Below are positions 1 to 64,000 of a DNA stretch of 64,000 nucleotides, in pieces. The notes beneath the pieces were generated by a model that ran no database searches, was not told where the DNA came from, and saw nothing but the letters and a program-made list of their open reading frames with translations. This DNA is from Jannaschia pagri (GTDB lineage Bacteria; Pseudomonadota; Alphaproteobacteria; Rhodobacterales; Rhodobacteraceae), in assembly GCF_019655435.1 (NCBI RefSeq), contig NZ_BPFH01000002.1, positions 310,001 to 374,000 of the forward strand, in the 5' to 3' direction. Position numbers and translations under genes: made by a program. Positions within the stretch are counted from its first letter, which is position 1, and each line of letters starts with the position of its first letter.

Positions 1-2
1 AC

Positions 3-581
3 TGGCGCGCCGCGTCAGCCGCGCGCGCCATGGTGCCACAGGTCGCCGCATCACTTGCCCAAAGCGACCATGCAATTCTGTTCCTATCCGGGATCACCCT
101 GGCGATCCTGTCGCCGGAAGACCGCGCCACCTTGATCGAGGCCCTCGCCGCCGCGCCGGGGCGCGTGGCCTTTGACAGCAATTACCGCGCAGCGCTTTGG
201 GAAGATGTGGAGACCGCTGCCGATTGCGTGGCCGCGATTTGGCGCGTCACGGACATCGCCCTGCCCTCGCTTGAGGATATGCAGGTGCTGTTCGGCGATG
301 ATGAAGGGTCGGCCCTGGCCCGCCTCGCGGCAGCGGGCTGCCGAACCGGCGCGCTGAAACGGGGCGAAGCTGGGCCGCTGGCACTGGACGGCACCGCGCC
401 GGGCGGGTGCCCTCCGGCCCCAAAGGTTGTCGATACGACCAGTGCGGGGGACAGCTTCAACGGAGCGTACTTGGCGACGCTGTTGTCGGGAGGGACGGAG
501 CAGGATGCGCTGCGCGCGGGCCATGGAATGGCCGCCAAAGTGGTGCAATACCCGGGCGCGATTATCCCAGCAGGCGTCTGA
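3..581 (+). CDS. kdgK: 2-keto-3-deoxygluconate kinase, 5' truncated by window edge
   Basis: This is a PfkB-family sugar kinase, probably phosphorylating 2-keto-3-deoxygluconate to KDPG in the cytoplasm for the Entner-Doudoroff route. The reading frame is open to the window edge (first in-frame base 3) and starts WRAASAARAM, which matches the interior of KdgK proteins, so the N-terminal part lies upstream. The PfkB signature DTTSAGDSFNGAY carries the catalytic Asp about 50 residues from the end, and the protein ends YPGAIIPAGV as KdgK proteins do. At least 192 residues are present; the full protein is normally about 300. The ATG at 30 is internal, not the start. Another PfkB sugar kinase is possible, but the ends fit KdgK best. 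Confidence 0.85.
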   Translation, partial: WRAASAARAMVPQVAASLAQSDHAILFLSGITLAILSPEDRATLIEALAAAPGRVAFDSNYRAALWEDVETAADCVAAIWRVTDIALPSLEDMQVLFGDDEGSALARLAAAGCRTGALKRGEAGPLALDGTAPGGCPPAPKVVDTTSAGDSFNGAYLATLLSGGTEQDALRAGHGMAAKVVQYPGAIIPAGV

Positions 582-653
582 CGGCCTGGCCCGGCGGGAA
601 CGCTACGCGGCTAGGCCAGCAACTGTACGCCATTCACACAGGATAGGCACACA

Positions 654-2222
654 TCACTCCGCAGCTTTGGCACCGTCCCAGCGCGCCGACATCCAAGCGT
701 CCAATGCCGCGATCTGATCCGCATCGAGACGGAGGCCCAACTTGGACCGGCGCCAGAGCACATCCTCAGCCGTCCGTGCCCATTCCATGTCCATCAACCA
801 GGCGACTTCTGCGCCCGTCAAGGTCGCGCCAAAGGCTGGCCCCAGATCCTCGGCGCTTTGGGCCCCGTCCAAAAACGTGGTTGCGTCGGTCCCGTAGGCC
901 CGGACGAGACGCAGGGCCCAGCGCTCGGACAGGAAGGGATAGGCTGTGCGCAGGGCCTCGACCTGCTCCGCCACGCCGTCGACGGGAAAATCCCCGCCGG
1001 GCAAGGGCGCATCATGGGTCCAGGGCCCCGTTCGCGTTGGCAAATGTTCGGCGATCTTCTCCAACGCGCTTTCCGCCAACCGCCGGTAGGTCGTGATCTT
1101 ACCGCCAAAGATATTGAGAACTGGCGCGCCCGCCGCCTCGACCTTGAGGACATAGTCCCGCGTTGCGGCTGTCGCTGAACTGGCCCCGTCATCGTACAAA
1201 GGCCGCACGCCAGAATAGGTCCAGACCACATCCTCACCAGTCAGATCCTGCTTGAAGTAGCCGTTGGCAAAGTCGAGCAAGTATTGCTGTTCTTCAGGCG
1301 TGCAGACGGGGGCGTTGTGGGGATCGTCGTGCTCCGCATCCGTTGTCCCGATCAACGTGAAGTCGGTCTCATAGGGGATCGCGAAGATGATGCGCCCATC
1401 TGCCCCTTGGAAGAAATAGCACTTGTCATGGTCAAACAGCTTCCGCGTCACGATATGAGATCCGCGTACCAGACGAACCCCCTCGCGCGCATTGGACCGG
1501 ACCACTCCGCGAATAACGTCGCCCACCCAAGGACCCGCCGCATTCACGAGCATCTTCGCACGCACCTGTCCCGTCCGTTCCCCCTGCAGGGTGATCAGCC
1601 AGGTGTCGCCATCCCGTTCGGCGCTCACGACGCGCGTGCGCACATGGACGTCGGCCCCCCGCTGCGCGGCGTCCCGGGCATTCAAGACCACCAACCGGCT
1701 GTCTTCGACCCAGGCATCGGAGTATTCGAAAGCCTTCGCGAAGCGATCCTCCAGCGGAGCGCCCTCCGGCGTGCCGCGCAAGCTGATGGTGCGCGTCCCC
1801 GGAAGATATTTCGATTTGGCCAGCCCATCATACATGGCCAGGCCCAGGCGGATCAGCCAGTTGGGCCGACGCCCCCGCAGCCAGGGCATCATCACCCCGA
1901 GGAGCTTTGACGTGGGCGTCCCCCCTTCGAACCGCATGTCGGGAGACAGGGGCAGCACAAATCGCATGGGCCAGCTGATATGCGGCATGTTTTGCAGCAA
2001 GACATCCCGTTCCTGAAGCGCCTCGCGGACCAGGCGAACCTCCCAGTATTCCAGATACCTGAGGCCTCCGTGGAACAACTTGGTGGAGGAGGAAGACGTG
2101 GCCCCCGCAAGGTCCCCCATTTCGGCCAGCCCGACCGTCAGGCCGCGCCCCGACGCATCCCGCGCGATGCCGCAGCCATTGATGCCGCCGCCGATCACGA
2201 ACAAATCGTAGGTCTCGCGCAT
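654..2222 (-). CDS. glpD: Aerobic glycerol-3-phosphate dehydrogenase
   Basis: This FAD enzyme of 522 residues oxidises glycerol-3-phosphate to dihydroxyacetone phosphate at the inner membrane and passes electrons to quinone. The N-terminus carries a dinucleotide-binding motif (LFVIGGGINGCGIARDA), followed by the GlpD-typical SSSSTKLFHGGLRYLE. Length fits the family. A longer frame begins at 2255, but the ATG at 2222 has a strong GAGGAGG ribosome site just upstream and begins MRETYDLFVIGGG, so it is chosen. The partner kinase glpK is in this window but about 20 kb away. Confidence 0.95.
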   Translation of the reverse strand: MRETYDLFVIGGGINGCGIARDASGRGLTVGLAEMGDLAGATSSSSTKLFHGGLRYLEYWEVRLVREALQERDVLLQNMPHISWPMRFVLPLSPDMRFEGGTPTSKLLGVMMPWLRGRRPNWLIRLGLAMYDGLAKSKYLPGTRTISLRGTPEGAPLEDRFAKAFEYSDAWVEDSRLVVLNARDAAQRGADVHVRTRVVSAERDGDTWLITLQGERTGQVRAKMLVNAAGPWVGDVIRGVVRSNAREGVRLVRGSHIVTRKLFDHDKCYFFQGADGRIIFAIPYETDFTLIGTTDAEHDDPHNAPVCTPEEQQYLLDFANGYFKQDLTGEDVVWTYSGVRPLYDDGASSATAATRDYVLKVEAAGAPVLNIFGGKITTYRRLAESALEKIAEHLPTRTGPWTHDAPLPGGDFPVDGVAEQVEALRTAYPFLSERWALRLVRAYGTDATTFLDGAQSAEDLGPAFGATLTGAEVAWLMDMEWARTAEDVLWRRSKLGLRLDADQIAALDAWMSARWDGAKAAE

Positions 2223-2358
2223 GATCGCCTCCTCAAAACGAACGCAAGCGAACATCTACACTTTCCTTTTTGCGCGTTCAACGGTTCTCTTTGGTGTGAG
2301 CGTGTGACGGAACGGCGCGCCTAAGGGCGACGTCGCAGCCAGCGGGGTCGTTGCGTCA

Positions 2359-2380
2359 GAGTATTTTTGCCAAGGAGAAG
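2359..2380 (+). repeat. Short dispersed intergenic repeat (GAGTATTTTTGCC family)
   Basis: A 22-bp element: GAGTATTTTTGCC, then AAGGAGAAG. It lies between glpD and puuD. Near-identical copies occur at 4126-4147 (minus strand), 23217-23238 and 53434-53455, all intergenic. Confidence 0.6.
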
Positions 2381-2428
2381 CGGGGACAATTCGACTAAAA
2401 CTGTCCGTTTAAACCGGTCCCTACCGTT

Positions 2429-3655
2429 TCAGCCGCCTTGAGCCGCGCGGTACCAGCGCACCAGGGTTGCCTGATCCTCCGGGGCCAATCGTCCGATGAT
2501 CGCCGGGGGCATGGCATGGCTCACCCCGGCCTGGGTGTATATCCGGCGGGCGTTCTTGGCGATGTCCGCTTCTGTCTCCAGATGAACCCCCTTCGGAGCC
2601 CAGCGCAGGGTCCCCCAGACCGGCTCCCGCGCATGGCACATGGAGCAATTGCCCTGCACGATGCTGGCCGCCCCGTCGAACCCTTCAGCTTGGGCAAATC
2701 GCTGCTCGGTCGGTGTCAGATCGCGGGCCTCGGCCTCTTCGTAGGTATCGAACAGCGGTGCCGTGGACAGCCACATGAGCAGCACAAAGATCACTGCCGT
2801 CGCGCCTAGGGTCCACCACGGTCGCGGTTTGCGCATGTGCATAGTGTTGAAGAAATGCCGAATTGTGACACCCATCAGAAACACCAGCGCCGCGATCATC
2901 CAAGCCGCATCCGTTCCGAAGGCCAACGGATAGTGGTTGGACAGCATCAAGAAGATGACCGGTAGCGTCAGATAGTTGTTATGCGTGGACCGCAGTTTGG
3001 CGATCTTGCCGTATCGCGCGTCGGGCGTGCGACCGGCCTTCAGATCGGCCACGACGATCCTCTGGTTCGGCATGATGACGAAGAAGACATTAGCCGACAT
3101 GATCGTGGCGGTCATCGCCCCCAGGTGCAAAAGCGCCGCGCGCCCCGTGAAGACTTGGTTGAGGGCCCAACTCGCGATCACAATTCCCGCGAAAAGGACA
3201 AGCATTACCAGGGTTGGTTGCTCCTTCAGGGGGGACCTACACAGCGCGTCATAGCCCACCCAACCGATCGCCAAAAAGGCAGTCGAAAGGCCAATGCCCT
3301 GCCAAATTGCCAAATCCGCCTTTTGCGGATCCAGCAGGAACATCTCCGCCCCAGCCCAATAGACTACAGCCAGCAGCGCGGCCCCCGACAGCCAGGTCGC
3401 GTAACTCTCCCATTTAAACCAGGTCAGATGATCCGGCATCGCCTCGGGCGCCACGAGGTACTTTTGGACGTGGTAAAAACCGCCGCCGTGGACCTGCCAC
3501 TCTTCCCCATCAGCGGGTCCGGGGATCTCCCGGTTCAGGCCCAGGTCCAATGCGATGAAATAGAACGACGAACCGATCCAAGCGATGGCGGTAATGACAT
3601 GGGTCCAGCGGATGGCGAATTCGATCCAGTCCCAGAAAATGGCGAAATCGTACAT
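2429..3655 (-). CDS. puuD: Urate oxidase, membrane PuuD type with C-terminal cytochrome c
   Basis: This integral membrane urate hydroxylase of 408 residues oxidises urate to 5-hydroxyisourate. Several hydrophobic helices span roughly residues 10-300. A cytochrome c domain follows, with haem motif CSMCH at 337-341 and a plausible axial Met near 382 (SHAMPP), so electrons can enter the respiratory chain rather than making peroxide. It starts MYDFAIFWDWIEFAIRWTHV, typical of the family. It precedes or follows uraH and ureidoglycine aminohydrolase on the same strand, which supports a purine catabolic role: UraH acts directly on its product. Confidence 0.93.
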   Translation of the reverse strand: MYDFAIFWDWIEFAIRWTHVITAIAWIGSSFYFIALDLGLNREIPGPADGEEWQVHGGGFYHVQKYLVAPEAMPDHLTWFKWESYATWLSGAALLAVVYWAGAEMFLLDPQKADLAIWQGIGLSTAFLAIGWVGYDALCRSPLKEQPTLVMLVLFAGIVIASWALNQVFTGRAALLHLGAMTATIMSANVFFVIMPNQRIVVADLKAGRTPDARYGKIAKLRSTHNNYLTLPVIFLMLSNHYPLAFGTDAAWMIAALVFLMGVTIRHFFNTMHMRKPRPWWTLGATAVIFVLLMWLSTAPLFDTYEEAEARDLTPTEQRFAQAEGFDGAASIVQGNCSMCHAREPVWGTLRWAPKGVHLETEADIAKNARRIYTQAGVSHAMPPAIIGRLAPEDQATLVRWYRAAQGG

Positions 3656-3763
3656 GGCTCATATCCTGACACGATGGCGGCTGGACCGTTCCACGGGCCA
3701 GTGGATAGGTAAACCCCGGCCCGCGCCCTGATCGCACCTGCCGCGACAATCTGCCCGAAACGT

Positions 3764-4117
3764 CTAGCTGCCGCGATAGGTCGAATACCCGAACGGGCTG
3801 ATCAAAAGGGGCACGTGGTAGTGGTTATCCTCGTCCAACCCAAACCGAATGGGGACTTGGTCCAAAAAGAGCACGTCCCCAGACACCAGCCCTTCCCGGC
3901 GCAGCCAATCGCCTGCAAAAAACACAAGCTCATAGGTGCCCGGCTTGAACCCGTCCTGCCCCAAGATCGGAGCATCGGTCCGCCCATCGCCGTTCGTCAC
4001 GGCCTCCGCGATCTTGCGATGGCTGTTCCCAGAGACCCGATACAAAGAGATCGACAGCCCCGCCGCGGGCTTGCCCCGCGCCGTATCTAGCACATGCGTT
4101 GTCAGGTATCCGGCCAT
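3764..4117 (-). CDS. uraH: 5-hydroxyisourate hydrolase (transthyretin-like)
   Basis: This 117-residue protein hydrolyses 5-hydroxyisourate to OHCU, the step after urate oxidation. It begins MAGYLTTHVLDTARGKPAAG, contains the conserved N-terminal His, and ends in the family signature YRGS. Length is normal (about 110-120). It sits between puuD and the ureidoglycine aminohydrolase gene on the same strand. Its ribosome site AAGGAG, eight bases before the ATG, lies at the edge of a copy of the GAGTATTTT repeat. Confidence 0.95.
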   Translation of the reverse strand: MAGYLTTHVLDTARGKPAAGLSISLYRVSGNSHRKIAEAVTNGDGRTDAPILGQDGFKPGTYELVFFAGDWLRREGLVSGDVLFLDQVPIRFGLDEDNHYHVPLLISPFGYSTYRGS

Positions 4118-4125
4118 GGTCGCTC

Positions 4126-4147
4126 CTTCTTCTCGGCGAAAATACTC
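4126..4147 (-). repeat. Short dispersed intergenic repeat, minus-strand copy
   Basis: Minus-strand copy reading GAGTATTTTCGCC then GAGAAGAAG. It lies directly upstream of uraH, and its 3' edge runs into the AAGGAG ribosome site of that gene. Confidence 0.6.
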
Positions 4148-4163
4148 TGGGGGGTCTGGGGGG

Positions 4164-4970
4164 CTAGCCCCCCAGCGTCAAACACGCGTGCCGGTTCACG
4201 TCCTTATAGAGCAGGTACCGGAACCGGCTCGGGCCACCGGCATAGCACGCCTGGGGGCAAAAGGCGCGCAGCCACATGAAATCACCCGCTTCGACCTCAA
4301 CCCAATCCCGATTGAGACGGTAGACAGCCTTCCCTTCCAGGACGAACAGGCCGTGCTCCATCACATGGGTTTCTTCGAAGGGAATGGTTCCACCCGGTTC
4401 AAACGTGACGATGTTCACATGGCAGTCGTGGGCCATATCTGCCGGGTCCACAAACCGGGTGGTGGCCCATCGCCCATCCGTGTCCGGCATGGCAACGGTT
4501 GTGCCAAGGGCCTCCTGGGTCACGAAAGACGTCGGTGGCGCGACGCCTACGGCTGGGGTCCACCGCTTCCGGATCCAATGTAAGCGCGCATCGGATTGCG
4601 CGGCGAGGTGCCAATCGGCCCCAGGCGCGAGATACGCATATCCCCCGGCTTCCAGGACATGCTCCGCCCCATCTAGGGTCAGGGCAACCTCTCCGGACAC
4701 GACATAGAGGATCCCTTGGGCTGCTCCGTCCACCTCTGGCTGGGAACTGCCGCCACCCGCCGCGACCTCGACCAAATAGTGGGAGAACGTCTCCGCAAAC
4801 CCAGTCATCGGACGCGCGAGGATCCACATGCGCATGTCCCGCCAACCGGGCAGAGCGGAAGTGACGATATCGGTCATGCACGCGCCAGGAATGACGGCAT
4901 AGGCTTCGGTAAAGACGGCGCGTTGGGACATCAGCGCACTCTGGGGGGGAAGACCGCCAGGGCCTGTCAT
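4164..4970 (-). CDS. allE: (S)-ureidoglycine aminohydrolase, bicupin
   Basis: This 268-residue two-cupin metalloenzyme removes ammonia from (S)-ureidoglycine to give (S)-ureidoglycolate in ureide catabolism. The C-terminal cupin carries the metal-site pattern known from plant UGlyAH: Glu200, His202, His206 (ETHVMEH) and Gln240 (CPQACYAGG). The tail YLLYKDVNRH is also characteristic. The ATG at 4970 is chosen over one at 5021 because GGAGGT lies five bases upstream. It is likely in one transcription unit with uraH and puuD. OHCU decarboxylase and allantoinase genes are not nearby. Confidence 0.93.
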   Translation of the reverse strand: MTGPGGLPPQSALMSQRAVFTEAYAVIPGACMTDIVTSALPGWRDMRMWILARPMTGFAETFSHYLVEVAAGGGSSQPEVDGAAQGILYVVSGEVALTLDGAEHVLEAGGYAYLAPGADWHLAAQSDARLHWIRKRWTPAVGVAPPTSFVTQEALGTTVAMPDTDGRWATTRFVDPADMAHDCHVNIVTFEPGGTIPFEETHVMEHGLFVLEGKAVYRLNRDWVEVEAGDFMWLRAFCPQACYAGGPSRFRYLLYKDVNRHACLTLGG

Positions 4971-5137
4971 CGGTGACCTCCAAATCGTCGAACGGGGCGC
5001 GGTGCGCCGTGTCAGTGGCACCGAACCACAAGGTGACGTTGCGCCACAAGGGCGGCGATGGACTGCTTTTCTACGCCCGGTTCCTTAACTCCTAAGGTCA
5101 ATGCTGGTGAAAGACACCATCCCGACCGGAGAGTGAC

Positions 5138-5596
5138 ATGCGACTGACCGTGAATAGCCGACAGCATGACCTTGATGTGGAAGACGAGATGCCGCTCCTG
5201 TGGGTCCTCCGGGATGTGCTGGGCATCCACGGGCCGAAGTATGGGTGCGGCATTGGCCAGTGTGGTGCTTGCACCGTTCACCTGGACGGCGTGGCCGTTC
5301 GATCCTGTCAGATCGCCGCAGCCGATGCCGTTGGCGCCGCAATCACCACAATCGAAGGCCTGGGAACGCCCGAGGCGCCCCACCCGGTGCAGACGGCCTG
5401 GATCGTCGAACAGGTGGCGCAATGCGGCTACTGCCAGTCTGGCCAGATCATGCAGGCCGCCAGCCTTCTGGCCGAGGTGCCCAATCCGACGGATGCGGAA
5501 ATCGATGACGCCATGTCAGGCAACCTGTGCCGCTGCGCGACCTATCCGCGGATCCGGGCGGCCATTCGCCGGGCAAGCCAATCGGAGGACTCGTGA
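5138..5596 (+). CDS. Molybdenum hydroxylase [2Fe-2S] subunit (isoquinoline 1-oxidoreductase alpha type)
   Basis: This 152-residue iron-sulfur subunit of a xanthine oxidase-family enzyme carries electrons from the molybdenum subunit encoded next. The plant-type cluster uses Cys37, 42, 45 and 57 (CGIGQCGAC then a later Cys). The second cluster uses Cys95, 98, 130 and 132 (CGYC, CRC). Length fits IorA-type subunits. Its TGA overlaps the ATG of the large subunit (TGATG at 5594-5598), indicating translational coupling. It is divergent from the ureide genes. The substrate cannot be told from sequence; an aldehyde or N-heterocycle is typical of the family. Confidence 0.9.
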
Positions 5597-7812
5597 TGGG
5601 CGCGGGCAAAATCGCAAGACGGGGGTTTCTGGTCGGCGCGGCGGCGCTCGGCGGCGGCATAGCGTTCGGGACGTATCTCTATCGACGGACGCCGGAGAAC
5701 CCTTTGCGCGCCACGCTACCGAGCGGGTCCACCGTTCTGACGCCGTATGTGATGATCTCGGCGGAGGGGATCACGTTGATCACCCCCAGGGCCGACGTCG
5801 GTCAGGGGGCGGCGTCGATCCAAGCCCACCTGCTCGCCGAAGAATTAGACGTCGATCCGGCCAAGGTGCAGTTGGATCCCGGCCCGGCCAGCCCGGTCTA
5901 CTACAACGGAAAGGTGGCCGCAGAAGGGATGCCCTTGGCGGCCTGGGACAGCCGTTGGCTTGCGCAAACAGGGCGGAGTGCGTCGGATGTTGCGGGCAAA
6001 CTGATCGGGCTGCACCTCACCGGCGGCTCGACCACGGTGCCAGATACCTATGAGCGGTTGCGCGCGGCAGGTGCCTCTGCCCGCGAGACCCTCAAGGCCG
6101 CTGCCGCCGGCGAGATGGGTGTGGCGGTGGATCAGCTCCGCACCGAAGATGGCCAGGTCATCGGCCCGGACGGCAGCACACGGGCCTACTCCGATCTAAT
6201 CGAAGCGCTGCGCGATACGCCTGTGGTCCAAGATGTTCCCTTGCGGGCGCCTGAGCAGTGGGTCCGCCTGGGACGCAAGCATCAACGTACAGATATCGTT
6301 CCCAAATCGACGGGGACGTTCCGATATGGCGTCGATTTGACACTACCGAACATGATCCATGCCACCGTGGTCACGAACCCGGTGCGGGGCGGTGGCTTGC
6401 GTCGCATGGACACCCGCGCGGCAGAGGCGATGCGCGGGGTTGAGGCCGTCGTCGCCATCACCGATGGGGCCGCTGTCCTGGCGGACAACGACTGGCGGGC
6501 GATGGAGGCGGCGCGCGCGATTGAAGTCGAATGGGACGGCGGAGGGCCGGACACCGACGCGCTTTGGCAAACCCACGCCGACGCGATGACAGACGACAAT
6601 CGCGACAGCCGCTTTGCCGATGACGGCAACGTGGAGACCGCGCCCGGTGCGCCGGTGACGGCCGAATATCGTGTCCCCTTCCTGCACCACGCGCCGTTGG
6701 AGCCTGCAAACGCCACGGTTCTTTACCAACCGGAACGGACCGAGGTCTGGACGGCAACCCAGGCGCCCCGGTTTGTGGCCCAGGCCGTGGCCCGGATCAC
6801 GGGGCAAGACGCCGAGGTTGTGACGGTCCACGCCCTGCCCGCCGGGGGCAGTTTTGGTCACCGCCTAGAGGATGAATGGGTGCGCCAGGCCGCTGAGATT
6901 GCGGTCCAACGGCCGGGCAGACCCATCCGCCTGACCTGGTCCCGGGAACAGGACATGACCCATGGGTTCCTACGCCCCATGGCCCTGGCCCGTGGGCATG
7001 GCACTGTCCAAGACAAACGTGTCCGCAGTCTGGACCTCTCCATCGCGGCCCAATCCGTCGCCGAAAGCCAATTGGGGCGCGCAGGCATGCCGAGTTTCGG
7101 GCCAGACGTTGCCATCGTGGCCGCCGCTTGGGATGCGCCCTACGCGATCCCGGACCGTCGCGTCACCGGATACCGGGTTCGCGCAATGGTCCCCGTCAGC
7201 AGTTGGCGGTCGGTCGGTGCATCCCACAACGGTTTCTTCCATGAGTGCTTCCTCGATGAGTTGATCCATGCCGCTGGCGCGGACCCGGTGGAGGAGCGCT
7301 TGCGCCTGCTGCATGACGATCCGTCGCGCAAGGTCCTGGAAACCGTCGCCGATATGGCAAATTGGGCAGGGCCCGCCGGGGCCCGTGGGGTCGCCTTCGT
7401 CTACTCCTTCGGCGTCCCGGTGGCGCAGATTTGTGAGGTGCGGGACACGGACGGCGGGATCGTCATTGATAAGCTCTGGATCGCGGCAGAGGTCGGACGC
7501 GTCCTCGACCCGGTGAACATTGAGGCTCAGCTTTCGGGCGGGGCGCTGTTTGGGCTTGGTCACGCGATCTCGTCGGAGATCACACTGACCGACGGGTCAA
7601 CGGATCAGACGAACTTCCACGACTACGAAAGCCTCAGGATCTGGCAAACGCCCAAAGTAGAGGTCCGCGTGTTGGAGTCAGGCGGACCGATCCGCGGCGC
7701 GGGGGAGCCGGGCTTGCCCCCAGCCGCCCCGGCCCTTGCCAACGCGATTTTCGCGGCCACCGGCACGCGGTTGCGGGAAATGCCCTTCGCGAAAACCCTC
7801 CGCTTTGCCTGA
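5596..7812 (+). CDS. Molybdopterin-binding hydroxylase subunit, Tat-exported (IorB-like)
   Basis: This 738-residue large subunit of a molybdenum hydroxylase pairs with the preceding [2Fe-2S] protein. The N-terminus [20 protein letters not shown] is a twin-arginine signal (Arg8-Arg9), so the complex is expected in the periplasm, with the small subunit co-exported. Later segments such as GGSFGHRLEDEW and the ending GAGEPGLPPAAPALANA are typical of the molybdopterin domains. There is no separate FAD subunit or XdhC-type maturase gene beside it, consistent with the two-subunit IorAB type that uses a cytochrome acceptor. The start overlaps the upstream stop. The substrate is unknown; the neighbouring purine genes make a purine-related heterocycle a possibility only. 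Confidence 0.9.
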   Translation: MGAGKIARRGFLVGAAALGGGIAFGTYLYRRTPENPLRATLPSGSTVLTPYVMISAEGITLITPRADVGQGAASIQAHLLAEELDVDPAKVQLDPGPASPVYYNGKVAAEGMPLAAWDSRWLAQTGRSASDVAGKLIGLHLTGGSTTVPDTYERLRAAGASARETLKAAAAGEMGVAVDQLRTEDGQVIGPDGSTRAYSDLIEALRDTPVVQDVPLRAPEQWVRLGRKHQRTDIVPKSTGTFRYGVDLTLPNMIHATVVTNPVRGGGLRRMDTRAAEAMRGVEAVVAITDGAAVLADNDWRAMEAARAIEVEWDGGGPDTDALWQTHADAMTDDNRDSRFADDGNVETAPGAPVTAEYRVPFLHHAPLEPANATVLYQPERTEVWTATQAPRFVAQAVARITGQDAEVVTVHALPAGGSFGHRLEDEWVRQAAEIAVQRPGRPIRLTWSREQDMTHGFLRPMALARGHGTVQDKRVRSLDLSIAAQSVAESQLGRAGMPSFGPDVAIVAAAWDAPYAIPDRRVTGYRVRAMVPVSSWRSVGASHNGFFHECFLDELIHAAGADPVEERLRLLHDDPSRKVLETVADMANWAGPAGARGVAFVYSFGVPVAQICEVRDTDGGIVIDKLWIAAEVGRVLDPVNIEAQLSGGALFGLGHAISSEITLTDGSTDQTNFHDYESLRIWQTPKVEVRVLESGGPIRGAGEPGLPPAAPALANAIFAATGTRLREMPFAKTLRFA

Positions 7813-7910
7813 GGCGCCATGGGCGGAGTGCCCGGAGGCGCCCCGCCGTTGAACCCGACCCCCATGGGCGCTAGTGGCCAGCCTAAGCGCAATCGCGCTG
7901 CGCCATTAGG

Positions 7911-8579
7911 ATGAACGCCATGACGCCTTTGCACGGTCGCCGCGCCGTTGTTTTCGATTTGGATGGGACGCTGATCGACAGCGCGCCGAGTCTGCATCGG
8001 GCGGTGTCACTCATGATGATCGACCGTGGCCTACCCGCTCCCGATCTTGAAACGGTGACCGGGTTCGTCGGGAACGGGGTTCCAAAGCTGGTGGAACGCG
8101 CCCTGCGGTGGGCGGGGCAACCGATGGATGACGGCGCGGTCCACGCGTTTCGGACCATCTACGACGCGGATCCCATGACCGGAACGGTTGTGTTCGACGG
8201 CGCCCATGACCTCTTGGCGGCCTTGAGGTCCAAGGGACTGCGCCTCGGGCTGTGCACGAACAAACCCATGGCACCGACGATGACCCTGCTCAACGCACTC
8301 AAACTTGGACCATTCGAAGCCGTCATCGGCGGCGATAGCCTTCCGGTGCGCAAGCCTGATCCTGCCCCGCTCCTGGCGACGCTGGACCAGATGACCTGTC
8401 CCCCTGACGCCGCGCTCTACGTGGGGGACTCCGTCACCGACCATCGGACGGCCAGTGCCGCGAACGTCGCTTATGTCCATGTGGAGTGCGGCTATGCGAA
8501 TGGATCCATCGAGGGGGACGCGCCACTTGCGCGGTTCGCAACGCTCGCGGAGTTCAGCCAAATTGTCACTGAATTGTAA
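7911..8579 (+). CDS. gph: HAD-family phosphatase, phosphoglycolate phosphatase-like
   Basis: This 222-residue haloacid dehalogenase-type phosphatase probably dephosphorylates 2-phosphoglycolate in the cytoplasm. Motif I VFDLDGTLID (nucleophile near residue 16), the motif II/III segment with KPDP, and motif IV YVGDSVTD are all present, with a helical cap between motifs I and II. A second ATG at 7920 is better spaced from the only purine-rich stretch (TTAGG), so the protein may be three residues shorter. Substrate is inferred from family resemblance. Confidence 0.85.
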   Translation: MNAMTPLHGRRAVVFDLDGTLIDSAPSLHRAVSLMMIDRGLPAPDLETVTGFVGNGVPKLVERALRWAGQPMDDGAVHAFRTIYDADPMTGTVVFDGAHDLLAALRSKGLRLGLCTNKPMAPTMTLLNALKLGPFEAVIGGDSLPVRKPDPAPLLATLDQMTCPPDAALYVGDSVTDHRTASAANVAYVHVECGYANGSIEGDAPLARFATLAEFSQIVTEL

Positions 8580-8649
8580 GGGTGAATTTGCACATTCGCC
8601 GCGTTTCAGGCATACTCAAACGCCGAGCAATATTATATTTCATAGCAAG

Positions 8650-8666
8650 CAGGTCGATCTGACCTG
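8650..8666. promoter_or_regulatory. Perfect inverted repeat ahead of the Nudix gene
   Basis: CAGGTC and GACCTG flank a 5-bp centre (GATCT). The repeat lies 25 bp upstream of the Nudix gene, just after an AT-rich stretch (8625-8645) that looks like promoter DNA. This would suit an operator for a dimeric repressor. No regulator gene is adjacent. Confidence 0.35.
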
Positions 8667-8690
8667 GTTTTGATCGGACGCAGACAGACA

Positions 8691-9149
8691 ATGACATCGG
8701 TGAGACAACAGATCGCAGCCATGCCACTGCGCTGGAAAGGCGACTCCGTCCAAGTTCTTATGGTCACATCCCGCGACACGGGCCGCTGGATCGTGCCCAA
8801 GGGATGGACAATGAAAGGCGTGGCGCCTTGGGCTGCTGCAGCCATTGAGGCCTTGGAAGAAGCGGGCGTGAAAGGTCACATCGCGAAGGACGTGTTTGGC
8901 ACGTATCGCTATGACAAAGGCCTCGGCGATGGATCGACCGTGCCCTGCGAAGTGGACGTCTATCCCATGATCGTCGAACAGATGAAATCCGATTGGAAGG
9001 AAAAGTCGGAGAGAACACGAAAGTGGTTCTTTGTGGATCAGGCCGCCGATCTTGTGGATGAACCTGAACTGGCAAGCCTGCTGAAACAGCTTGTCCGCAA
9101 ACCCAAAAAGGCACCCGTTGCGGGTGCCATGCTCAAGCGGATCGCTTAG
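8691..9149 (+). CDS. Nudix hydrolase
   Basis: This 152-residue Nudix protein resembles the diphosphoinositol-polyphosphate phosphohydrolase-like group of alphaproteobacteria (PKGW near the start of the box, then IEALEEAGV). The core EExG is intact, but the first Glu and the Arg of the canonical box (GX5EX7REUXEEXGU) are Val and Ile. Substrate cannot be predicted. The ATG at 8691 is preferred to an in-frame TTG at 8670. It is a single gene behind an AT-rich leader with a perfect inverted repeat. Confidence 0.85.
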   Translation: MTSVRQQIAAMPLRWKGDSVQVLMVTSRDTGRWIVPKGWTMKGVAPWAAAAIEALEEAGVKGHIAKDVFGTYRYDKGLGDGSTVPCEVDVYPMIVEQMKSDWKEKSERTRKWFFVDQAADLVDEPELASLLKQLVRKPKKAPVAGAMLKRIA

Positions 9150-9157
9150 GACGGTCC

Positions 9158-9298
9158 CTAGCGGCGACGATCCCGTGGATCATTGCGAACCGGAATAGGG
9201 ATCGCATCCGGACGAGGGGCCAACGCGCCGAGCGCCTCAGACAGTTTATCCGTCACGACGTCGACAAGCTTTTCCAACGGTCCACGCTTTCCAGCCAT
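9158..9298 (-). CDS. Small conserved-looking protein, 46 residues
   Basis: A 46-residue reading frame beginning MAGKRGPLEKLVDVVTDKLS has an AAGGAGA ribosome site ten bases upstream. The sequence is an amphipathic helix followed by a Pro/Arg-rich tail ending RDRRR. It ends nine bases past the convergent Nudix gene. I do not recognise the family. The ribosome site and strong helix pattern suggest it is translated. Confidence 0.55.
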   Translation of the reverse strand: MAGKRGPLEKLVDVVTDKLSEALGALAPRPDAIPIPVRNDPRDRRR

Positions 9299-9385
9299 AG
9301 AATTCTCCTTCGTCGCGAGGAAGGTGGCGCGCCAAATGGCATTCGGCAAGGGGCAAAGCGGCGCAGGCAAGACTTTGCTGATATT

Positions 9386-10228
9386 TCATTGCTCGCATCC
9401 CGCGAGTTCGAGCGCATGAGATGCGCCAATGATTGTGATGCGCACGGCGTTCAAATCCAGCGAAACCCGCTCTCCGCCACCGACCATCACTTCGGAAGTT
9501 GCCGTGAGCCGCTCTCCCTGGCGTTGCACGGTTGCATCAGTGACCCAGTGGTGGTCATTCCCGGTTTCGAAAACAACAGCTTCCCGCCCACCCAGCGCTG
9601 GAACGTCGATATGCCCGGTCAAGGCAGTACCGTTTGGTGTGGGTCGAAGATAGCAGTTTGCCGCGTGTCCGACCTTTCGTGGACGGTCATCTAAGGCCAT
9701 CGCTATGGCGGGATCAGGCGTCTCCGCGTCGCCAAGATCACGCCCCACGGTCACATGGGCCGGCACGCAAATGTCCGCACAAACGCCGATCGCAAGCCGA
9801 CCTTCCAGGCGCATGGAGGCGTCGGCCCCACTGCCGTCAATCACCAACGGAACGACGAAATCCTCATCATATCCAATGGATTGCAAACCATCCTTGTAGA
9901 AGACCCGCGGTGTTGGCCAAAGCGTGTGGACGGAGTCTACACCGGCAGACCCGGACCAATCGAACTGCGGCGCGATTCCGCCCGCACCAGCCGTCCGCCA
10001 ATAGGTCCGCCACCCAGGCCGCAGCCTGAAATGGAGCCCGGCGATGTGGGTGCCGTCATCGCTCCGCCATCCGGGCCGGATCTCGACGGAGACGACCTCC
10101 TCCACGGACCCGATTGACTGCGCCTCGACCGAACCGGCCGCGCCAAGGGCGCAAGCGACGACAAGGGCGCCAAGGGACCGGATCAACGCTGGGTAGCGCG
10201 CGGATGGACGAGCGAAAGGATTGTTCAT
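9386..10228 (-). CDS. Periplasmic protein with DsbD N-terminal-type domain
   Basis: This 280-residue protein has a signal sequence (hydrophobic stretch LGALVVACALGAAGSVEA) and a domain like the N-terminal part of the thiol:disulfide interchange protein DsbD. A conserved CADICVP segment supplies two Cys that could be the redox pair. The transmembrane and thioredoxin parts of DsbD are absent, so it is not a complete DsbD. The ATG at 10228 is used rather than 10258 because the signal peptide then starts normally. It is divergent from yqgE. Confidence 0.8.
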   Translation of the reverse strand: MNNPFARPSARYPALIRSLGALVVACALGAAGSVEAQSIGSVEEVVSVEIRPGWRSDDGTHIAGLHFRLRPGWRTYWRTAGAGGIAPQFDWSGSAGVDSVHTLWPTPRVFYKDGLQSIGYDEDFVVPLVIDGSGADASMRLEGRLAIGVCADICVPAHVTVGRDLGDAETPDPAIAMALDDRPRKVGHAANCYLRPTPNGTALTGHIDVPALGGREAVVFETGNDHHWVTDATVQRQGERLTATSEVMVGGGERVSLDLNAVRITIIGASHALELAGCEQ

Positions 10229-10366
10229 GGGGAATAGGTATGCCAAAGAAGGCAGCAACGGAAATCACGCTCGCGACAAATCCACGCGATCACGGCCCCT
10301 ACCCCGCACACGCGCAGGTAGGATTTCTGCGCTGCCGTTGTGCCAACCCGCCGTTTGACATATGGT

Positions 10367-10948
10367 ATGACTATGCGGGTAGACAGATCATCCTCCTCCT
10401 TGGCAGGCAAGTTTCTTGTCGCAATGCCAACCGTTACGGAAGCCGCCTTCCGTAAGGGGGTGATCCTTGTCTGCGCGCATTCGGCCACTGGTGCCATGGG
10501 TTTGCTGATCAATCGGCCTGCAACGAACATGACCTTGCGGCGCCTGCTTCGTGAGAGCGGGCTGGCCACGCCCAATGTTGCGATTGGGGTGCCGATCCAT
10601 GCCGGCGGACCATCGGATATCGAACGCCCGTTTGTCCTACATTCAAGTGACTACCGCCTTGCGCATCAAACAATGGTGATCGCCGACGACGTGCGCATGA
10701 CGCCCCACGAGGCCGCGATCCAAGATCTTGGCTGCGGCAGAGGGCCAAAGCGCGCCTTTGTCGCCATGGGATACTGCGGTTGGGGCGAGGGCGCGCTGGA
10801 GCAAGAGGTCCAGGATGGCAGCTGGCTGACGATGAACGCGCGGGCCAACATGATTTTCGACCAGCCGTCTGGTGAGCGTTGGAGCCGCGCGATGGAGGGG
10901 ATGGGAATCGCCCCGTCTGGCCTGTCCGGCCTCGCAGGCCACGCCTAA
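10367..10948 (+). CDS. yqgE: YqgE/AlgH family protein
   Basis: This 193-residue protein of the YqgE/AlgH family begins, after a short lead, LAGKFLVAMPTV and contains GAMGLLINRP and GGP segments typical of the family. The biochemical role is not established; AlgH was named for an effect on alginate regulation. No good ribosome site is visible. ATG codons at 10367 and 10373 are both possible and an upstream GTG at 10340 is less likely. Confidence 0.9.
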   Translation: MTMRVDRSSSSLAGKFLVAMPTVTEAAFRKGVILVCAHSATGAMGLLINRPATNMTLRRLLRESGLATPNVAIGVPIHAGGPSDIERPFVLHSSDYRLAHQTMVIADDVRMTPHEAAIQDLGCGRGPKRAFVAMGYCGWGEGALEQEVQDGSWLTMNARANMIFDQPSGERWSRAMEGMGIAPSGLSGLAGHA

Positions 10949-10955
10949 GGGCGCC

Positions 10956-11921
10956 TTACCGTGGCGCCGACGCCCGTCGCAGCCGATCATTTATGGCCCG
11001 CCCCAGCCCCAGATTCGGAATGTCAGACACGGTGATCCCGGTCCCGCGCGCTGTCGCCATGGCATCTGCTTGATGCAGGACTTGGAACAGGTTTGCGGCA
11101 GCCTCGATAAGATCCCCGCTGACTGACAGGGTCACATCGCCTTTGTCCGCGCCGAAGCCCACGTGAACGGACGCATTTGCTTGGCTGGCCGCAACGCCCA
11201 TGCGCAGCGACACCGATGGCGCGTAGTGGGATGCCAATTGTCCCGGGGCCTGCACACGTCCCGGCGTGGTGTCCTCTGCGACAGCGCGGCCAAGCACGGC
11301 TTCCAGATCTTCCCGCGCAAGCCCGCCATCCCGCAAGAGAACAGCCGGGTCCGGGCGTACAATGGTCGACTCAAGGCCGACCGCGCAGGGCCCACCGTTC
11401 AAAACGGCGTCAATGCGCCCCGCAAGACCCTCCAAAACATGGTCCGCGCGGGACGGGCTGATCCGACCCGATGGGTTCGCCGAGGGCGCCGCAACGGGCC
11501 GCCCCACCATCCGAAGCAGTTCCTGGGCCAAGGGCGCGGCTGGTACGCGAACCGCAACCGTGGGCAACCCAGCCGTGACAAGGGGCGACAACGCGCTGTT
11601 GTCGGCCAAAGGCAACACGAGGGTGAGAGGCCCTGGCCAAAACCGCTCCGCCAACAGATGGGCCTCGGGACCAAAGCGCACCAGACCGGATAGAGCCTCA
11701 CGGTTTGGCACGTGGACGATCAGCGGGTTGAAACTCGGCCGCCCCTTGGCCTCGTAGATCGCGGCCACCGCGCGCCCGTCCGTCGCATCGGCGCCCAGCC
11801 CGTAGACAGTCTCGGTCGGAAAGGCGACCAAACCACCCGCGCGCAGCAGCGTCGCAGCCTCCGCCACACCCTCGGGCGGACGCAGGTGCCTGGTGTGACG
11901 CTGTGTTCCTGTTGCTGCCAT
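10956..11921 (-). CDS. tsaC: L-threonylcarbamoyladenylate synthase (Sua5/YwlC type)
   Basis: This 321-residue enzyme makes threonylcarbamoyl-AMP from threonine, bicarbonate and ATP for the t6A modification of tRNA. The YrdC domain is evident in LVAFPTETVYGLGADA and KGRPSFNPLIVHV, and a C-terminal Sua5 domain follows, giving the long Sua5 form. The open frame runs back to 12329, but that part is antisense to the acyl-CoA dehydrogenase gene; the ATG at 11921 (MAATGTQRHTRHL) is the sensible start. It is divergent from that dehydrogenase gene and convergent with yqgE, eight bases apart. Confidence 0.92.
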   Translation of the reverse strand: MAATGTQRHTRHLRPPEGVAEAATLLRAGGLVAFPTETVYGLGADATDGRAVAAIYEAKGRPSFNPLIVHVPNREALSGLVRFGPEAHLLAERFWPGPLTLVLPLADNSALSPLVTAGLPTVAVRVPAAPLAQELLRMVGRPVAAPSANPSGRISPSRADHVLEGLAGRIDAVLNGGPCAVGLESTIVRPDPAVLLRDGGLAREDLEAVLGRAVAEDTTPGRVQAPGQLASHYAPSVSLRMGVAASQANASVHVGFGADKGDVTLSVSGDLIEAAANLFQVLHQADAMATARGTGITVSDIPNLGLGRAINDRLRRASAPR

Positions 11922-11994
11922 CGGGGCCGTGCCCTTAGTTTCCGCCGGAGTGCGGGACGTATAGGCGGCCTGCGTCAAGATTGGGAGGTCCTCC

Positions 11995-13665
11995 ATGCCA
12001 TATCGCGCCCCTGTTTCCGAAGTGCGCTTCGTCCTCGACCATGTCGTGGGCTTCGACCGCGTTGCCGCCACCGAGACCTTTGCCGACGCCACGCCAGAGA
12101 CGGTGGAGGCCATCCTGACCGAAGCGGGCCGCATGTGCGAAGAGGTCCTGGCCCCCCTCAATCGCGTGGGTGACCTAAATCCGGCAAGGCTGGAAAACGG
12201 GATTGTGCGCACCTCGCCCGGCTTCGCGGAGGGCTTCGGCGCCATCGCGGAGGGGGGCTGGCTCGGCATGTCAGCCGAGGCCGAGAACGGCGGCATGGGG
12301 CTGCCGATCACACTGACCATGGCCGTCAACGAGATGATCGGATCGGCCTGCCTTGCGATCCAGCTGAACCCCCTGATGACCCAAGGCCAGATCGAAGCGC
12401 TGGAGGCCCATGCCTCGGACGAGATTAAGGCGCTCTACCTGCCCAAGCTCATCTCTGGCGAATGGTGCGGCACCATGAACCTGACGGAGCCCCAGGCAGG
12501 GTCGGATGTGGGCGCGTTGCGGACCAAGGCCGAACCCAATGGCGATGGCACCTATGCCGTCACGGGTCAGAAGATCTACATCTCCTGGGGCGACAACGAT
12601 TTCACCGACAACGTCTGTCACCTTGTCCTCGCCCGCCTGCCCGACGCGGCACCGGGCACCAAAGGGATCAGCCTGTTCATGGTGCCCAAGCGCCTTCCAC
12701 AGGCCGACGGCAGCGCAGGCGTCGCCAACAGCCTCAAAGTCGTGTCGCTGGAGCATAAGCTGGGCCTGCACGGCTCACCCACCGCTGTGATGCAGTATGA
12801 TGGCGCCACCGGGTGGCTGGTCGGGGAGCCGCACCGCGGTATGGCCGCTATGTTTACGATGATGAACAACGCCCGCCTGGGCGTGGGCATCCAAGGCCTC
12901 GCCATCGCCGAAGCCGCGATGCAACACGCCGTGGCCTATGCCCAAGGCCGCAAGCAGGGCGCAACGCCGCGCGGGGCTGGCACGATCCTGGACCATGCGG
13001 ACGTGCGTCGCATGGTGCTCGGGATGAAGGCCGAGACCTTCGTGGCCCGCACCATTGCCATGGATTGCGCAGTGGCTTTGGACATGGCGAAGGCGACGGG
13101 TGACGCCGATTGGGCGGCGCGCGGTGCGTTTCTGACGCCCATCGCCAAGGCCTATGGAACAGACACGGGCATCAAAGTGGCCTCCGAGGGCATACAGGTG
13201 CACGGCGGCATGGGCTTCGTCGAAGAAACGGGCGCCGCACAATATTTGCGCGACGTGCGGGTGACGACGATCTATGAGGGCACCAATGGGATCCAGGCCA
13301 TGGATCTGGTCGGTCGCAAACTGATGGACGGTGGCGCGGCTGCTTTCGCTGTGCTCGACGACCTGGGGCAGACGGACCACGAAGGGCTGCGCGCCGCCGT
13401 CGCCGATCTGCGGGACCTCACAGACTGGATGTTGGCGCAAGACATGCAGGACCGCTTCGCGGGCGCGGTGTCTTATCTGGCAGCCTTTGCCCGCGTTCTG
13501 GGCGCGGCGCACCACCTACGCGCCGCAGCCGCCGACCCCGATCGCGCGCCCCTGGCCCGCTTTGCCGTGGCGCGCCTGTTGCCCGAAGCCCTGGCTGAGA
13601 TGGCAAAGGCCCGGACGGGTGCGGAGGAGCTCTATGCGGTCTCCGACGAGGTGATCGCGGCCTGA
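11995..13665 (+). CDS. Acyl-CoA dehydrogenase (AcdA/DmdC-like, extended C-terminus)
   Basis: This 556-residue FAD enzyme introduces a 2,3-double bond in an acyl-CoA thioester. The substrate-binding motif NLTEPQAGSDVGALRTKA and the catalytic Glu428 in YEGTNGIQ are clear. The extra C-terminal helical region matches long-form acyl-CoA dehydrogenases, the group that contains 3-methylmercaptopropionyl-CoA dehydrogenase DmdC of roseobacters. DmdB and DmdD genes are not nearby, so a DMSP role is only possible, and beta-oxidation is equally likely. GGAGG lies six bases before the ATG. Confidence 0.92.
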   Translation: MPYRAPVSEVRFVLDHVVGFDRVAATETFADATPETVEAILTEAGRMCEEVLAPLNRVGDLNPARLENGIVRTSPGFAEGFGAIAEGGWLGMSAEAENGGMGLPITLTMAVNEMIGSACLAIQLNPLMTQGQIEALEAHASDEIKALYLPKLISGEWCGTMNLTEPQAGSDVGALRTKAEPNGDGTYAVTGQKIYISWGDNDFTDNVCHLVLARLPDAAPGTKGISLFMVPKRLPQADGSAGVANSLKVVSLEHKLGLHGSPTAVMQYDGATGWLVGEPHRGMAAMFTMMNNARLGVGIQGLAIAEAAMQHAVAYAQGRKQGATPRGAGTILDHADVRRMVLGMKAETFVARTIAMDCAVALDMAKATGDADWAARGAFLTPIAKAYGTDTGIKVASEGIQVHGGMGFVEETGAAQYLRDVRVTTIYEGTNGIQAMDLVGRKLMDGGAAAFAVLDDLGQTDHEGLRAAVADLRDLTDWMLAQDMQDRFAGAVSYLAAFARVLGAAHHLRAAAADPDRAPLARFAVARLLPEALAEMAKARTGAEELYAVSDEVIAA

Positions 13666-13733
13666 GCGCCCGCCTCCCCTGGCCCCGCCTCGCAGGACAC
13701 CGTATCTGCGGGGCACAGACGAAGGGGACCCCG

Positions 13734-14786
13734 ATGACGGACACCGAAATTCCCGACGGCTACGCCGGGTTGCAGTTCCCCTGGGACACCGCCCCGCTCG
13801 AGGGGCAGGTCACCAAAGTGGCCGATGGGGTCCTCTGGGCGCGGCTGCCCCTGCCGATGGCCTTGGACCACGTGAACGTCTATTTCCTGCGCGACGGCGC
13901 CGGGTGGGCTTTGGTCGATACCGGGTTCGACACCCGCAGGACCCGCGCCATTTTCGAGATGTTGAAGGCCGGGCCCCTTGGGGGCGACCCGATCACCCGC
14001 GTTCTGGTCACCCACCACCACCCCGATCACATCGGTTTGGCCGGATGGTTCCAGGCCGATGGCGCAGAGCTTTTAACCACGCGGACGGCTTGGCTGATGG
14101 CGCGGATGCTCCGCCTGGACGAGCAACCGTTGCCCACCGCCGAAACGCTCGACTACTGCCGTCGCTGGGGTATGGACCCAGAGGTTCTGGCCAAACGCGC
14201 GACAGAACGGCCCTTCAACTTCGCCGATATGGTTGCGCCCCTGCCGGTTGGCTTCACGCGCCTGCGCGCGGGTGACGACATCACCCTGGGCGGCCGCCGG
14301 TGGCATGTGGCGCGGGGGGACGGGCACGCCGCAGAACATGCGGTTTTGTTCGAGGCTGACGGCCCCCTGGTCATCGGAGGCGATCAACTTTTGCCGGGCA
14401 TTTCGCCAAACCTGGGCCTCTACCCGACCGAAACGAATGCAGATCCGGTGGGCGATTGGCTGGCGGCCTGTGATCGTCTGGCACCGCTTGCCCGCGGCGA
14501 TCACCTGGTGTTGCCAGGGCACAAGTTACCGTACCGAGGGCTGCCGACGCGGCTGGCGTCCCTTAAGCGAAACCATGTGACGGCACTGAATCGCCTGGAG
14601 GCACATTTGGAGACGCCCCGGACAGGCGGTGAGTGTTTCGCTCCGCTCTTTAAGCGAAAGGTCGAGGGCGGGCTCTATGGCTTGGCGTTCTTCGAAGCCA
14701 TCGCGCATCTTCAGCATCTTCATCTGACCGGACGTGCTCGCCGCGAGACCCGGGACGACGGCGTTTGGGTGTTCCAAAGATCGTGA
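13734..14786 (+). CDS. MBL-fold metallo-hydrolase
   Basis: This 350-residue metallo-beta-lactamase-fold hydrolase has the zinc motif at residues 94-99 (HHHPDH, followed by IG). Further ligand His/Asp positions are in GDGHAAEHAVLF and IGGDQLLP. A C-terminal helical extension follows the fold, as in LACTB2-like enzymes. It is downstream of the acyl-CoA dehydrogenase on the same strand with a 68-bp gap, so the two may be co-transcribed and the hydrolase may act on a thioester, but that is inference. AAGGGG lies before the ATG. Confidence 0.88.
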   Translation: MTDTEIPDGYAGLQFPWDTAPLEGQVTKVADGVLWARLPLPMALDHVNVYFLRDGAGWALVDTGFDTRRTRAIFEMLKAGPLGGDPITRVLVTHHHPDHIGLAGWFQADGAELLTTRTAWLMARMLRLDEQPLPTAETLDYCRRWGMDPEVLAKRATERPFNFADMVAPLPVGFTRLRAGDDITLGGRRWHVARGDGHAAEHAVLFEADGPLVIGGDQLLPGISPNLGLYPTETNADPVGDWLAACDRLAPLARGDHLVLPGHKLPYRGLPTRLASLKRNHVTALNRLEAHLETPRTGGECFAPLFKRKVEGGLYGLAFFEAIAHLQHLHLTGRARRETRDDGVWVFQRS

Positions 14787-14832
14787 CACATGGGGACTGG
14801 CCCGGATGGAAACGGCGCCTTACGCTTCGACC

Positions 14833-15297
14833 ATGACAACAGATCCCACTCCCGTCGCGCCTGCCGATTTGGCCCGCGCGACCGAATTGAGGCCCGAAGG
14901 CTGCACCCCCGCGCCCGACGTCCCCGAAGCCATCGCCAAACGCCCACCCCAAACCAAAAGCGCCGCTGAATGGGCCTATCAACGGGTGGTCCTGTATCTG
15001 AAGGCCTTTGAGGAAAACCTGAGCGACGACCAAGATGCCGCCATGGCCTTTACGGGCGGCGCGGCAGGGGTGCTGCGGATCCAGGGCATTGGCTTCAGCG
15101 CCCCGGACATCGTGACCTTTACGGGCCAGGACATGCAGGGGCAGCAGTGTCTGCAATTGCTCCATGTGAGCCAATTGAACGTGATGCTGCGCGCCGTCTC
15201 GAAACCTCCAGACCAGCCAGAGCCGCTGCGCATCGGCTTTCGCCTGGCCCGTGCGCTTGAGACAGAGGCCGAGAACGAAGACGCGGCGGAGGACTAG
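14833..15297 (+). CDS. Conserved hypothetical protein (DUF6173-like)
   Basis: A 154-residue soluble protein with a Pro/Ala-rich N-terminus and a compact C-terminal domain rich in Gln, Leu and Val (GIGFSAPDIVTFTGQD). It resembles a family seen in Rhodobacterales that I recall as DUF6173; that family assignment is from memory. Function is unknown. The start is uncertain: ATG at 14833 or 14806, neither with a clear ribosome site. The acidic tail ends ENEDAAED. Confidence 0.7.
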   Translation: MTTDPTPVAPADLARATELRPEGCTPAPDVPEAIAKRPPQTKSAAEWAYQRVVLYLKAFEENLSDDQDAAMAFTGGAAGVLRIQGIGFSAPDIVTFTGQDMQGQQCLQLLHVSQLNVMLRAVSKPPDQPEPLRIGFRLARALETEAENEDAAED

Positions 15298-15399
15298 GCG
15301 ACCAAAGGACGTCTGCGCAATGCGCCGCACCCCCGTGACAGGGACGGTCGCGCAGGCTAAGGACGGCGCCAACAGACACCGAGACGAAGGACCAGACCC

Positions 15400-15537
15400 A
15401 TGGCGGAAGAGCACAAGATCGGCAGCATGGACATCACTGAGCAAGAGAAGACATTCGACGGCTTCGTCGCCTTTGCCAAGTGGACGACCATTGTCATCAT
15501 CGCGATCCTGGTTCTGTTGGCGATCTTCCGGACCTGA
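15400..15537 (+). CDS. aa3-type cytochrome c oxidase subunit IV
   Basis: A 45-residue protein with a polar N-terminus (MAEEHKIGSMDITEQEKTF) and a single C-terminal transmembrane helix (about residues 26-43, WTTIVIIAILVLLAIF). This matches the small bacterial aa3-type oxidase subunit IV seen in Paracoccus and Rhodobacter, which packs against the oxidase core in the inner membrane. GAAGGA lies 11 bases before the ATG. It stands apart from the main cox genes and only four bases before the following lipoprotein gene. Confidence 0.88.
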   Translation: MAEEHKIGSMDITEQEKTFDGFVAFAKWTTIVIIAILVLLAIFRT

Positions 15538-15541
15538 TCCC

Positions 15542-16168
15542 ATGCTGCGCGCCTTGGCGGTCATGCTTCTCGTACCGCTTTTGGTGGCCTGCGGAGCGGA
15601 GGCCATCTACGATCCGCTGGAAGAGGTGGAGCGCCGGGCCTATGCGGCGCCCGGCCCCGCCAAGCTGACGCTGATTACAGCGATCAACAATCGCTCCGGC
15701 GATGGGGGCCATTCGGCTCTGATGGTCTCCGGCAGCCAGCGCGTGCTGTTTGACCCGGCGGGCACGTGGCATCACCCCACCGTGCCGGAGCGGGGCGATG
15801 TGCTCTATGGCATCACCCCGACGATGCTGGAGTTCTACACGGACTACCATGCGCGGCCGACCTACCACGTTGTCATCCAAGACCTGACCGTGACGCCTGA
15901 GCAGGCCGAGCGCGCGCTGTCCCTCGTCCAGGCCCATGGGCCAGCCTCCAAGGCGACTTGCGGGGTTTCCGTTTCCGGCATTCTGCGGGAGCTCGGGTAC
16001 ACCCAAGTGCGCCAATCGTGGTTTCCAGATAACGTCATGCGCAGTTTTGCCGCCGTCCCGGGCGTGACGGAGCGCAAGATATTTGACGACACCGTGGACG
16101 CCCATTCGCCAGAACGGCCACGGGTCAAGGCGATCACCGACGATGGGTTCGTGAGAGAAGCTACCTAG
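15542..16168 (+). CDS. Lipoprotein with permuted papain-like (NlpC/P60-type) features
   Basis: This 208-residue protein has a lipoprotein signal (LLVACG, lipidated Cys17), so it is membrane-anchored in the envelope. His57 lies in GGHSALMV, followed by VLFDPAG, and Cys140 lies in TCGVSVSGIL. His before Cys is the order of circularly permuted NlpC/P60 enzymes such as YiiX/YaeF. A thiol hydrolase acting on amide bonds or thioesters is therefore plausible but unproven. It starts four bases after the oxidase subunit gene and is likely co-transcribed. Confidence 0.75.
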   Translation: MLRALAVMLLVPLLVACGAEAIYDPLEEVERRAYAAPGPAKLTLITAINNRSGDGGHSALMVSGSQRVLFDPAGTWHHPTVPERGDVLYGITPTMLEFYTDYHARPTYHVVIQDLTVTPEQAERALSLVQAHGPASKATCGVSVSGILRELGYTQVRQSWFPDNVMRSFAAVPGVTERKIFDDTVDAHSPERPRVKAITDDGFVREAT

Positions 16169-16225
16169 CCGTTCTCATGTGACTGCGCTGTAGAAAAGGT
16201 CTCGCCCGCAACGGTGACCCTGGCC

Positions 16226-16256
16226 CATGGGACGCTCCTTTTTGAGCCGTCCCATG
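16226..16256. promoter_or_regulatory. Perfect 9-bp inverted repeat before the MFS gene
   Basis: CATGGGACG and CGTCCCATG flank a 13-bp centre containing CTTTTT. There is no T-run after the second arm, so a terminator is less likely than an operator. It ends 34 bp before the MFS start codon. No TetR/MarR gene is adjacent. Confidence 0.4.
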
Positions 16257-16290
16257 CTATGGCAAAGGGAGTGTCGTCCGCGGAGGAACC

Positions 16291-17715
16291 ATGTCCGCCA
16301 CTCTCCCGCCCCCCTGCCCAGAGGCCCCTGGCTCAGGTCCCGTCAAAACATCCGACCACTATGATCCGCGTGGCACGCTGACCGCGACGATCCTGGGATC
16401 CAGCCTCGCGTTTGTGCTTGGCTCCATCATCAATGTGGGCCTGCCGCAAATGCAGGCCGATTTCGACGTCGGTGCGACCGGCGCCCAATGGATCGTAAAT
16501 GCCTATCTTTTGCCTTTGGGCGCGCTGGTTTTGCTGGGCGGGGCGCTTGGCGATCACAGGGGGCGCAAGCGCGTCTTTCAGGCCGGTCTGCTGCTGTTTG
16601 CCGCCTCTTGCCTGCTCTGTGCTGTCGCCTGGAGCTTTCCCTTCCTGCTGGCAGCCCGCGCCCTGGAGGGGGTCGCTGCCGCAATGATCGCGCCCACATC
16701 CCTGGCCATCATCGCCGACGCGTTTCACGGACCTGACCGGGGACGCGCCATCGGCACTTGGGCGGGTGTCGGGGCCGCCGCTGGGGCCGTGGCGCCGGTG
16801 GTCGGCGGTGTGATCGTCGACACTGTTGGCTGGCGCTGGGCCTTCGTCGCCGTGACACCACTGGCCCTGGTGGCCTGGTGGATCGCACGGGACACCGTCC
16901 GCGAGAGCCTGAGCGCCCCGGAAACATGTGCGCCCCTGGATCTATGGGGTGCGATCTTGGTGTCGGCGGGCCTCTTCGCCTTGATCTGGGGGTTGATCGC
17001 CCTGCCCGACCTGGGCCCTTCGGGTCTGGTGACGGCGGCCCTGGCGGTCGGCATGGCGCTGCTATCGGCCTTTCTGGCGGTCGAAGCCCGGCTGGGTGAC
17101 CGCGCCATGACACCGCTCAGACTGTTCCAGAACGTCAGCTTCTCCGGCCTGACCGCCTTTACCCTATTTCTGTACGCGGCCCTCGGCGGCCTCATGGTGC
17201 TGCTGCCCTATGTCTTGATCCAAGGTCTTGGGTTTTCTGCCACCGCAGCAGGAGCGGCCATCCTGCCATTTCCGGCTGTCCTAGCCGTCCTCTCCCGGCT
17301 CACCGGGGGGCCTTTGGCGGACAGGTTCGGCACGCGGCCCTTGCTGGTTGTTGGCGCGAGCTTCGTCGCCCTTGGGTTCTTCGCATTTGCCCAAATGCCT
17401 AGCCAGAACGTCCGTTATACGCTGCATGTTCTGCCCGGGCTTCTGGCCCTCGCCCTGGGGATGTCCCTGTCGGTCGCGCCGCTCACGGCGGCAGTCCTCA
17501 ACTCTGCGGGGGAGCGGTATGCGGGCGTCGCCTCGGGGATCAACAACGCGATCAGTCGGATCGGCGGGCTGCTTGCCACGGCCCTATTGGGCATCGTTCT
17601 CTTGCAAGCCGACCTCCTGATGGCCTTCGCGCTCGCCGCTTGGGCGGGGGTCGCCCTGGCCGTGATGTCAGCCGTCATCGCCTTGGCAACGGTGCGCCCG
17701 GCCCCTGCACCGTAG
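16291..17715 (+). CDS. MFS drug-type exporter, DHA2 (14-helix) family
   Basis: This 474-residue inner-membrane transporter of the major facilitator superfamily resembles EmrB/QacA-type drug:proton antiporters. About 14 hydrophobic helices run through residues 28-470. The motif A region LGDHRGRKRVFQ after helix 2 and the motif C-like GGVIVDTVGWRWAF are visible. No membrane-fusion (EmrA) partner lies beside it. GGAGG is seven bases before the ATG. A perfect inverted repeat lies shortly upstream, so local repression is possible. The substrate is unknown. Confidence 0.88.
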   Translation: MSATLPPPCPEAPGSGPVKTSDHYDPRGTLTATILGSSLAFVLGSIINVGLPQMQADFDVGATGAQWIVNAYLLPLGALVLLGGALGDHRGRKRVFQAGLLLFAASCLLCAVAWSFPFLLAARALEGVAAAMIAPTSLAIIADAFHGPDRGRAIGTWAGVGAAAGAVAPVVGGVIVDTVGWRWAFVAVTPLALVAWWIARDTVRESLSAPETCAPLDLWGAILVSAGLFALIWGLIALPDLGPSGLVTAALAVGMALLSAFLAVEARLGDRAMTPLRLFQNVSFSGLTAFTLFLYAALGGLMVLLPYVLIQGLGFSATAAGAAILPFPAVLAVLSRLTGGPLADRFGTRPLLVVGASFVALGFFAFAQMPSQNVRYTLHVLPGLLALALGMSLSVAPLTAAVLNSAGERYAGVASGINNAISRIGGLLATALLGIVLLQADLLMAFALAAWAGVALAVMSAVIALATVRPAPAP

Positions 17716-17801
17716 ACGTCACCGCTCCCCCGCCTAGCGTATGGGCGCCAGGATGGACCGCTGAAGCCCGGTTCTGCAGGGTCCAATCCACAGGCGCGCC
17801 C

Positions 17802-17838
17802 CAAAAGAAAGCCCCCGGTGCGACACCGCACCGGGGGC
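17802..17838 (-). terminator. Rho-independent terminator of rpsU
   Basis: An 11-bp perfect stem (GCCCCCGGTGC against GCACCGGGGGC) with a 6-base loop is followed on the minus strand by a T-rich run (CTTTCTTTTGG). It lies 30 bp after the rpsU stop and may also stop transcription from the convergent MFS gene. Confidence 0.85.
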
Positions 17839-17867
17839 TTGAAACGGCGCAAAGCCGTCGAAGGGTC

Positions 17868-18074
17868 TTACATCATCCCTTCGCGTTGTGCCTTTTTCCG
17901 CGCGAGCTTGCGGGCGCGCCGAATCGCTTCGGCTTTCTGCCGCGCCTTCTTCTCGGAGGGTTTCTCGAAATGCTGCTTGAGCTTTATCTCACGAAACACA
18001 CCTTCGCGCTGCAGCTTCTTTTTCAGGGCCCGGAGGGCCTGATCGACGTTGTTGTCGCGAACGCTGACCTGCAT
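17868..18074 (-). CDS. rpsU: 30S ribosomal protein S21
   Basis: This 68-residue, very basic protein begins [20 protein letters not shown], typical of alphaproteobacterial S21, which joins the small subunit near the anti-Shine-Dalgarno end of 16S rRNA. Length is normal. It has its own promoter (18133-18161) and terminator (17802-17838), so it is a single-gene unit here. Confidence 0.97.
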
Positions 18075-18132
18075 GTGGTTTTCACCACCTTTCTAAGTTG
18101 GAGTTGTCGGATAAATCCGTGCAGGAGTTGGC

Positions 18133-18161
18133 CGTATATCCCCACACCCCTATCTTGTCCA
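18133..18161 (-). promoter_or_regulatory. Predicted sigma70-type promoter of rpsU
   Basis: On the minus strand TGGACA (5 of 6 matches to TTGACA) and TATACG (4 of 6 to TATAAT) are separated by exactly 17 bp. The expected start near 18126 would give a leader of about 50 bases before rpsU. Confidence 0.55.
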
Positions 18162-18187
18162 GCGACCGACCCACAGGAGAGCGCGAC

Positions 18188-18874
18188 ATGCCAGACCTCA
18201 AAGACTGCCTGATTGACGCGGCACTGACCCATGTTCCGTTCGACGGCTGGTCTGCGGCCACCTTCCGTGCCGCTGTGGCCGACGCGGAGGTCACACCCGC
18301 CCAAGCCCGTGCCGCCTTCCCCCGAGGGGAGGTCGATTTGGCCCTCGCCTTCCACCGCCGAGGCGACGACCGGATGATGGAGCACCTGCAAGCCGAAGAC
18401 CTGACGGAGATGCGCTACCGAGACCGCGTGGCCCGAGCCATCCGGGTTCGGCTGGAAATCGCGGAAGAGGACAAAGAGGCGGTGCGCCGGGGCGTGACGC
18501 TATTCGCCCTGCCCATCCACGCCGCCGACGGCACCCGCGCGCTTTGGGGGACGGCCGATGCCATCTGGGACAGCCTCGGGGATACTTCCGTGGACGTGAA
18601 CTGGTACACGAAGCGCCTCACCCTGTCGGGGGTGTATTCGGCAACGGTGCTCTATTGGCTCGGCGATCAATCTGAAGACTACCGGGAGACCTGGGACTTT
18701 CTCGATCGGCGCATCGACAATGTGATGCAGATCGAAAAGCTAAAGGCCCAAGCCCGCAAGTCCCCCGTCCTTAGCCGTTTGATGGCTGGCCCAAACATGC
18801 TGCTCGACCGGGTCCGCGCCCCAGCCAAGGCGCCGCGCGGTGATCTGCCCGGCCTTTGGCGAGATCCTTCATAG
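18188..18874 (+). CDS. COQ9 family ubiquinone biosynthesis protein
   Basis: This 228-residue protein of the COQ9 family is a lipid-binding, TetR-like fold protein that assists ubiquinone hydroxylation with COQ7. The C-terminal part WGTADAIWDSLGDTS, followed by DVNWYTKRLTLSGVY, is the family core. An ACAGGAGAG ribosome site precedes the ATG at 18188, which is chosen over 18098. It is divergent from rpsU. Confidence 0.9.
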   Translation: MPDLKDCLIDAALTHVPFDGWSAATFRAAVADAEVTPAQARAAFPRGEVDLALAFHRRGDDRMMEHLQAEDLTEMRYRDRVARAIRVRLEIAEEDKEAVRRGVTLFALPIHAADGTRALWGTADAIWDSLGDTSVDVNWYTKRLTLSGVYSATVLYWLGDQSEDYRETWDFLDRRIDNVMQIEKLKAQARKSPVLSRLMAGPNMLLDRVRAPAKAPRGDLPGLWRDPS

Positions 18875-19287
18875 TGACCGAACGACCGTCGCGCAGAGTG
18901 GTGACCGTAGTGAACGCGTGCCGCGCCACGAGCAGATCGGTGACCCCAGCTATCAGCACCACGCGCAGATGTGGCAGAAGTATAAGCTTCTAGACCACTT
19001 GCACGATTGGCATTCTCTAAAGCCCACGGCCCTCCGCCGTCCTTCGTGCGCGACCAGGACAGCAAGGCTCAGCCGACCCATCAAAGTCGTTAGCCACCAA
19101 GAACTAGTGCGCGTGCGACGCCACAGGAATAGGTGCATCGGTCCTCACAAAGGCCTCGCGCGGCCGCCAGAACGCGAAGATCAGATCAGAGACCTTCGCG
19201 ATGTGTACAAGGTGATCCCCGCCCCAGGCCTAGTCCTCGCCCAAGGTCCCGACTAGGGTGCCGCAACAGTGACCACCGAGGGGACCC
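18875..19287. other. 413-bp gap without a supported gene
   Basis: I see no ribosome site or family-like frame on the plus strand. The minus strand reads protein-like in one frame (DHLVHIAKVSDLIFAFWRP, later VTDLLVARHAFTTVTTLRDG) but has several stops between these pieces. This may be a decayed gene. The last 40 bp serve the following oxidoreductase gene. Confidence 0.4.
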
Positions 19288-20277
19288 ATGGCCGACCTGC
19301 CCGACACGATGACCGCAATCGAAATCTCTGCGCCCGGTGGACCCGATGTCCTGACCCCAACGACCCGCCCCGTACCTCAACCAGGCGCGGGCCAAATCCT
19401 AATCGCCATCGACCACGCGGGCGTCAACCGGCCCGACGCGTTACAACGGGCGGGCGCCTATGACCCGCCCAAGGGCGCCTCTGACCTGCCTGGCTTGGAG
19501 TGCGCGGGCACCGTCGCTGCCGTTGGCCCGGGCGTCAGTCGCTGGGCCGTCGGCGACCACGTCTGCGCGCTCCTCCCCGGTGGCGGCTATGCAGAATACG
19601 CCGTGACCTGCGCCGATCACGCCCTGGCGGTGCCCCGTGGCTATACCATGGCCCAGGCCGCAGCTCTCTGCGAGACGGCCTTCACGGTTTGGAGCAACGT
19701 CTTCGACCGCGGCGGCCTGCGGGCTGGTGAGCGCTTCCTCGTCCACGGCGGCAGCAGCGGCATCGGCACGACCGCCATCCAAATGGCCCGCACCATGGGG
19801 GCCCGCGTCTTTGCCACGGCGGGCAGCGCGGCAAAGGTCGCAGCCTGTGCAGACCTCGGCGCCGAAGCCATCAACTACCGGGACGAAGACTTCGTCGCCC
19901 GTCTCAAGGCCGAAGGCGGCGCGGATGTGATCCTCGACATGGTTGGCGGTGACTACTTGCCGCGCAACCTCAAGGCTCTGGCCGAGGATGGACGCCTGCT
20001 CCAGATCGCGTTCCTCCAAGGCCCAAAGGTGGCCGTGAACTTCGCGCCCCTCATGGTTCGCCGCCTGACGATCACCGGCTCCACCCTGCGCCCCCAATCG
20101 GACCTCGCCAAGGCCCGGATCGCCGAGGCGCTGCGCGCCAAGGTATGGCCACTCTATGACGCAGGCACAATTGCACCGGTGATGGATCAGACCTTCCCCC
20201 TTACGGAAGCCGCCGCGGCCCATGCACGCATGGAAGCGGGGGACCATATCGGCAAAATAACCCTCAAGGTGCGCTAA
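19288..20277 (+). CDS. NAD(P)H quinone oxidoreductase (PIG3/QorA-type MDR protein)
   Basis: This 329-residue zinc-independent medium-chain reductase probably reduces quinones with NADPH. It has the groES-like N-terminal domain (AGVNRPDALQRAGAY) and the Rossmann nucleotide motif HGGSSGIGTTAIQMA near residue 155. The PIG3-type variant is suggested by the sequence around PDALQR. GAGGGG precedes the ATG. It is followed after about 90 bp by an FMN oxidase gene on the same strand. Confidence 0.88.
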   Translation: MADLPDTMTAIEISAPGGPDVLTPTTRPVPQPGAGQILIAIDHAGVNRPDALQRAGAYDPPKGASDLPGLECAGTVAAVGPGVSRWAVGDHVCALLPGGGYAEYAVTCADHALAVPRGYTMAQAAALCETAFTVWSNVFDRGGLRAGERFLVHGGSSGIGTTAIQMARTMGARVFATAGSAAKVAACADLGAEAINYRDEDFVARLKAEGGADVILDMVGGDYLPRNLKALAEDGRLLQIAFLQGPKVAVNFAPLMVRRLTITGSTLRPQSDLAKARIAEALRAKVWPLYDAGTIAPVMDQTFPLTEAAAAHARMEAGDHIGKITLKVR

Positions 20278-20286
20278 CCTCCCCTT

Positions 20287-20310
20287 TTCGATGTTCCATA
20301 AATATCGCCA
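20287..20310 (+). repeat. Short intergenic repeat, TTCGATGTTCCA type, copy A
   Basis: TTCGATGTTCCA followed by TAAATATCGCCA, nine bases after a stop codon. An almost identical element follows the ybbA-like gene at 25435-25457. Confidence 0.5.
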
Positions 20311-20366
20311 GGGAGCGCGAGGGAGGATCCCTCGCCCGCCCGGCATCCCCAGCGAAGGCCCCTGAC

Positions 20367-21506
20367 ATGGATTTAGACGTCACCCACCCCGCGCTGTCTG
20401 ACCTGCGGCGGAAGGCCAAAAGCCGGATGCCGCATTTTGCCTTCGAATACCTCGACAGCGGGACCGGGACCGAAAAGGGCGTCTCGCTCAATCGCACACA
20501 GATGGATGCGGTTCAGTTCATGCCCGCCATCCTACGCGGGGAGTTCACGCCGGATCTGAGCCGGACGACCCTGGGCACCACATACCCGCAACCGTTTGGT
20601 GTGGCCCCCGTGGGCATGGCGGGCCTGTTGTGGCCAGACGCGGAGCGCACCCTGGCTGCCGCCGCAGCCACCCATCGGATGCCCTACGGACAATCCACGG
20701 TCGCCGCCGCCACGCCCGAGGATACCGGCCCCATCGCGGGGGATATGGGGTGGTTTCAACACTACCCCGTCCGCGACCCAGAGGTGCGCCGCGACATGTT
20801 GGCCCGGATCAAAGCGGCAGGCTGGAAAGCGCTCGTCGTGACCGTCGATGTCCCGGGCGAAAGCCGCCGAGAGCGACAGCGCCGGGCCCATGTCTCGATG
20901 CCGCCGGTCATGACACCAAAGATCATCGCGTCGATCATGGCTCGGCCGACCTGGGCACTCGGCATCTTGAAACACGGCCAACCCACCATGAAGTTCCCCA
21001 ACAGCTATGGACCGCAGGCTAAGGGCAAAGATGCCTTCGTCCACGCGGGCCGATTGATCCGGGGCTTCCCGGACGACGCCTATATCGCGGCACTGCGGGC
21101 GGAATGGGGCGGGCCGCTCATCGTGAAAGGCGTGGCGGAACCCGACGACGCCGACCGTCTCATCGGCATGGGCGTCGATGCGATTTGGGTATCAAACCAC
21201 TCTGGCCGCCAATTCGAGGGCGGCCCAGCCGCGATCGATTGCTTGCCCGCCGTGGTCCAGGCGGTGTCCGGGCGGGTGCCGGTCTATTACTGTTCTGGTA
21301 TTCAGGGCGGGCTCGACATTCTTCGGGCTCTGGCCCTGGGCGCGGATTTCGTCTTCCTTGGCAAAGCGTGGTATTTCGCGCTCGCGGCCTTTGGACGGCG
21401 GGGGGTCGATCATCTCGTCCACATGTTGCGCGCAGATATGATCTCAAACATGACGCAGATTGGGGCCGCATCGCTTGCGGACCTTCCTGGACGTCTGATC
21501 CGCTAA
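20367..21506 (+). CDS. FMN-dependent alpha-hydroxy-acid oxidase/dehydrogenase
   Basis: This 379-residue TIM-barrel flavoprotein oxidises a 2-hydroxy acid such as L-lactate to the 2-oxo acid. The catalytic His278 is in SNHSGRQFEGG, and the FMN phosphate region GGLDILRALALGADFVFLGK is conserved. Length fits the lactate dehydrogenase/glycolate oxidase family. No LldR-like regulator or permease is adjacent, so the natural substrate is open. Confidence 0.9.
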   Translation: MDLDVTHPALSDLRRKAKSRMPHFAFEYLDSGTGTEKGVSLNRTQMDAVQFMPAILRGEFTPDLSRTTLGTTYPQPFGVAPVGMAGLLWPDAERTLAAAAATHRMPYGQSTVAAATPEDTGPIAGDMGWFQHYPVRDPEVRRDMLARIKAAGWKALVVTVDVPGESRRERQRRAHVSMPPVMTPKIIASIMARPTWALGILKHGQPTMKFPNSYGPQAKGKDAFVHAGRLIRGFPDDAYIAALRAEWGGPLIVKGVAEPDDADRLIGMGVDAIWVSNHSGRQFEGGPAAIDCLPAVVQAVSGRVPVYYCSGIQGGLDILRALALGADFVFLGKAWYFALAAFGRRGVDHLVHMLRADMISNMTQIGAASLADLPGRLIR

Positions 21507-21555
21507 AGCGTCGACGGGCTTTAGCCTGGCGTAGTATGCGGAGGCACCGGGGACC

Positions 21556-21597
21556 GCGCGGGTGAACCCGCGCGCCGCCTCCGGCTCAGCCGGAGGC
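21556..21597. terminator. Double hairpin between convergent genes
   Basis: Two perfect stems stand in a row: GCGCGGG/CCCGCGC with loop TGAA, and GCCTCCGGC/GCCGGAGGC with loop TCA. There is no T-run. The position between two convergent stops suggests a bidirectional terminator or transcription barrier. Confidence 0.55.
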
Positions 21598-21602
21598 CCC
21601 GC

Positions 21603-23081
21603 TCAACGCGTCAGGGTGCGCCGAATGGCATCTGACCAGCCCTCGTAGCGCGCCTCGCGCTCTTGAGCGGACATCTGCGCTTCGAACCGGCGCTCTAGGG
21701 CCCAACCTTTAGAGAAGGCATCTTGGTCTGGATAGACCCCCGATTGCATCCCTGCCAACCACGCCGCCCCAAGAGCCGTCGTCTCCAAGACCTCTGGTCG
21801 ATCCACCGGTGCGCCCAGGATATCTGCCAAGAATTGCATGGACCAATCGGAGGCGCTCATACCCCCGTCCACCCGGAGGACCGTCTCTCCCAAGCCACCC
21901 ATATCCGCAGCCATGGCCTCCAAAAGGTCGCGTGTCTGATATCCGACGGACTCCAACGCGGCGCGTGCAAACTCCGCCGGGCCAGACCCGCGGGTGAGGC
22001 CATAGATCGCTCCTCGCGCCGTCGCGTCCCAATAGGGCGCCCCAAGCCCTGTGAAAGCTGGGACCAAATAGAGCCTTTGTGTGGGATCCGCCTGATCGGC
22101 CAAGGCCTGTGTATCGGGCGCCGCATCAATGATCCCAAGCCCATCGCGCAGCCATTGCACAACCGCCCCGGCGATAAAGATCGATCCTTCGAGCGCATAG
22201 GTAGGCTTGCCATTCAACTGATAGGCAATCGTACCCAACAACCGATTCTGGGACGTCACAGCAGTGTCGCCCGTGTTCAGCAGCGCAAAGCAGCCCGTCC
22301 CGTAGGTCGATTTCAGCATCCCACGTTGGAAACAGGCCTGCCCGACCGTTGCGGCTTGCTGATCCCCCGCAACCCCGCGAATTGGGATCTCACCGCCAAA
22401 CACCTGCGTGGTCCCAAAGTCAGCAGCACAATCCAGGACCTGTGGAAGGATCCCCATGGGAATGTCGAGAAGATCGCAAATCTCTGCGTCCCAGCAACCA
22501 TCGTGGATATTGTAAAGCATGGTTCGGGCGGCATTCGTCGCGTCGGTCACATGGGACCGCCCGTCCGTCAGCTTCCAGATAAGATAGCTGTCCACCGTTC
22601 CAAAAAGGAGATGACCCTCCCGCGCCAAATCGCGCGCACCGGCCACATTATCCAGGAGCCACCGCAGCTTTGTGCCTGAAAAGTAGGGATCAAGCAGCAA
22701 GCCCGTTCGCGCCGTAACCAATTCCTCATGTCCCGCCGCCTTAAGGTCGTCGCAAAAGGCGGCGGTTCGCCGATCCTGCCAGACGATCGCACGATGCAGG
22801 GCCTCACCCGTCCGGCGATCCCAAATGATCGTCGTCTCCCGCTGGTTCGTGATCCCAATTGCGGCGACCGATGACGTCGCAAGCTGCATATCGGCCAGGA
22901 CACCCCGGCAGGTCTCCAAGACGCTAGCCCAGATCTCATCGACTTCATGCTCCACCCATCCACTGTCGGGGAAGTGCTGGGTAAACTCCTTCTGTCGCGT
23001 CGCTGAGATCCGCATGGCCTTGTCGAAAAGAATGGCGCGGCTCGATGTCGTTCCCTGGTCGATCGCAAGTATATGAGTCAT
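21603..23081 (-). CDS. glpK: Glycerol kinase
   Basis: This 492-residue FGGY-family kinase phosphorylates glycerol with ATP to sn-glycerol-3-phosphate, the substrate of GlpD. It begins [20 protein letters not shown] and contains [14 protein letters not shown] and the C-terminal [15 protein letters not shown] signature. GGGAGG lies 10 bases before the ATG at 23081, which is preferred to an in-frame start at 23135. There is no glpF or glpR next to it. Confidence 0.97.
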
Positions 23082-23216
23082 TTTTTGCCTCCCGTCCTTG
23101 GTCTTTGGTTTGGCCGAACTGAGACAAACGAGCAAGTGCGCGCGTTCGATATTGCGCGGTTCTGATGGAATCCCCCGGATCTCGCCTGCTGCGCTTTGGT
23201 GGGGCTATGGGGCTGG

Positions 23217-23238
23217 GAGTATTTTTGCCGAGAAGAAG
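23217..23238 (+). repeat. Short dispersed intergenic repeat within repeat copy 1
   Basis: GAGTATTTTTGCC then GAGAAGAAG, near the left end of the long repeat. It belongs to the same family as 2359-2380 and 4126-4147. Confidence 0.6.
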
Positions 23239-23409
23239 CTGGGGGCCGGGTGGTTGTGGCTCGGGGTGGGGCGCGGGTTTCGTGTCGGATTTTAGGGGAA
23301 TTGTCGCGGTTTGGTGAGCTGCCGTCGCGCGCCCGTGAGGGCCGTGCGGTTGGGGGAGAGGTATGTGCGTGGGCGCACGCTTATCGCGTCATCCTCACGC
23401 GTCCGTTTG

Positions 23410-23438
23410 TTGAATGTCAGACCACGCTCCCGCATATC
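23410..23438 (+). promoter_or_regulatory. Predicted promoter of the copy 1 secreted protein
   Basis: TTGAAT, 17 bp, CATATC. The same two boxes with the same spacing occur in copy 2 (53636-53664) and, as TTGAGT-17-CATATC, upstream of the small secreted gene at 39623. A start near 23445 would give a leader of about 85 bases. Confidence 0.55.
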
Positions 23439-23529
23439 AATCCCATCAGCAGGGCAACAGCCCAGCACACCGCAACCCACTCCGGCCCGCCGCAACGCTA
23501 ACTGGGCCGCTCACATAAGGACTAACACT

Positions 23530-23862
23530 ATGAAAACGCTCATCCTCTCCGCCATCGTCGCCGCCGCTTCCATCGCCGGAGCCGCCTCCGCCCAAGTGCC
23601 CGCAGGCGCCGCCGGGGCCATCGCTCACTTCAACCAGGACATCGACCGCGCCAACGACCGCTCGAAGCTGCCCAGCGGCGATGCGACCGTCACCGTCTCG
23701 ACCCGCTCGGGGTCCTTGGGTGAGGCCTTCGCGATCTTCAACGCGACCGAGGACAACGCCAACGACCGGCGCGGGCTGAACGGCGCGACCGTCGTCGGCC
23801 AGAACGCCATCGCGACGGACATCTTCGCCCGCTTCGCCGAGGAGAGCCGCGACGACGACTGA
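23530..23862 (+). CDS. Small secreted protein of unknown function, duplicate 1
   Basis: A 110-residue protein with a clear Sec signal (MKTLILSAIVAAASIAGAASA, cut before QVPAG). The mature part is acidic and has two related segments: HFNQDIDRANDRSKL and IFNATEDNANDRRGL, each followed by ATV. It has no Cys and ends RDDD. ATAAGGACT precedes the ATG. It differs from the copy at 53756 by two residues only (Q/K and A/T in VVGQNAIATD). I do not recognise the family. The gene stands alone with its own promoter and terminator. Confidence 0.8.
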   Translation: MKTLILSAIVAAASIAGAASAQVPAGAAGAIAHFNQDIDRANDRSKLPSGDATVTVSTRSGSLGEAFAIFNATEDNANDRRGLNGATVVGQNAIATDIFARFAEESRDDD

Positions 23863-23968
23863 TTTTTCGCTAACTGCTCCGGCCGGGTATCCCCCCGCCT
23901 GGTCGGAGTGATGCCGCGCCACCCTCCCCGGTCTCTCCCCCCTCTCTCCGAGGTGCGTTGCGGCACGG

Positions 23969-24013
23969 GCACCCCCCGCCTTCGAGCCAGAGCGCTCGGG
24001 CGGGGGGTGTTTT
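23969..24013 (+). terminator. Rho-independent terminator, repeat copy 1
   Basis: A 12-bp stem (GCACCCCCCGCC against GGCGGGGGGTGT, one G:U pair) is followed by TTTT. The copy 2 equivalent is at 54195-54240. Confidence 0.85.
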
Positions 24014-24037
24014 GGTGGGGGGGGGGTAGAAAGGTTG

Positions 24038-24724
24038 TTAGGGCTCGGCCCGAGCAACCAATTCTGCCACCCGGGGACCAAAGGCCGCCACGATTTGAGC
24101 AACGCCCTCCTTATTCGGATGGATGCCGTCCGCTTGCATGAACCGCGCCCGCGCAGCAGCGAGATCCCCGTCAATCACAAGCGGCGCCAAAAAGTTCTGC
24201 TCAAGGAGCGCGTCAAATTGCGTGGCAAGCGCCGGGTACATCCCATCAAACGCGGCCTTATAGTCGGGCCCGTAGTTTCCCGGCGCCTCCAACCCGATCA
24301 AAAGAACGGGCAATCCACGCGCGCCGCTCACTTGCGTGAGAATGGCCTCGAGGTTTTCGCGGCTCGATTCCGGAGGAATGCCGCGCAACAGATCGTTGCC
24401 CCCCAGGGCAACAATCATCGCGTCCACGTCGGGATCCAAAGACCAGTCCAGACGCGCAAGGCCGCCAGCGGTTGTGTCGCCCGAAACACCGGCATTCACG
24501 ATCTCGGCATCTACGCCCTCTTCGGTCAACCAGGCCTGCAATTGGGGCACAAACCCATCTCCCTGCGGGAGCCCATATCCTGCCGTGAGAGAGTCGCCCA
24601 GTGCAACGACCTTGATGGTCTCGGCTTGCGCTGTCCCCATCGTGACCAGGGTCAAAACCACGACCTGAACCGCCTTGTTCAGTTTCGACCTCGCCCCATA
24701 TCCAAGGGGACGCAATCGACACAT
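24038..24724 (-). CDS. tesA: Periplasmic arylesterase/acyl-CoA thioesterase I-type SGNH hydrolase
   Basis: This 228-residue SGNH hydrolase has a signal-like segment (VVVLTLVTMGTAQA) and then the catalytic block ALGDSLTAGYG (Ser45). The Gly/Asn blocks (ALGGNDLLRG) and the C-terminal DGIHPN with Asp and His complete the triad. It probably acts on acyl esters or thioesters in the periplasm. Its start lies about ten bases from that of the divergent ABC transporter, the same arrangement as tesA and ybbAP in E. coli. The exact start is uncertain. Confidence 0.88.
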   Translation of the reverse strand: MCRLRPLGYGARSKLNKAVQVVVLTLVTMGTAQAETIKVVALGDSLTAGYGLPQGDGFVPQLQAWLTEEGVDAEIVNAGVSGDTTAGGLARLDWSLDPDVDAMIVALGGNDLLRGIPPESSRENLEAILTQVSGARGLPVLLIGLEAPGNYGPDYKAAFDGMYPALATQFDALLEQNFLAPLVIDGDLAAARARFMQADGIHPNKEGVAQIVAAFGPRVAELVARAEP

Positions 24725-24734
24725 GAGGTCTCCG

Positions 24735-25427
24735 ATGGTCCTATCCTTGCGCGATGTATCGCTGTCCCTCCAGGGCAACGCGGGCATTGTCGACATCCTG
24801 CACGGGATCTCTTTGGAGGTGACGGAACGGGAAACCGTCGGGTTGGTGGGGCCGTCGGGCAGTGGCAAGTCGTCTCTCCTCATGCTCATGGGCGGGCTGG
24901 AGCGCGCAACATCCGGGGCCGTCGAGGCCTTGGGCCGCGATCTGACTGAGATGGATGAGGATGCCCTCGCCCGCTTCCGCCGAGGACATATGGGGGTCGT
25001 CTTTCAATCCTTCCACCTGATCCCCACGATGACGGCCCTCGAAAATGTCGCCACACCGCTGGAGCTGGCCGGGGACAGCGACGCTTTTGACCGCGCTGCG
25101 GCAGAGTTGGAGGCCGTGGGATTGGGCCATCGCATCGGCCACTACCCCGCCCAGATGTCCGGCGGCGAGCAGCAACGCGTGGCCCTGGCCCGAGCCGCCG
25201 CGCCGCGCCCAGATATTCTCTTGGCAGACGAACCGACGGGTAACCTGGACCAATCCACGGGCGAAGCCATCATGGACCTGCTGTTCGGCCTGCGCGACCG
25301 CCATGGCGCGACGCTGGTTCTGGTGACGCACTCCCTAGACCTTGCCGCGCGCTGCGACCGCACGATCCGCCTTGTGGACGGTCGCCTCGACAGCGAAACG
25401 CGCCGGACGGCAGAGGCAGCGGAATGA
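24735..25427 (+). CDS. ybbA: ABC exporter ATP-binding protein, YbbA-like
   Basis: This 230-residue ATPase of the MacB/LolD-type group has Walker A at 39-46 (GPSGSGKS), the signature MSGGEQQRVALARA, Walker B ILLADEPTGNLD and the switch His in LVTHS. It energises the permease encoded 142 bp downstream. The ATG at 24735 with GAGG upstream is used; 24723 is also in frame. A substrate is not known for this family in bacteria. Confidence 0.9.
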   Translation: MVLSLRDVSLSLQGNAGIVDILHGISLEVTERETVGLVGPSGSGKSSLLMLMGGLERATSGAVEALGRDLTEMDEDALARFRRGHMGVVFQSFHLIPTMTALENVATPLELAGDSDAFDRAAAELEAVGLGHRIGHYPAQMSGGEQQRVALARAAAPRPDILLADEPTGNLDQSTGEAIMDLLFGLRDRHGATLVLVTHSLDLAARCDRTIRLVDGRLDSETRRTAEAAE

Positions 25428-25434
25428 TCCCTGC

Positions 25435-25457
25435 TTCGATGTTCCAAAAATATGCCA
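25435..25457 (+). repeat. Short intergenic repeat, TTCGATGTTCCA type, copy B
   Basis: TTCGATGTTCCA followed by AAAATATGCCA, seven bases after the ybbA-like stop. It is close to 20287-20310 in both sequence and placement. Confidence 0.5.
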
Positions 25458-25569
25458 AGACGGACCTTCCCGCTTGCCCAGCGATCTATGACCCTGGTGC
25501 CGGCGCGGCCCGGCAGGGCCGCGCCCCCGGTCGGACGGCGCAGGCCGTTCGAAACCAAGGGGCATTGCA

Positions 25570-28098
25570 ATGACCTGGCTGTCCCAAGCGGCCCGAATTG
25601 CCACGCGGGAGTTGCGTGGGGGCCTGGCCGGGTTTCGCATCTTCCTCGCCTGTCTAGCCCTTGGCGTGGCCGCCATTGCCGCCGTGGGCTCCGTGCGTGT
25701 TTCCATCACCGAAGGCTTGCAACGCGAGGGCCGTGTGATCCTGGGTGGCGATGCGGAGGTTGAGTTTAGTTACCGCTTCGCCACGGACCAGGAACTCGAC
25801 CTGTTGCGCAGCTTTGCCACCGAGGTTTCGGCAGCGGTCGATTTCCGCTCCATGGCGGCAACGGCACAGGGGCCAGACGCCGACCGCGCCCTGACCCAGG
25901 TTAAGGCCGTCGACGCCCTTTATCCGCTCACAGGCGCCGTGGCGTTGGAGCCGGACATTCCCCTGGCCGAAGCGCTCGCAGGGGACAGCGTGGTCGTGCA
26001 CCCGGTTCTGGCGGATCGCCTGGGACTAGAGATGGGCGACTCTCTCTGGCTCGGGACCAAGGCCTTCACCATCACGGCTCGGCTGATACGGGAACCCGAC
26101 GCCGGGGCAGCAGGGTTCGGCCTGGGACCGCGCACTCTGGTGCGGACCGAGGCTCTGGATGGATCCGGCTTGCTCAGTTCCGGCAGCCTGTTCGAGACCG
26201 ATTATCGCCTCACCCTGCCTCCCGAGACGACCGACGCCCAACTCGACGCGCTTGAGGTTCAGGTGGAGACTGCCTTCGCCGACGCAGGGGCCCGGTGGCG
26301 GGATCGGCGTAATGCCTCCCCGCAGGTCGCGCGGTTTGTAGACCGGATCGGCAGCTTCCTGGTGTTGGTCGGATTGGCCGGACTGGCCGTGGGGGGCGTC
26401 GGAGTCTCTGCGGCGGTGCGCGCCTATCTGGATCGCAAGACCCCCGTGATCGCCACCCTTAAGACTATCGGGGCCGAGGGCCGCACGATCTTCGCGGCCT
26501 ATTTGATGCAAATCGGGGTCCTCGCGGCGGTGGGCGTGGCCATCGGATTGGTCCTCGGCGCCATAATCCCCCTGCTGGCCGCCCCGTTCATTTCCACCCA
26601 GCTGCCTGTGCCCGTGGCATTCGGCATCCACGGCGGCCCATTGGCAGAGGCCGCGCTCTATGGCGCCCTGACCGCTCTGATCTTCACGCTTTGGCCCCTG
26701 GCTCGTACGGAACAGGTGCGCGCCGCATCACTGTTCCGGGACGCCTCCGGTCCCGCGCGCGGGTGGCCACGGAAACGCTACGTTGCGGCCCTTGCTGCTT
26801 CCGCAGTGATTCTGATCGGGGCGTCAGCGCTTTTGTCGGGCATCCCGCTTCTGGCGCTTTACGCCGCCGGGGCGATCCTGGTGGCCCTCGGTATCCTGGT
26901 GCTGGCCGCTTGGGGCGTGCGGGCGCTCTCCCGACGATTGGCCCGCACCGGAACCGCCCGTGGCACCCCATCGCTGCGCCTGGCCTTGGGCGCCGTCGGC
27001 GGGCCGGGTGGCGAGGCGACCGCGGTCGTCCTCTCCCTCGGGCTGGGTTTGACCGTCCTCGCGGCGGTTGGGCAGATCGACGCAAACATGCGCGCGGCCA
27101 TTGATCGGGATCTGCCCCAAGTGGCGCCCTCCTATTTCTTTGTGGACATTCAGCCGGACCAACTGCCGGGCTTCCTGGATCGGGTTGAAAACGACCCCGC
27201 CGTCAGTCGCGTAGACGCGGCCCCCATGCTGGGCGGCGTCGTACAGACCTTGGCGGGACGTCCAGCCGCCGACTTTGACCATTGGGTCACGCGCGGCGAC
27301 CGTCGCATCAGCTTTGCCGATAGCCTGCCGGAGGGCACGCGCATCACCGGCGGCACTTGGTGGCCGGAGGGCTACGACGGCCCGCCCCAGGTGAGCTTCG
27401 CCCAGGAGGAAGCCGACGAGCTTGGGGTTGAGATCGGTGATGAGGTCACCATGAACATCCTAGGCCGTGACCTTACCGCCACCGTTACCTCCTTCCGAGA
27501 GGTGGATTTTTCCACCGGCGGGATTGGCTTCGTGATGGTCTTCAACGAAGCCGCCCTGCGGGGCGCGCCCCACACCTGGTTGTCCACGGTCTACGCCACC
27601 CCAGAGGCCGAGGCCCAGATCCTGCGCGATGTGGCGGGCGATGCGCCGAACATCACGGCAGTACGGGTGCGCGATGCCATTGATTTGGTGACCGAGGCGC
27701 TATCGGCCCTCGCCGCCGCCACATCCTGGGGGGCTGGGGCGACCCTGTTGACCGGCTTTGTGGTCCTGATTGGGGCCGCAGCGGCGGGCGAGCGGGGGCG
27801 TGTGTTCGAAGCCTCTGTGCTCAAGACCCTGGGGGCCACACGGCGCACGATCTTGACCAGTTTTGCGATCCGATCCGCGCTTTTGGGCGCAGCGGCGGGC
27901 ATCGTTGCCATCATCGGCGGAGCTCTGGCGGGTTGGGGCGTTCTGACCTTCGTCATGGACGCGCCCTATGCCTTCGAGCCTCTGTCGGCCCTTGTCATCG
28001 TGGTTGGCGGCGCGCTGGCGACCTTGCTTGCCGGCTTGGCCTTCGCCTGGCGCCCCCTCGCCGCCCGCCCCGCGCGGGTGCTCAGGTCCCAAGACTAG
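25570..28098 (+). CDS. ybbP: ABC exporter permease, FtsX/YbbP-like
   Basis: This 842-residue inner-membrane protein has two FtsX-type units. An N-terminal helix (RIFLACLALGVAAIAAVGSV) precedes a large periplasmic domain, three to four helices follow around residues 255-370, a middle membrane region lies at 400-450, a second periplasmic domain follows, and three helices lie at the C-terminus (about 720-830). This matches E. coli YbbP. It pairs with the YbbA-like ATPase and, by gene position, with the TesA-like esterase. The function is unproven; lipid or ester export is a guess. Confidence 0.9.
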   Translation: MTWLSQAARIATRELRGGLAGFRIFLACLALGVAAIAAVGSVRVSITEGLQREGRVILGGDAEVEFSYRFATDQELDLLRSFATEVSAAVDFRSMAATAQGPDADRALTQVKAVDALYPLTGAVALEPDIPLAEALAGDSVVVHPVLADRLGLEMGDSLWLGTKAFTITARLIREPDAGAAGFGLGPRTLVRTEALDGSGLLSSGSLFETDYRLTLPPETTDAQLDALEVQVETAFADAGARWRDRRNASPQVARFVDRIGSFLVLVGLAGLAVGGVGVSAAVRAYLDRKTPVIATLKTIGAEGRTIFAAYLMQIGVLAAVGVAIGLVLGAIIPLLAAPFISTQLPVPVAFGIHGGPLAEAALYGALTALIFTLWPLARTEQVRAASLFRDASGPARGWPRKRYVAALAASAVILIGASALLSGIPLLALYAAGAILVALGILVLAAWGVRALSRRLARTGTARGTPSLRLALGAVGGPGGEATAVVLSLGLGLTVLAAVGQIDANMRAAIDRDLPQVAPSYFFVDIQPDQLPGFLDRVENDPAVSRVDAAPMLGGVVQTLAGRPAADFDHWVTRGDRRISFADSLPEGTRITGGTWWPEGYDGPPQVSFAQEEADELGVEIGDEVTMNILGRDLTATVTSFREVDFSTGGIGFVMVFNEAALRGAPHTWLSTVYATPEAEAQILRDVAGDAPNITAVRVRDAIDLVTEALSALAAATSWGAGATLLTGFVVLIGAAAAGERGRVFEASVLKTLGATRRTILTSFAIRSALLGAAAGIVAIIGGALAGWGVLTFVMDAPYAFEPLSALVIVVGGALATLLAGLAFAWRPLAARPARVLRSQD

Positions 28099-28663
28099 AG
28101 GTTCGATCAGACTTCGGAGGGGCGGGTGACGTCGCCCGGCGGCGTGTCTGAACGGCCAGAAGCACCCTCTGCGGTCTGTGCGATCCGTCGCGCCAACGCA
28201 TTGTGCCGACCGCTTGAGTCCGGGCGGCCCCTCCGGAGCCGATGTTTCTGGGTGAGATGTCCGAGAGTTCCATGGAACCAGGCCCTACTGCCGGGCCACC
28301 CGCAAACACCCAAACTCACCATAAGCGTGCACAAACCGAAAGGTCGCAGCCAAGCGGACATGGACTTCGTTTATCTGACCTCAGGCGCAGCAAGCCACTC
28401 CGCAGGGTGCTCCTCACGTCGCGAGGTCTTTTTGTCCCGGCACATGATATCGCCAGGTTCTTGGACCGATCCACGCATCCAAAACGCCGGATGGTTTTCG
28501 CAGCAGATCAGACACGCCAAACCTGCGCTATTGGCTGGTCCCGACCGCCCCGGCCCCGGTTCCATGCCCCTGCGCGTCCATCAAAGCACGCGCCGCTTCA
28601 CCCGCAAAACCGACGCCGGGGGTGTCGACCGAGGACAACGGCCACGTTGGACGAGGCCCCACG
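28099..28663. other. Gap of about 560 bp, nothing recognisable
   Basis: This lies between the permease stop and the terminator of the phytase-like gene. The frames here have no ribosome sites, no signal sequence and no family resemblance. I see no tRNA-like fold or repeat. Confidence 0.4.
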
Positions 28664-28698
28664 AAAAAACGGCCCGACGTGGGGAAGACGCCGAGCCG
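28664..28698 (-). terminator. Rho-independent terminator of the phytase-like gene
   Basis: On the minus strand a 10-bp stem (CGGCTCGGCG with CGTCGGGCCG, two G:U pairs) is followed by TTTTTT. It lies about 50 bp after the stop at 28748. Confidence 0.75.
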
Positions 28699-28747
28699 TG
28701 AGAGGGATGAGTGTAATGAAGACCTTAAATAGTCTTGGTGATGAAAG

Positions 28748-30895
28748 TCAGTTCAGCGGGACGGTGAACAACATCGTCTCGCCGGAATGGTCGTCGACGC
28801 CGTCATTGTCGGTCACGACATAGGCGGTACCATCCTCGGTAATCGCCAGGCCCTCGACCTTGTCCAGGACGTAGCCACCGGTGGAGGTCAGATCGTCGAG
28901 CAAGTCGCGCACGACCTCCTTCTCTACGACCGGCAAGTCACCGCCCAGCGGCGCGGGGGTCAGCCCGTCCAGGGCCACGCGGGTGATCTGCTTGACCTTC
29001 GCGGCCTGGCCGATCTGGTTGTCCCGCTCGATCAGATACAGGAACCCTTCGTGGGCCACGATCTCCGACAGGCCGACCCAGCCGGTCTCGGCGGCCTCGG
29101 TCGGGTAGTGGACGGCGCCCCATTCCTCGGTCTCCAGGTTATAGCTCACCAGCTTCACCATGCCCTTGGGATCGTCCTGCCATTCCCGCTGGATCGCGAT
29201 CCAAAGGGTGTCACCGACGCGGGTCACACCTTCCATCCCAAAGCGGCGTTCGACCGACAGCAGCTCTGCGGGCAGCGGGATCTCTGCCTCGATCTCCCCC
29301 TCAGCCGTCACGTGATAAAGCGCATGGGGAATGACCCGGTCCGTCCGCCCCTCAGAGGCCAACCAGAATCCGCCCTCCCCATCGGTGGCGATGCCTTCCA
29401 AGTCCAGCTTCTGCGCAGGCCGCCCAGCACGGGTGACATCCGTGGCTGCGACAATGCGCGCGGGTGTTTGGCTCGGGTCGATGGTGAAGATCCGCGGCTG
29501 GTAGCCATAAAAACTGTCGGAGACGGCATAGAGCAGGCCATCCTGGGCCACCATTCCGGACAAGGCGCCCCAACCGATCAACGCCTCCGCACCCTCAGAC
29601 GTCAGGTGGGGATAGACGACGGGGCCGTCCTGCATCTGGTAGATCATGACATGGGCGCGGGCACCGCCGTCTTCGATCAGGTCGCCTTCGTTCGCGGTCA
29701 CCAGCAAACCACGGTCTGCCAGCACAGCGTAGCCTTCGGGCCCAACGCCCGAGGGCAACAGCTGGGTCAGAACGGGAGCCGTCGGATCGGTCACATCATA
29801 GACGCCGACGATCGACCCACGCTCGGAGCCCACGAAAACCATGGGCGTGCCTCCGACGGTCGCGAAGGCCACGCTCTCCGGCTCGACGCCTTTCGCATCG
29901 GAGCGTTTGTCAGGGTAGTGGCCGATCTGAACGATGGCATGTTCGAAGGAGGTGCCGCTGTCCCAGATGACGTCGCCCTCCTGCGAGAAGATCGTCCATC
30001 CGCGCGAGCCGCCTTCGTAATCACCTTCGTTGGCGGTGGCGAAATGGGTGTCGTCGATCCATGTGACGGCATCCGGCTCCCGCAGACGGGCCGTCTGACT
30101 TTCGGTGAACAGAAGCGCGCCGCGTTCATCGGTGGCGTCGATCCCCTCCAGGTCTACGGACCCAGCCGAGAAATGGGACAGGACCTCCCCGGCGGAGGAC
30201 AGCACCACCATGTGATTGTTTTCCTGTAGAGTCACCACGACCTCGCCTTCGCCGTTGATGGCGACGAATTCAGGCTCCGGGTCCGAAGGGGCGACCTCGG
30301 CCAGACCCGTGATGTCGGCCACGCGCAGGCTGTCGCACTCCAGCAAGCCCTCGGAGGTCAGATCGACCATCACAACCGATCCGGCGGGCATCTGGGGGAT
30401 GATCCCGTCGTTCAGGTCCTCATCGCGCTCGTTCTCAATTGCCACGGCCAAGAACGATTGATCGGGGGCGACGGCCACCGCATCGGGCTGGCCCGGCAGG
30501 TCGCAGCGATCCACCTCAGTCTGATCGGCGATGTTCACCTCAACCAAGTAGCCCGACGGGTTGGTGAAGCTTTCGGAAGTATTCACACCCGCCAGGGCAA
30601 AGCCGCCAGCAACGGCGACGGAGGTCGGCTCGCCTTCCAGCGGCATGACGCCCAGGGGCTGCGGGTTGGCGGGGTCCGAGATGTCGATAAAGCCCAGCGC
30701 TTCCAGCGGGCTATCGGTATACACGAGTGTATCACCCGATGCGGCGATGATTTCCGGCGCCGTCTCGGTCGCGATATCCGTGCCCTCCGGCAGGTTGTCG
30801 GTCACTGCGAAGCTGGCGATCCGGTTGAAGCCTTCGGCCTGGGCCACGGTGGCTAAGGCGACGGCGCTGACGCTCACCATCAAAGTGCGGAACAT
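28748..30895 (-). CDS. Secreted phytase-like/esterase-like protein with beta-propeller domain
   Basis: This 715-residue exported protein has a Sec signal MFRTLMVSVSAVALATVAQA. The first 450 residues contain repeated segments typical of a beta-propeller (FIDISDPANPQPLGV, GVYDVTDPTAPVLTQLLPSG, VFVGSERGSIVG). The last 300 resemble the esterase-like domain of the phytase-like family (LDLEGIATDGEGGFWLASEG, KVEGLAITEDGTAYVVTDND). It probably cleaves a phosphoester outside the cytoplasm, though no catalytic residue can be named safely. The ATG at 30895 has GAGGGG upstream. Four PHO half-sites precede it, so it is probably induced by phosphate starvation. Confidence 0.85.
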   Translation of the reverse strand: MFRTLMVSVSAVALATVAQAEGFNRIASFAVTDNLPEGTDIATETAPEIIAASGDTLVYTDSPLEALGFIDISDPANPQPLGVMPLEGEPTSVAVAGGFALAGVNTSESFTNPSGYLVEVNIADQTEVDRCDLPGQPDAVAVAPDQSFLAVAIENERDEDLNDGIIPQMPAGSVVMVDLTSEGLLECDSLRVADITGLAEVAPSDPEPEFVAINGEGEVVVTLQENNHMVVLSSAGEVLSHFSAGSVDLEGIDATDERGALLFTESQTARLREPDAVTWIDDTHFATANEGDYEGGSRGWTIFSQEGDVIWDSGTSFEHAIVQIGHYPDKRSDAKGVEPESVAFATVGGTPMVFVGSERGSIVGVYDVTDPTAPVLTQLLPSGVGPEGYAVLADRGLLVTANEGDLIEDGGARAHVMIYQMQDGPVVYPHLTSEGAEALIGWGALSGMVAQDGLLYAVSDSFYGYQPRIFTIDPSQTPARIVAATDVTRAGRPAQKLDLEGIATDGEGGFWLASEGRTDRVIPHALYHVTAEGEIEAEIPLPAELLSVERRFGMEGVTRVGDTLWIAIQREWQDDPKGMVKLVSYNLETEEWGAVHYPTEAAETGWVGLSEIVAHEGFLYLIERDNQIGQAAKVKQITRVALDGLTPAPLGGDLPVVEKEVVRDLLDDLTSTGGYVLDKVEGLAITEDGTAYVVTDNDGVDDHSGETMLFTVPLN

Positions 30896-30937
30896 GCTGT
30901 ACCCCTCGTAAGTCTGCCGCGGCAATCTGCCCACGCC

Positions 30938-30977
30938 ATGACTTGGCAATGACGGTCCTGTAACGGTTCCATGACAG
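30938..30977 (-). promoter_or_regulatory. Two adjacent PHO boxes (four PhoB half-sites)
   Basis: Reading the minus strand, CTGTCAT, CCGTTAC, CCGTCAT and AAGTCAT follow one another with exactly 4 bp between them, giving an 11-bp period. This is the known PhoB box layout with CTGTCAT as consensus. The last half-site ends 42 bp before the start codon of the phytase-like gene; CAGATT eight bases further could be the -10. The divergent DUF1569 gene starts 37 bp from the other end. Confidence 0.75.
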
Positions 30978-31013
30978 GCTTTGCCCAAAAGCGCCGCGCT
31001 GCTAGGATGTGGC

Positions 31014-31535
31014 ATGAAACGACGCGACGCCCTGATCTTTACAGCCATTGGATGCGCCACCCTGACCGGAGCGGCAGCCTACGTCGTTCGACCAAGGGAC
31101 CATCCGCACCTGGACCTATCCGCGATCATAGACAGGTTGCAGGACACCCCTTTGGACGCCTTCGCGCCCAGCAGCAGTTGGAGCTTGGCGCGAACCTTCG
31201 ACCACCTCGCCCAAGGCGTCGAGTTCTCGATGACGGGCTATCCAGACCTGAGGTCGGCGGTGTTTCGCCATACGGTGGGCCCCTTGGCGTTTGCGGCCTT
31301 TCAGGCGCGCGGGGCCATGTCCCACGACACCGCAGACGTGATCCCCGGGGAGGTTGTGGAGGCCAATACGGCAGACATGGCCCGTGACCGTCTGATCCGG
31401 AGCCTTCGGGCCTTTGACGCCCATGACGAAGCCCCTGCCCCGCACTTTGCCTTTGGCGCCCTGGACAAGGCGCAATATGCCAAAGCCCATGCGATGCACA
31501 TCCACGATCATTTGGATGAGATGCGCAGCACCTGA
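31014..31535 (+). CDS. DUF1569 (DinB-like) protein with N-terminal signal
   Basis: A 173-residue protein beginning MKRRDALIFTAIGCATLTGAA, a twin-arginine-like or anchor segment, then the DUF1569 core (WSLARTFDHLAQGVEFSMTGYP and AHAMHIHDHLDEM). The His residues in DHLAQ and HIHDHL fit a DinB-type metal site. Function is unknown. It is divergent from the phytase-like gene, and the PHO boxes lie between them. Confidence 0.82.
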   Translation: MKRRDALIFTAIGCATLTGAAAYVVRPRDHPHLDLSAIIDRLQDTPLDAFAPSSSWSLARTFDHLAQGVEFSMTGYPDLRSAVFRHTVGPLAFAAFQARGAMSHDTADVIPGEVVEANTADMARDRLIRSLRAFDAHDEAPAPHFAFGALDKAQYAKAHAMHIHDHLDEMRST

Positions 31536-31581
31536 CGGCCCCGGTCTTTCGCCCATTCCTCCGCCCCGCTAGCGTACGAGC

Positions 31582-32523
31582 ATGGTGCGCTCCCTCCTAT
31601 CCAGGATCCTGTCCCTTTCCGTGTCGCTTGTGGTGGCGAGCATGGTCATTTTTCTGATGCTGCAGGCCGTACCCGGTGATCCGGCGGCGTTCATGTTGGG
31701 ACTGAACGCCCAGCCAGACACCATCGCAGCCCTCCGCGCGGACCTTGGGCTGGAGGGCAGTTTGGGCCAGAGATACCTCACCTGGGTCAAGGGCATGCTC
31801 GCCGGAGATTTCGGCCAATCCTATACCTACCGCGTGCCCGTGGCCGACCTTGTGGTCGACCGGATCGGGGTGTCGGCGCCTCTGGCGGTCTATGCTCTGA
31901 TCCTATCCGTTGTTCTTGCGGTGCCCATAGGCCTGATCGCAGCCAGCCGCCGTGGGGGCGCGGCGGATTGGGGGATGATGGGGGCGACGCAGTTGGGCAT
32001 CGCGATCCCCAACTTTTGGTTCGCCATGCTGCTGGTGCTGGTGTTTGCCGTCAAACTTCGCTGGGTCTCGGCGGGCGGGTTTCCGGGGTGGTCCGACCCA
32101 CTGGCTGCGATCAAGGCCTTAACCCTGCCCGCCATTGCCCTGGCCCTGCCCCAAGCCTCGATCCTGGCGCGCGTGTTGCGGTCCGCTGTCTTGGACACCC
32201 TGGATCAGGACTATATCCGCACGGCGCGGGCCAAGGGGCTGTCGCAGCGCGCGACGGTTGTCAGGCACGCGTTGCGAAACGCGGCCATTCCCGTTCTGAC
32301 CATCCTGGGGCTGCAGTTCAGCTTTCTGCTGGCGGGCGCGATCATCATCGAGAACGTGTTCTTCCTGCCGGGGTTGGGGCGCTTGATCTTCCAAGGGATC
32401 ACGCAACGGGATCTGATCGTCGTCCAGTCAGTCACTATGCTGCTGGTGTTTGCCGTGATCTGCGTGACGTTCTTGGTGGAACTCACCTATCTGCTTGCTG
32501 ATCCAAGGCTGCGCCGCAGGTGA
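31582..32523 (+). CDS. Peptide-type ABC transporter permease, DppB family
   Basis: This 313-residue inner-membrane permease of the oligopeptide/dipeptide/nickel group has six hydrophobic helices and the EAA-like loop RTARAKGLSQRATVVRHALRNA near residue 215. Its stop overlaps the beginning of the second permease frame, and the genes form one operon with the ATPase. It starts 46 bp after the DUF1569 stop with no clear ribosome site. Confidence 0.9.
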   Translation: MVRSLLSRILSLSVSLVVASMVIFLMLQAVPGDPAAFMLGLNAQPDTIAALRADLGLEGSLGQRYLTWVKGMLAGDFGQSYTYRVPVADLVVDRIGVSAPLAVYALILSVVLAVPIGLIAASRRGGAADWGMMGATQLGIAIPNFWFAMLLVLVFAVKLRWVSAGGFPGWSDPLAAIKALTLPAIALALPQASILARVLRSAVLDTLDQDYIRTARAKGLSQRATVVRHALRNAAIPVLTILGLQFSFLLAGAIIIENVFFLPGLGRLIFQGITQRDLIVVQSVTMLLVFAVICVTFLVELTYLLADPRLRRR

Positions 32524-32531
32524 GGGGCGGG

Positions 32532-33335
32532 ATGCTCATCGGGGCCGTCTTGACGGCCCTCTTCGCGGGGGCGGCGCTGCTGTCGCTCGTCTGGGTGCCC
32601 CATGACGTGGCGCGCTTGGACATTGCGGCGCGCCTGTTGCCTCCGTCCCCGGCTCACCCCTTGGGCACCGACCACTTTGGCCGTGACATGCTGTCCATGT
32701 TGATGGAGGGCGCGCGAACCTCCATTGCGGTGGCGCTGGTGGCTGTTGGGATCGGCCTTGGTCTGGGCGTGCCCCTCGGGCTCTGGGCGGCAGCGGCACG
32801 GGGGACGTGGCTGGACGACGTGATCATGCGCGGCAACGACCTGATCTTTGCTTTTCCCTCGCTCGTCATCGCGATCCTCATCACCGCCGTCTTCGGCCCG
32901 AGCGCGGTCAACGCCATCCTGGCCATTGGCATTTTCAATATCCCAGTCTTTGCGCGCGTGGCCCGGGGCGCGGCGCTGCCGATCTGGACGCTTGACTATG
33001 TGATGGCGGCCCGGGTGGCCGGGAAAGGCAAAGCCCGCATCAGCACGGAGCACGTTCTGCCCAATATCACCAATCTGCTGATCGTTCAGGCCACGATCCA
33101 GTTCTCCCTGGGTATCCTGGCGGAGGCCGCGCTGTCCTACGTGGGGCTTGGGGCGCAGCCGCCCACGGCAAGCTGGGGCCGGATGTTGGCGGACGCGCAA
33201 ACCATGATCTACACGGAGCCGCAGCTGGCCGTTCTACCGGGCCTAACCATCGTCGGTATGGTGCTGGGGCTGAACCTGCTGGGCGATGGCCTGCGAGACC
33301 ACTTGGACCCTCGCCTGAGACGGCGGGCTCCATGA
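32532..33335 (+). CDS. Peptide-type ABC transporter permease, DppC family
   Basis: This 267-residue second permease has a short N-terminal helix followed by HPLGTDHFGRDMLSMLMEGART, the DppC signature, and the loop ARVAGKGKARISTEHVLPN. The ATG at 32532 with GAGGGGCGG upstream is preferred to an in-frame GTG at 32520. Its stop overlaps the start of the ATPase gene (ATGA at 33332). Confidence 0.9.
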   Translation: MLIGAVLTALFAGAALLSLVWVPHDVARLDIAARLLPPSPAHPLGTDHFGRDMLSMLMEGARTSIAVALVAVGIGLGLGVPLGLWAAAARGTWLDDVIMRGNDLIFAFPSLVIAILITAVFGPSAVNAILAIGIFNIPVFARVARGAALPIWTLDYVMAARVAGKGKARISTEHVLPNITNLLIVQATIQFSLGILAEAALSYVGLGAQPPTASWGRMLADAQTMIYTEPQLAVLPGLTIVGMVLGLNLLGDGLRDHLDPRLRRRAP

Positions 33336-34948
33336 GCCAAACTGATCCAATTGGCAACGACGGCCCGCCACGACAGTTGGCTGCCCCACCGCTCATCACG
33401 GTACGCAAGCTATCGCTTGCCATCCATGGGGCGCCGATTCTGAACGAGATCGACCTGGCCATCCAACCGGGCGCCGTCACCGCGCTCGTGGGGGAGAGCG
33501 GGTCGGGCAAATCCATGACGGCGCTGGCGCTGATGGGATTGTTGCCAGGGGGTTCAACGACCACAGGGCAGGCCCTGTTTGACGGGTCCGATTTGCTCAC
33601 GCTGTCCGAACGCGCCTGGCTGGGTCTGCGCGGGGACGACATCGCAATGATCTTTCAGGAGCCGATGACCGCCCTCAACCCCGTGCACACCATCGGCGCA
33701 CAGGTGGCGGAGCCCCTGCGCCTGTGTGGCATCCGCCGGGCGGAGGCTGCACGGATCGCCCGCGACCGCCTGGACCGCGTGGGTCTGTCCCACGTGCCAT
33801 TGGACCGCTATCCGCACGAGCTGTCCGGCGGACAGCGGCAGCGCGTGTGTATCGCCATGGCCATCGCGCGCCGACCGCGCCTGTTGATCGCCGATGAGCC
33901 GACGACCGCGCTGGATGTGACAACGCAGGCCGAGATCCTATCCCTGTTGCGCAGCCTTGTGGATGATGAGGGCATGGCCCTGTTGCTGATCACCCATGAT
34001 CTTGGCGTGGTTGCAGGCATGGCGGACCATGTCGCGGTGATGGAACGCGGCTGCATTGTCGAAAGCGACCGGACGGAGGCGCTGTTTCGGGGGCACCGGC
34101 ATCCCTATACGGCGGCCCTGCTGGCGGCGTCGCGTCCCCCGCCCCATACCCCGCGCCCCCCCGATGGCACGGCGATCTTGGAGGCCCGGGACCTGCGGCG
34201 CACCTATGGGGCCGTCACGGCGGTAGACGGCGTGTCCTTCACATTGCACCGGGGGGAAAGCCTGGGCCTCGTGGGTGAATCGGGCTGTGGTAAGTCTACG
34301 CTAACCCGTGCACTCCTAGGGTTGGAACCTTTGCAGGGCGGCTCCGTCACATTTGACGGAACGCCAGGCGGGCAGTCCATGACGAGACGCCAGAGGGCCC
34401 GGATATCGGTCGTATTCCAGGATCCCTACGGCAGTTTCAATCCCCGTTGGACCGTTCGCCGGATCGTGCAGGAACCCTTCCATCTGACGGGCAAACCGCG
34501 CGACGCCGATGCCCAGGCCGCCCGCGCCTTGACGGAGGTCGGGCTGACCACCGCCGATCTGGAGAAATACCCCCACGAGTTCTCCGGCGGTCAACGGCAA
34601 CGGATCGCCATTGCGCGTGCGCTAATCACGAAGCCCCAAGTCCTGGTGCTCGATGAAGCGGTCAGCGCGCTGGACGTGCGTGTCCGGGCGCAGGTCTTGG
34701 CCCTCCTCTCGGAGCTGCAAGACCGTTTGGGGCTGTCCTATCTGTTTATCAGCCACGACCTGACGGTTGTCCGGGCCATCTGTGACCGGGTTCTAGTGAT
34801 GCAAGGCGGACGGATCGTCGAACAGGGCGCCATTGATAAGGTCTTCGAGGCCCCGGCGGCAGCCTATACCCGGCGCCTGATCGACGCCGCCCCACGGATC
34901 CCCGCAGAGTGGTTGGCCGCGCGGAATACGCCCGCGGCGACCGGCTAA
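33332..34948 (+). CDS. Fused peptide-type ABC ATPase (DppD-DppF)
   Basis: This 538-residue protein holds two complete ATPase units. Unit 1 has [17 protein letters not shown] and [12 protein letters not shown]; unit 2 has [17 protein letters not shown] and [11 protein letters not shown]. It therefore replaces the separate DppD and DppF subunits and powers both permeases. The substrate is not predictable because no substrate-binding protein gene is in the operon. Confidence 0.92.
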
Positions 34949-35017
34949 CGCACCCAAGACGCCCCTGGTCCCGCCCTCCTGGCCATGCCACCAAAGACCC
35001 AGGCAGGAGGACGGGAC

Positions 35018-36448
35018 ATGGCAGTGACATTCGACACATCGGAGATGCTAATCGGGGGCACTTGGTGCCGCCCCACGGACACGCTTCCCATGGAAGACCC
35101 ATCGACCGGGGAGACCGTTGGCGCCATCGCGCGGGGCCGCGCCGCTGACATCGACGCCGCCGTCACCGCAGCCCAGGCTGCTTTGGCGGGTCCCTGGGGC
35201 CGGATGGCTGCCGCAGAGCGAGGCCGTCTGCTGGCGCGCATGGGCCACATGGTCGAGGCGCAGGTGGAGGATTTGGCCAGGATGGAGGCCATGGATGTGG
35301 GCAAGCCCCTGCGGCAGGCCCGCGCCGATGCCCTCGCCCTTGCCCGGTATCTGGAGTTCTACGGCGGGGCCGCCGACAAAGTGCATGGCCAGACGATCCC
35401 CTATCTGGACGGGTACACCGTTTACACGATGCGCCAACCCCACGGCGTCACCGGCCATATCGTCCCCTGGAACTATCCGATGCAGATCATCGGGCGCTCC
35501 GTGGGCGCGGCGCTCGCCATGGGCAACGCCTGCGTGCTGAAACCCGCCGAGGAAGCCTGCCTGACCGCGCTCGCCTTTGCGCGGATCGCTGAGGAGGCGG
35601 GGGTGCCCCCCGGCGCGCTGAACGTGGTTCCGGGCTTGGGGTCGGAGGCCGGCGCCGCCCTGGCGGGCCATCCCGATGTGCACCACATCAGCTTTACCGG
35701 GTCCGTGGCCACGGGCGCGCGGGTGCAGGCGGCGGCGGCTGAAAACGTGGTTCCTGTGACCTTGGAGTTGGGCGGCAAGTCCCCCCAGATCGTGTTCGAT
35801 GACAGCGACCTGGACGATGCGCTGCCGTTCCTTGTCAACGCGGGCATCCAAAACGCCGGACAGACCTGCTCGGCGGCGTCTCGCATTTTGGTGCAGCGCG
35901 GTGTCCTGGAAGAGGTGACCGCCCGCATGGCCGACCGGTATCGCGCGCTCCGGGTTGGGCCAGCGGTGGAGGATTTGGACGTGGGGCCAGTCATCTCAGC
36001 CCGTCAAAAAGCCATCATCGAAGGATTTCTGGATCAAGCCGGTGACCTGACGGTCGTCGCCCAGGGCCAGGTTGTCGGCACCGGTGGCCATTACGTCGCG
36101 CCAACCCTCCTGACCGGAGCGAGACCGGACCATCCCCTCGCCCAACAGGAGGTTTTCGGCCCCGTCCAGGTGATCCTTCCGTTCGAGGACGAGGCGGAGG
36201 CCATCGCAATCGCCAACGGGACGGATTACGGCCTGGTGGCGGGCGTTTGGACCCGCGACGGCGCACGGCAAATGCGCCTCGCCCGCGACCTGAAGGCTGG
36301 TCAGGTCTTCATCAACAATTACGGCGCGGGGGGCGGCGTTGAGCTTCCCTTCGGAGGCGTCGGCAAATCAGGACACGGGCGCGAAAAGGGGTTCGAGGCG
36401 CTCTATGGGTTCAGCCAGACGAAGACCGTCGCGGCGCGGCACGGGTAG
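35018..36448 (+). CDS. NAD(P)-dependent aldehyde dehydrogenase
   Basis: This 476-residue enzyme oxidises an aldehyde to the acid. Catalytic Cys284 lies in GQTCSAASRI and the general base Glu250 in LELGGKSPQ; the cofactor region PWNYPMQ is also present. GGAGGA lies before the ATG at 35018, which is preferred to one at 34985. It follows the ABC operon after 69 bp, so its substrate may derive from an imported compound (inference). Confidence 0.92.
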   Translation: MAVTFDTSEMLIGGTWCRPTDTLPMEDPSTGETVGAIARGRAADIDAAVTAAQAALAGPWGRMAAAERGRLLARMGHMVEAQVEDLARMEAMDVGKPLRQARADALALARYLEFYGGAADKVHGQTIPYLDGYTVYTMRQPHGVTGHIVPWNYPMQIIGRSVGAALAMGNACVLKPAEEACLTALAFARIAEEAGVPPGALNVVPGLGSEAGAALAGHPDVHHISFTGSVATGARVQAAAAENVVPVTLELGGKSPQIVFDDSDLDDALPFLVNAGIQNAGQTCSAASRILVQRGVLEEVTARMADRYRALRVGPAVEDLDVGPVISARQKAIIEGFLDQAGDLTVVAQGQVVGTGGHYVAPTLLTGARPDHPLAQQEVFGPVQVILPFEDEAEAIAIANGTDYGLVAGVWTRDGARQMRLARDLKAGQVFINNYGAGGGVELPFGGVGKSGHGREKGFEALYGFSQTKTVAARHG

Positions 36449-36559
36449 TCGGGCCGGCGAAGGACCCATGCCGATTGTATGGGGGCTATGACCGAGCCCC
36501 TGCCACTTTGCGCCCACAACCCATAAGAACCGGCGCCATATCCGAACGCCGCCCTTGAT

Positions 36560-36575
36560 CCGAGCGACCGCTCGG
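36560..36575. terminator. Short hairpin between convergent genes
   Basis: CCGAGC and GCTCGG with a 4-base loop, no T-run. It is placed between the aldehyde dehydrogenase stop and the convergent SnoaL-like gene. Weak. Confidence 0.3.
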
Positions 36576-36592
36576 TGACCCTGCAGCCATGA

Positions 36593-36958
36593 CTAGGACG
36601 CGTAAAAGAACTCCTCGCGCACGATCTTTCCGTCGGCCACATGGTAGACGGCGACCTCGAACATGTCCTCGATCGCATCGGTCTCTTTGTTGCGTGACTT
36701 CACGGAAAAGGTCACCGCAAACCGATCATCGCCGTGCAGCATGGGGTCCGAAACCTCTGCCTCCAACACCTCAAAGGCGGACTCCCACCAAGCGTGCTTG
36801 CCTTTGATGGCGTCGATCCCCTTCGCCTCGCGCCCGTTGCCAAAGTCGACGGCCTCAACGCTCACGGCATCGGGCGCGTATAGGGTCATTAGAGTCTCGG
36901 CCTCGCGGCCTTCGCGGCAACTGGCGACGAGCGTATCGGCAACGTCTTTCAGGGTCAT
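36593..36958 (-). CDS. NTF2-like/SnoaL-like protein
   Basis: A 121-residue protein with the cone-shaped NTF2-like fold pattern: N-terminal helices (VADTLVASCREGREAETLMTLY), then APDAVSVEA and a C-terminal beta sheet (KIVREEFFY). GGAGGA lies six bases before the ATG at 36958. Members range from enzymes to binding proteins, so no specific role can be given. It is divergent from the SDR gene. Confidence 0.8.
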   Translation of the reverse strand: MTLKDVADTLVASCREGREAETLMTLYAPDAVSVEAVDFGNGREAKGIDAIKGKHAWWESAFEVLEAEVSDPMLHGDDRFAVTFSVKSRNKETDAIEDMFEVAVYHVADGKIVREEFFYAS

Positions 36959-37080
36959 CGGATCCTCCCACACTGGTTGTGAGACGAAGCTACCACGATT
37001 CGCACCGTCGACCGGGAAATAAAGCTGGTTCCCGCCGCCTCCCCTGGCCATCCTGTCCCCGACACTTGAGGGGGGAGACC

Positions 37081-37821
37081 ATGGGGTTGACCGGGAAAAC
37101 CGCCATCGTGACGGGCGGCGCATCGGGCTTTGGCAAGGGGATCGTGGAGGTCTTTGCCCGCGAAGGCGCCCAGGTCCTGGTCGCAGATTTGAACGGCGAT
37201 GGCGCCGCTGAGGTCGCCGCACAGGTCGGCGGCCATGCGGCACAGATGGATGTTGCCCGCGATAGCGATTGGGCAGCGCTGACCGCTCAGGCTCTGGATG
37301 CCTGGGGCCGCATCGACATCTTGGTGAACAACGCGGGCATCACACATCTGCCGCAACCCATGGAGGAAGTCAGCGAGGATGAGTTCGACCGCGTTCTCTC
37401 GGTGAATGCCAAGTCCGTCTACCTGTCCGCGCGGCACGTTGTTCCGGTCATGAAATCCGCCGGATCGGGGGCAATTCTGAATGTGGCGTCCACCGCCGGT
37501 GTCTCGCCCCGCCCGAACCTGAACTGGTACAACGCCTCCAAGGGCTGGATGATCACGGCGACCAAAGCCATGGCCGTGGAATTGGCGCCCGCTGGGGTCC
37601 GCGTGAACTGTCTCAACCCCGTCGCCGGAGAGACGCCCCTGTTGTCGAGCTTCATGGGCGAAGACACACCGGAGCGGCGCGCCGCTTTCCTCTCCACGAT
37701 CCCCCTAGGGCGTTTCTCCACACCGCAAGACATGGGCGAGGCGGCGTGTTTCCTCTGCTCGGACGCGGCCTCCATGATCACGGGCGTGGGGCTGGAGGTG
37801 GACGGCGGGCGGTGCATCTGA
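37081..37821 (+). CDS. Short-chain dehydrogenase/reductase
   Basis: This 246-residue SDR oxidoreductase has TGGASGFGKGI as the cofactor motif, NNAG, and the catalytic Tyr150 and Lys154 (YNASK). Asp at the end of beta-2 (VADLN) suggests NAD(H). The substrate is unknown; the overall pattern is of FabG-like alcohol dehydrogenases. GAGGGGGGAG precedes the ATG. Confidence 0.9.
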   Translation: MGLTGKTAIVTGGASGFGKGIVEVFAREGAQVLVADLNGDGAAEVAAQVGGHAAQMDVARDSDWAALTAQALDAWGRIDILVNNAGITHLPQPMEEVSEDEFDRVLSVNAKSVYLSARHVVPVMKSAGSGAILNVASTAGVSPRPNLNWYNASKGWMITATKAMAVELAPAGVRVNCLNPVAGETPLLSSFMGEDTPERRAAFLSTIPLGRFSTPQDMGEAACFLCSDAASMITGVGLEVDGGRCI

Positions 37822-37888
37822 CTGGGACGGCGCGGCCCGTTTGTGGCAGACATACCGAAAGGACAGCCGTCGAATCGGAGGGATAATC

Positions 37889-38203
37889 ATGCGATTGGAA
37901 GCGGATATCGACGTCCTAGCGGGGCCCTTCGCCTCGCAGCAATTGGCCTTTGCCCATTTGTTGGATGCGGCGGAGCGGACGGGGCTGACCCCCGATCTGG
38001 ACCATGTGGAGGTGATCGCTGCACCGCACGCCAAGCGCCTCCGGGGATATTTCGACCCCGATACGGCCGCCGAGATCGCCGCCGAGGCGCGCCTAGACGC
38101 CGTGATCCTGGTGCTCCCGGGGGCGTTGATCACTGGCCGGTTCGAAGGCGACGCCCGGTTGCGCAGCATCGGTCGCTACGTCGGGCAGGTCACCCGCGCA
38201 TGA
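37889..38203 (+). CDS. Conserved hypothetical protein, 104 residues
   Basis: A 104-residue soluble protein of alternating helices and strands (VEVIAAPHAKRLRGYF, LDAVILVLPGALITGRF). GGAGGG lies six bases before the ATG. It ends ten bases before the P1 peptidase gene and is probably co-transcribed with it. I do not recognise the family. Confidence 0.65.
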   Translation: MRLEADIDVLAGPFASQQLAFAHLLDAAERTGLTPDLDHVEVIAAPHAKRLRGYFDPDTAAEIAAEARLDAVILVLPGALITGRFEGDARLRSIGRYVGQVTRA

Positions 38204-38213
38204 GGTCACGGGC

Positions 38214-39194
38214 ATGAAGCCAGGGCCGCGCAACTTGATCACCGATGTGGCAGGCCTGCGCGTCGGTAATGCGGACGACACGGCTCTGATGTCGGGGGCC
38301 ACCGTCTTGATCGGGGACGCCCCCTTCGTGGCGGGGGTCCACGTCATGGGCGGGGCGCCAGGTACGCGCGAGACGGACTTGCTGGCCCCAGACAAAACCG
38401 TGCAAGAGGTTGATGCCCTGGTGCTTTCGGGCGGGTCGGCCTTTGGCTTGGACGCCGCGTCGGGTGTGGCCGATGGATTGCGCGCTGCCGGACGAGGGTT
38501 TCCCGTGGGCGACCAACGGGTGCCAATCGTCCCAGCGGCGATCCTGTTCGACTTGCTGAACGGCGGTGACAAGACCTGGGACAGCAACCCCTATGCCCAG
38601 ATCGGACGGCGCGCGCTTGAGGCCGCACAGCCGTCCTTTGCCCTTGGCAGCACCGGGGCCGGCCTGGGCGCCACGACTATGGACCTACGCGGGGGGCTGG
38701 GATCGGCCAGTTGCGTGTTGAGCAACGGCATCACCGTAGGCGCACTGGTCGCGGTGAACGCCATCGGACGGGTCTGCGACGATGCGGGCAGGTTTTTTGC
38801 CGCGCCCTGGGAACTGGCGGCTGAAGCGGGCGGGCGTGCGCCCGGTTACCTGGCGCCGGATTGGGAACCCAGCGGCGCGGCAGGCCCGCGCGAGGCGACT
38901 ACCATCGCCATCGTCGCGACCGATGCCGCCTTGACCCAGGCCCAAGCGACGCGCCTTGCCATAGCGGCCCACGACGGCATGGCGCGGGCCATTCAGCCAA
39001 GCCATACGCCCTTGGACGGAGACTTGGTCTTTGCCGCAGCCACGGGCGCGCGACCGCTACCGGATCCCGCCTGGGGTGCGGTGCCATTGGGCCATGCGGC
39101 GGCCTGTTGTCTGGCACGTGCCATTGCGCGTGGCGTCCATGCGGCCTCTGCGGGGGGTATATTGCCCAGTTGGCAGGAACGGTTCGCGTCATAG
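38214..39194 (+). CDS. P1 (DmpA/NylC-type) N-terminal nucleophile peptidase
   Basis: This 326-residue member of peptidase family S58/P1 is expected to cleave itself into two chains, creating an N-terminal nucleophile. The likely site is before Thr229 in EATTIAIVATDAAL, giving a Thr enzyme like NylC rather than the Ser of DmpA. The residue before it is Ala where Asn is common. GGSAFGLDAASGV and GSASCVLSNGITVGALVAVN are family blocks. Substrates in the family include N-terminal amino acids, beta-peptides and nylon oligomers. Confidence 0.87.
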   Translation: MKPGPRNLITDVAGLRVGNADDTALMSGATVLIGDAPFVAGVHVMGGAPGTRETDLLAPDKTVQEVDALVLSGGSAFGLDAASGVADGLRAAGRGFPVGDQRVPIVPAAILFDLLNGGDKTWDSNPYAQIGRRALEAAQPSFALGSTGAGLGATTMDLRGGLGSASCVLSNGITVGALVAVNAIGRVCDDAGRFFAAPWELAAEAGGRAPGYLAPDWEPSGAAGPREATTIAIVATDAALTQAQATRLAIAAHDGMARAIQPSHTPLDGDLVFAAATGARPLPDPAWGAVPLGHAAACCLARAIARGVHAASAGGILPSWQERFAS

Positions 39195-39622
39195 GGCACA
39201 GGGCTCTGGCCTGTACCAAGGGCGACACGCTCAGGTGGCGTCTAAGCAGGCTCCCGAAGTTGCGCATTCGTCACCGCTATCTCTGCGCCTGCGCGCAAAT
39301 ATAAACCGTCGCGCCTCGCGCGTCCGTGAAGGCGGTGCGGCGGGGTCGGTCGATTGTGCAATGGCGCACGAAAATCGACACGCACTCACAACCAAGTGCA
39401 TTGAGTGTGACGACGGAAAGGCGCATATCCCTCTCAACGCCAAGCAGCCCGGCCTGCTTAGCCCCCCGGCATCCCCCCGCCATAAGGCGCGTCATCCGGG
39501 CCCGATCTGACGATTTGCGCCTCCCTCGGGAAGCGTCCACCCCCTACCGGCGCCGCTGTGGCGTCGGCACCACCGGTGTTTTCGAACACCATAGACGGCA
39601 ACCGAAGCTGAAAGGATATGCC
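39195..39622. other. Upstream region of a small secreted gene, about 430 bp
   Basis: No gene is supported here. From about 39307 it resembles the leader of the duplicated locus: GTGC and GCGCACG spaced as there, then the shared promoter boxes and GCATATC. A GGTGTT-TTCG-AACACC hairpin lies at 39575-39590, 32 bp before the start codon. Confidence 0.5.
39401..39429 (+). promoter_or_regulatory. Predicted promoter shared with the duplicated locus
   Basis: TTGAGT, 17 bp, CATATC: the same boxes and the same spacing as at 23410 and 53636. The leader to the ATG at 39623 would be about 187 bases. Confidence 0.5.
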
Positions 39623-39832
39623 ATGACTGCCATGTTGAAATCCGCGCTGCTGGTCGCCGCTCTCTCCGCACCCCTGGTTGGCGGGATCGCCCCCGCCGCC
39701 TTCGGAGCCGAGTCTGCGGCCACTGGCACTGCACAGACCCTGCTGACAACCAAGGGCGACCGGGGCAAACCCGTCCACTCGCCCCGCGCTCAGGCCATCC
39801 TGGCGAGTATCGCCGCCGAGAGCGACAACTGA
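39623..39832 (+). CDS. Small secreted protein, 69 residues, unknown function
   Basis: A 69-residue protein with a Sec signal (MLKSALLVAALSAPLVGGIAPAAFG, cut before AESAA). The mature part is about 38 residues and ends AQAILASIAAESDN, weakly like the end of the duplicated proteins (DIFARFAEESRDDD). AAAGGA lies before the ATG. A hairpin with TTCG loop in the leader and a terminator-like hairpin downstream bracket it. It may be a divergent third member of that small-protein family. Confidence 0.65.
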   Translation: MTAMLKSALLVAALSAPLVGGIAPAAFGAESAATGTAQTLLTTKGDRGKPVHSPRAQAILASIAAESDN

Positions 39833-39855
39833 GCCAAGCCACATCTGGCGCACTC

Positions 39856-39883
39856 ACGGACGGGCCCCAATCTGGGTCCGTTT
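39856..39883 (+). terminator. Terminator-like hairpin after the 69-residue gene
   Basis: ACGGAC and GTCCGT form a 6-bp stem with a GC-rich loop, followed by TT. It lies 23 bp after the stop. The stem is short, so the call is moderate. Confidence 0.45.
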
Positions 39884-39960
39884 GCGATTCTGCAGGACGG
39901 TGAACCAAAGACCATGTGGGCGCGTTGGGTTCCGATTGCTAGGATCGGAGGACGCGCCCC

Positions 39961-40308
39961 ATGAAGTGCCTGTATCTGTTTTGCCTGACCGTGGGGTGTC
40001 TCGGCGGCCCAGCCGCCGCACAGATGGCCTCGCCCAACCTCACCGCCACGATGGCGCGCGACGCCCTCCTATTTGGGAAAGCGGAGCACGGACCGGCGCC
40101 CTTGGTGTCCGCCGCGCATCCAACCACCGCCGCCTCAGAGAAGATGGAGAGCCTGGCACCGACCGCCGATCTAAGTCGCAACGGCAACCATACGTGCGGT
40201 CACACACCTCTGCCCGTCTCGGTTGGCTCCTGTGAGGTATCGCAGAACGCCCTCCCCCAGCCAATTGATGAGGCAGCTGGCACAGCAGGCCCGACGCTAA
40301 GTCGGTAA
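39961..40308 (+). CDS. Small secreted protein, 115 residues, unknown function
   Basis: A 115-residue protein with a Sec signal (MKCLYLFCLTVGCLGGPAAA, cut before QMASP) and a GGAGGACG ribosome site eight bases before the ATG. The mature chain is Ala/Pro/Ser-rich and has two Cys (HTCGHT and GSCEV) that could form a disulfide. I do not recognise it. The good start context favours a real gene. Confidence 0.55.
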   Translation: MKCLYLFCLTVGCLGGPAAAQMASPNLTATMARDALLFGKAEHGPAPLVSAAHPTTAASEKMESLAPTADLSRNGNHTCGHTPLPVSVGSCEVSQNALPQPIDEAAGTAGPTLSR

Positions 40309-40536
40309 GCCTTACGCCAGTGCGGACGGTAGTCACGGTGACGGTCACAGAGTGCGCCCACATCGACGATCCGCCACCATCGGTACGTACCGCCGCGCAT
40401 CTTCAGAGTGGAATGAGACGGGGCGGACGACATAGCGAGGCCATGGGAATACGACCACAGCCTGATCTCGGGGTCGCGCGCGCAAGCTCAACACACAGGT
40501 CCCTCAGACCAATACCCGTGCGCCACATCCGGGCCT

Positions 40537-40983
40537 TCACCCCCGCCGTTCGGCAAAAAACTCCCGTAACAGCTCGGCGCAAGCGTCCCCCTCTAACCCA
40601 TCATAGACCTCTGGTCGGTGATGGGTTTGCGTATGCTCAAAAACCCGTGCCCCATGCAACACACCGCCAGACTTCGGGTCCAACGCACCGAAATGAAGGC
40701 GTGCCAGGCGCGCGTGGGCAATGGCTTGGGCACACATGGCGCACGGCTCCAGGGTGACCCAGAGGGCACATCCGATCAGACGTTCTGAGCCCAAACGGGC
40801 GCAGGCCGCGCGGATCGCCAGGATTTCCGCGTGGGCCGTGGGATCGGATAATTCTCGGGTTCTGTTCCCCGCCTCGGCCAAGATGGTCGCGCCTCGGGAC
40901 ACCACGGCCCCCACGGGGACTTCGCCCCGGGCAGCGGCGGCGCGGGCCTGGATGAGGGCCTGGGGCATAAAGGATCGAAACAT
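40537..40983 (-). CDS. tadA: tRNA adenosine(34) deaminase
   Basis: This 148-residue zinc deaminase converts adenosine to inosine at the wobble position of tRNA-Arg(ACG). His51 and Glu53 (HAE) and Cys81/Cys84 (PCAMC) form the catalytic zinc site. Length fits. It is divergent from rluB with 74 bp between, a common arrangement in alphaproteobacteria. Confidence 0.95.
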   Translation of the reverse strand: MFRSFMPQALIQARAAAARGEVPVGAVVSRGATILAEAGNRTRELSDPTAHAEILAIRAACARLGSERLIGCALWVTLEPCAMCAQAIAHARLARLHFGALDPKSGGVLHGARVFEHTQTHHRPEVYDGLEGDACAELLREFFAERRG

Positions 40984-41057
40984 GGCCTATCTGCCCGCCG
41001 GGGGGCGCGACGCGCAAGCCGCTTTCACAATGGCGCTGCCCGCGCTAGACCCCGGCC

Positions 41058-42359
41058 ATGACTGATACCCCAGACACCCCGAGCGGCGACCGGCTCGCCA
41101 AGGTGATCGCGCGCGCGGGCCTCGCCTCGCGCCGTGACGCGGAACAGATGATCGCCGACCTGCGGGTCATGGTGAACGGTCGCACGATTTCCAGCCCGGC
41201 AACGACGGTTGGTGCAGGGGATCAAGTGACTGTCGACGCCAAACCCCTGCCCAAGGCCGAGGCCGCGCGCGTTTGGCTGTACCACAAGCCCGCAGGCCTG
41301 GTGACCACGGAGCGGGACGAAAAGGGCCGCGAAACGGTGTTCGACGCCTTGCGGGGGCGCCTGGGGCGCGTGCTGTCGGTGGGGCGGCTTGACCTCACGT
41401 CGGAAGGATTGCTGCTGTTGACGAACGACGGCGGCTTGAAACGGCGGCTGGAACTGCCCGAGACAGGCTGGCTGCGCCGCTACCGGGTGCGCGTGAATGG
41501 CACGCCCGATGAGGCCGCCTTGCAACGCTTGCGCGATGGGATCGAGATCGACGGCGAACAGTTCCAGGGTATGCAGGTCACCTTCGACCGCCAGCAGGGC
41601 GCCAATGCCTGGCTGACCGTTGGCCTGCGCGAGGGCCGCAACCGAGAGATCCGCCGCGCCGCCGAGGCCGTTGGTCTCTATGTGAACCGACTGATCCGGG
41701 TCAGCTACGGGCCGTTCCAACTGGGCACCTTGCCCGTGGGTGAGGTCGAAGAGGTGAAACCCCGCATCCTTCGGGATCAACTGGGCACGCTCCATGACGG
41801 CGCGTTCGCCGATGCGCGTCGAGAGGCGGAGCCAGGGTCTGAGGACAAGAAACCGCGCAAGCCCCAGCGCAGTGACCCGCGAGGCCAGCGCGGTCCAGGC
41901 AAACCGCGGCGGGACGGTGCCGCGCAGGATCGCGGCCCAAGGGGCCGCCCGGGCGCACCAGGTCCGAAAGGCGACGGACCGCAGCGCGCCCGTGGCCCAA
42001 AGCCGAGGGGGCCGATGGCCACCGGCGGCGACCGACCCGACCGCGCGGACCGTGGCCCAAAGCGCGGCGCGGGCCCGCGCGCGGGTGGACGCCCGCCCCG
42101 TGGCGCAGAAGTCGACGCATCAGACACGCGCCCCGACCGTAGACCATCGCGCGTCCAACGCGACGACCGACCAAAGGGACGGGAGGAGCGCGCCGAGGAG
42201 CCTCGCAAGACCAAGATGACCAAGTCGGAGCGCAAAGCCGCCCAGCGCGCGGATACGTCTGTCTCCCTGCGCAAAGGCGGGCAGCGCGGACGCGGCATCG
42301 CCAAGGCCAAGCCTAAGGCGGGCAAACCCTACACGAAGCCGCCACGCGGCGACCGCTGA
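41058..42359 (+). CDS. rluB: 23S rRNA pseudouridine synthase, RluB type, with long basic tail
   Basis: This 433-residue protein has an S4 RNA-binding domain (residues about 10-60, RLAKVIARAGLASRRDAEQ) and a RsuA/RluB catalytic domain with GRLDLTSEGLLLLTND holding the catalytic Asp. From about residue 255 to the end it is a disordered Arg/Gly/Pro/Lys-rich extension of about 180 residues that would bind RNA non-specifically. It probably makes pseudouridine 2605 in 23S rRNA. Confidence 0.92.
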   Translation: MTDTPDTPSGDRLAKVIARAGLASRRDAEQMIADLRVMVNGRTISSPATTVGAGDQVTVDAKPLPKAEAARVWLYHKPAGLVTTERDEKGRETVFDALRGRLGRVLSVGRLDLTSEGLLLLTNDGGLKRRLELPETGWLRRYRVRVNGTPDEAALQRLRDGIEIDGEQFQGMQVTFDRQQGANAWLTVGLREGRNREIRRAAEAVGLYVNRLIRVSYGPFQLGTLPVGEVEEVKPRILRDQLGTLHDGAFADARREAEPGSEDKKPRKPQRSDPRGQRGPGKPRRDGAAQDRGPRGRPGAPGPKGDGPQRARGPKPRGPMATGGDRPDRADRGPKRGAGPRAGGRPPRGAEVDASDTRPDRRPSRVQRDDRPKGREERAEEPRKTKMTKSERKAAQRADTSVSLRKGGQRGRGIAKAKPKAGKPYTKPPRGDR

Positions 42360-42376
42360 CCCGGCTGCCGCAGGCC

Positions 42377-43291
42377 ATGGGCCATATCGCCATCCTCATG
42401 GGTGTCCACAACGGTGCCGCCCACCTGCCCGCGCAACTGGCCTCGATCACGGGGCAAAACCATGACGCCTGGTCCCTGCATGTCAGCGACGATGGATCCG
42501 ACGACAACAGCCCGGAGATCCTGCGTCGCTTCGCCGAGGCCTATCCCAGCCGCGTCAGCCTGCGCGCAGGCCCCTGTCGCGGCGGAGCCATGAACTTCCT
42601 GACCCTGCTGCGAGACGCCGATTTGCCCAAGAACGCGGCTGTGGCTTGGTGCGATCAGGACGACGTCTGGCTGCCCGACCGGCTGGCCCGGGCGGCGGCG
42701 GCCTGCGAGGCGATGACGCCGGTGTTCTACGCCACGCGCTATCAATTGCTTTTGGCCGATGGGACCCGTGGCGCGGCCTCCGCAGCGTTGGCCAGACCGG
42801 TCACCTTTGGCAACACGCTGGTTCAGAACCCCCTGCCCGGCCACACGATGGTCGCCAATCACGCGGCCACGGCGATCCTGCGCCGCGCTGTCCCGGCGGC
42901 GCTAGAGGCCCAGGTCCCGCACCACGATTGGTGGACTGCGCAGATTATGCTCGGCGCGGGTGCGCAGGTTGTCTTCGAAGAACGACCCAGCGTGCTCTAC
43001 CGACAGCACAGTGAGAACCAAGTGGGCACACGCGCCGGTCTGCGGGCAAAGCTGGAGCGGCTCGCCATGATTGCGGATGGTCGGCTCTCGGACTGGCTGG
43101 ACCGAAACATCGCGGCTTTGCGCGGACAAACTGATCTGACGCCGGACAGCGCCGCTCTACTGGAAGCCTTCACCACCTGGCGCGAGACACCAGCTTGGCG
43201 CCGCCCCGCCCTCGCCCGCCTGGGCATTTGGCGCCAAGACCGGTTGGGCGGCCTGGCACTGGAAACCGCGGCGCGTCTGGGACGTGTGTAG
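42377..43291 (+). CDS. Glycosyltransferase family 2
   Basis: This 304-residue GT-A-fold transferase begins MGHIAILMGVHNGAAHLPAQL and has VSDDGSDD and a DQDDVW motif (Asp pair for metal and nucleotide sugar near residue 94). Acceptor and sugar cannot be told; similar proteins decorate surface polysaccharides. It starts 17 bp after rluB and no other polysaccharide genes are near. Confidence 0.88.
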   Translation: MGHIAILMGVHNGAAHLPAQLASITGQNHDAWSLHVSDDGSDDNSPEILRRFAEAYPSRVSLRAGPCRGGAMNFLTLLRDADLPKNAAVAWCDQDDVWLPDRLARAAAACEAMTPVFYATRYQLLLADGTRGAASAALARPVTFGNTLVQNPLPGHTMVANHAATAILRRAVPAALEAQVPHHDWWTAQIMLGAGAQVVFEERPSVLYRQHSENQVGTRAGLRAKLERLAMIADGRLSDWLDRNIAALRGQTDLTPDSAALLEAFTTWRETPAWRRPALARLGIWRQDRLGGLALETAARLGRV

Positions 43292-43297
43292 GACGCC

Positions 43298-43996
43298 CTA
43301 GCGCCCTTTGAGCCGATCCCCGGACCCATCAACGTCCATCAAATCGTCTTCGTCCCAATCCTCGTCGTCGTCGTCATCGTCCCAATCGTCGTCATCTTCG
43401 TCGTCATCCTCCAACGCATGGCGCTGGATCAGACCCGCTTGGCTGATGAAGAAGGCAAACATGGACCCGGGTAGAAAGAACGTCTCAAACGTCACCCAGA
43501 CCTCGGTCGATTGTGTGCGCCAAACCAGTTCGTTCGCCACGGCGGAGGCCACGAAGTACCAAGCCGTGCGGCGTGTCAGGATGGTCCAGCCCGCGTCGTC
43601 CATGGGCATCGCCTCTGACAGCACCATCGACAAGAGACTGCGCCCGCGCCACAGACCTACAAACAGAACACCGCCCAGCAACAGATTGATGATGGTCGGT
43701 TTGATCTTGAGGAACCGTTCGTCGTTCAACCACACGGTCAGCCCGCCGAACACGATCACCAACACAGCCGTCAGCACCTGCATAGGGCTGAGTTTCCCGG
43801 TCAGGCGCCACAGGATCCCGATGGATAGCAATAGAACGGGCACGAAAAGCGCTGTGACAGCGATGAAGCCGTCGTATTCCACACCGCCCACCACAAAGGT
43901 GTCATCCTTCACCCAAAGGTAGGCAGCAAAGAACCCCAGGACGGGCCCCAGCTCCAAGGCGGTTTTGACCCAAGGGGATATCGTCTTTTCGGCCAT
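43298..43996 (-). CDS. yciB: YciB-type inner-membrane protein with extreme acidic tail
   Basis: This 232-residue membrane protein of the YciB/IspZ (septation protein A) family has five to six helices within residues 10-190, then a tail with near-continuous Asp/Glu (DDEDDDDWDDDDDDEDWDED). The family normally ends soon after the last helix, at about 180 residues. GAGGAGA precedes the ATG. It follows the DMT transporter and ftsY on the same strand, a conserved order in roseobacters. Confidence 0.9.
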   Translation of the reverse strand: MAEKTISPWVKTALELGPVLGFFAAYLWVKDDTFVVGGVEYDGFIAVTALFVPVLLLSIGILWRLTGKLSPMQVLTAVLVIVFGGLTVWLNDERFLKIKPTIINLLLGGVLFVGLWRGRSLLSMVLSEAMPMDDAGWTILTRRTAWYFVASAVANELVWRTQSTEVWVTFETFFLPGSMFAFFISQAGLIQRHALEDDDEDDDDWDDDDDDEDWDEDDLMDVDGSGDRLKGR

Positions 43997-44030
43997 GGCG
44001 TGTCTCCTCGCTCGGTCGCAGGTAACAACC

Positions 44031-44921
44031 TCAGCCGCCCATTTCCACCACCACCGCGCCCAAAGCGATAAGCGACATCAGGGCAATGCGACGGGGACCA
44101 ACCGTTTCCTTGAGCCAGACCCAACCGATCAACGCGGCAAAAACCGTCGAGGTCTCCCGCAAGATCGCGGCCTCCCCGACGCTGTCGAGCCGTGTGGCCA
44201 ACATGACCGAGCCAAACGACCCGAACGCAATGATCGCACCGACCAGCCCCAGCCGGATCATATCGGCATCGGGCGCCCGCAGTTTGCCCCGGGCCAGTGC
44301 GATCACGGGAAAATCGAAAGCCGTCAGAAAAAAGAACCACGCCAGGAAGGTGAACGGGTTCTCCACCGCGCGGATGCCCCAAGCGTCCCAAGTGGTGTAG
44401 ACGGCAACCGACAGCCCCGCGACCACCGCCCAGCCAAGGGCCGAGGCGAGCCTATCGCGCGCGACGGTAATCTTAGCCATATTGTAGGCCGACAGTCCAA
44501 ACAGACCCGCCAGTAACAGACCGACCCCGGCCCATTGGACTACGGTAAATCGCTCTCCAAAGATCAGGCCCGCGCCAATGACCGTGAACAGGGGCCCTGT
44601 GCCGCGCACGACCGGGTAGACGACGGTGTAAGCTCCCCGCTCATAGGTCAGCCCCATCAACACCTTGTAGATGAAATGGATCACGACCATCCCGGCAAAG
44701 ACCCACCACAGGTCAAGCGGTGGCCAAGGCACCATCAGCAACGCTATGGGAGCCGACAAGACAAGCAACCCGCAGTCAATGATCGTCCGCGACGTCCAGG
44801 GATCGTAGCGCCCCTTCTGGAGCGCCCCGAACAAAGCATGCAAAAAGGCCGCCGACAGGGCGAGCAACAGGGCAACCGTGTGCCCCGTTTCGGTCCCCTC
44901 GATGGCGGAAACCCAGGTCAC
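44031..44921 (-). CDS. DMT-family (EamA) transporter
   Basis: This 296-residue protein has ten hydrophobic helices in two EamA repeats (about 15-140 and 155-295). Substrates of such exporters are usually small metabolites. Its ATG overlaps the TGA of the upstream gene (ATGA), so the two are translationally coupled. It lies in the ftsY to yciB run. Confidence 0.87.
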   Translation of the reverse strand: MTWVSAIEGTETGHTVALLLALSAAFLHALFGALQKGRYDPWTSRTIIDCGLLVLSAPIALLMVPWPPLDLWWVFAGMVVIHFIYKVLMGLTYERGAYTVVYPVVRGTGPLFTVIGAGLIFGERFTVVQWAGVGLLLAGLFGLSAYNMAKITVARDRLASALGWAVVAGLSVAVYTTWDAWGIRAVENPFTFLAWFFFLTAFDFPVIALARGKLRAPDADMIRLGLVGAIIAFGSFGSVMLATRLDSVGEAAILRETSTVFAALIGWVWLKETVGPRRIALMSLIALGAVVVEMGG

Positions 44922-45349
44922 GAGAGCAATCGGTCCACCGGATCCGTCGCCGCAAGGGTTGAGGCCAGCACAGGCGCATGGGCCGCGCCCACGAAGATCA
45001 GCGCCTCCGACCCAGCCGCGAACTCCCGAACCAGTTGTCGGACCATCCGTTCCTCCAGGCCGGTTTCGCGGTACTCGGCGCGCACGGCCAAGGCATCAAT
45101 CGCGGCTACAGGCACATCCTTCATGCCCCGCGGCAATAAGCGGGGCCGCAGGGTATCGTCGGTCAGCACAACAAGGGCCGCCTGTCCCACAAGCAGATCC
45201 CGGTCCCGCGCCCAAAGGGCCGAATGCCCGGAAAACCCCGCCGGACAATCGTCGCGGGGCAAAACACCGGCAGCCTGGAGAAACGCGTCCCGCTCAGCGT
45301 TGGCCAAGGGAAACAAATCGGGTCCCAAAACAACCCGGCTCCCGCTCAT
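44918..45349 (-). CDS. Conserved hypothetical protein, GNAT-like
   Basis: A 143-residue protein. The segment AAIDALAVRAEYRETGLEERMV resembles motif A of GNAT acetyltransferases, but the usual Gln/Arg-X-X-Gly-X-Gly is incomplete, so activity is uncertain. The ATG at 45349 (MSGSRVVLGPD) with AAAGGGTGG upstream is preferred to one at 45451. It lies between ftsY and the DMT gene and overlaps the latter by four bases. Confidence 0.6.
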   Translation of the reverse strand: MSGSRVVLGPDLFPLANAERDAFLQAAGVLPRDDCPAGFSGHSALWARDRDLLVGQAALVVLTDDTLRPRLLPRGMKDVPVAAIDALAVRAEYRETGLEERMVRQLVREFAAGSEALIFVGAAHAPVLASTLAATDPVDRLLS

Positions 45350-45469
45350 ACGCTGACCACCCTTTGGCCCCCGATGGTGCTGCGCCCGCCAAGCCCCATC
45401 ACGGGTCCCAAAATACTCATGGTGCCACGCCGACGCGCAAGGAACGGTCAAGGTCCGGAACCGACCAGA

Positions 45470-46702
45470 TCACGTCCCAGCCCCCACCAGAGCGGCGGCA
45501 AATTCTTCGGGATCAAACGCGTCCAGATCGTCGATTTGCTCGCCAACCCCAATGGCATGGATCGGCAGGCCGAACCGGTCGGCCAGGGCGACCAGAACAC
45601 CGCCCTTGGCGGTGCCGTCGAGTTTCGTCATGACCAGACCAGAGACATCGGCCAGCTTTTGAAAGGTCTCAACTTGGCTCAGGGCGTTTTGCCCGGTCGT
45701 TGCGTCGAGCACCAAGAGCGTGTTGTGGGGCGCGCTCGGGTCCTTTTTGCGGATGACGCGGACGATCTTGGCCAGTTCTTCCATGAGGTCCGCGCGGTTC
45801 TGGAGGCGCCCTGCCGTGTCGATCAACAAAAGGTCTGCGCCGTCCTGCTCCGCCTTGGAGATCGCATCAAAGGCCAGGCTGGCCGGGTCTGTGCCTTCGG
45901 GCGCGGTCATGACCGGCACGCCGGCCCGCTCCCCCCAGACCTGCAATTGCTCCACGGCCGCCGCACGAAACGTATCCCCGGCGGCGATGACCACCGATTT
46001 ACCGGCAGCGCGGAACTGACTGGCCAGCTTACCGATCGTCGTGGTCTTCCCGGACCCGTTCACACCCACGACCAGAACCACCTGGGGCCGCTTGGGCATC
46101 AAAGGCATTGGCCGGGCCACGGGCTCCATGATGCGGGCGACCTCAGACGCCAGAAGCTCCTTGATATCCGGCACAGATAGACGGCGGCCCATGCGCCCCT
46201 CGGCCAAGTTGGCGGTGACGCGCAGCGCCGTCTCCACCCCCATGTCGGAGGCAATGAGCAATTCCTCCAACTGCTCCAGCATCTCATCGTCCAGAACCCG
46301 GCGCGGCGCGGCGGGGGCAGCCGCGGAACGGCCCATCAACCGCCCGAGCAGCCCTGGCTTTGCCGGGGCCTCCCGGTTTGTCGTCTTCTCGGGCGGGGTG
46401 GGGTCCGACGGCGTCGGCGGGACCGGCGGAGCGGTGGGGGCAGGGGCCTGCGGTGGCGTGGCGGCGGGCGGTGGCACCGGGACTGGCGGCGGCGCTGGCA
46501 CCTCTGTCTGGACGGCGGCCGGTTCCTGGGGCGCGGGGCGCGCGGTGTCTGTGGGCGCAGGGGACGGCTGCGGCGCGGGCGCCGGGACGTCTTCGCCCTG
46601 CGGCGACACATCGGCGCCGTCCTCGACAATGGCATCGAGGCCCTGTTCCAACTTGGAGGATGACCGCGTCAGGCGATCCTTGAGCTTTTTGAAGAACGAC
46701 AT
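45470..46702 (-). CDS. ftsY: Signal recognition particle receptor FtsY
   Basis: This 410-residue SRP GTPase docks ribosome-SRP complexes at the inner membrane. An N-terminal basic helix (MSFFKKLKDRLTR) is followed by an acidic and Pro/Ala-rich linker to about residue 130, then the N domain (140-195) and the G domain with GVNGSGKT at 213-220 and the DTAGR motif. The ATG at 46702 is chosen because MSFFKKLK is the family start. Length fits alphaproteobacterial FtsY. Confidence 0.97.
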   Translation of the reverse strand: MSFFKKLKDRLTRSSSKLEQGLDAIVEDGADVSPQGEDVPAPAPQPSPAPTDTARPAPQEPAAVQTEVPAPPPVPVPPPAATPPQAPAPTAPPVPPTPSDPTPPEKTTNREAPAKPGLLGRLMGRSAAAPAAPRRVLDDEMLEQLEELLIASDMGVETALRVTANLAEGRMGRRLSVPDIKELLASEVARIMEPVARPMPLMPKRPQVVLVVGVNGSGKTTTIGKLASQFRAAGKSVVIAAGDTFRAAAVEQLQVWGERAGVPVMTAPEGTDPASLAFDAISKAEQDGADLLLIDTAGRLQNRADLMEELAKIVRVIRKKDPSAPHNTLLVLDATTGQNALSQVETFQKLADVSGLVMTKLDGTAKGGVLVALADRFGLPIHAIGVGEQIDDLDAFDPEEFAAALVGAGT

Positions 46703-46893
46703 CGCGCACCCCCTTTGCCTCCACCTAATACGGCAGGGGCCGGGGCGAAAGACCGCTGGCGATTGTCGCCAGACGCCCCGGTGGCGCCCCAAACCCCCAA
46801 GTGTCACTGCCCCATGGAAAACAGCCCAGTGGAAACGAGCCGTTGCCGCGCCCATGCCTTGACAGGGTGCAGCCCAAAGCCGACCGTCCTGGA

Positions 46894-47781
46894 ATGGTGC
46901 GTCTTCTCCTTATTTTGTGTGTGTTCGCGTTGCCTTTGCGCGCCGATCCCCCGCCGCAGATTTCGTGTTCCGACGGCGTGGACGCGCCGCGCCATTGCAT
47001 TCGGGCGGCGCATTTTGCCGAAGACGTCTGCACCCAGATCGACGCCGAGGCCCGCCAACACGGCTTGCCCCCGGCGTTCTTTGCCCGTCTGCTCTGGCAG
47101 GAAAGCCGGTTTGACCCCAACGCGGTCAGTCCTGCGAACGCGAAGGGCATCGCGCAATTCATCGACAGCACGGCGCGGTTGCGCAAGCTGAGCGACCCGT
47201 TCAACCCAGCCGAAGCCATCGCGCGGTCTGCTGAATACCTTGGGGAAATGACGCGGCGCTACGGCTCGCTCGGGATGGCCGCCATCGGCTATAACGGCGG
47301 TGAGCGGCGGGCTGAAGGCTGGCAAGCCAGAACCGGGGGACTTGCGCGAGAGACGATCGACTATGTGCGCATCATTACGGGCCACACCGCCGAGACCTGG
47401 CGGGACGCGCCCCCGGAGGATGCCGATTTCGCCCTGGACGGCGAGACACCGTTCCTGACGGCATGTGTTGCCATGGCCGCGAAACGGCGGGTGACGCCCC
47501 TGCGCCCATCGCAGCCACCGCCGCCACGGTTTTCGCCCTGGGGTGTTCAGGTTGCCTATGGATTGAATGCAACCGCGGCGCGCGCAGCCTACGACCGGCT
47601 GAGCCGCGCCTGCCGCCGGGCCGCGCCTGCCACACGGTTGGAGCTTGTCCCCCAAGCCCGACGGGGCACGCGCACCTCAATCCTCGCGGTACGGATCGGC
47701 GCGGACAGTCGGCGCGAGGCCATGCGGCTGTGCGGGGCAATCTCGGACGCGGGGTGTAGCTGCCGGGCCTATCGCAACTGA
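46894..47781 (+). CDS. Lytic transglycosylase, SLT domain, with signal peptide
   Basis: This 295-residue periplasmic enzyme cleaves peptidoglycan glycan strands. It has a Sec signal (MVRLLLILCVFALPLRA) and the SLT fold: WQESRFDPNAVS with catalytic Glu70, then AKGIAQFIDSTA and AAIGYNGGERR. A Cys-containing C-terminal extension may be a binding domain. No ribosome site is strong; the ATG at 46894 gives the signal peptide. Confidence 0.87.
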   Translation: MVRLLLILCVFALPLRADPPPQISCSDGVDAPRHCIRAAHFAEDVCTQIDAEARQHGLPPAFFARLLWQESRFDPNAVSPANAKGIAQFIDSTARLRKLSDPFNPAEAIARSAEYLGEMTRRYGSLGMAAIGYNGGERRAEGWQARTGGLARETIDYVRIITGHTAETWRDAPPEDADFALDGETPFLTACVAMAAKRRVTPLRPSQPPPPRFSPWGVQVAYGLNATAARAAYDRLSRACRRAAPATRLELVPQARRGTRTSILAVRIGADSRREAMRLCGAISDAGCSCRAYRN

Positions 47782-47904
47782 AACCGTCGTGACGGGGTGC
47801 GACGAATGGGCCTTCGGCCCCTGCGGCACCCTGTCTGCCATGGTTTTGCCTGATGCTGTGGTTAGATGCTCCAAGTCCGCTCAACCGCATCACGGGAGCC
47901 TGCG

Positions 47905-48975
47905 ATGCCGCCGATCTTCGCCTATCTGGCCGCCTTGGGCCTGTCGATCCTGCTTCTGCTGGCGGGCGCCGTCTGGGGCGGTGTCTGGGACCTGGCCAGC
48001 TTCATCTGGATGGCCATCGTGGTGGCGTGCCTCGATCATATCCTCCCCGCGGGCGAGCGCGCCCCAACCGAGCGTCAGGCCCGCCACCTCACCGTTGGCC
48101 TGGCAGTCGTGCATTTTCCGCTGCTCGCGGTCGCCGTTTGGGCACTGGCCCAAGGGGGGCCGTGGCTGAACTGGCTGGCGTATTTCGCGGCGTCGGGGCT
48201 GTTCTTTGGCCAGATCATGAACTCAAACGCCCATGAGTTGATCCACGCCTCCGGCAAAACGCGCAGAGCCCTGGGGCGGTGGACGTACATCACCCTGCTG
48301 TTCGGTCATCAGACCACGGCGCATCCTGGTCTGCATCACCGCCTTGTGGCCACGCCAGAGGACCCGAATACCGCCCGTTACAACGAAAGCTGGTGGCGGT
48401 TCTGTTTTCGCGCGTGGCACTTCTCCTTTTGGAAAGGGCTCGCCCTGGAGAAGTCCAGGCAACGACAGCGGGGGCGCTCGGCCTATGATCGGCGAAACCC
48501 CTATTGGGCCTATGTGGGCGGCGGGCTGTGGTGCCTGTTCCTGGCCTGGGCCCTGCTCGATTGGAGCGGTGTGGGCGCTTATGTCGCCCTCTGCCTGCTG
48601 GCCCAAAGCCAATTGCTGGTGACCGATTATGTGCTCCACTACGGGATGCGCCGCGCGCGACAGGGCGACCGGTGGGAGCCGGTGGGACCGCAGCATTCCT
48701 GGAACGCTCCCCACGTCGTCACCAATCTGCTGACCCTGCACGCGCCCCGCCATTCCGACCATCACGCCCATCCGTCCCGGGGCTTTGAGGCTTTGCGCAT
48801 CGAGGACGGGCAGCCGCAATTGCCCTACTCCTTACCGGTTATGGTCACCTTTGCGCTTTGGCCCTGGTGGTGGCGGCGGATGATGAACCCTCGGGTGGAT
48901 GCCCTGGGCCAAGGGGTAGACAGGACGCCGCGCCCCGGCGAGGGTGAAAGCGAAGGAGATCTGACATGCGCCTGA
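47905..48975 (+). CDS. alkB: Alkane 1-monooxygenase (AlkB)
   Basis: This 356-residue integral membrane di-iron enzyme hydroxylates medium-chain alkanes at the terminal carbon. The three His boxes are present: HELIH at 110-114, HPGLHH at 140-145 and HSDHH at 283-287, with a further DYVLHYGM at 241-248 as in AlkB. Six hydrophobic helices are visible. The ATG at 47905 with GGGAG upstream is chosen. No rubredoxin or AlkR regulator gene is adjacent. The next gene overlaps it by ten bases. Confidence 0.93.
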   Translation: MPPIFAYLAALGLSILLLLAGAVWGGVWDLASFIWMAIVVACLDHILPAGERAPTERQARHLTVGLAVVHFPLLAVAVWALAQGGPWLNWLAYFAASGLFFGQIMNSNAHELIHASGKTRRALGRWTYITLLFGHQTTAHPGLHHRLVATPEDPNTARYNESWWRFCFRAWHFSFWKGLALEKSRQRQRGRSAYDRRNPYWAYVGGGLWCLFLAWALLDWSGVGAYVALCLLAQSQLLVTDYVLHYGMRRARQGDRWEPVGPQHSWNAPHVVTNLLTLHAPRHSDHHAHPSRGFEALRIEDGQPQLPYSLPVMVTFALWPWWWRRMMNPRVDALGQGVDRTPRPGEGESEGDLTCA

Positions 48976-49373
48976 CAGCCCTCGCCACCGCAGCCCTCAT
49001 GGCCTGGCCCCTGACCGCCGCGGCCGAGCGGGTGGTCACCCCCCAGGAGTTCGAGCAGATGGTCCACGGCAAGACCTTCTACTTCGACCGCTACGGAGAA
49101 CCCTTTGGGTCCGAACAATACTTTACCGACAAGCGCGTCATTTGGGCCTTTGAAGGCGGTCAGTGCCAACGCGGCATTTGGTTTGCCAATGCCGAAGGAA
49201 ACATCTGCTTCGTCTACGATAGCGACCCGGCGCCCCAGTGCTGGCACTTTATCGAAATGCCGGGCGGAGGCTTCCACGCCCGTGTTGTCGGGGATCCCCC
49301 GTCCGAAGATCTGGTGACCTCCGACGTCGATGCGGAGCCGATCGATTGCCCCCTGCCGGACCTCGGGGTCTGA
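48966..49373 (+). CDS. Secreted cysteine-rich protein, paralogue A
   Basis: A 135-residue protein with a Sec signal (MRLTALATAALMAWPLTAAA, cut before ERVVT). The mature part has four Cys in the pattern C-X13-C-X10-CW, then a later C, and a conserved G-X-E-X-YF segment ahead of them. The protein at 55846-56247 shares this layout. GGAGAT precedes the ATG, and the start lies inside the end of alkB. Function is unknown. Confidence 0.72.
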   Translation: MRLTALATAALMAWPLTAAAERVVTPQEFEQMVHGKTFYFDRYGEPFGSEQYFTDKRVIWAFEGGQCQRGIWFANAEGNICFVYDSDPAPQCWHFIEMPGGGFHARVVGDPPSEDLVTSDVDAEPIDCPLPDLGV

Positions 49374-49702
49374 AGGTCGCCGCATGCGTTGCTGAGCGGG
49401 CGGATCCCGCGTGAAGCGGGGTCACTCGGGCAGGTACAGCGCAACCGGATGCATCGTTTGAAGCCCTTTCACCTACGACGGATCACTTGGAACGGTCACG
49501 CGTTGTGTCTCGACTTGATCCACATATGAGCGGCCCAACGTCCATCTTGCACATAAGGTGATCCCCCACATGCCCTGCGCCACCGATGGCTAGATTGGGT
49601 TCCCCAACTACCTCGCGCCTTTCATGCCACGACATCCAGCCAACAGCTGACCCTTGGAGGCGCCTCTCTTCTCCCCAGAGTGACCACGCGCAATCGCTGT
49701 CC
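49374..49702. other. 330-bp convergent gap
   Basis: No gene is supported. A short CCCGC/GCGGG hairpin lies at 49406-49420. Otherwise nothing recognisable. Confidence 0.4.
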
Positions 49703-51328
49703 TCAAAACAGCTGCCCCTGATCATCGTCCTTGGCCCCTGCCACGCGCTTACGGCTCGGAGCCGTCCCACCGGCGGTCACCGCATCGACCCGACCGTCCC
49801 CCGCGAATTGCAGCGAAACCTGGCGGGCCGCCCGCGCCGCTGCGGGATCGGTCACAACGCGATCTCCGGCCCAGACAACGGCAAAGCCGCGCTCCAAGGT
49901 GCGTTCGTACCCCAGGGACTCGCGCAACCGATCCAGCGCGGTCAGCCGCGCGGTCAAAGCCGATTGGCGCGTCGTGGCGACCACCGACAGCCGTCGCAGG
50001 ATCGCCTCCAACCTGTCCCCATCGCGGAGGGCGCGCCGGGAAAGGGCCTCGGGCGTAAGGCGTCTGACCAGGCGGTCCAAATCCCGTCGGGGCTGGGGAA
50101 AGCCCCGCGCCGCAAGCCGGTCGAAGGCCCCGGCTGTCGCTGAAACCCGCGCGGCGTCTCGGCGCCTCTGGGCCTGCAGCGCCAAGTCCAGCCGCCCCGA
50201 AAGCAGAGACAGCCGTTGCCGCGCCGCGCCCAGACGCTCCCCCAAGGTCAAACCCCGATCAAGCTGTGCGATCTCTGCCCGCGCCCGCGCAACCCGCGCC
50301 GTCAGAGCAAGTGGTAGACGACCGGCCAAGGCCTCGACACGTGTGCGGGGGCGCTGCACCAGGACCTCGGGCCGGGGCAGACCCCGCGAGAGATCCGCCA
50401 AGCGTTGCCGCCGCGCGCGGACCAGGGCGTCTGCGGCGCGGGTTTGGCGCTGTCCCAGGGCGCGAACGGTCGCGATCAACTCAGACCGGACCGGCACCGC
50501 GCGCTCGGCGGCGGCAGTGGGCGTCGGCGCCCGGTGATCGGACGCGAAATCGATCAAGGTGGTATCTGTCTCGTGCCCAACGGCTGAGATCAACGGGATG
50601 CGACTATCTGCGGTGGCCCGTACGACGGCCTCCTCGTTGAAGCCCCAAAGATCCTCGATGGACCCACCACCGCGCGCAACGATAAGCAGATCGGGTCTGG
50701 GGATCGGCCCATTCGGCGGCAAGGCATTGAACCCCCGGATCGCATTGGCAACTTCGGGCGCACAGGCCCGCCCCTGCACGGCCACGGGCCAGATCAGGAC
50801 ATTTCGCGGGAACCGGTCGGACAAGCGGTGTAGAATATCGCGGATGACAGCCCCTTGGGGCGAGGTGACCACGCCGATGACGTTCGGCAAGAACGGAAGA
50901 GGCACTTTGCGCGAGGCCTCAAACAGACCCTCAGCGGCCAGTTGGGTGCGGCGCTTCTCCAGCATCGCCATCAAGGCACCGGCGCCAGCAACCTCCATGG
51001 CGTCCACGTTCAAATTGTACTTGGATTGCGCACCAAAGCCGGACAGGCGCCCCGTGACGATAACCTCCATCCCTTCCTCGGGCTGCACCGAGAGGCTGCT
51101 GATCTGACCCTTCCAGGTGGTGCAGGCCAAAACGTTCCGGTCATCCTTCACGTCGTAATACAGATGCCCTGACCGGGCTCGAAAGATGCGCCCGACCTCG
51201 CCACGCACGCGGATCCGGCCAAAGGTGCCTTCCAACGTGCGTTTCACCGCGCCCGAAATCTCGGACACTGTGTATTCCGCCTCGTTGCGTCCGCGCGGGG
51301 CGGGACCGTCGTCGATCAAATCATCCAT
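49703..51328 (-). CDS. xseA: Exodeoxyribonuclease VII large subunit
   Basis: This 541-residue nuclease subunit degrades single-stranded DNA with XseB. An OB-fold N-terminus (YTVSEISGAVKRTLEGTFG, GEVGRIFRARSGHLYYDVKDD) precedes the catalytic region with RGGGSIEDLWGFNEE and ISAVGHETDTTLIDFASD, and a long Arg-rich coiled coil follows from about 260. It is longer than E. coli XseA because of extra C-terminal residues. xseB is not next to it. Confidence 0.95.
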   Translation of the reverse strand: MDDLIDDGPAPRGRNEAEYTVSEISGAVKRTLEGTFGRIRVRGEVGRIFRARSGHLYYDVKDDRNVLACTTWKGQISSLSVQPEEGMEVIVTGRLSGFGAQSKYNLNVDAMEVAGAGALMAMLEKRRTQLAAEGLFEASRKVPLPFLPNVIGVVTSPQGAVIRDILHRLSDRFPRNVLIWPVAVQGRACAPEVANAIRGFNALPPNGPIPRPDLLIVARGGGSIEDLWGFNEEAVVRATADSRIPLISAVGHETDTTLIDFASDHRAPTPTAAAERAVPVRSELIATVRALGQRQTRAADALVRARRQRLADLSRGLPRPEVLVQRPRTRVEALAGRLPLALTARVARARAEIAQLDRGLTLGERLGAARQRLSLLSGRLDLALQAQRRRDAARVSATAGAFDRLAARGFPQPRRDLDRLVRRLTPEALSRRALRDGDRLEAILRRLSVVATTRQSALTARLTALDRLRESLGYERTLERGFAVVWAGDRVVTDPAAARAARQVSLQFAGDGRVDAVTAGGTAPSRKRVAGAKDDDQGQLF

Positions 51329-51380
51329 GGTGAGATCCTATCTACGGACGGCGGTGGCGAAAACCACCCTGCGATCCCAT

Positions 51381-51403
51381 CCGAAGGGTTGACCCCCCTT
51401 CGG
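51381..51403. promoter_or_regulatory. Hairpin in the xseA divergent region
   Basis: CCGAAGGG and CCCTTCGG with a 7-base loop, no T-run. It lies between xseA and the divergent P-loop gene. Role uncertain. Confidence 0.3.
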
Positions 51404-51487
51404 GGTGAACCGTGTCAAAACGCGCCGACGGACCTGCGCCTGCGCATCAGCCCTGGGCCACGCACGCCGACCGCGCTAGTCAGCGCC

Positions 51488-52054
51488 ATGCCTTGCTATG
51501 TGACCCCATCCCAAGCGGCTTTGCGGCTGCGGACCGCCCGCCGCGTGATGATCGTGGGCCGCTCCGGCGGTGGCAAGACGACACTGGCCTTGCGCCTGTC
51601 CGAGCAGTTCAAGCTGCCCCACTATGCCTTGGACAGGGACGTGATCTGGCTGCCCGGCTGGCACCTGCGCCCCAAGGCCGAACAGAGGGTGCTCATCCAA
51701 GATTTGGCCGCGCGGGACCGTTGGATCATCGATGGCAGCAGCCCGTCGAGCTTTGACCTGCGCGTGCCACGGGCGGATTTGATCCTCTGGGTCCGCATCC
51801 CCCGCGCCCGGGCCCTGTGGCAATTGGCTGGTCGCGTCCTGCGCCATTACGGGCGTGTGCGACCTGCCATGGCGGATGGCTGCCCGGAGCCGCTGCCCGA
51901 TCTAGCCTTCCTCAGCTACGTCTGGAATTTCGACAGGGACCACGCGCCGCGCTTCCTGACCGAGATCGACGCCCATGGACCAACCGTCCCAGTGGCCGTG
52001 TTGCGGTCGCGCGCGGATATGGCGCGACTTGTCTGTGACGCGGCGGTTCCGTAA
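51488..52054 (+). CDS. P-loop ATPase, FlaR/adenylate-kinase-like
   Basis: A 188-residue protein with a P-loop at residues 24-31 (GRSGGGKT) and the pattern RWIIDGSSPSSFDLRVPRAD typical of small topology-modulation or kinase-like P-loop proteins. Substrate unknown. The ATG at 51488 is chosen because the upstream extension is not protein-like. It lies between xseA (divergent) and purD (29 bp downstream). Confidence 0.75.
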   Translation: MPCYVTPSQAALRLRTARRVMIVGRSGGGKTTLALRLSEQFKLPHYALDRDVIWLPGWHLRPKAEQRVLIQDLAARDRWIIDGSSPSSFDLRVPRADLILWVRIPRARALWQLAGRVLRHYGRVRPAMADGCPEPLPDLAFLSYVWNFDRDHAPRFLTEIDAHGPTVPVAVLRSRADMARLVCDAAVP

Positions 52055-52083
52055 ACCCCGCCGCGACAGACAGGGGGCCAGCC

Positions 52084-53343
52084 ATGAACATTCTCATCCT
52101 CGGATCGGGCGGACGCGAGCACGCCTTGGCCTGGGCGGTTCTGCAAAACCCCAAATGCGACCGATTGATCGTGGCCCCTGGAAACGCCGGGATCGCCCAG
52201 ATTGCGGAATGCGCCGATCTGGACATCCTAGATGGGGCCGCAGTCACGGAATGGGCCTGCGCAGAAAGCATCGACTTTGTGATCGTTGGGCCCGAAGCGC
52301 CCCTGGCCGCCGGGGTGGCCGATAGGCTGTCTGGGGCCGGCATCGCCGTTTTCGGCCCCTCCGAGGCCGCGGCTCGGCTAGAGGCTTCCAAAGGCTTCAC
52401 CAAGGAAGTCTGCGCCGCCGTTGGCGCCCCGACGGCGGCCTATGGTCGGTTCGATACCCTGTACGCCGCGCGCGAATACCTGGCCGATCAACCGCTCCCA
52501 ATCGTTATCAAGGCGGATGGCCTCGCTGCAGGTAAAGGCGTCACCGTCGCCGAGACAGGGGACGCCGCCGAGGCCGCACTGTCAGATATTTTCGACGGAG
52601 CGCACGGACGCGCCGAGGTCGTGATCGAGGCTTTCCTATCAGGCGAGGAGGCCTCGTTCTTTTGCCTCGTGGACGGCGAGACGGTGCTGCCAATCGGAAC
52701 CGCGCAGGACCACAAACGTGTGGGCGACGGCGACACCGGCCCGAACACAGGCGGCATGGGCGCTTACTCACCCGCACCGGTGATGACGCGCGAGGTCGAG
52801 GCCCGCGCCCTTAACGACATCGTGCGCCCCACCATGGCCGAAATGGTCCGTCGGGGCACGCCGTTTCGCGGCGTTCTATTTGTGGGGCTGATGATCGACA
52901 ACGGCCAACCCAGCCTCGTGGAATACAACGTCCGCTTTGGCGACCCAGAGTGCCAGTGCCTAATGATGCGCCTTGGGGGACAGGTGTTGGATCTTCTACT
53001 GGCCACGGCCGAGGGCCGCCTGGCTGAGGCGCAGGTCCATTGGGCCGAGGACCACGCGCTCTGCGTGGTACTCGCCGCCGACGGGTACCCAGGGCCCTAC
53101 GCCAAGGGATCGGTCATTGGTGGCTTGACCGAGCTGCCCGCTGACAGCCGCCATATGGTGTTCCACGCAGGCACGGCGCGCGAGAACGGCCAAATGGTCG
53201 CCTCCGGTGGCCGCGTCTTGGGCGTGACAGCCCGTGGAAGCAGCTTATCAGAGGCCCATCGCGCCGCCTATGGCATGGTCGATCAGATTGACTGGCCCGA
53301 AGGGTTCTGCCGCCGAGACATCGGCTGGCGCGCGCTCAGCTAA
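52084..53343 (+). CDS. purD: Phosphoribosylamine-glycine ligase
   Basis: This 419-residue ATP-grasp enzyme joins glycine to 5-phosphoribosylamine in purine synthesis. It begins MNILILGSGGREHALAWAV; the family blocks KADGLAAGKGVTV, GPNTGGMGAYSPAPV and VEYNVRFGDPECQ are intact. GGGGG precedes the ATG. It is followed after 47 bp by repeat copy 2. Confidence 0.97.
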   Translation: MNILILGSGGREHALAWAVLQNPKCDRLIVAPGNAGIAQIAECADLDILDGAAVTEWACAESIDFVIVGPEAPLAAGVADRLSGAGIAVFGPSEAAARLEASKGFTKEVCAAVGAPTAAYGRFDTLYAAREYLADQPLPIVIKADGLAAGKGVTVAETGDAAEAALSDIFDGAHGRAEVVIEAFLSGEEASFFCLVDGETVLPIGTAQDHKRVGDGDTGPNTGGMGAYSPAPVMTREVEARALNDIVRPTMAEMVRRGTPFRGVLFVGLMIDNGQPSLVEYNVRFGDPECQCLMMRLGGQVLDLLLATAEGRLAEAQVHWAEDHALCVVLAADGYPGPYAKGSVIGGLTELPADSRHMVFHAGTARENGQMVASGGRVLGVTARGSSLSEAHRAAYGMVDQIDWPEGFCRRDIGWRALS

Positions 53344-53433
53344 GACCAATCTCCCGATATTGGGTTTGGACCTGGGGTCGCTTGCGGGCACCCGGATCTC
53401 GCCTGCTGCGCTTTGGTGGGGCTATGGGGCTGG

Positions 53434-53455
53434 GAGTATTTTTGCCGAGAAGAAG
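53434..53455 (+). repeat. Short dispersed intergenic repeat within repeat copy 2
   Basis: GAGTATTTTTGCC then GAGAAGAAG, as in copy 1. Confidence 0.6.
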
Positions 53456-53635
53456 CTGGGGCGGGTGGCTGTTGCTCGGGGTGGGGGGCGGCTGGGGTGC
53501 GGGTTTCGTGTCGGATTTTAGGGGAATTGTCGCGGTTTGGTGAGCTGCCGTCGCGCGCCCGTGAGGGCCGTGCGGTTGGGGGAGAGATATGCGCGCAGAT
53601 GCACGCTTATCGCGTCGTTCTCACGCGTCCGTTTG

Positions 53636-53664
53636 TTGAATGCCAGGCCGCCCTCCCGCATATC
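53636..53664 (+). promoter_or_regulatory. Predicted promoter of the copy 2 secreted protein
   Basis: TTGAAT, 17 bp, CATATC. The spacer has changed from copy 1 while both boxes are unchanged, which supports their importance. Confidence 0.55.
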
Positions 53665-53755
53665 AATCCCATCAGCAGGGCAACAGCCCAGCACACCGCA
53701 ACCCACGCAGGCCCGCCGCAACGCTAACTGGGCCACTCACATAAGGACTAACACT

Positions 53756-54088
53756 ATGAAAACGCTCATCCTCTCCGCCATCGTCGCCGCCGCTTCCATC
53801 GCCGGAGCCGCCTCCGCCCAAGTGCCCGCGGGCGCCGCCGGGGCCATCGCTCACTTCAACCAGGACATCGACCGCGCCAACGACCGCTCGAAGCTGCCCA
53901 GCGGCGACGCGACCGTCACCGTCTCGACCCGGTCCGGCTCGCTTGGTGAGGCCTTCGCGATCTTCAACGCGACCGAGGACAACGCCAACGACCGGCGCGG
54001 CCTGAACGGCGCGACGGTGGTCGGCAAGAACACCATCGCCACGGACATCTTTGCCCGCTTCGCCGAGGAGAGCCGCGACGACGACTGA
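53756..54088 (+). CDS. Small secreted protein of unknown function, duplicate 2
   Basis: A 110-residue protein with the same signal peptide as the gene at 23530 and differing from it at two mature residues (VVGKNTIATD here). Many of the DNA differences in the coding part are silent, so the protein appears to be under selection in both copies. ATAAGGACT precedes the ATG. The terminator is at 54195-54240. Confidence 0.8.
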   Translation: MKTLILSAIVAAASIAGAASAQVPAGAAGAIAHFNQDIDRANDRSKLPSGDATVTVSTRSGSLGEAFAIFNATEDNANDRRGLNGATVVGKNTIATDIFARFAEESRDDD

Positions 54089-54194
54089 TCCTTGAACGAC
54101 TGCTCCGGCCGGGTATCCCCCCGCCTGGTCGGAGTGATGCCGCGCCACCCTCCCCGGTCTCTCCCCCCTCTCTCCGAGGTGCGTTGCGGCACGA

Positions 54195-54240
54195 GCACCC
54201 CCCGCCTTCGAGCCTGAGCGCTCGGGCGGGGGGTGCTTTT
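54195..54240 (+). terminator. Rho-independent terminator, repeat copy 2
   Basis: A perfect 12-bp stem (GCACCCCCCGCC with GGCGGGGGGTGC) followed by TTTT. Confidence 0.88.
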
Positions 54241-54247
54241 GTGGGGG

Positions 54248-55845
54248 AGTAGGTAGGGCGCTGACGCGCGCATGTTTCACAAGGTGGTTAGGCTTTTGCC
54301 ACTCGTCAGACCTATGGGGAGGGCGATCTCACATCACACTAGCCTACCGCCGATCCTTTTACGCGGCGCTCAGATGGCCTAGCTCCTACACGTAGCGACA
54401 CGCCGAGGCGCGGCGGGCATACCAGCCGGTAGTCGTTATCGGTCCTGTAAGCCTGACCTAGGAAAGGATTCGGACTATGACCTGAACCTCACGCATTAGC
54501 TCGCTCTATACTGGAACGTTAGGGAGGGCCGATATCGAAGCGCTCGTGGCTCTATGACCTTGAGGACAGCCCAGCCGCCCGAGAGGAGCTCTGGCCAGGC
54601 GGCATTGATGCAAGTTGATGCGTAGATCGGCACGCGAGGTGTCAGACAAAGTGAACGCAGAGGCAAGTCGATAGCCATAGCCTTGGCGGTAGAAGTACGT
54701 TCCCTCTAGGCGGATCCGCTGAGGTGCTGGGCATCTCCGAACACCACCGACCAAACCGGCCCGGATCACGTCATGCGGGTTCGGGTATCTCTTAGGAACA
54801 ATGGGATATGGACGTCTGTTCGCGTCATCGCATGGGCCGGCGCGATACAAGGTGAGAGCAGCTTGATGGGTCACGTGGAGTACCCATCGCCCGAGCCCGT
54901 CCCTTAATGAACCGTTCTTTGCGAAGGCCAGGCCATAGTTCTCTGTCTGTCGATGACATACTGTGGACGGCTTGTTTGACGACGACCGCTACTTTCAAGT
55001 CCTTCCTGGGCGGCCCAACCCGGCTTTGGGCCTGACATGTGTTCGGCGTATTCTTGGTGGGATTGCAATTTGCCCCGCACTAAAACTAGCGTCTCGGCTT
55101 CAGACCTCCCTTACAGGAACAATAGCGGCATAGCGTTTCTTCCTGGTTGCGCCCGGGCCGGACGGCTTCCTTGACAGCAAGACAGCGCGATTGCCTTGCT
55201 TTACCACAAGGCGCCTCCCATCCCTCGCGCCACGGGCCGCTCAGTAGCTGATGCCAGACCAAGCCGTTTGCACTGGGAGACCACGGATCGCGTGGCTGGC
55301 GTGACTGCCTTCGTCACGATTAGGTCGACTCTTTGCGCGCCAAGATCGTTTGTCGTCGCTTTCGGTATGGTCTCAAGATTTGCAGCCCGAACCGACAGCA
55401 TGGTCCCGAGACGTGAGGGCTGCACTAAGCAGGATCCGATTTCTGGCCATAAGGGCAGCGACCTCACCTAAGCCAATCGGCCTGCCGACACTGGGGCCTT
55501 GCCCTGCGACGCTTTTAAAATCGGTGGGATACCACAAGTCTCCGCACGACCGTATCGGTGTCCTCTTGGAACGACTCCAAAACACATGACCAGTTGAAAA
55601 ACCCAGAGGCGCATTGACGGCTTTGAGATAATCACCTCCGAGACATTCCAACGGTTTATCTCGTGGAAGCGGCGATGGTCGCGCACCTAATGACGTAAGG
55701 TAAATGGCCCGTTTTGTCTGGTTCGGTACGTCGGAAAGACGACCATTTCTGCACAGGACCTTTGGCAAACGACCGGACGCCCCCAGGTCCAGACCCCTGC
55801 CCCGACCCGGGTCGCCCCTGGCACCGAAACCACAGCGAACACAGG
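54248..55845. other. 1.6-kb region without a recognisable gene
   Basis: The DNA looks visibly less GC-rich than the neighbouring genes, with many stop codons on both strands. The longest frames (54506-54874 and 55373-55768, both minus) have no ribosome site, no signal sequence and no family resemblance. I see no tRNA, terminal inverted repeats or transposase motif. It is either decayed foreign DNA or non-coding. It begins exactly where repeat copy 2 ends. Confidence 0.45.
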
Positions 55846-56247
55846 TTAAGACGTCAGATTTCCGTCAACACAATCGAACGGCAAATCGGGAACGGGGGTA
55901 ATCCACTGGACCTCCTCCGTCGTGGTGGAGGTGTACGCCATCCGGTCCCCGTCCACGAAAGGCACCCAGCAGTGGGCTTCGTCCGGCGCACCCTCGTACC
56001 GAAAACAGAGCGCCTGACCTTCGATGGTCACGCGGCCCTCGGAACACGTGCCGTCCGCGCCTTCCCAAAAGCTGCGGTTGCGGGAGGGGAAGTACTCTCG
56101 TCCGATGTAGCCGCCGTCCGGGGCGCGCGTGAACACGGCAGAGCCACCCACCAGCCTGTCCAACAAGACCTCGGCGCTCAGCGGCTGCTGAGCCAGAGCG
56201 TCTGCCGCCCAGACCGTCGCCAGTGCGGTGATGAGGATCAGCCGCAC
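55846..56247 (-). CDS. Secreted cysteine-rich protein, paralogue B
   Basis: A 133-residue protein with a Sec signal (MRLILITALATVWAADALA, cut before QQPLS). Four Cys in the pattern C-X12-C-X10-CW then a later C match the protein at 48966-49373. The pre-Cys segment GREYF and the W before the first Cys are also shared. Function unknown. Its start lies ten bases inside the end of the upstream VCBS-type gene. Confidence 0.72.
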   Translation of the reverse strand: MRLILITALATVWAADALAQQPLSAEVLLDRLVGGSAVFTRAPDGGYIGREYFPSRNRSFWEGADGTCSEGRVTIEGQALCFRYEGAPDEAHCWVPFVDGDRMAYTSTTTEEVQWITPVPDLPFDCVDGNLTS

Positions 56248-57023
56248 GACAAGGCGCGACCGGCTGATGCGCGGCTCCAGGGGCCGAGGTCAAACAGCCG
56301 CACGGCGCCGCCCGTGACACGTGCCGCCAACAAGCGCGTCCAATCGGCGGACGCCAGAATGATCTCCGGCCCATCCTCGCACTGGCGCAAACCGCCCGAA
56401 ATGAACGGCTCGCCAATTCGATGGTTCGTCACCCCTGCGGCCGTTGCCACTTCGATCAAGCCGGAGCGGCCAAAGCGCCAGACCCGGAGGGTTTTCGCCA
56501 GGTGCGGGCGGTCGACATAGGCCACCTCCCAGGCGCCATCTCCGTCCAGGTCGCCCCAGGCGGCGGGGGCCAGCCAGCGGTTCCGGCGTCCGATATGGGG
56601 CGTCGCGGCAAGGGGCACGAGTTCGGCGCCCTCGGCTCGGTAGATGATCAATTGCCCGCCCAAGGAAAACGAGGAGCGGACCGCGATCACCTCGGGGATG
56701 CCGTCGCCATCAACGTCTGACAGCCGTGGCGCAATGTCCTCAAACACAAAGCCCTCGCCCGCAGCGGCCTCGACCACGGTACAGGTCTCTCCGTCGACGA
56801 CCGCACGCAGGGTTTCCGCGTCCTGAACCTCGCCCATGATGTCGTGGCCATAGGCGCGTGTCGGATCTTCGTACCAAGCGCCCCGAGTGCCGCTGTCATC
56901 TCGTGTGAGGGATCCGGGCAAGGCCGCGTTGTCTGAGAGCGATACACATGCGGCAGCAGGGACAGCGGCCACCAGCGCGACGCCAGCAACCGCGCCGCGA
57001 ACGCGACGCCTCCAGGCGTGCAA
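56238..57023 (-). CDS. Exported protein with VCBS/FG-GAP-like repeats, probable TTG start
   Basis: A protein of about 261 residues with two Asp-rich calcium-type motifs: LSDVDGDGIPEVIAV and WGDLDGDGAWEVAYV. A signal-like stretch (VRGAVAGVALVAAVPAAAC) lies near the start. No ATG gives a sensible N-terminus; the TTG at 57023, 27 bases past the ferredoxin stop, does. The frame open to 57257 is antisense-free but overlaps ferredoxin, so is rejected. Role unknown. Confidence 0.65.
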   Translation of the reverse strand: MHAWRRRVRGAVAGVALVAAVPAAACVSLSDNAALPGSLTRDDSGTRGAWYEDPTRAYGHDIMGEVQDAETLRAVVDGETCTVVEAAAGEGFVFEDIAPRLSDVDGDGIPEVIAVRSSFSLGGQLIIYRAEGAELVPLAATPHIGRRNRWLAPAAWGDLDGDGAWEVAYVDRPHLAKTLRVWRFGRSGLIEVATAAGVTNHRIGEPFISGGLRQCEDGPEIILASADWTRLLAARVTGGAVRLFDLGPWSRASAGRALSCG

Positions 57024-57049
57024 CAGGCCGCGCGGCGCCCCCGGGGACG

Positions 57050-57409
<360 letters not shown>

Positions 57410-57559
57410 TTAGTCTGGCGGTGGCCTCCGTGCAACGGTTCGTATGCAGATGGGCGCCCGCGGGGCCTCCCCACGGCCCCGGCGGTTGAGACCCTGGCCC
57501 GCTGCGGTAGGGTCGGAGCGGTTACGGACCGCACCCGTAATGCATTGAACAGGGGCCAT

Positions 57560-58072
57560 ATGAACCACCCCTCCGTCCCCCGGCTGGCGCTTGCCCTGGT
57601 CGCCGTCTCGGTGGCCGGCTGTACCGGTGCGACCGTGGACGAGGTGCGACAGTCCTTCGGCCCGCTGGATCCCGTACCAGGGGCTTGCTACGCGCGGGGC
57701 ATCACGCCAGCGGTGATCGAGACGGTCACGCAGCAGCAACTGGAGTCGGGCGCCGTTGTCGCCCCCGATGGCACCGTCCTGAGCCCCGCACGCTTTCGCA
57801 CCGTGACCTCCACACGCATTGTGACACCGCGCGAAGAAACCTGGTTCGAGACGCCTTGCGCCCTGCGCGACAGGGACCCGGATTTCGTGGCGCAGATCCA
57901 GCGGGCGCTCAAAGTGCGCGGCCTCTATGGCGGGGAGATCAACGGCTTTTACGATGTGCCGACGCGCACCGCCGTCCAGGCGTTCCAGGCGCCGAGCGGA
58001 TTGGAAAGCGGGACCTTATCGACGGATGCGGCCAAATCGCTGGGCCTGATCGCATTGGGGCGCGACCTATGA
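57560..58072 (+). CDS. Lipoprotein with peptidoglycan-binding domain
   Basis: This 170-residue protein has a lipobox VAGC (lipidated Cys near residue 21) and a C-terminal PG_binding_1-type domain (VAQIQRALKVRGLYGGEINGFY, TRTAVQAFQ). It probably tethers the membrane to the cell wall. AGGGG lies close to the ATG. Its stop overlaps the start of the next gene (ATGA). Confidence 0.85.
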   Translation: MNHPSVPRLALALVAVSVAGCTGATVDEVRQSFGPLDPVPGACYARGITPAVIETVTQQQLESGAVVAPDGTVLSPARFRTVTSTRIVTPREETWFETPCALRDRDPDFVAQIQRALKVRGLYGGEINGFYDVPTRTAVQAFQAPSGLESGTLSTDAAKSLGLIALGRDL

Positions 58073-58803
58073 GCAGGCCGCGTCTTTTGGTGATCGACTG
58101 GGCGCGAACGGCTGCCCTTGCTGCGATGGCGGCCTTTCATTTCGGGCGCGACTTCGAGGTTTTGGGCCTTGTCCCTCCGGGCACGACCTTTGGAGGGCTC
58201 TGGGATCTGTCGGCCCGTGGCATCGCGGGCGGGTTTCTATTTCTCGCGGGGCTCAGCCTATGGCTCGCCCATGGCTCCGGCATTCGCTGGGGCGCTTTCT
58301 GGCGTCGCTTCGCGTGGCTCGTGGCGGCGGCGGCGACGGTCTCGGTGGCGACCTATGTGGCGGTGCCCGCCTTTTGGGTACGGTTCGGCATTCTGCATTC
58401 CATCGCGGCCAGTTCGTTGATCGGTCTCGCCTGCCTCCGCCTGCCTTGGTGGGTGCTAGCCGCCCTAGGCGGTCTCATCCTGTGGTGGGGACCGGGCCTA
58501 CACCTGCCCGCCCTGGATGGCTCCTGGTGGCTTTGGACGGGTCTCGGTCAGGGCATCCCTGCGATGATGGACTATGAGCCGCTGGTGCCCTGGGTGGCGC
58601 CGCTCCTCCTGGGGGTCGCGGTTGGCAACTTAGGGGGCCGCCTTGGGCTATGGGACCGCCTCGCGACCGTGCCGCGCAGGCCGGGCCGCTGGGCGCGGTG
58701 GCTTGCTTGGCCGGGTCAGCATTCGCTGGCGATCTATCTGATCCATCAGCCGGTTCTTCTGGGCCTGATCCTGGCCGGAGCCTGGATCACCGCGCGACTG
58801 TAA
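58069..58803 (+). CDS. DUF1624/HGSNAT-type membrane protein
   Basis: This 244-residue inner-membrane protein of the heparan-alpha-glucosaminide N-acetyltransferase-like family begins RLLVIDWARTAALAAMAAFHF with a conserved His, followed by several helices and WLAWPGQHSLAIYLIHQPV at the end, as in this family. It probably transfers an acyl group across the membrane; the substrate is unknown. It is translationally coupled to the preceding lipoprotein gene. Confidence 0.85.
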   Translation: MSRPRLLVIDWARTAALAAMAAFHFGRDFEVLGLVPPGTTFGGLWDLSARGIAGGFLFLAGLSLWLAHGSGIRWGAFWRRFAWLVAAAATVSVATYVAVPAFWVRFGILHSIAASSLIGLACLRLPWWVLAALGGLILWWGPGLHLPALDGSWWLWTGLGQGIPAMMDYEPLVPWVAPLLLGVAVGNLGGRLGLWDRLATVPRRPGRWARWLAWPGQHSLAIYLIHQPVLLGLILAGAWITARL

Positions 58804-58810
58804 CAGCCAA

Positions 58811-58837
58811 ACGAAAACGGGCGCCCGAAGGCGCCCG
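58811..58837 (-). terminator. Terminator of degP
   Basis: CGGGCGCC and GGCGCCCG form an 8-bp stem with a 4-base loop, followed on the minus strand by TTTTCGTTT. A second hairpin (TCCGAC/GTCGGA, 58841-58856) lies between it and the degP stop. Confidence 0.8.
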
Positions 58838-58858
58838 CGGTCCGACATGGGTCGGATA

Positions 58859-60319
<1,461 letters not shown>

Positions 60320-60493
60320 ACATACCTCCTTGGTGCTGTGAACGCGCAGCATGCGAGCGCGGCCTCTGCGTTGCATATCTGCACCAGACTTCAGTGAGAC
60401 AACGCGCCGAGGCATCACATGGGCGTGATGCATTTCTGACCAAGAAGGTAGGGCCGCGCGGGAACGGCGCCAACCCCCGTCGCGCAGAACGCG

Positions 60494-60519
60494 AAAGGCC
60501 GACCCAATGGGCCGGCCTT
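60494..60519 (-). terminator. Hairpin after hflC
   Basis: An 11-bp stem with one wobble pair (AAGGCCGGCCC with GGGTCGGCCTT, loop ATT), then TTTC. It lies 20 bp after the hflC stop and could reduce read-through into degP. Confidence 0.55.
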
Positions 60520-60539
60520 CCTCAGTGTGTTTTCGCAGA

Positions 60540-61415
60540 TCAGTCTGCGGTGACTTGGTCGGTGCGCAGGTAGTCGAAGAACTCCGAATCCGGCGACAGC
60601 ACCAGGGTCGAATTCTGTCCCTGTAGCGCCCGGGTATAGGCGGTCATGGACCGGTAGAATTCAAAGAACTCTGGGTCCTCGCCAAAGGCACCGGCAAAGA
60701 TCGCGTTCCGGCGGGCATCTGCCTCACCACGCACGATCTCCGCTTCGCGACCCGCCTCGGAGGTAAGTTCGACCACCGTCCGGTCGGCCTGCGCCCGGAT
60801 CCGTTGGGCCGCTTCTTCACCGCGCGCGATTTCGTCCGCGGCTTCCCGCTCCCGCTCGGCGCGCATCCGCGCGAAGGTGGCGTCCAGGTTTTGCGGCGGC
60901 AGGTCGGTCCGCTTCAAGCGGACGTCAATGACTTGCAACCCGAGGGCGAGGGCCTCGGCCCGGGCACCGGTCGCGATGCGCATCATCAGCGCCGCACGGT
61001 CCTCGGAGAGGATCTCGTTGGAGGACACCGACCCCAGAACCTCCCGCAACTCGGACCGCAAGATCGAGTCCAGGCGCGATTCCGCAAGGGCGATCCCGCC
61101 AACACCGACCGCTTCCCGAAAGCGCTCAACCTCGATGATGCGGTACCGTGCGAAGGCATCCACGACCAGACGGCGGTCATCGGACGGCGTGACTTCGATC
61201 GGGTCCACATCGCGGCTGAGAATGCGGTCATCGTAGAAAACGACGTCCTGGATCAGCGGCAGTTTGAAGGCCAGACCGGGATCTTCCTTAACCGAGACGA
61301 CGCGCCCGAATTGCAGCACCAGCGCCTTTTGACGTTCGTCCACGACGAAAATCGACGAGAACAGCAGCAGGACTGCAAGGGCTGCGATGGGTAGAAGAAA
61401 AGCAGAGCGTTTCAT
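60540..61415 (-). CDS. hflC: FtsH protease modulator HflC
   Basis: This 291-residue SPFH/prohibitin-fold protein has an N-terminal helix (SAFLLPIAALAVLLLFSSIFVV) and a periplasmic domain. With HflK it forms a cage around FtsH. It begins in the overlap with the hflK stop (TGATG), indicating coupled synthesis. Length is normal. Confidence 0.95.
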   Translation of the reverse strand: MKRSAFLLPIAALAVLLLFSSIFVVDERQKALVLQFGRVVSVKEDPGLAFKLPLIQDVVFYDDRILSRDVDPIEVTPSDDRRLVVDAFARYRIIEVERFREAVGVGGIALAESRLDSILRSELREVLGSVSSNEILSEDRAALMMRIATGARAEALALGLQVIDVRLKRTDLPPQNLDATFARMRAEREREAADEIARGEEAAQRIRAQADRTVVELTSEAGREAEIVRGEADARRNAIFAGAFGEDPEFFEFYRSMTAYTRALQGQNSTLVLSPDSEFFDYLRTDQVTAD

Positions 61416-62602
61416 CAGTTCGTCCCCCCTTGGGTGGTGCGCCCGCCGCGCAATTCATTGAGCGGCAGATAGGGAACGATGCCCTGGCCACCGGCCCCGC
61501 CGATGCCGTCATCCACGATGATCTTGTCGACGTCGCCCAGCACCTGTTCCATGGTTTCGAGGTACAAACGTCGACGCGTCACGTCGGGCGCATTGGCATA
61601 TTCCTGAAGAACGGCGGTAAAGCGGCTGGCTTCACCTTCGGCTTCGTTGACTACACGGGCGCGGTAGCCTTCGGCTTCCTCCAGAAGCTGGGCGGCTTCA
61701 CCGCGCGCGCCTGCGAGGACGCGGTTGGCATAGGCATCGGCCTCCGACTGGAGACGGTCTCGCTGCTGCTCCGCCGCTTGCACTTCGCGGAAGGCGTCGA
61801 TCACCTGCTCCGGCGGGTCGGCGCGGTCGAAGTTGACACGGATGATGTTCACCCCGGCGTTGTAGCTGTTGAGCGTCGACTGGATCAGTTCGCGGAGTTC
61901 ATCGGCGATGACGCCCCGGTCCCGGTTCAAGATCGGTGCTAGCTGAGACCGCGCAACGATTTCCCGCATGGCCGACTCGGACACGGCGCGGATGGATTGC
62001 TCCGGATCGCGCAGATTGAAGAGGAATTCGGACGGGTCCGAGATGTTCCACGCCACCTGGAAGTCGATGTCGACGACGTTCTCGTCGCCGGTCAGCATCA
62101 GACCCTGTTCCTGGCGGTTTCCGCGGTTCACGCCAATGTCCACCGTCCGTTCCGTAGACACCGGGATGACCTCGGCAGTGACCACAGGCCACGGCGCGAA
62201 GTTCAGACCCGGCTGCCCGATGGAGCCCTGGAAGTCGCCAAGGAACAGTTCCACCGACCGTTCTTCCGGACGCACCGTGTAGACCGACGCATAGATCCAG
62301 AGACCGAGCGCGGCCAAAAGACCCACGATAAGCGTGGTGCGGTTCAGTTCGAACCCGCCACCGCCGCCTCCGTTGCCGCCGTTTGGCCGACGGGGTCCCC
62401 CGCCGCGGCCACCCATGAGCACGCGCAACTGATCCTGGCCCTTGCGCACCAAATCGTCGATTTCTGGAATATTCGGTCCGCCCGGCTGTCCGGGTCTACG
62501 CCCGCCATTCGGTCGATCTGAGCCACGATCGGGGCCGTCATTCGACCCTCGTCCGCCACCGGAGTTGCCACCGCCCCCCCAGGGGCCGCCTGTTCCTGCC
62601 AT
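61415..62602 (-). CDS. hflK: FtsH protease modulator HflK
   Basis: This 395-residue SPFH-domain partner of HflC has a Gly-rich cytoplasmic N-terminus (residues 1-90), a transmembrane helix (TTLIVGLLAALGLWIYASVYTV), then the SPFH region and a coiled coil. The Gly-rich start is typical of HflK. It overlaps hflC. Confidence 0.95.
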   Translation of the reverse strand: MAGTGGPWGGGGNSGGGRGSNDGPDRGSDRPNGGRRPGQPGGPNIPEIDDLVRKGQDQLRVLMGGRGGGPRRPNGGNGGGGGGFELNRTTLIVGLLAALGLWIYASVYTVRPEERSVELFLGDFQGSIGQPGLNFAPWPVVTAEVIPVSTERTVDIGVNRGNRQEQGLMLTGDENVVDIDFQVAWNISDPSEFLFNLRDPEQSIRAVSESAMREIVARSQLAPILNRDRGVIADELRELIQSTLNSYNAGVNIIRVNFDRADPPEQVIDAFREVQAAEQQRDRLQSEADAYANRVLAGARGEAAQLLEEAEGYRARVVNEAEGEASRFTAVLQEYANAPDVTRRRLYLETMEQVLGDVDKIIVDDGIGGAGGQGIVPYLPLNELRGGRTTQGGTN

Positions 62603-62669
62603 CAGGAAAGTCCCTTCCGTATTAGGTCTTGTCTTGCTGTTTGTAAGATTGGCCCGGAAACCGGGGACT

Positions 62670-64000
62670 TCAAGCGAGGACGCGCACGGGGTCCTTCATC
62701 GTCACCATTTCCTCGGCCATCGCGGGGTGAACGGCGCATGTCCGGTCGAAATCAGCCTTGGTCGCGCCCATCTTGAGGGCGACGGCGACGAATTGAATCA
62801 TCTCGGCAGCCGATGGGCCGACGATATGGACCCCGAGAACCTTATCGGTGTCCTTCGAGACGAGCATTTTGAACAGAACCCGTTCCGCACCACCTGCAAA
62901 AGCGCTCTGCATGGGGCGGAAGGCTGTCGCATAGACCAGGGTCGGTTCCTGTTCTTCGGCTTGTTCTTCGGTCAGGCCCACGGTGCCCATCTCTGGCTGC
63001 GTAAAGGTCGCGGACGGGATCAGGTCGTAATCCATCTTGGTCCGGTTGCCCTTGAACACCGTCTCGTGGAACGCGATGGCCTCCCGGATCGCGACCGGTG
63101 TCAGCTCAACGCGACCGATGACATCGCCCAAAGCATAGATCGACGGAACGGCCGTTTGACCATACTCATCGACCTCGATGGCGCCGCGACGGTTGAGCTT
63201 GACCCCCACGTCCTCCAAGCCCAGCCCCGCCGTGTTCGGCGTCCGACCGGTGGCCCACAGCAAGGCGTCAAATTCGTCCTCGTGCCCATTGGAGCCCTTG
63301 ACCCAAATCCGGTCACCACGCTTTTCGATGGCCGTCGGCGCGCAGCCCGTGTGAAGCGTAACACCACGTTGCTGCATGCAATCTGCCACGTGCCCACGCG
63401 CCTCATCATCAAAGCCGCGCAGGATCTGGGCTTTTCGGATGAACATCTGGACATCCACCCCCAAGCCGTTGAACACACAGGCAAATTCGCAGCCGATATA
63501 GCCCGCGCCAACGATCAACATCTTCTTCGGCAACTGCGGCAGATCAAACAAATCATCCGATACCAGGCCCAGGTCAGCCCCCGGCATATCGGGTCGGCTG
63601 GGTCGCCCACCCACCGCGATCAGGATATGTTTGGCCGTCTTGCGCGTGCCGTCGGCCAATTCCACCGTATGTGCATCCGCGACCTTGGCCCGCTGTTTAA
63701 AGATCTCGACGCCAGCCTTCTCGGCATTGCCTTCATAGGCCCCTTCGAGGCGCGACAACTCACTGTTGAGGTGGTCCTTGAACGCGGTCCAGTCGAAGGC
63801 GCCAACCTGCGCATCCCATCCGTATTGGGTCGCTTGCTGGATCGCGCCCGGGTACTCTGACGCAAAGACCATGAGCTTCTTGGGCACACAGCCCCGGATC
63901 ACGCAGGTGCCGCCCATCCGACTTTCCTCGGCAAGGGCGACCCTCTGGCCGCCCAAGGCCGTCAAACGTGCCGCCCGCACCCCGCCGGAGCCACCGCCGA
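62670..64000 (-). CDS. gor: Glutathione reductase, 5' end beyond the window
   Basis: This FAD disulfide reductase converts GSSG to GSH with NADPH. The frame is open to the window edge, and the last bases read GGGSGGVRAARL, the FAD motif that normally sits about ten residues from the start, so only about a dozen residues are missing. The redox pair is in GGTCVIRGCVPKK. The C-terminal dimer domain ends in HPAMAEEMVTMKDPVR, with the active-site His-Pro and Glu. It precedes hflK on the same strand with 67 bp between. Confidence 0.92.
   Translation of the reverse strand, partial: GGGSGGVRAARLTALGGQRVALAEESRMGGTCVIRGCVPKKLMVFASEYPGAIQQATQYGWDAQVGAFDWTAFKDHLNSELSRLEGAYEGNAEKAGVEIFKQRAKVADAHTVELADGTRKTAKHILIAVGGRPSRPDMPGADLGLVSDDLFDLPQLPKKMLIVGAGYIGCEFACVFNGLGVDVQMFIRKAQILRGFDDEARGHVADCMQQRGVTLHTGCAPTAIEKRGDRIWVKGSNGHEDEFDALLWATGRTPNTAGLGLEDVGVKLNRRGAIEVDEYGQTAVPSIYALGDVIGRVELTPVAIREAIAFHETVFKGNRTKMDYDLIPSATFTQPEMGTVGLTEEQAEEQEPTLVYATAFRPMQSAFAGGAERVLFKMLVSKDTDKVLGVHIVGPSAAEMIQFVAVALKMGATKADFDRTCAVHPAMAEEMVTMKDPVRVLA

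Follow-up and report, generated by a model that had tools for sequence, protein, structure and literature searches.

Dispersed multi-copy units that are homogenised by gene conversion are familiar from the rRNA operons, and antigenic variation through silent cassettes (as with pilS and opa) relies on conversion between scattered gene copies that encode exposed proteins. For dispersed protein-coding genes of prokaryotes, concerted evolution over long times is described as rare; the long-lasting cases include tuf, psbA/psbD, amoCAB/hao, fla and others (Wang and Chen 2018, PMC6053082; drawn on here in part). None of the 26 concerted genes tabulated in that paper is listed as a small exported protein, and amoD and amoE are given there as hypothetical.

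Here we analyse a 0.85-kb unit in a window of 64,000 nt (contig C2, positions 310001-374000, of G000, the own genome, which belongs to the Jannaschia group). Its features are, overall, probably best explained by a multi-copy family of exported proteins in concerted evolution behind one conserved promoter. A sequence-only reading had pointed out that 23174-24026 recurs at 53391-54247, and that each copy holds a promoter, a 110-residue exported protein and a terminator. Both copies were indeed found there, each with a signal peptide (recognised by eye), a plausible promoter, an SD and a terminator hairpin, and they are 93% identical over the whole unit. The two-copy duplication proposed at that time is too low a count, as the own genome has six copies, and the promoter-bearing segment at 39320-39832 had been missed. 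The features are as follows, in window coordinates, with R1 denoting our model of the promoter block:

23174..24026, + strand: unit copy 1 (site I), flanked by glpK and a GDSL esterase gene
23329..23440, + strand: promoter block of copy 1 (R1 match of 82.2 bits; this copy is in the training set)
23364..23378, + strand: palindrome TGTGCR-N4-YGCAC within the copy 1 promoter block, proposed regulator site
23410..23438, + strand: proposed -35 (TTGAAT), 17-nt spacer and -10 (CATATC), deduced from conservation
23446..23529, + strand: proposed 5' UTR with two predicted hairpins before the SD (moderate support; RNAalifold negative)
23530..23862, + strand: 110-aa protein with export signal, copy 1 (P0001)
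23863..24015, + strand: 3' UTR of copy 1 with three predicted hairpins (z -3.32, on 23861-24015)
23970-23980 and 23999-24009 (arms), then TTTT, + strand: likely terminator, the last 3' UTR hairpin of copy 1
39320..39431, + strand: seventh own-genome promoter block (64.0 bits, E 2e-17; in the training set)
39623..39832, + strand: 69-aa protein with export signal, downstream of the seventh promoter block, ending in SPRAQAILASIAAESDN
53391..54247, + strand: unit copy 2, at site II, after purD
53555..53666, + strand: promoter block of copy 2 (73.1 bits; absent from the training set)
53756..54088, + strand: 110-aa protein with export signal, copy 2 (P0002), differing from copy 1 at two residues, as read earlier
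23489-23498 with 23955-23964, and 53715-53724 with 54181-54190: 10-nt complement pairs
C1:633795, C5:312577, C1:64897 and C1:985296: the other four G000 copies

Pfam bears out the neighbours named beforehand, with an FGGY kinase that fits glpK and the GARS domains of purD, and identifies the GDSL esterase. The mature protein of copy 1 has a mass of ~9.3 kDa, a pI of 4.5 and no Cys. Its family, which had not been recognised from the sequence, stayed nameless in our profile and sequence searches: there was no convincing Pfam, NCBIfam, PHROG or PDB match, only scattered weak ones, and no title or abstract on this protein family among the literature searched. Structure prediction from six sequences reached a pLDDT of 37.6 and was unusable. 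Near the left end of copy 1, the repeat GGGAGTATTTTTGCCGAGAAGAAG (23215-23238) occurs at 18 places in the genome at ≤2 mismatches, 12 of them outside units; as a candidate mobile end it was rejected, being mostly outside units and the left end being different in G003. A 10-nt exact complement between the 5' UTR hairpin GCCGCAACGC and the 3' UTR GCGTTGCGGC is present in four of the six G000 copies, and an 8-nt part of it in three copies each of G003 and G019. Long-range pairing between the UTRs was rejected as a general feature, as the complement is missing in the other genomes tested.

The proposed count of copies in the own genome and its relatives was carried out, and yielded six own copies (search with the DNA of 23174-24026) at sites that recur in other species. 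All six encode a 110-aa protein with an N-terminal signal peptide (by eye), the proteins being 96.4-99.1% and the coding sequences 94.0-97.6% identical; copy C1:985296 is cut at the stop codon and C1:64897 ~50 nt past it. An assembly artefact, named beforehand as a possible refutation, is unlikely: each copy has flanks of its own, 6-7% of positions are changed relative to copy 1, and matching sites exist in other species. Nor is the frame lost in relatives, the other refutation foreseen: frame and signal peptide (by eye) are conserved in 30 aligned proteins of 14 genomes. A protein search of 60 genomes was positive in 15 of the 20 same-genus genomes (own included), with 1-8 matches each, some cut by contig ends, and found no relative of the 110-aa protein in any of the 40 others. 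Among 392 other-genus genomes of the family, profile A1 matched seven and the second-round profile A4 matched 33, many of these weakly and confined to the signal peptide region; with 11-12 candidates scored per genome, misses by either profile are no proof of absence. Several promoter matches lie close to contig ends, at distances of tens to a few hundred bases (G009 C19, C27, C29 and C31; G005 C7, C11 and C13), the four in G009 ending 43 bases from them. These are probably collapsed repeats, that is, more units than were assembled, and copy numbers are probably undercounted because assemblies break at the units.

Sequence conservation is higher in the ~110-bp promoter block than in the protein. 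The leader elements of this block keep nearly constant distances: CGTGAGG..GGTGCGG, the palindrome TGTGCR-N4-YGCAC, and TCACG-N4-CGT just before TTGAA, 17 nt and a CATATC-like hexamer. A sigma-70 consensus scan called no promoter, and its sole terminator-like call, at about chance level, fell inside the promoter block. Because a variable-gap promoter pattern had zero matches in the own genome, a profile was used instead (R1, sequence-only; its training set of 24 includes five sequences of other genera and one from window position 39318). At E 0.01, R1 found seven places in the own genome, three of which were in its training set: the six units and 39320-39431. Matches were present in 17 of the 20 same-genus genomes. 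No small export-signal ORF lies downstream of a weak match in G004 (E 0.005), and no export-signal gene was recognised after a strong one in G012. Shorter proteins of 71 aa (G002, G005) and 69 aa (G016, G019) behind R1 matches were matched by A4. A 68-aa protein of G003, for which A4 gave a weak E of 0.001 (E for 20 sequences), resembles the 69-aa protein of the window, which itself had no A4 match (E 0.76 whole, 0.12 mature); by eye its C-terminal motif is similar to that of the 110-aa family, to which it is otherwise linked by the promoter alone.

Outside the genus, R1 at E 0.001 matched 18 of 294 family genomes, with 32 matches in total. Of these, 27 came from 16 genomes without a training sequence; 23 were opened, one of which, in G299, had no downstream room. 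A small export-signal ORF began 54-114 nt downstream at 20 of the 22 held-out loci (13 of 15 genomes), which include near-identical pairs, as compared with 9% (231 of 2640) of random positions within these loci, in a test written after the ORFs had been seen. The two loci without such an ORF were the weakest of the 22. Without the signal peptide, seven of 13 other-genus promoter-linked proteins, 12 of which come from held-out genomes and one from G155, were matched by A4 at E below 0.001. In the remaining ones the repeats are quite unlike these (the LGV-AG-YT type among them). Either the product has diverged past recognition, then, or exported proteins of several kinds stand behind this promoter. 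Since A4 fails on the 69-aa protein and six of the 13 others, common descent of all products is not established. The block nonetheless led to exported proteins that searches with the window proteins had missed. We consider it probable, a step down from the very high confidence that we held before the A4 results, that the same promoter block precedes the Jannaschia units and small exported proteins of other Rhodobacteraceae genera.

The 110-aa gene shows an extreme codon bias, with 22 of its 23 two-fold codons ending in C (41-74% in seven window genes) and a GC3 of 0.92 (0.68-0.80 in the same seven), which suggests that the protein is highly expressed. It had also been read as selected, and dN/dS among the six G000 copies is 0.118, closely followed by the G003 copies (0.117); among three G019 copies it is 0.43, and the G002 pair has zero amino-acid changes. 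Between G000 and G003, dS is 0.60-0.68, dN ~0.40 and w ~0.6, as against a dS of 0.65-1.57 and a w of 0.05-0.23 for 24 neighbouring ORF pairs (≥65% identity, a filter that excludes fast-evolving neighbours; some pairs are possibly antisense). A McDonald-Kreitman-type table holds 68.5 nonsynonymous and 21.5 synonymous fixed differences, as against 23.8 and 53.2 among copies (p 1e-8; built on non-independent within-genome copies in place of a population, and with synonymous sites partly saturated). The odds ratio for the mature part was 8.4, and the signal peptide part alone was not significant (p 0.58). By these comparisons, the protein is changing fast between these two species and is strongly constrained within them, a direction that is clear despite the saturation, the filter and the non-independence.

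A plain dosage effect is a serious possibility here, though one to which we would give less than even chances: a bulk periplasmic or envelope protein, whose copies are equalised by conversion and whose change between species reflects relaxed constraint. It would fit the codon bias, a copy number of up to 8 with more copies collapsed at contig ends, and the strong 3' hairpins and shared promoter. Relaxed constraint would not be expected to give 0.12 within genomes (G000, G003) and ~0.6 between species, but the 0.43 in G019 softens this objection. Less likely, and in our view doubtful, is an antagonism or recognition factor (bacteriocin-like, a kin marker or a phage-surface decoy) that changes in concert in all copies. 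The fast and adaptive-looking divergence of the mature part, the export signal and the presence of the same promoter before proteins of unlike make-up all agree with it, whereas the two window proteins submitted to PADLOC had no match at E values up to 0.1.

Five of the six G000 sites have the same neighbours around a unit in other species, and four are shared tightly on both sides. At site I (glpK / GDSL esterase), both flanks are common to G000, G001, G002, G010 and G014. In G018, too, a unit separates these two genes; G006 and G005 have one beside the esterase (the G005 match extends to the contig end), and G019 has a shortened in-frame version with a full promoter between glpK and the esterase. 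At site II (purD), G010 and G016 match on both sides within 7 kb, purD not being the nearest gene there. Site III (ruvB) is common to G000, G003 and G005, and sites IV and V are common to G000 and G003; these two genomes thus share both flanks at three sites (III, IV and V), where the best neighbours have 71-91% protein identity. Two syntenic sites each were found in G002 and G010, and the synteny in G019 is weaker. Site VI (purQ/ADH) is occupied in G000 only among the genomes tested: no unit match lies beside the ADH gene in any of seven relatives, and the ADH-purQ gap, read in four relatives, is without a unit (~95 bp in G003). This site seems to have been gained in the G000 lineage; where it is empty, the sequence has diverged too far for a target-site duplication to be read. 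In G003, G007, G008 and G012, site I is without a unit, with a glpK-esterase gap of 110-280 bp. Together with the apparently new site VI, this indicates that units are gained and lost.

Some irregularities around the shared sites were also seen. In G003, the two flanks of site II (window 53391-54247) adjoin two different copies (C1:279k and 968k), possibly a trace of recombination or rearrangement through the units. In G000, ~4 kb that are absent in G003 separate the site V copy from the next shared gene (L046, 9952-13990). The absent 3' part of the unit at site V was rejected as proof of shared history, since it is not site-specific: this part is also absent in a second G003 copy (2779k) and mostly absent in a second G000 copy.

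Recent amplification within each species, by transposition or copy-paste, would make the copies alike simply through their youth. Their near-identity, the site private to G000 among seven relatives tested and the existence of unit-free sites could all be read in this way. Sites I, III, IV and V, however, are shared on both flanks between species, and at III and IV the blastn alignments are continuous from the downstream neighbour through the gene. Furthermore, neither window copy has inverted repeats of at least 10 nt at its ends, the unit ends are not conserved between G000 and G003, and searches of plasmids, phages and viral contigs found no relatives. We therefore regard a mobile cassette as very unlikely. 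The earlier suggestion that the unit moves or is copied as a cassette holds up as far as some spread is concerned, as seen at the purQ/ADH site that is empty in G003; as a general description it does not fit the five shared sites and the lack of end repeats and mobile relatives.

Still less probable is a unit that works as a structured RNA with an incidental frame. It could draw on the strong 3' hairpins (z -3.32) and the predicted 5' UTR hairpins, but dN/dS is 0.12, the frame and signal peptide are kept in the 30 proteins of 14 genomes, and Rfam has no match in the window. For the 5' UTR, RNAalifold found no shared pairs, and the named two-hairpin structure had 75.7% of cells paired, compared with 72.8% in shuffles and 24-48% for slid versions.

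In the protein tree, copies cluster by genome and not by site, with support of 100/99 for G000 (six copies), 100/99 for G003 (eight), 98/92 for G019 (four of five) and 96/87 for G010 (two of three); the two G002 copies are identical in protein. Mean identity of the coding sequences is 96.0% within G000 and 94.7% within G003, whereas between these genomes it is 66.2% for syntenic copies (three pairs) and 66.8% for all pairs. The leaders behave alike (94.6% within G000, 95.6% within G003, 74.8% for syntenic and 73.3% for all G000-G003 pairs). Inside the unit, the orthology signal between syntenic G000 and G003 copies is thus erased. Four-gamete conflicts affect 297 of 630 site pairs in G000 and 278 of 595 in G003, the two genomes examined for conversion tracts, and the patterns of informative sites change in tracts. 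Given shared sites with erased orthology and mosaic variants, the sequences indicate that in-place gene conversion is the main process keeping the dispersed copies alike, with some spread to new sites. Purifying selection alone, keeping the protein alike without conversion, would account for the low dN/dS of 0.118 among copies but is hardly credible, as synonymous sites are homogenised too (dS 0.12 among G000 copies, 0.65-1.57 for neighbours between G000 and G003), the leaders are 94.6% alike and the variant patterns are mosaic.

Homogenised copies were found in five of the 12 multi-copy genomes compared (G000, G002, G003, G010 and G019); in G005, G006, G008, G014, G015, G016 and G018, the copies compared, which are only some of those present, had 37-67% protein identity and are not homogenised. 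Near-identical units also occur in other genera: three in G155 (97.7-99.5%), two in G357 (93.7%) and four at contig ends in G262 (100% over 467 bp). A tandem array of at least four copies, most with a period of ~418 bp, was seen in G275 (L154, G275:C1:1095001-1100500); its protein has 108 aa and a weak profile match.

Returning to concerted evolution behind one promoter, we hold it very probable, from the comparisons above, that there are six copies, that five stand at old sites, that they undergo conversion, and that purifying selection within species goes with fast divergence of the mature part between them. The unit would be a stand-alone transcription unit composed of the promoter block, a structured 5' UTR, a 110-aa Sec-exported acidic protein with degenerate repeats and a terminator. 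Gene conversion between the dispersed copies, most likely of the RecA type, equalises them, homogenising promoter, leader and gene in each of five genomes. One regulator would turn on all copies together, and codon bias and copy number would lead to high output; such joint switching and high output are rather likely. Most likely, the arrangement serves to express an exported, acidic protein without cysteines at a high level and in a coordinated way. The rapid divergence suggests a partner outside the cell. Tentatively, the mature protein may have an extracytoplasmic role, directed against a partner or exerted together with it. This partner would vary from species to species (phage, competitor, host surface or self-association), and every copy may receive useful changes through conversion. 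More speculative still, and on balance unlikely, is an undescribed Rhodobacteraceae system in which the promoter block defines hypervariable small exported repeat proteins, and, in some genomes, conversion-homogenised sets of several copies adapt together to an external partner. If true, this promoter-defined system would serve recognition, antagonism or phage evasion. In either case, the block offers a handle on one putative regulator and on unnamed exported proteins in several genera.

How, then, does the unit relate to known systems? With mobile cassettes and non-autonomous transposons it shares unrelated neighbours and near-identical copies; it differs from them in that end repeats were not found, sites are kept across species and the unit ends differ between G000 and G003. 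Unlike the rRNA operons, it is protein-coding, not universal and fast-changing in sequence. In contrast to silent cassettes, conversion here makes the copies alike, and each of the six has its own promoter. The closest likeness is to the genes in the parts of Wang and Chen (PMC6053082) drawn on here, whose within-genome copies also cluster in the tree despite syntenic sites across species. Of the hallmarks used there, paralogs group together in five species, the minimum asked for (G000, G002, G003, G010 and G019), the grouped paralogs lie at syntenic sites (more weakly so in G019), and synonymous sites are homogenised with conversion tracts, the latter from G000 and G003. What sets the present case apart from those genes is the combination of 6-8 dispersed copies, a small exported protein and fast change between species, and such a fast-evolving 6-8-copy family could serve to test whether conversion speeds adaptation by spreading good changes.
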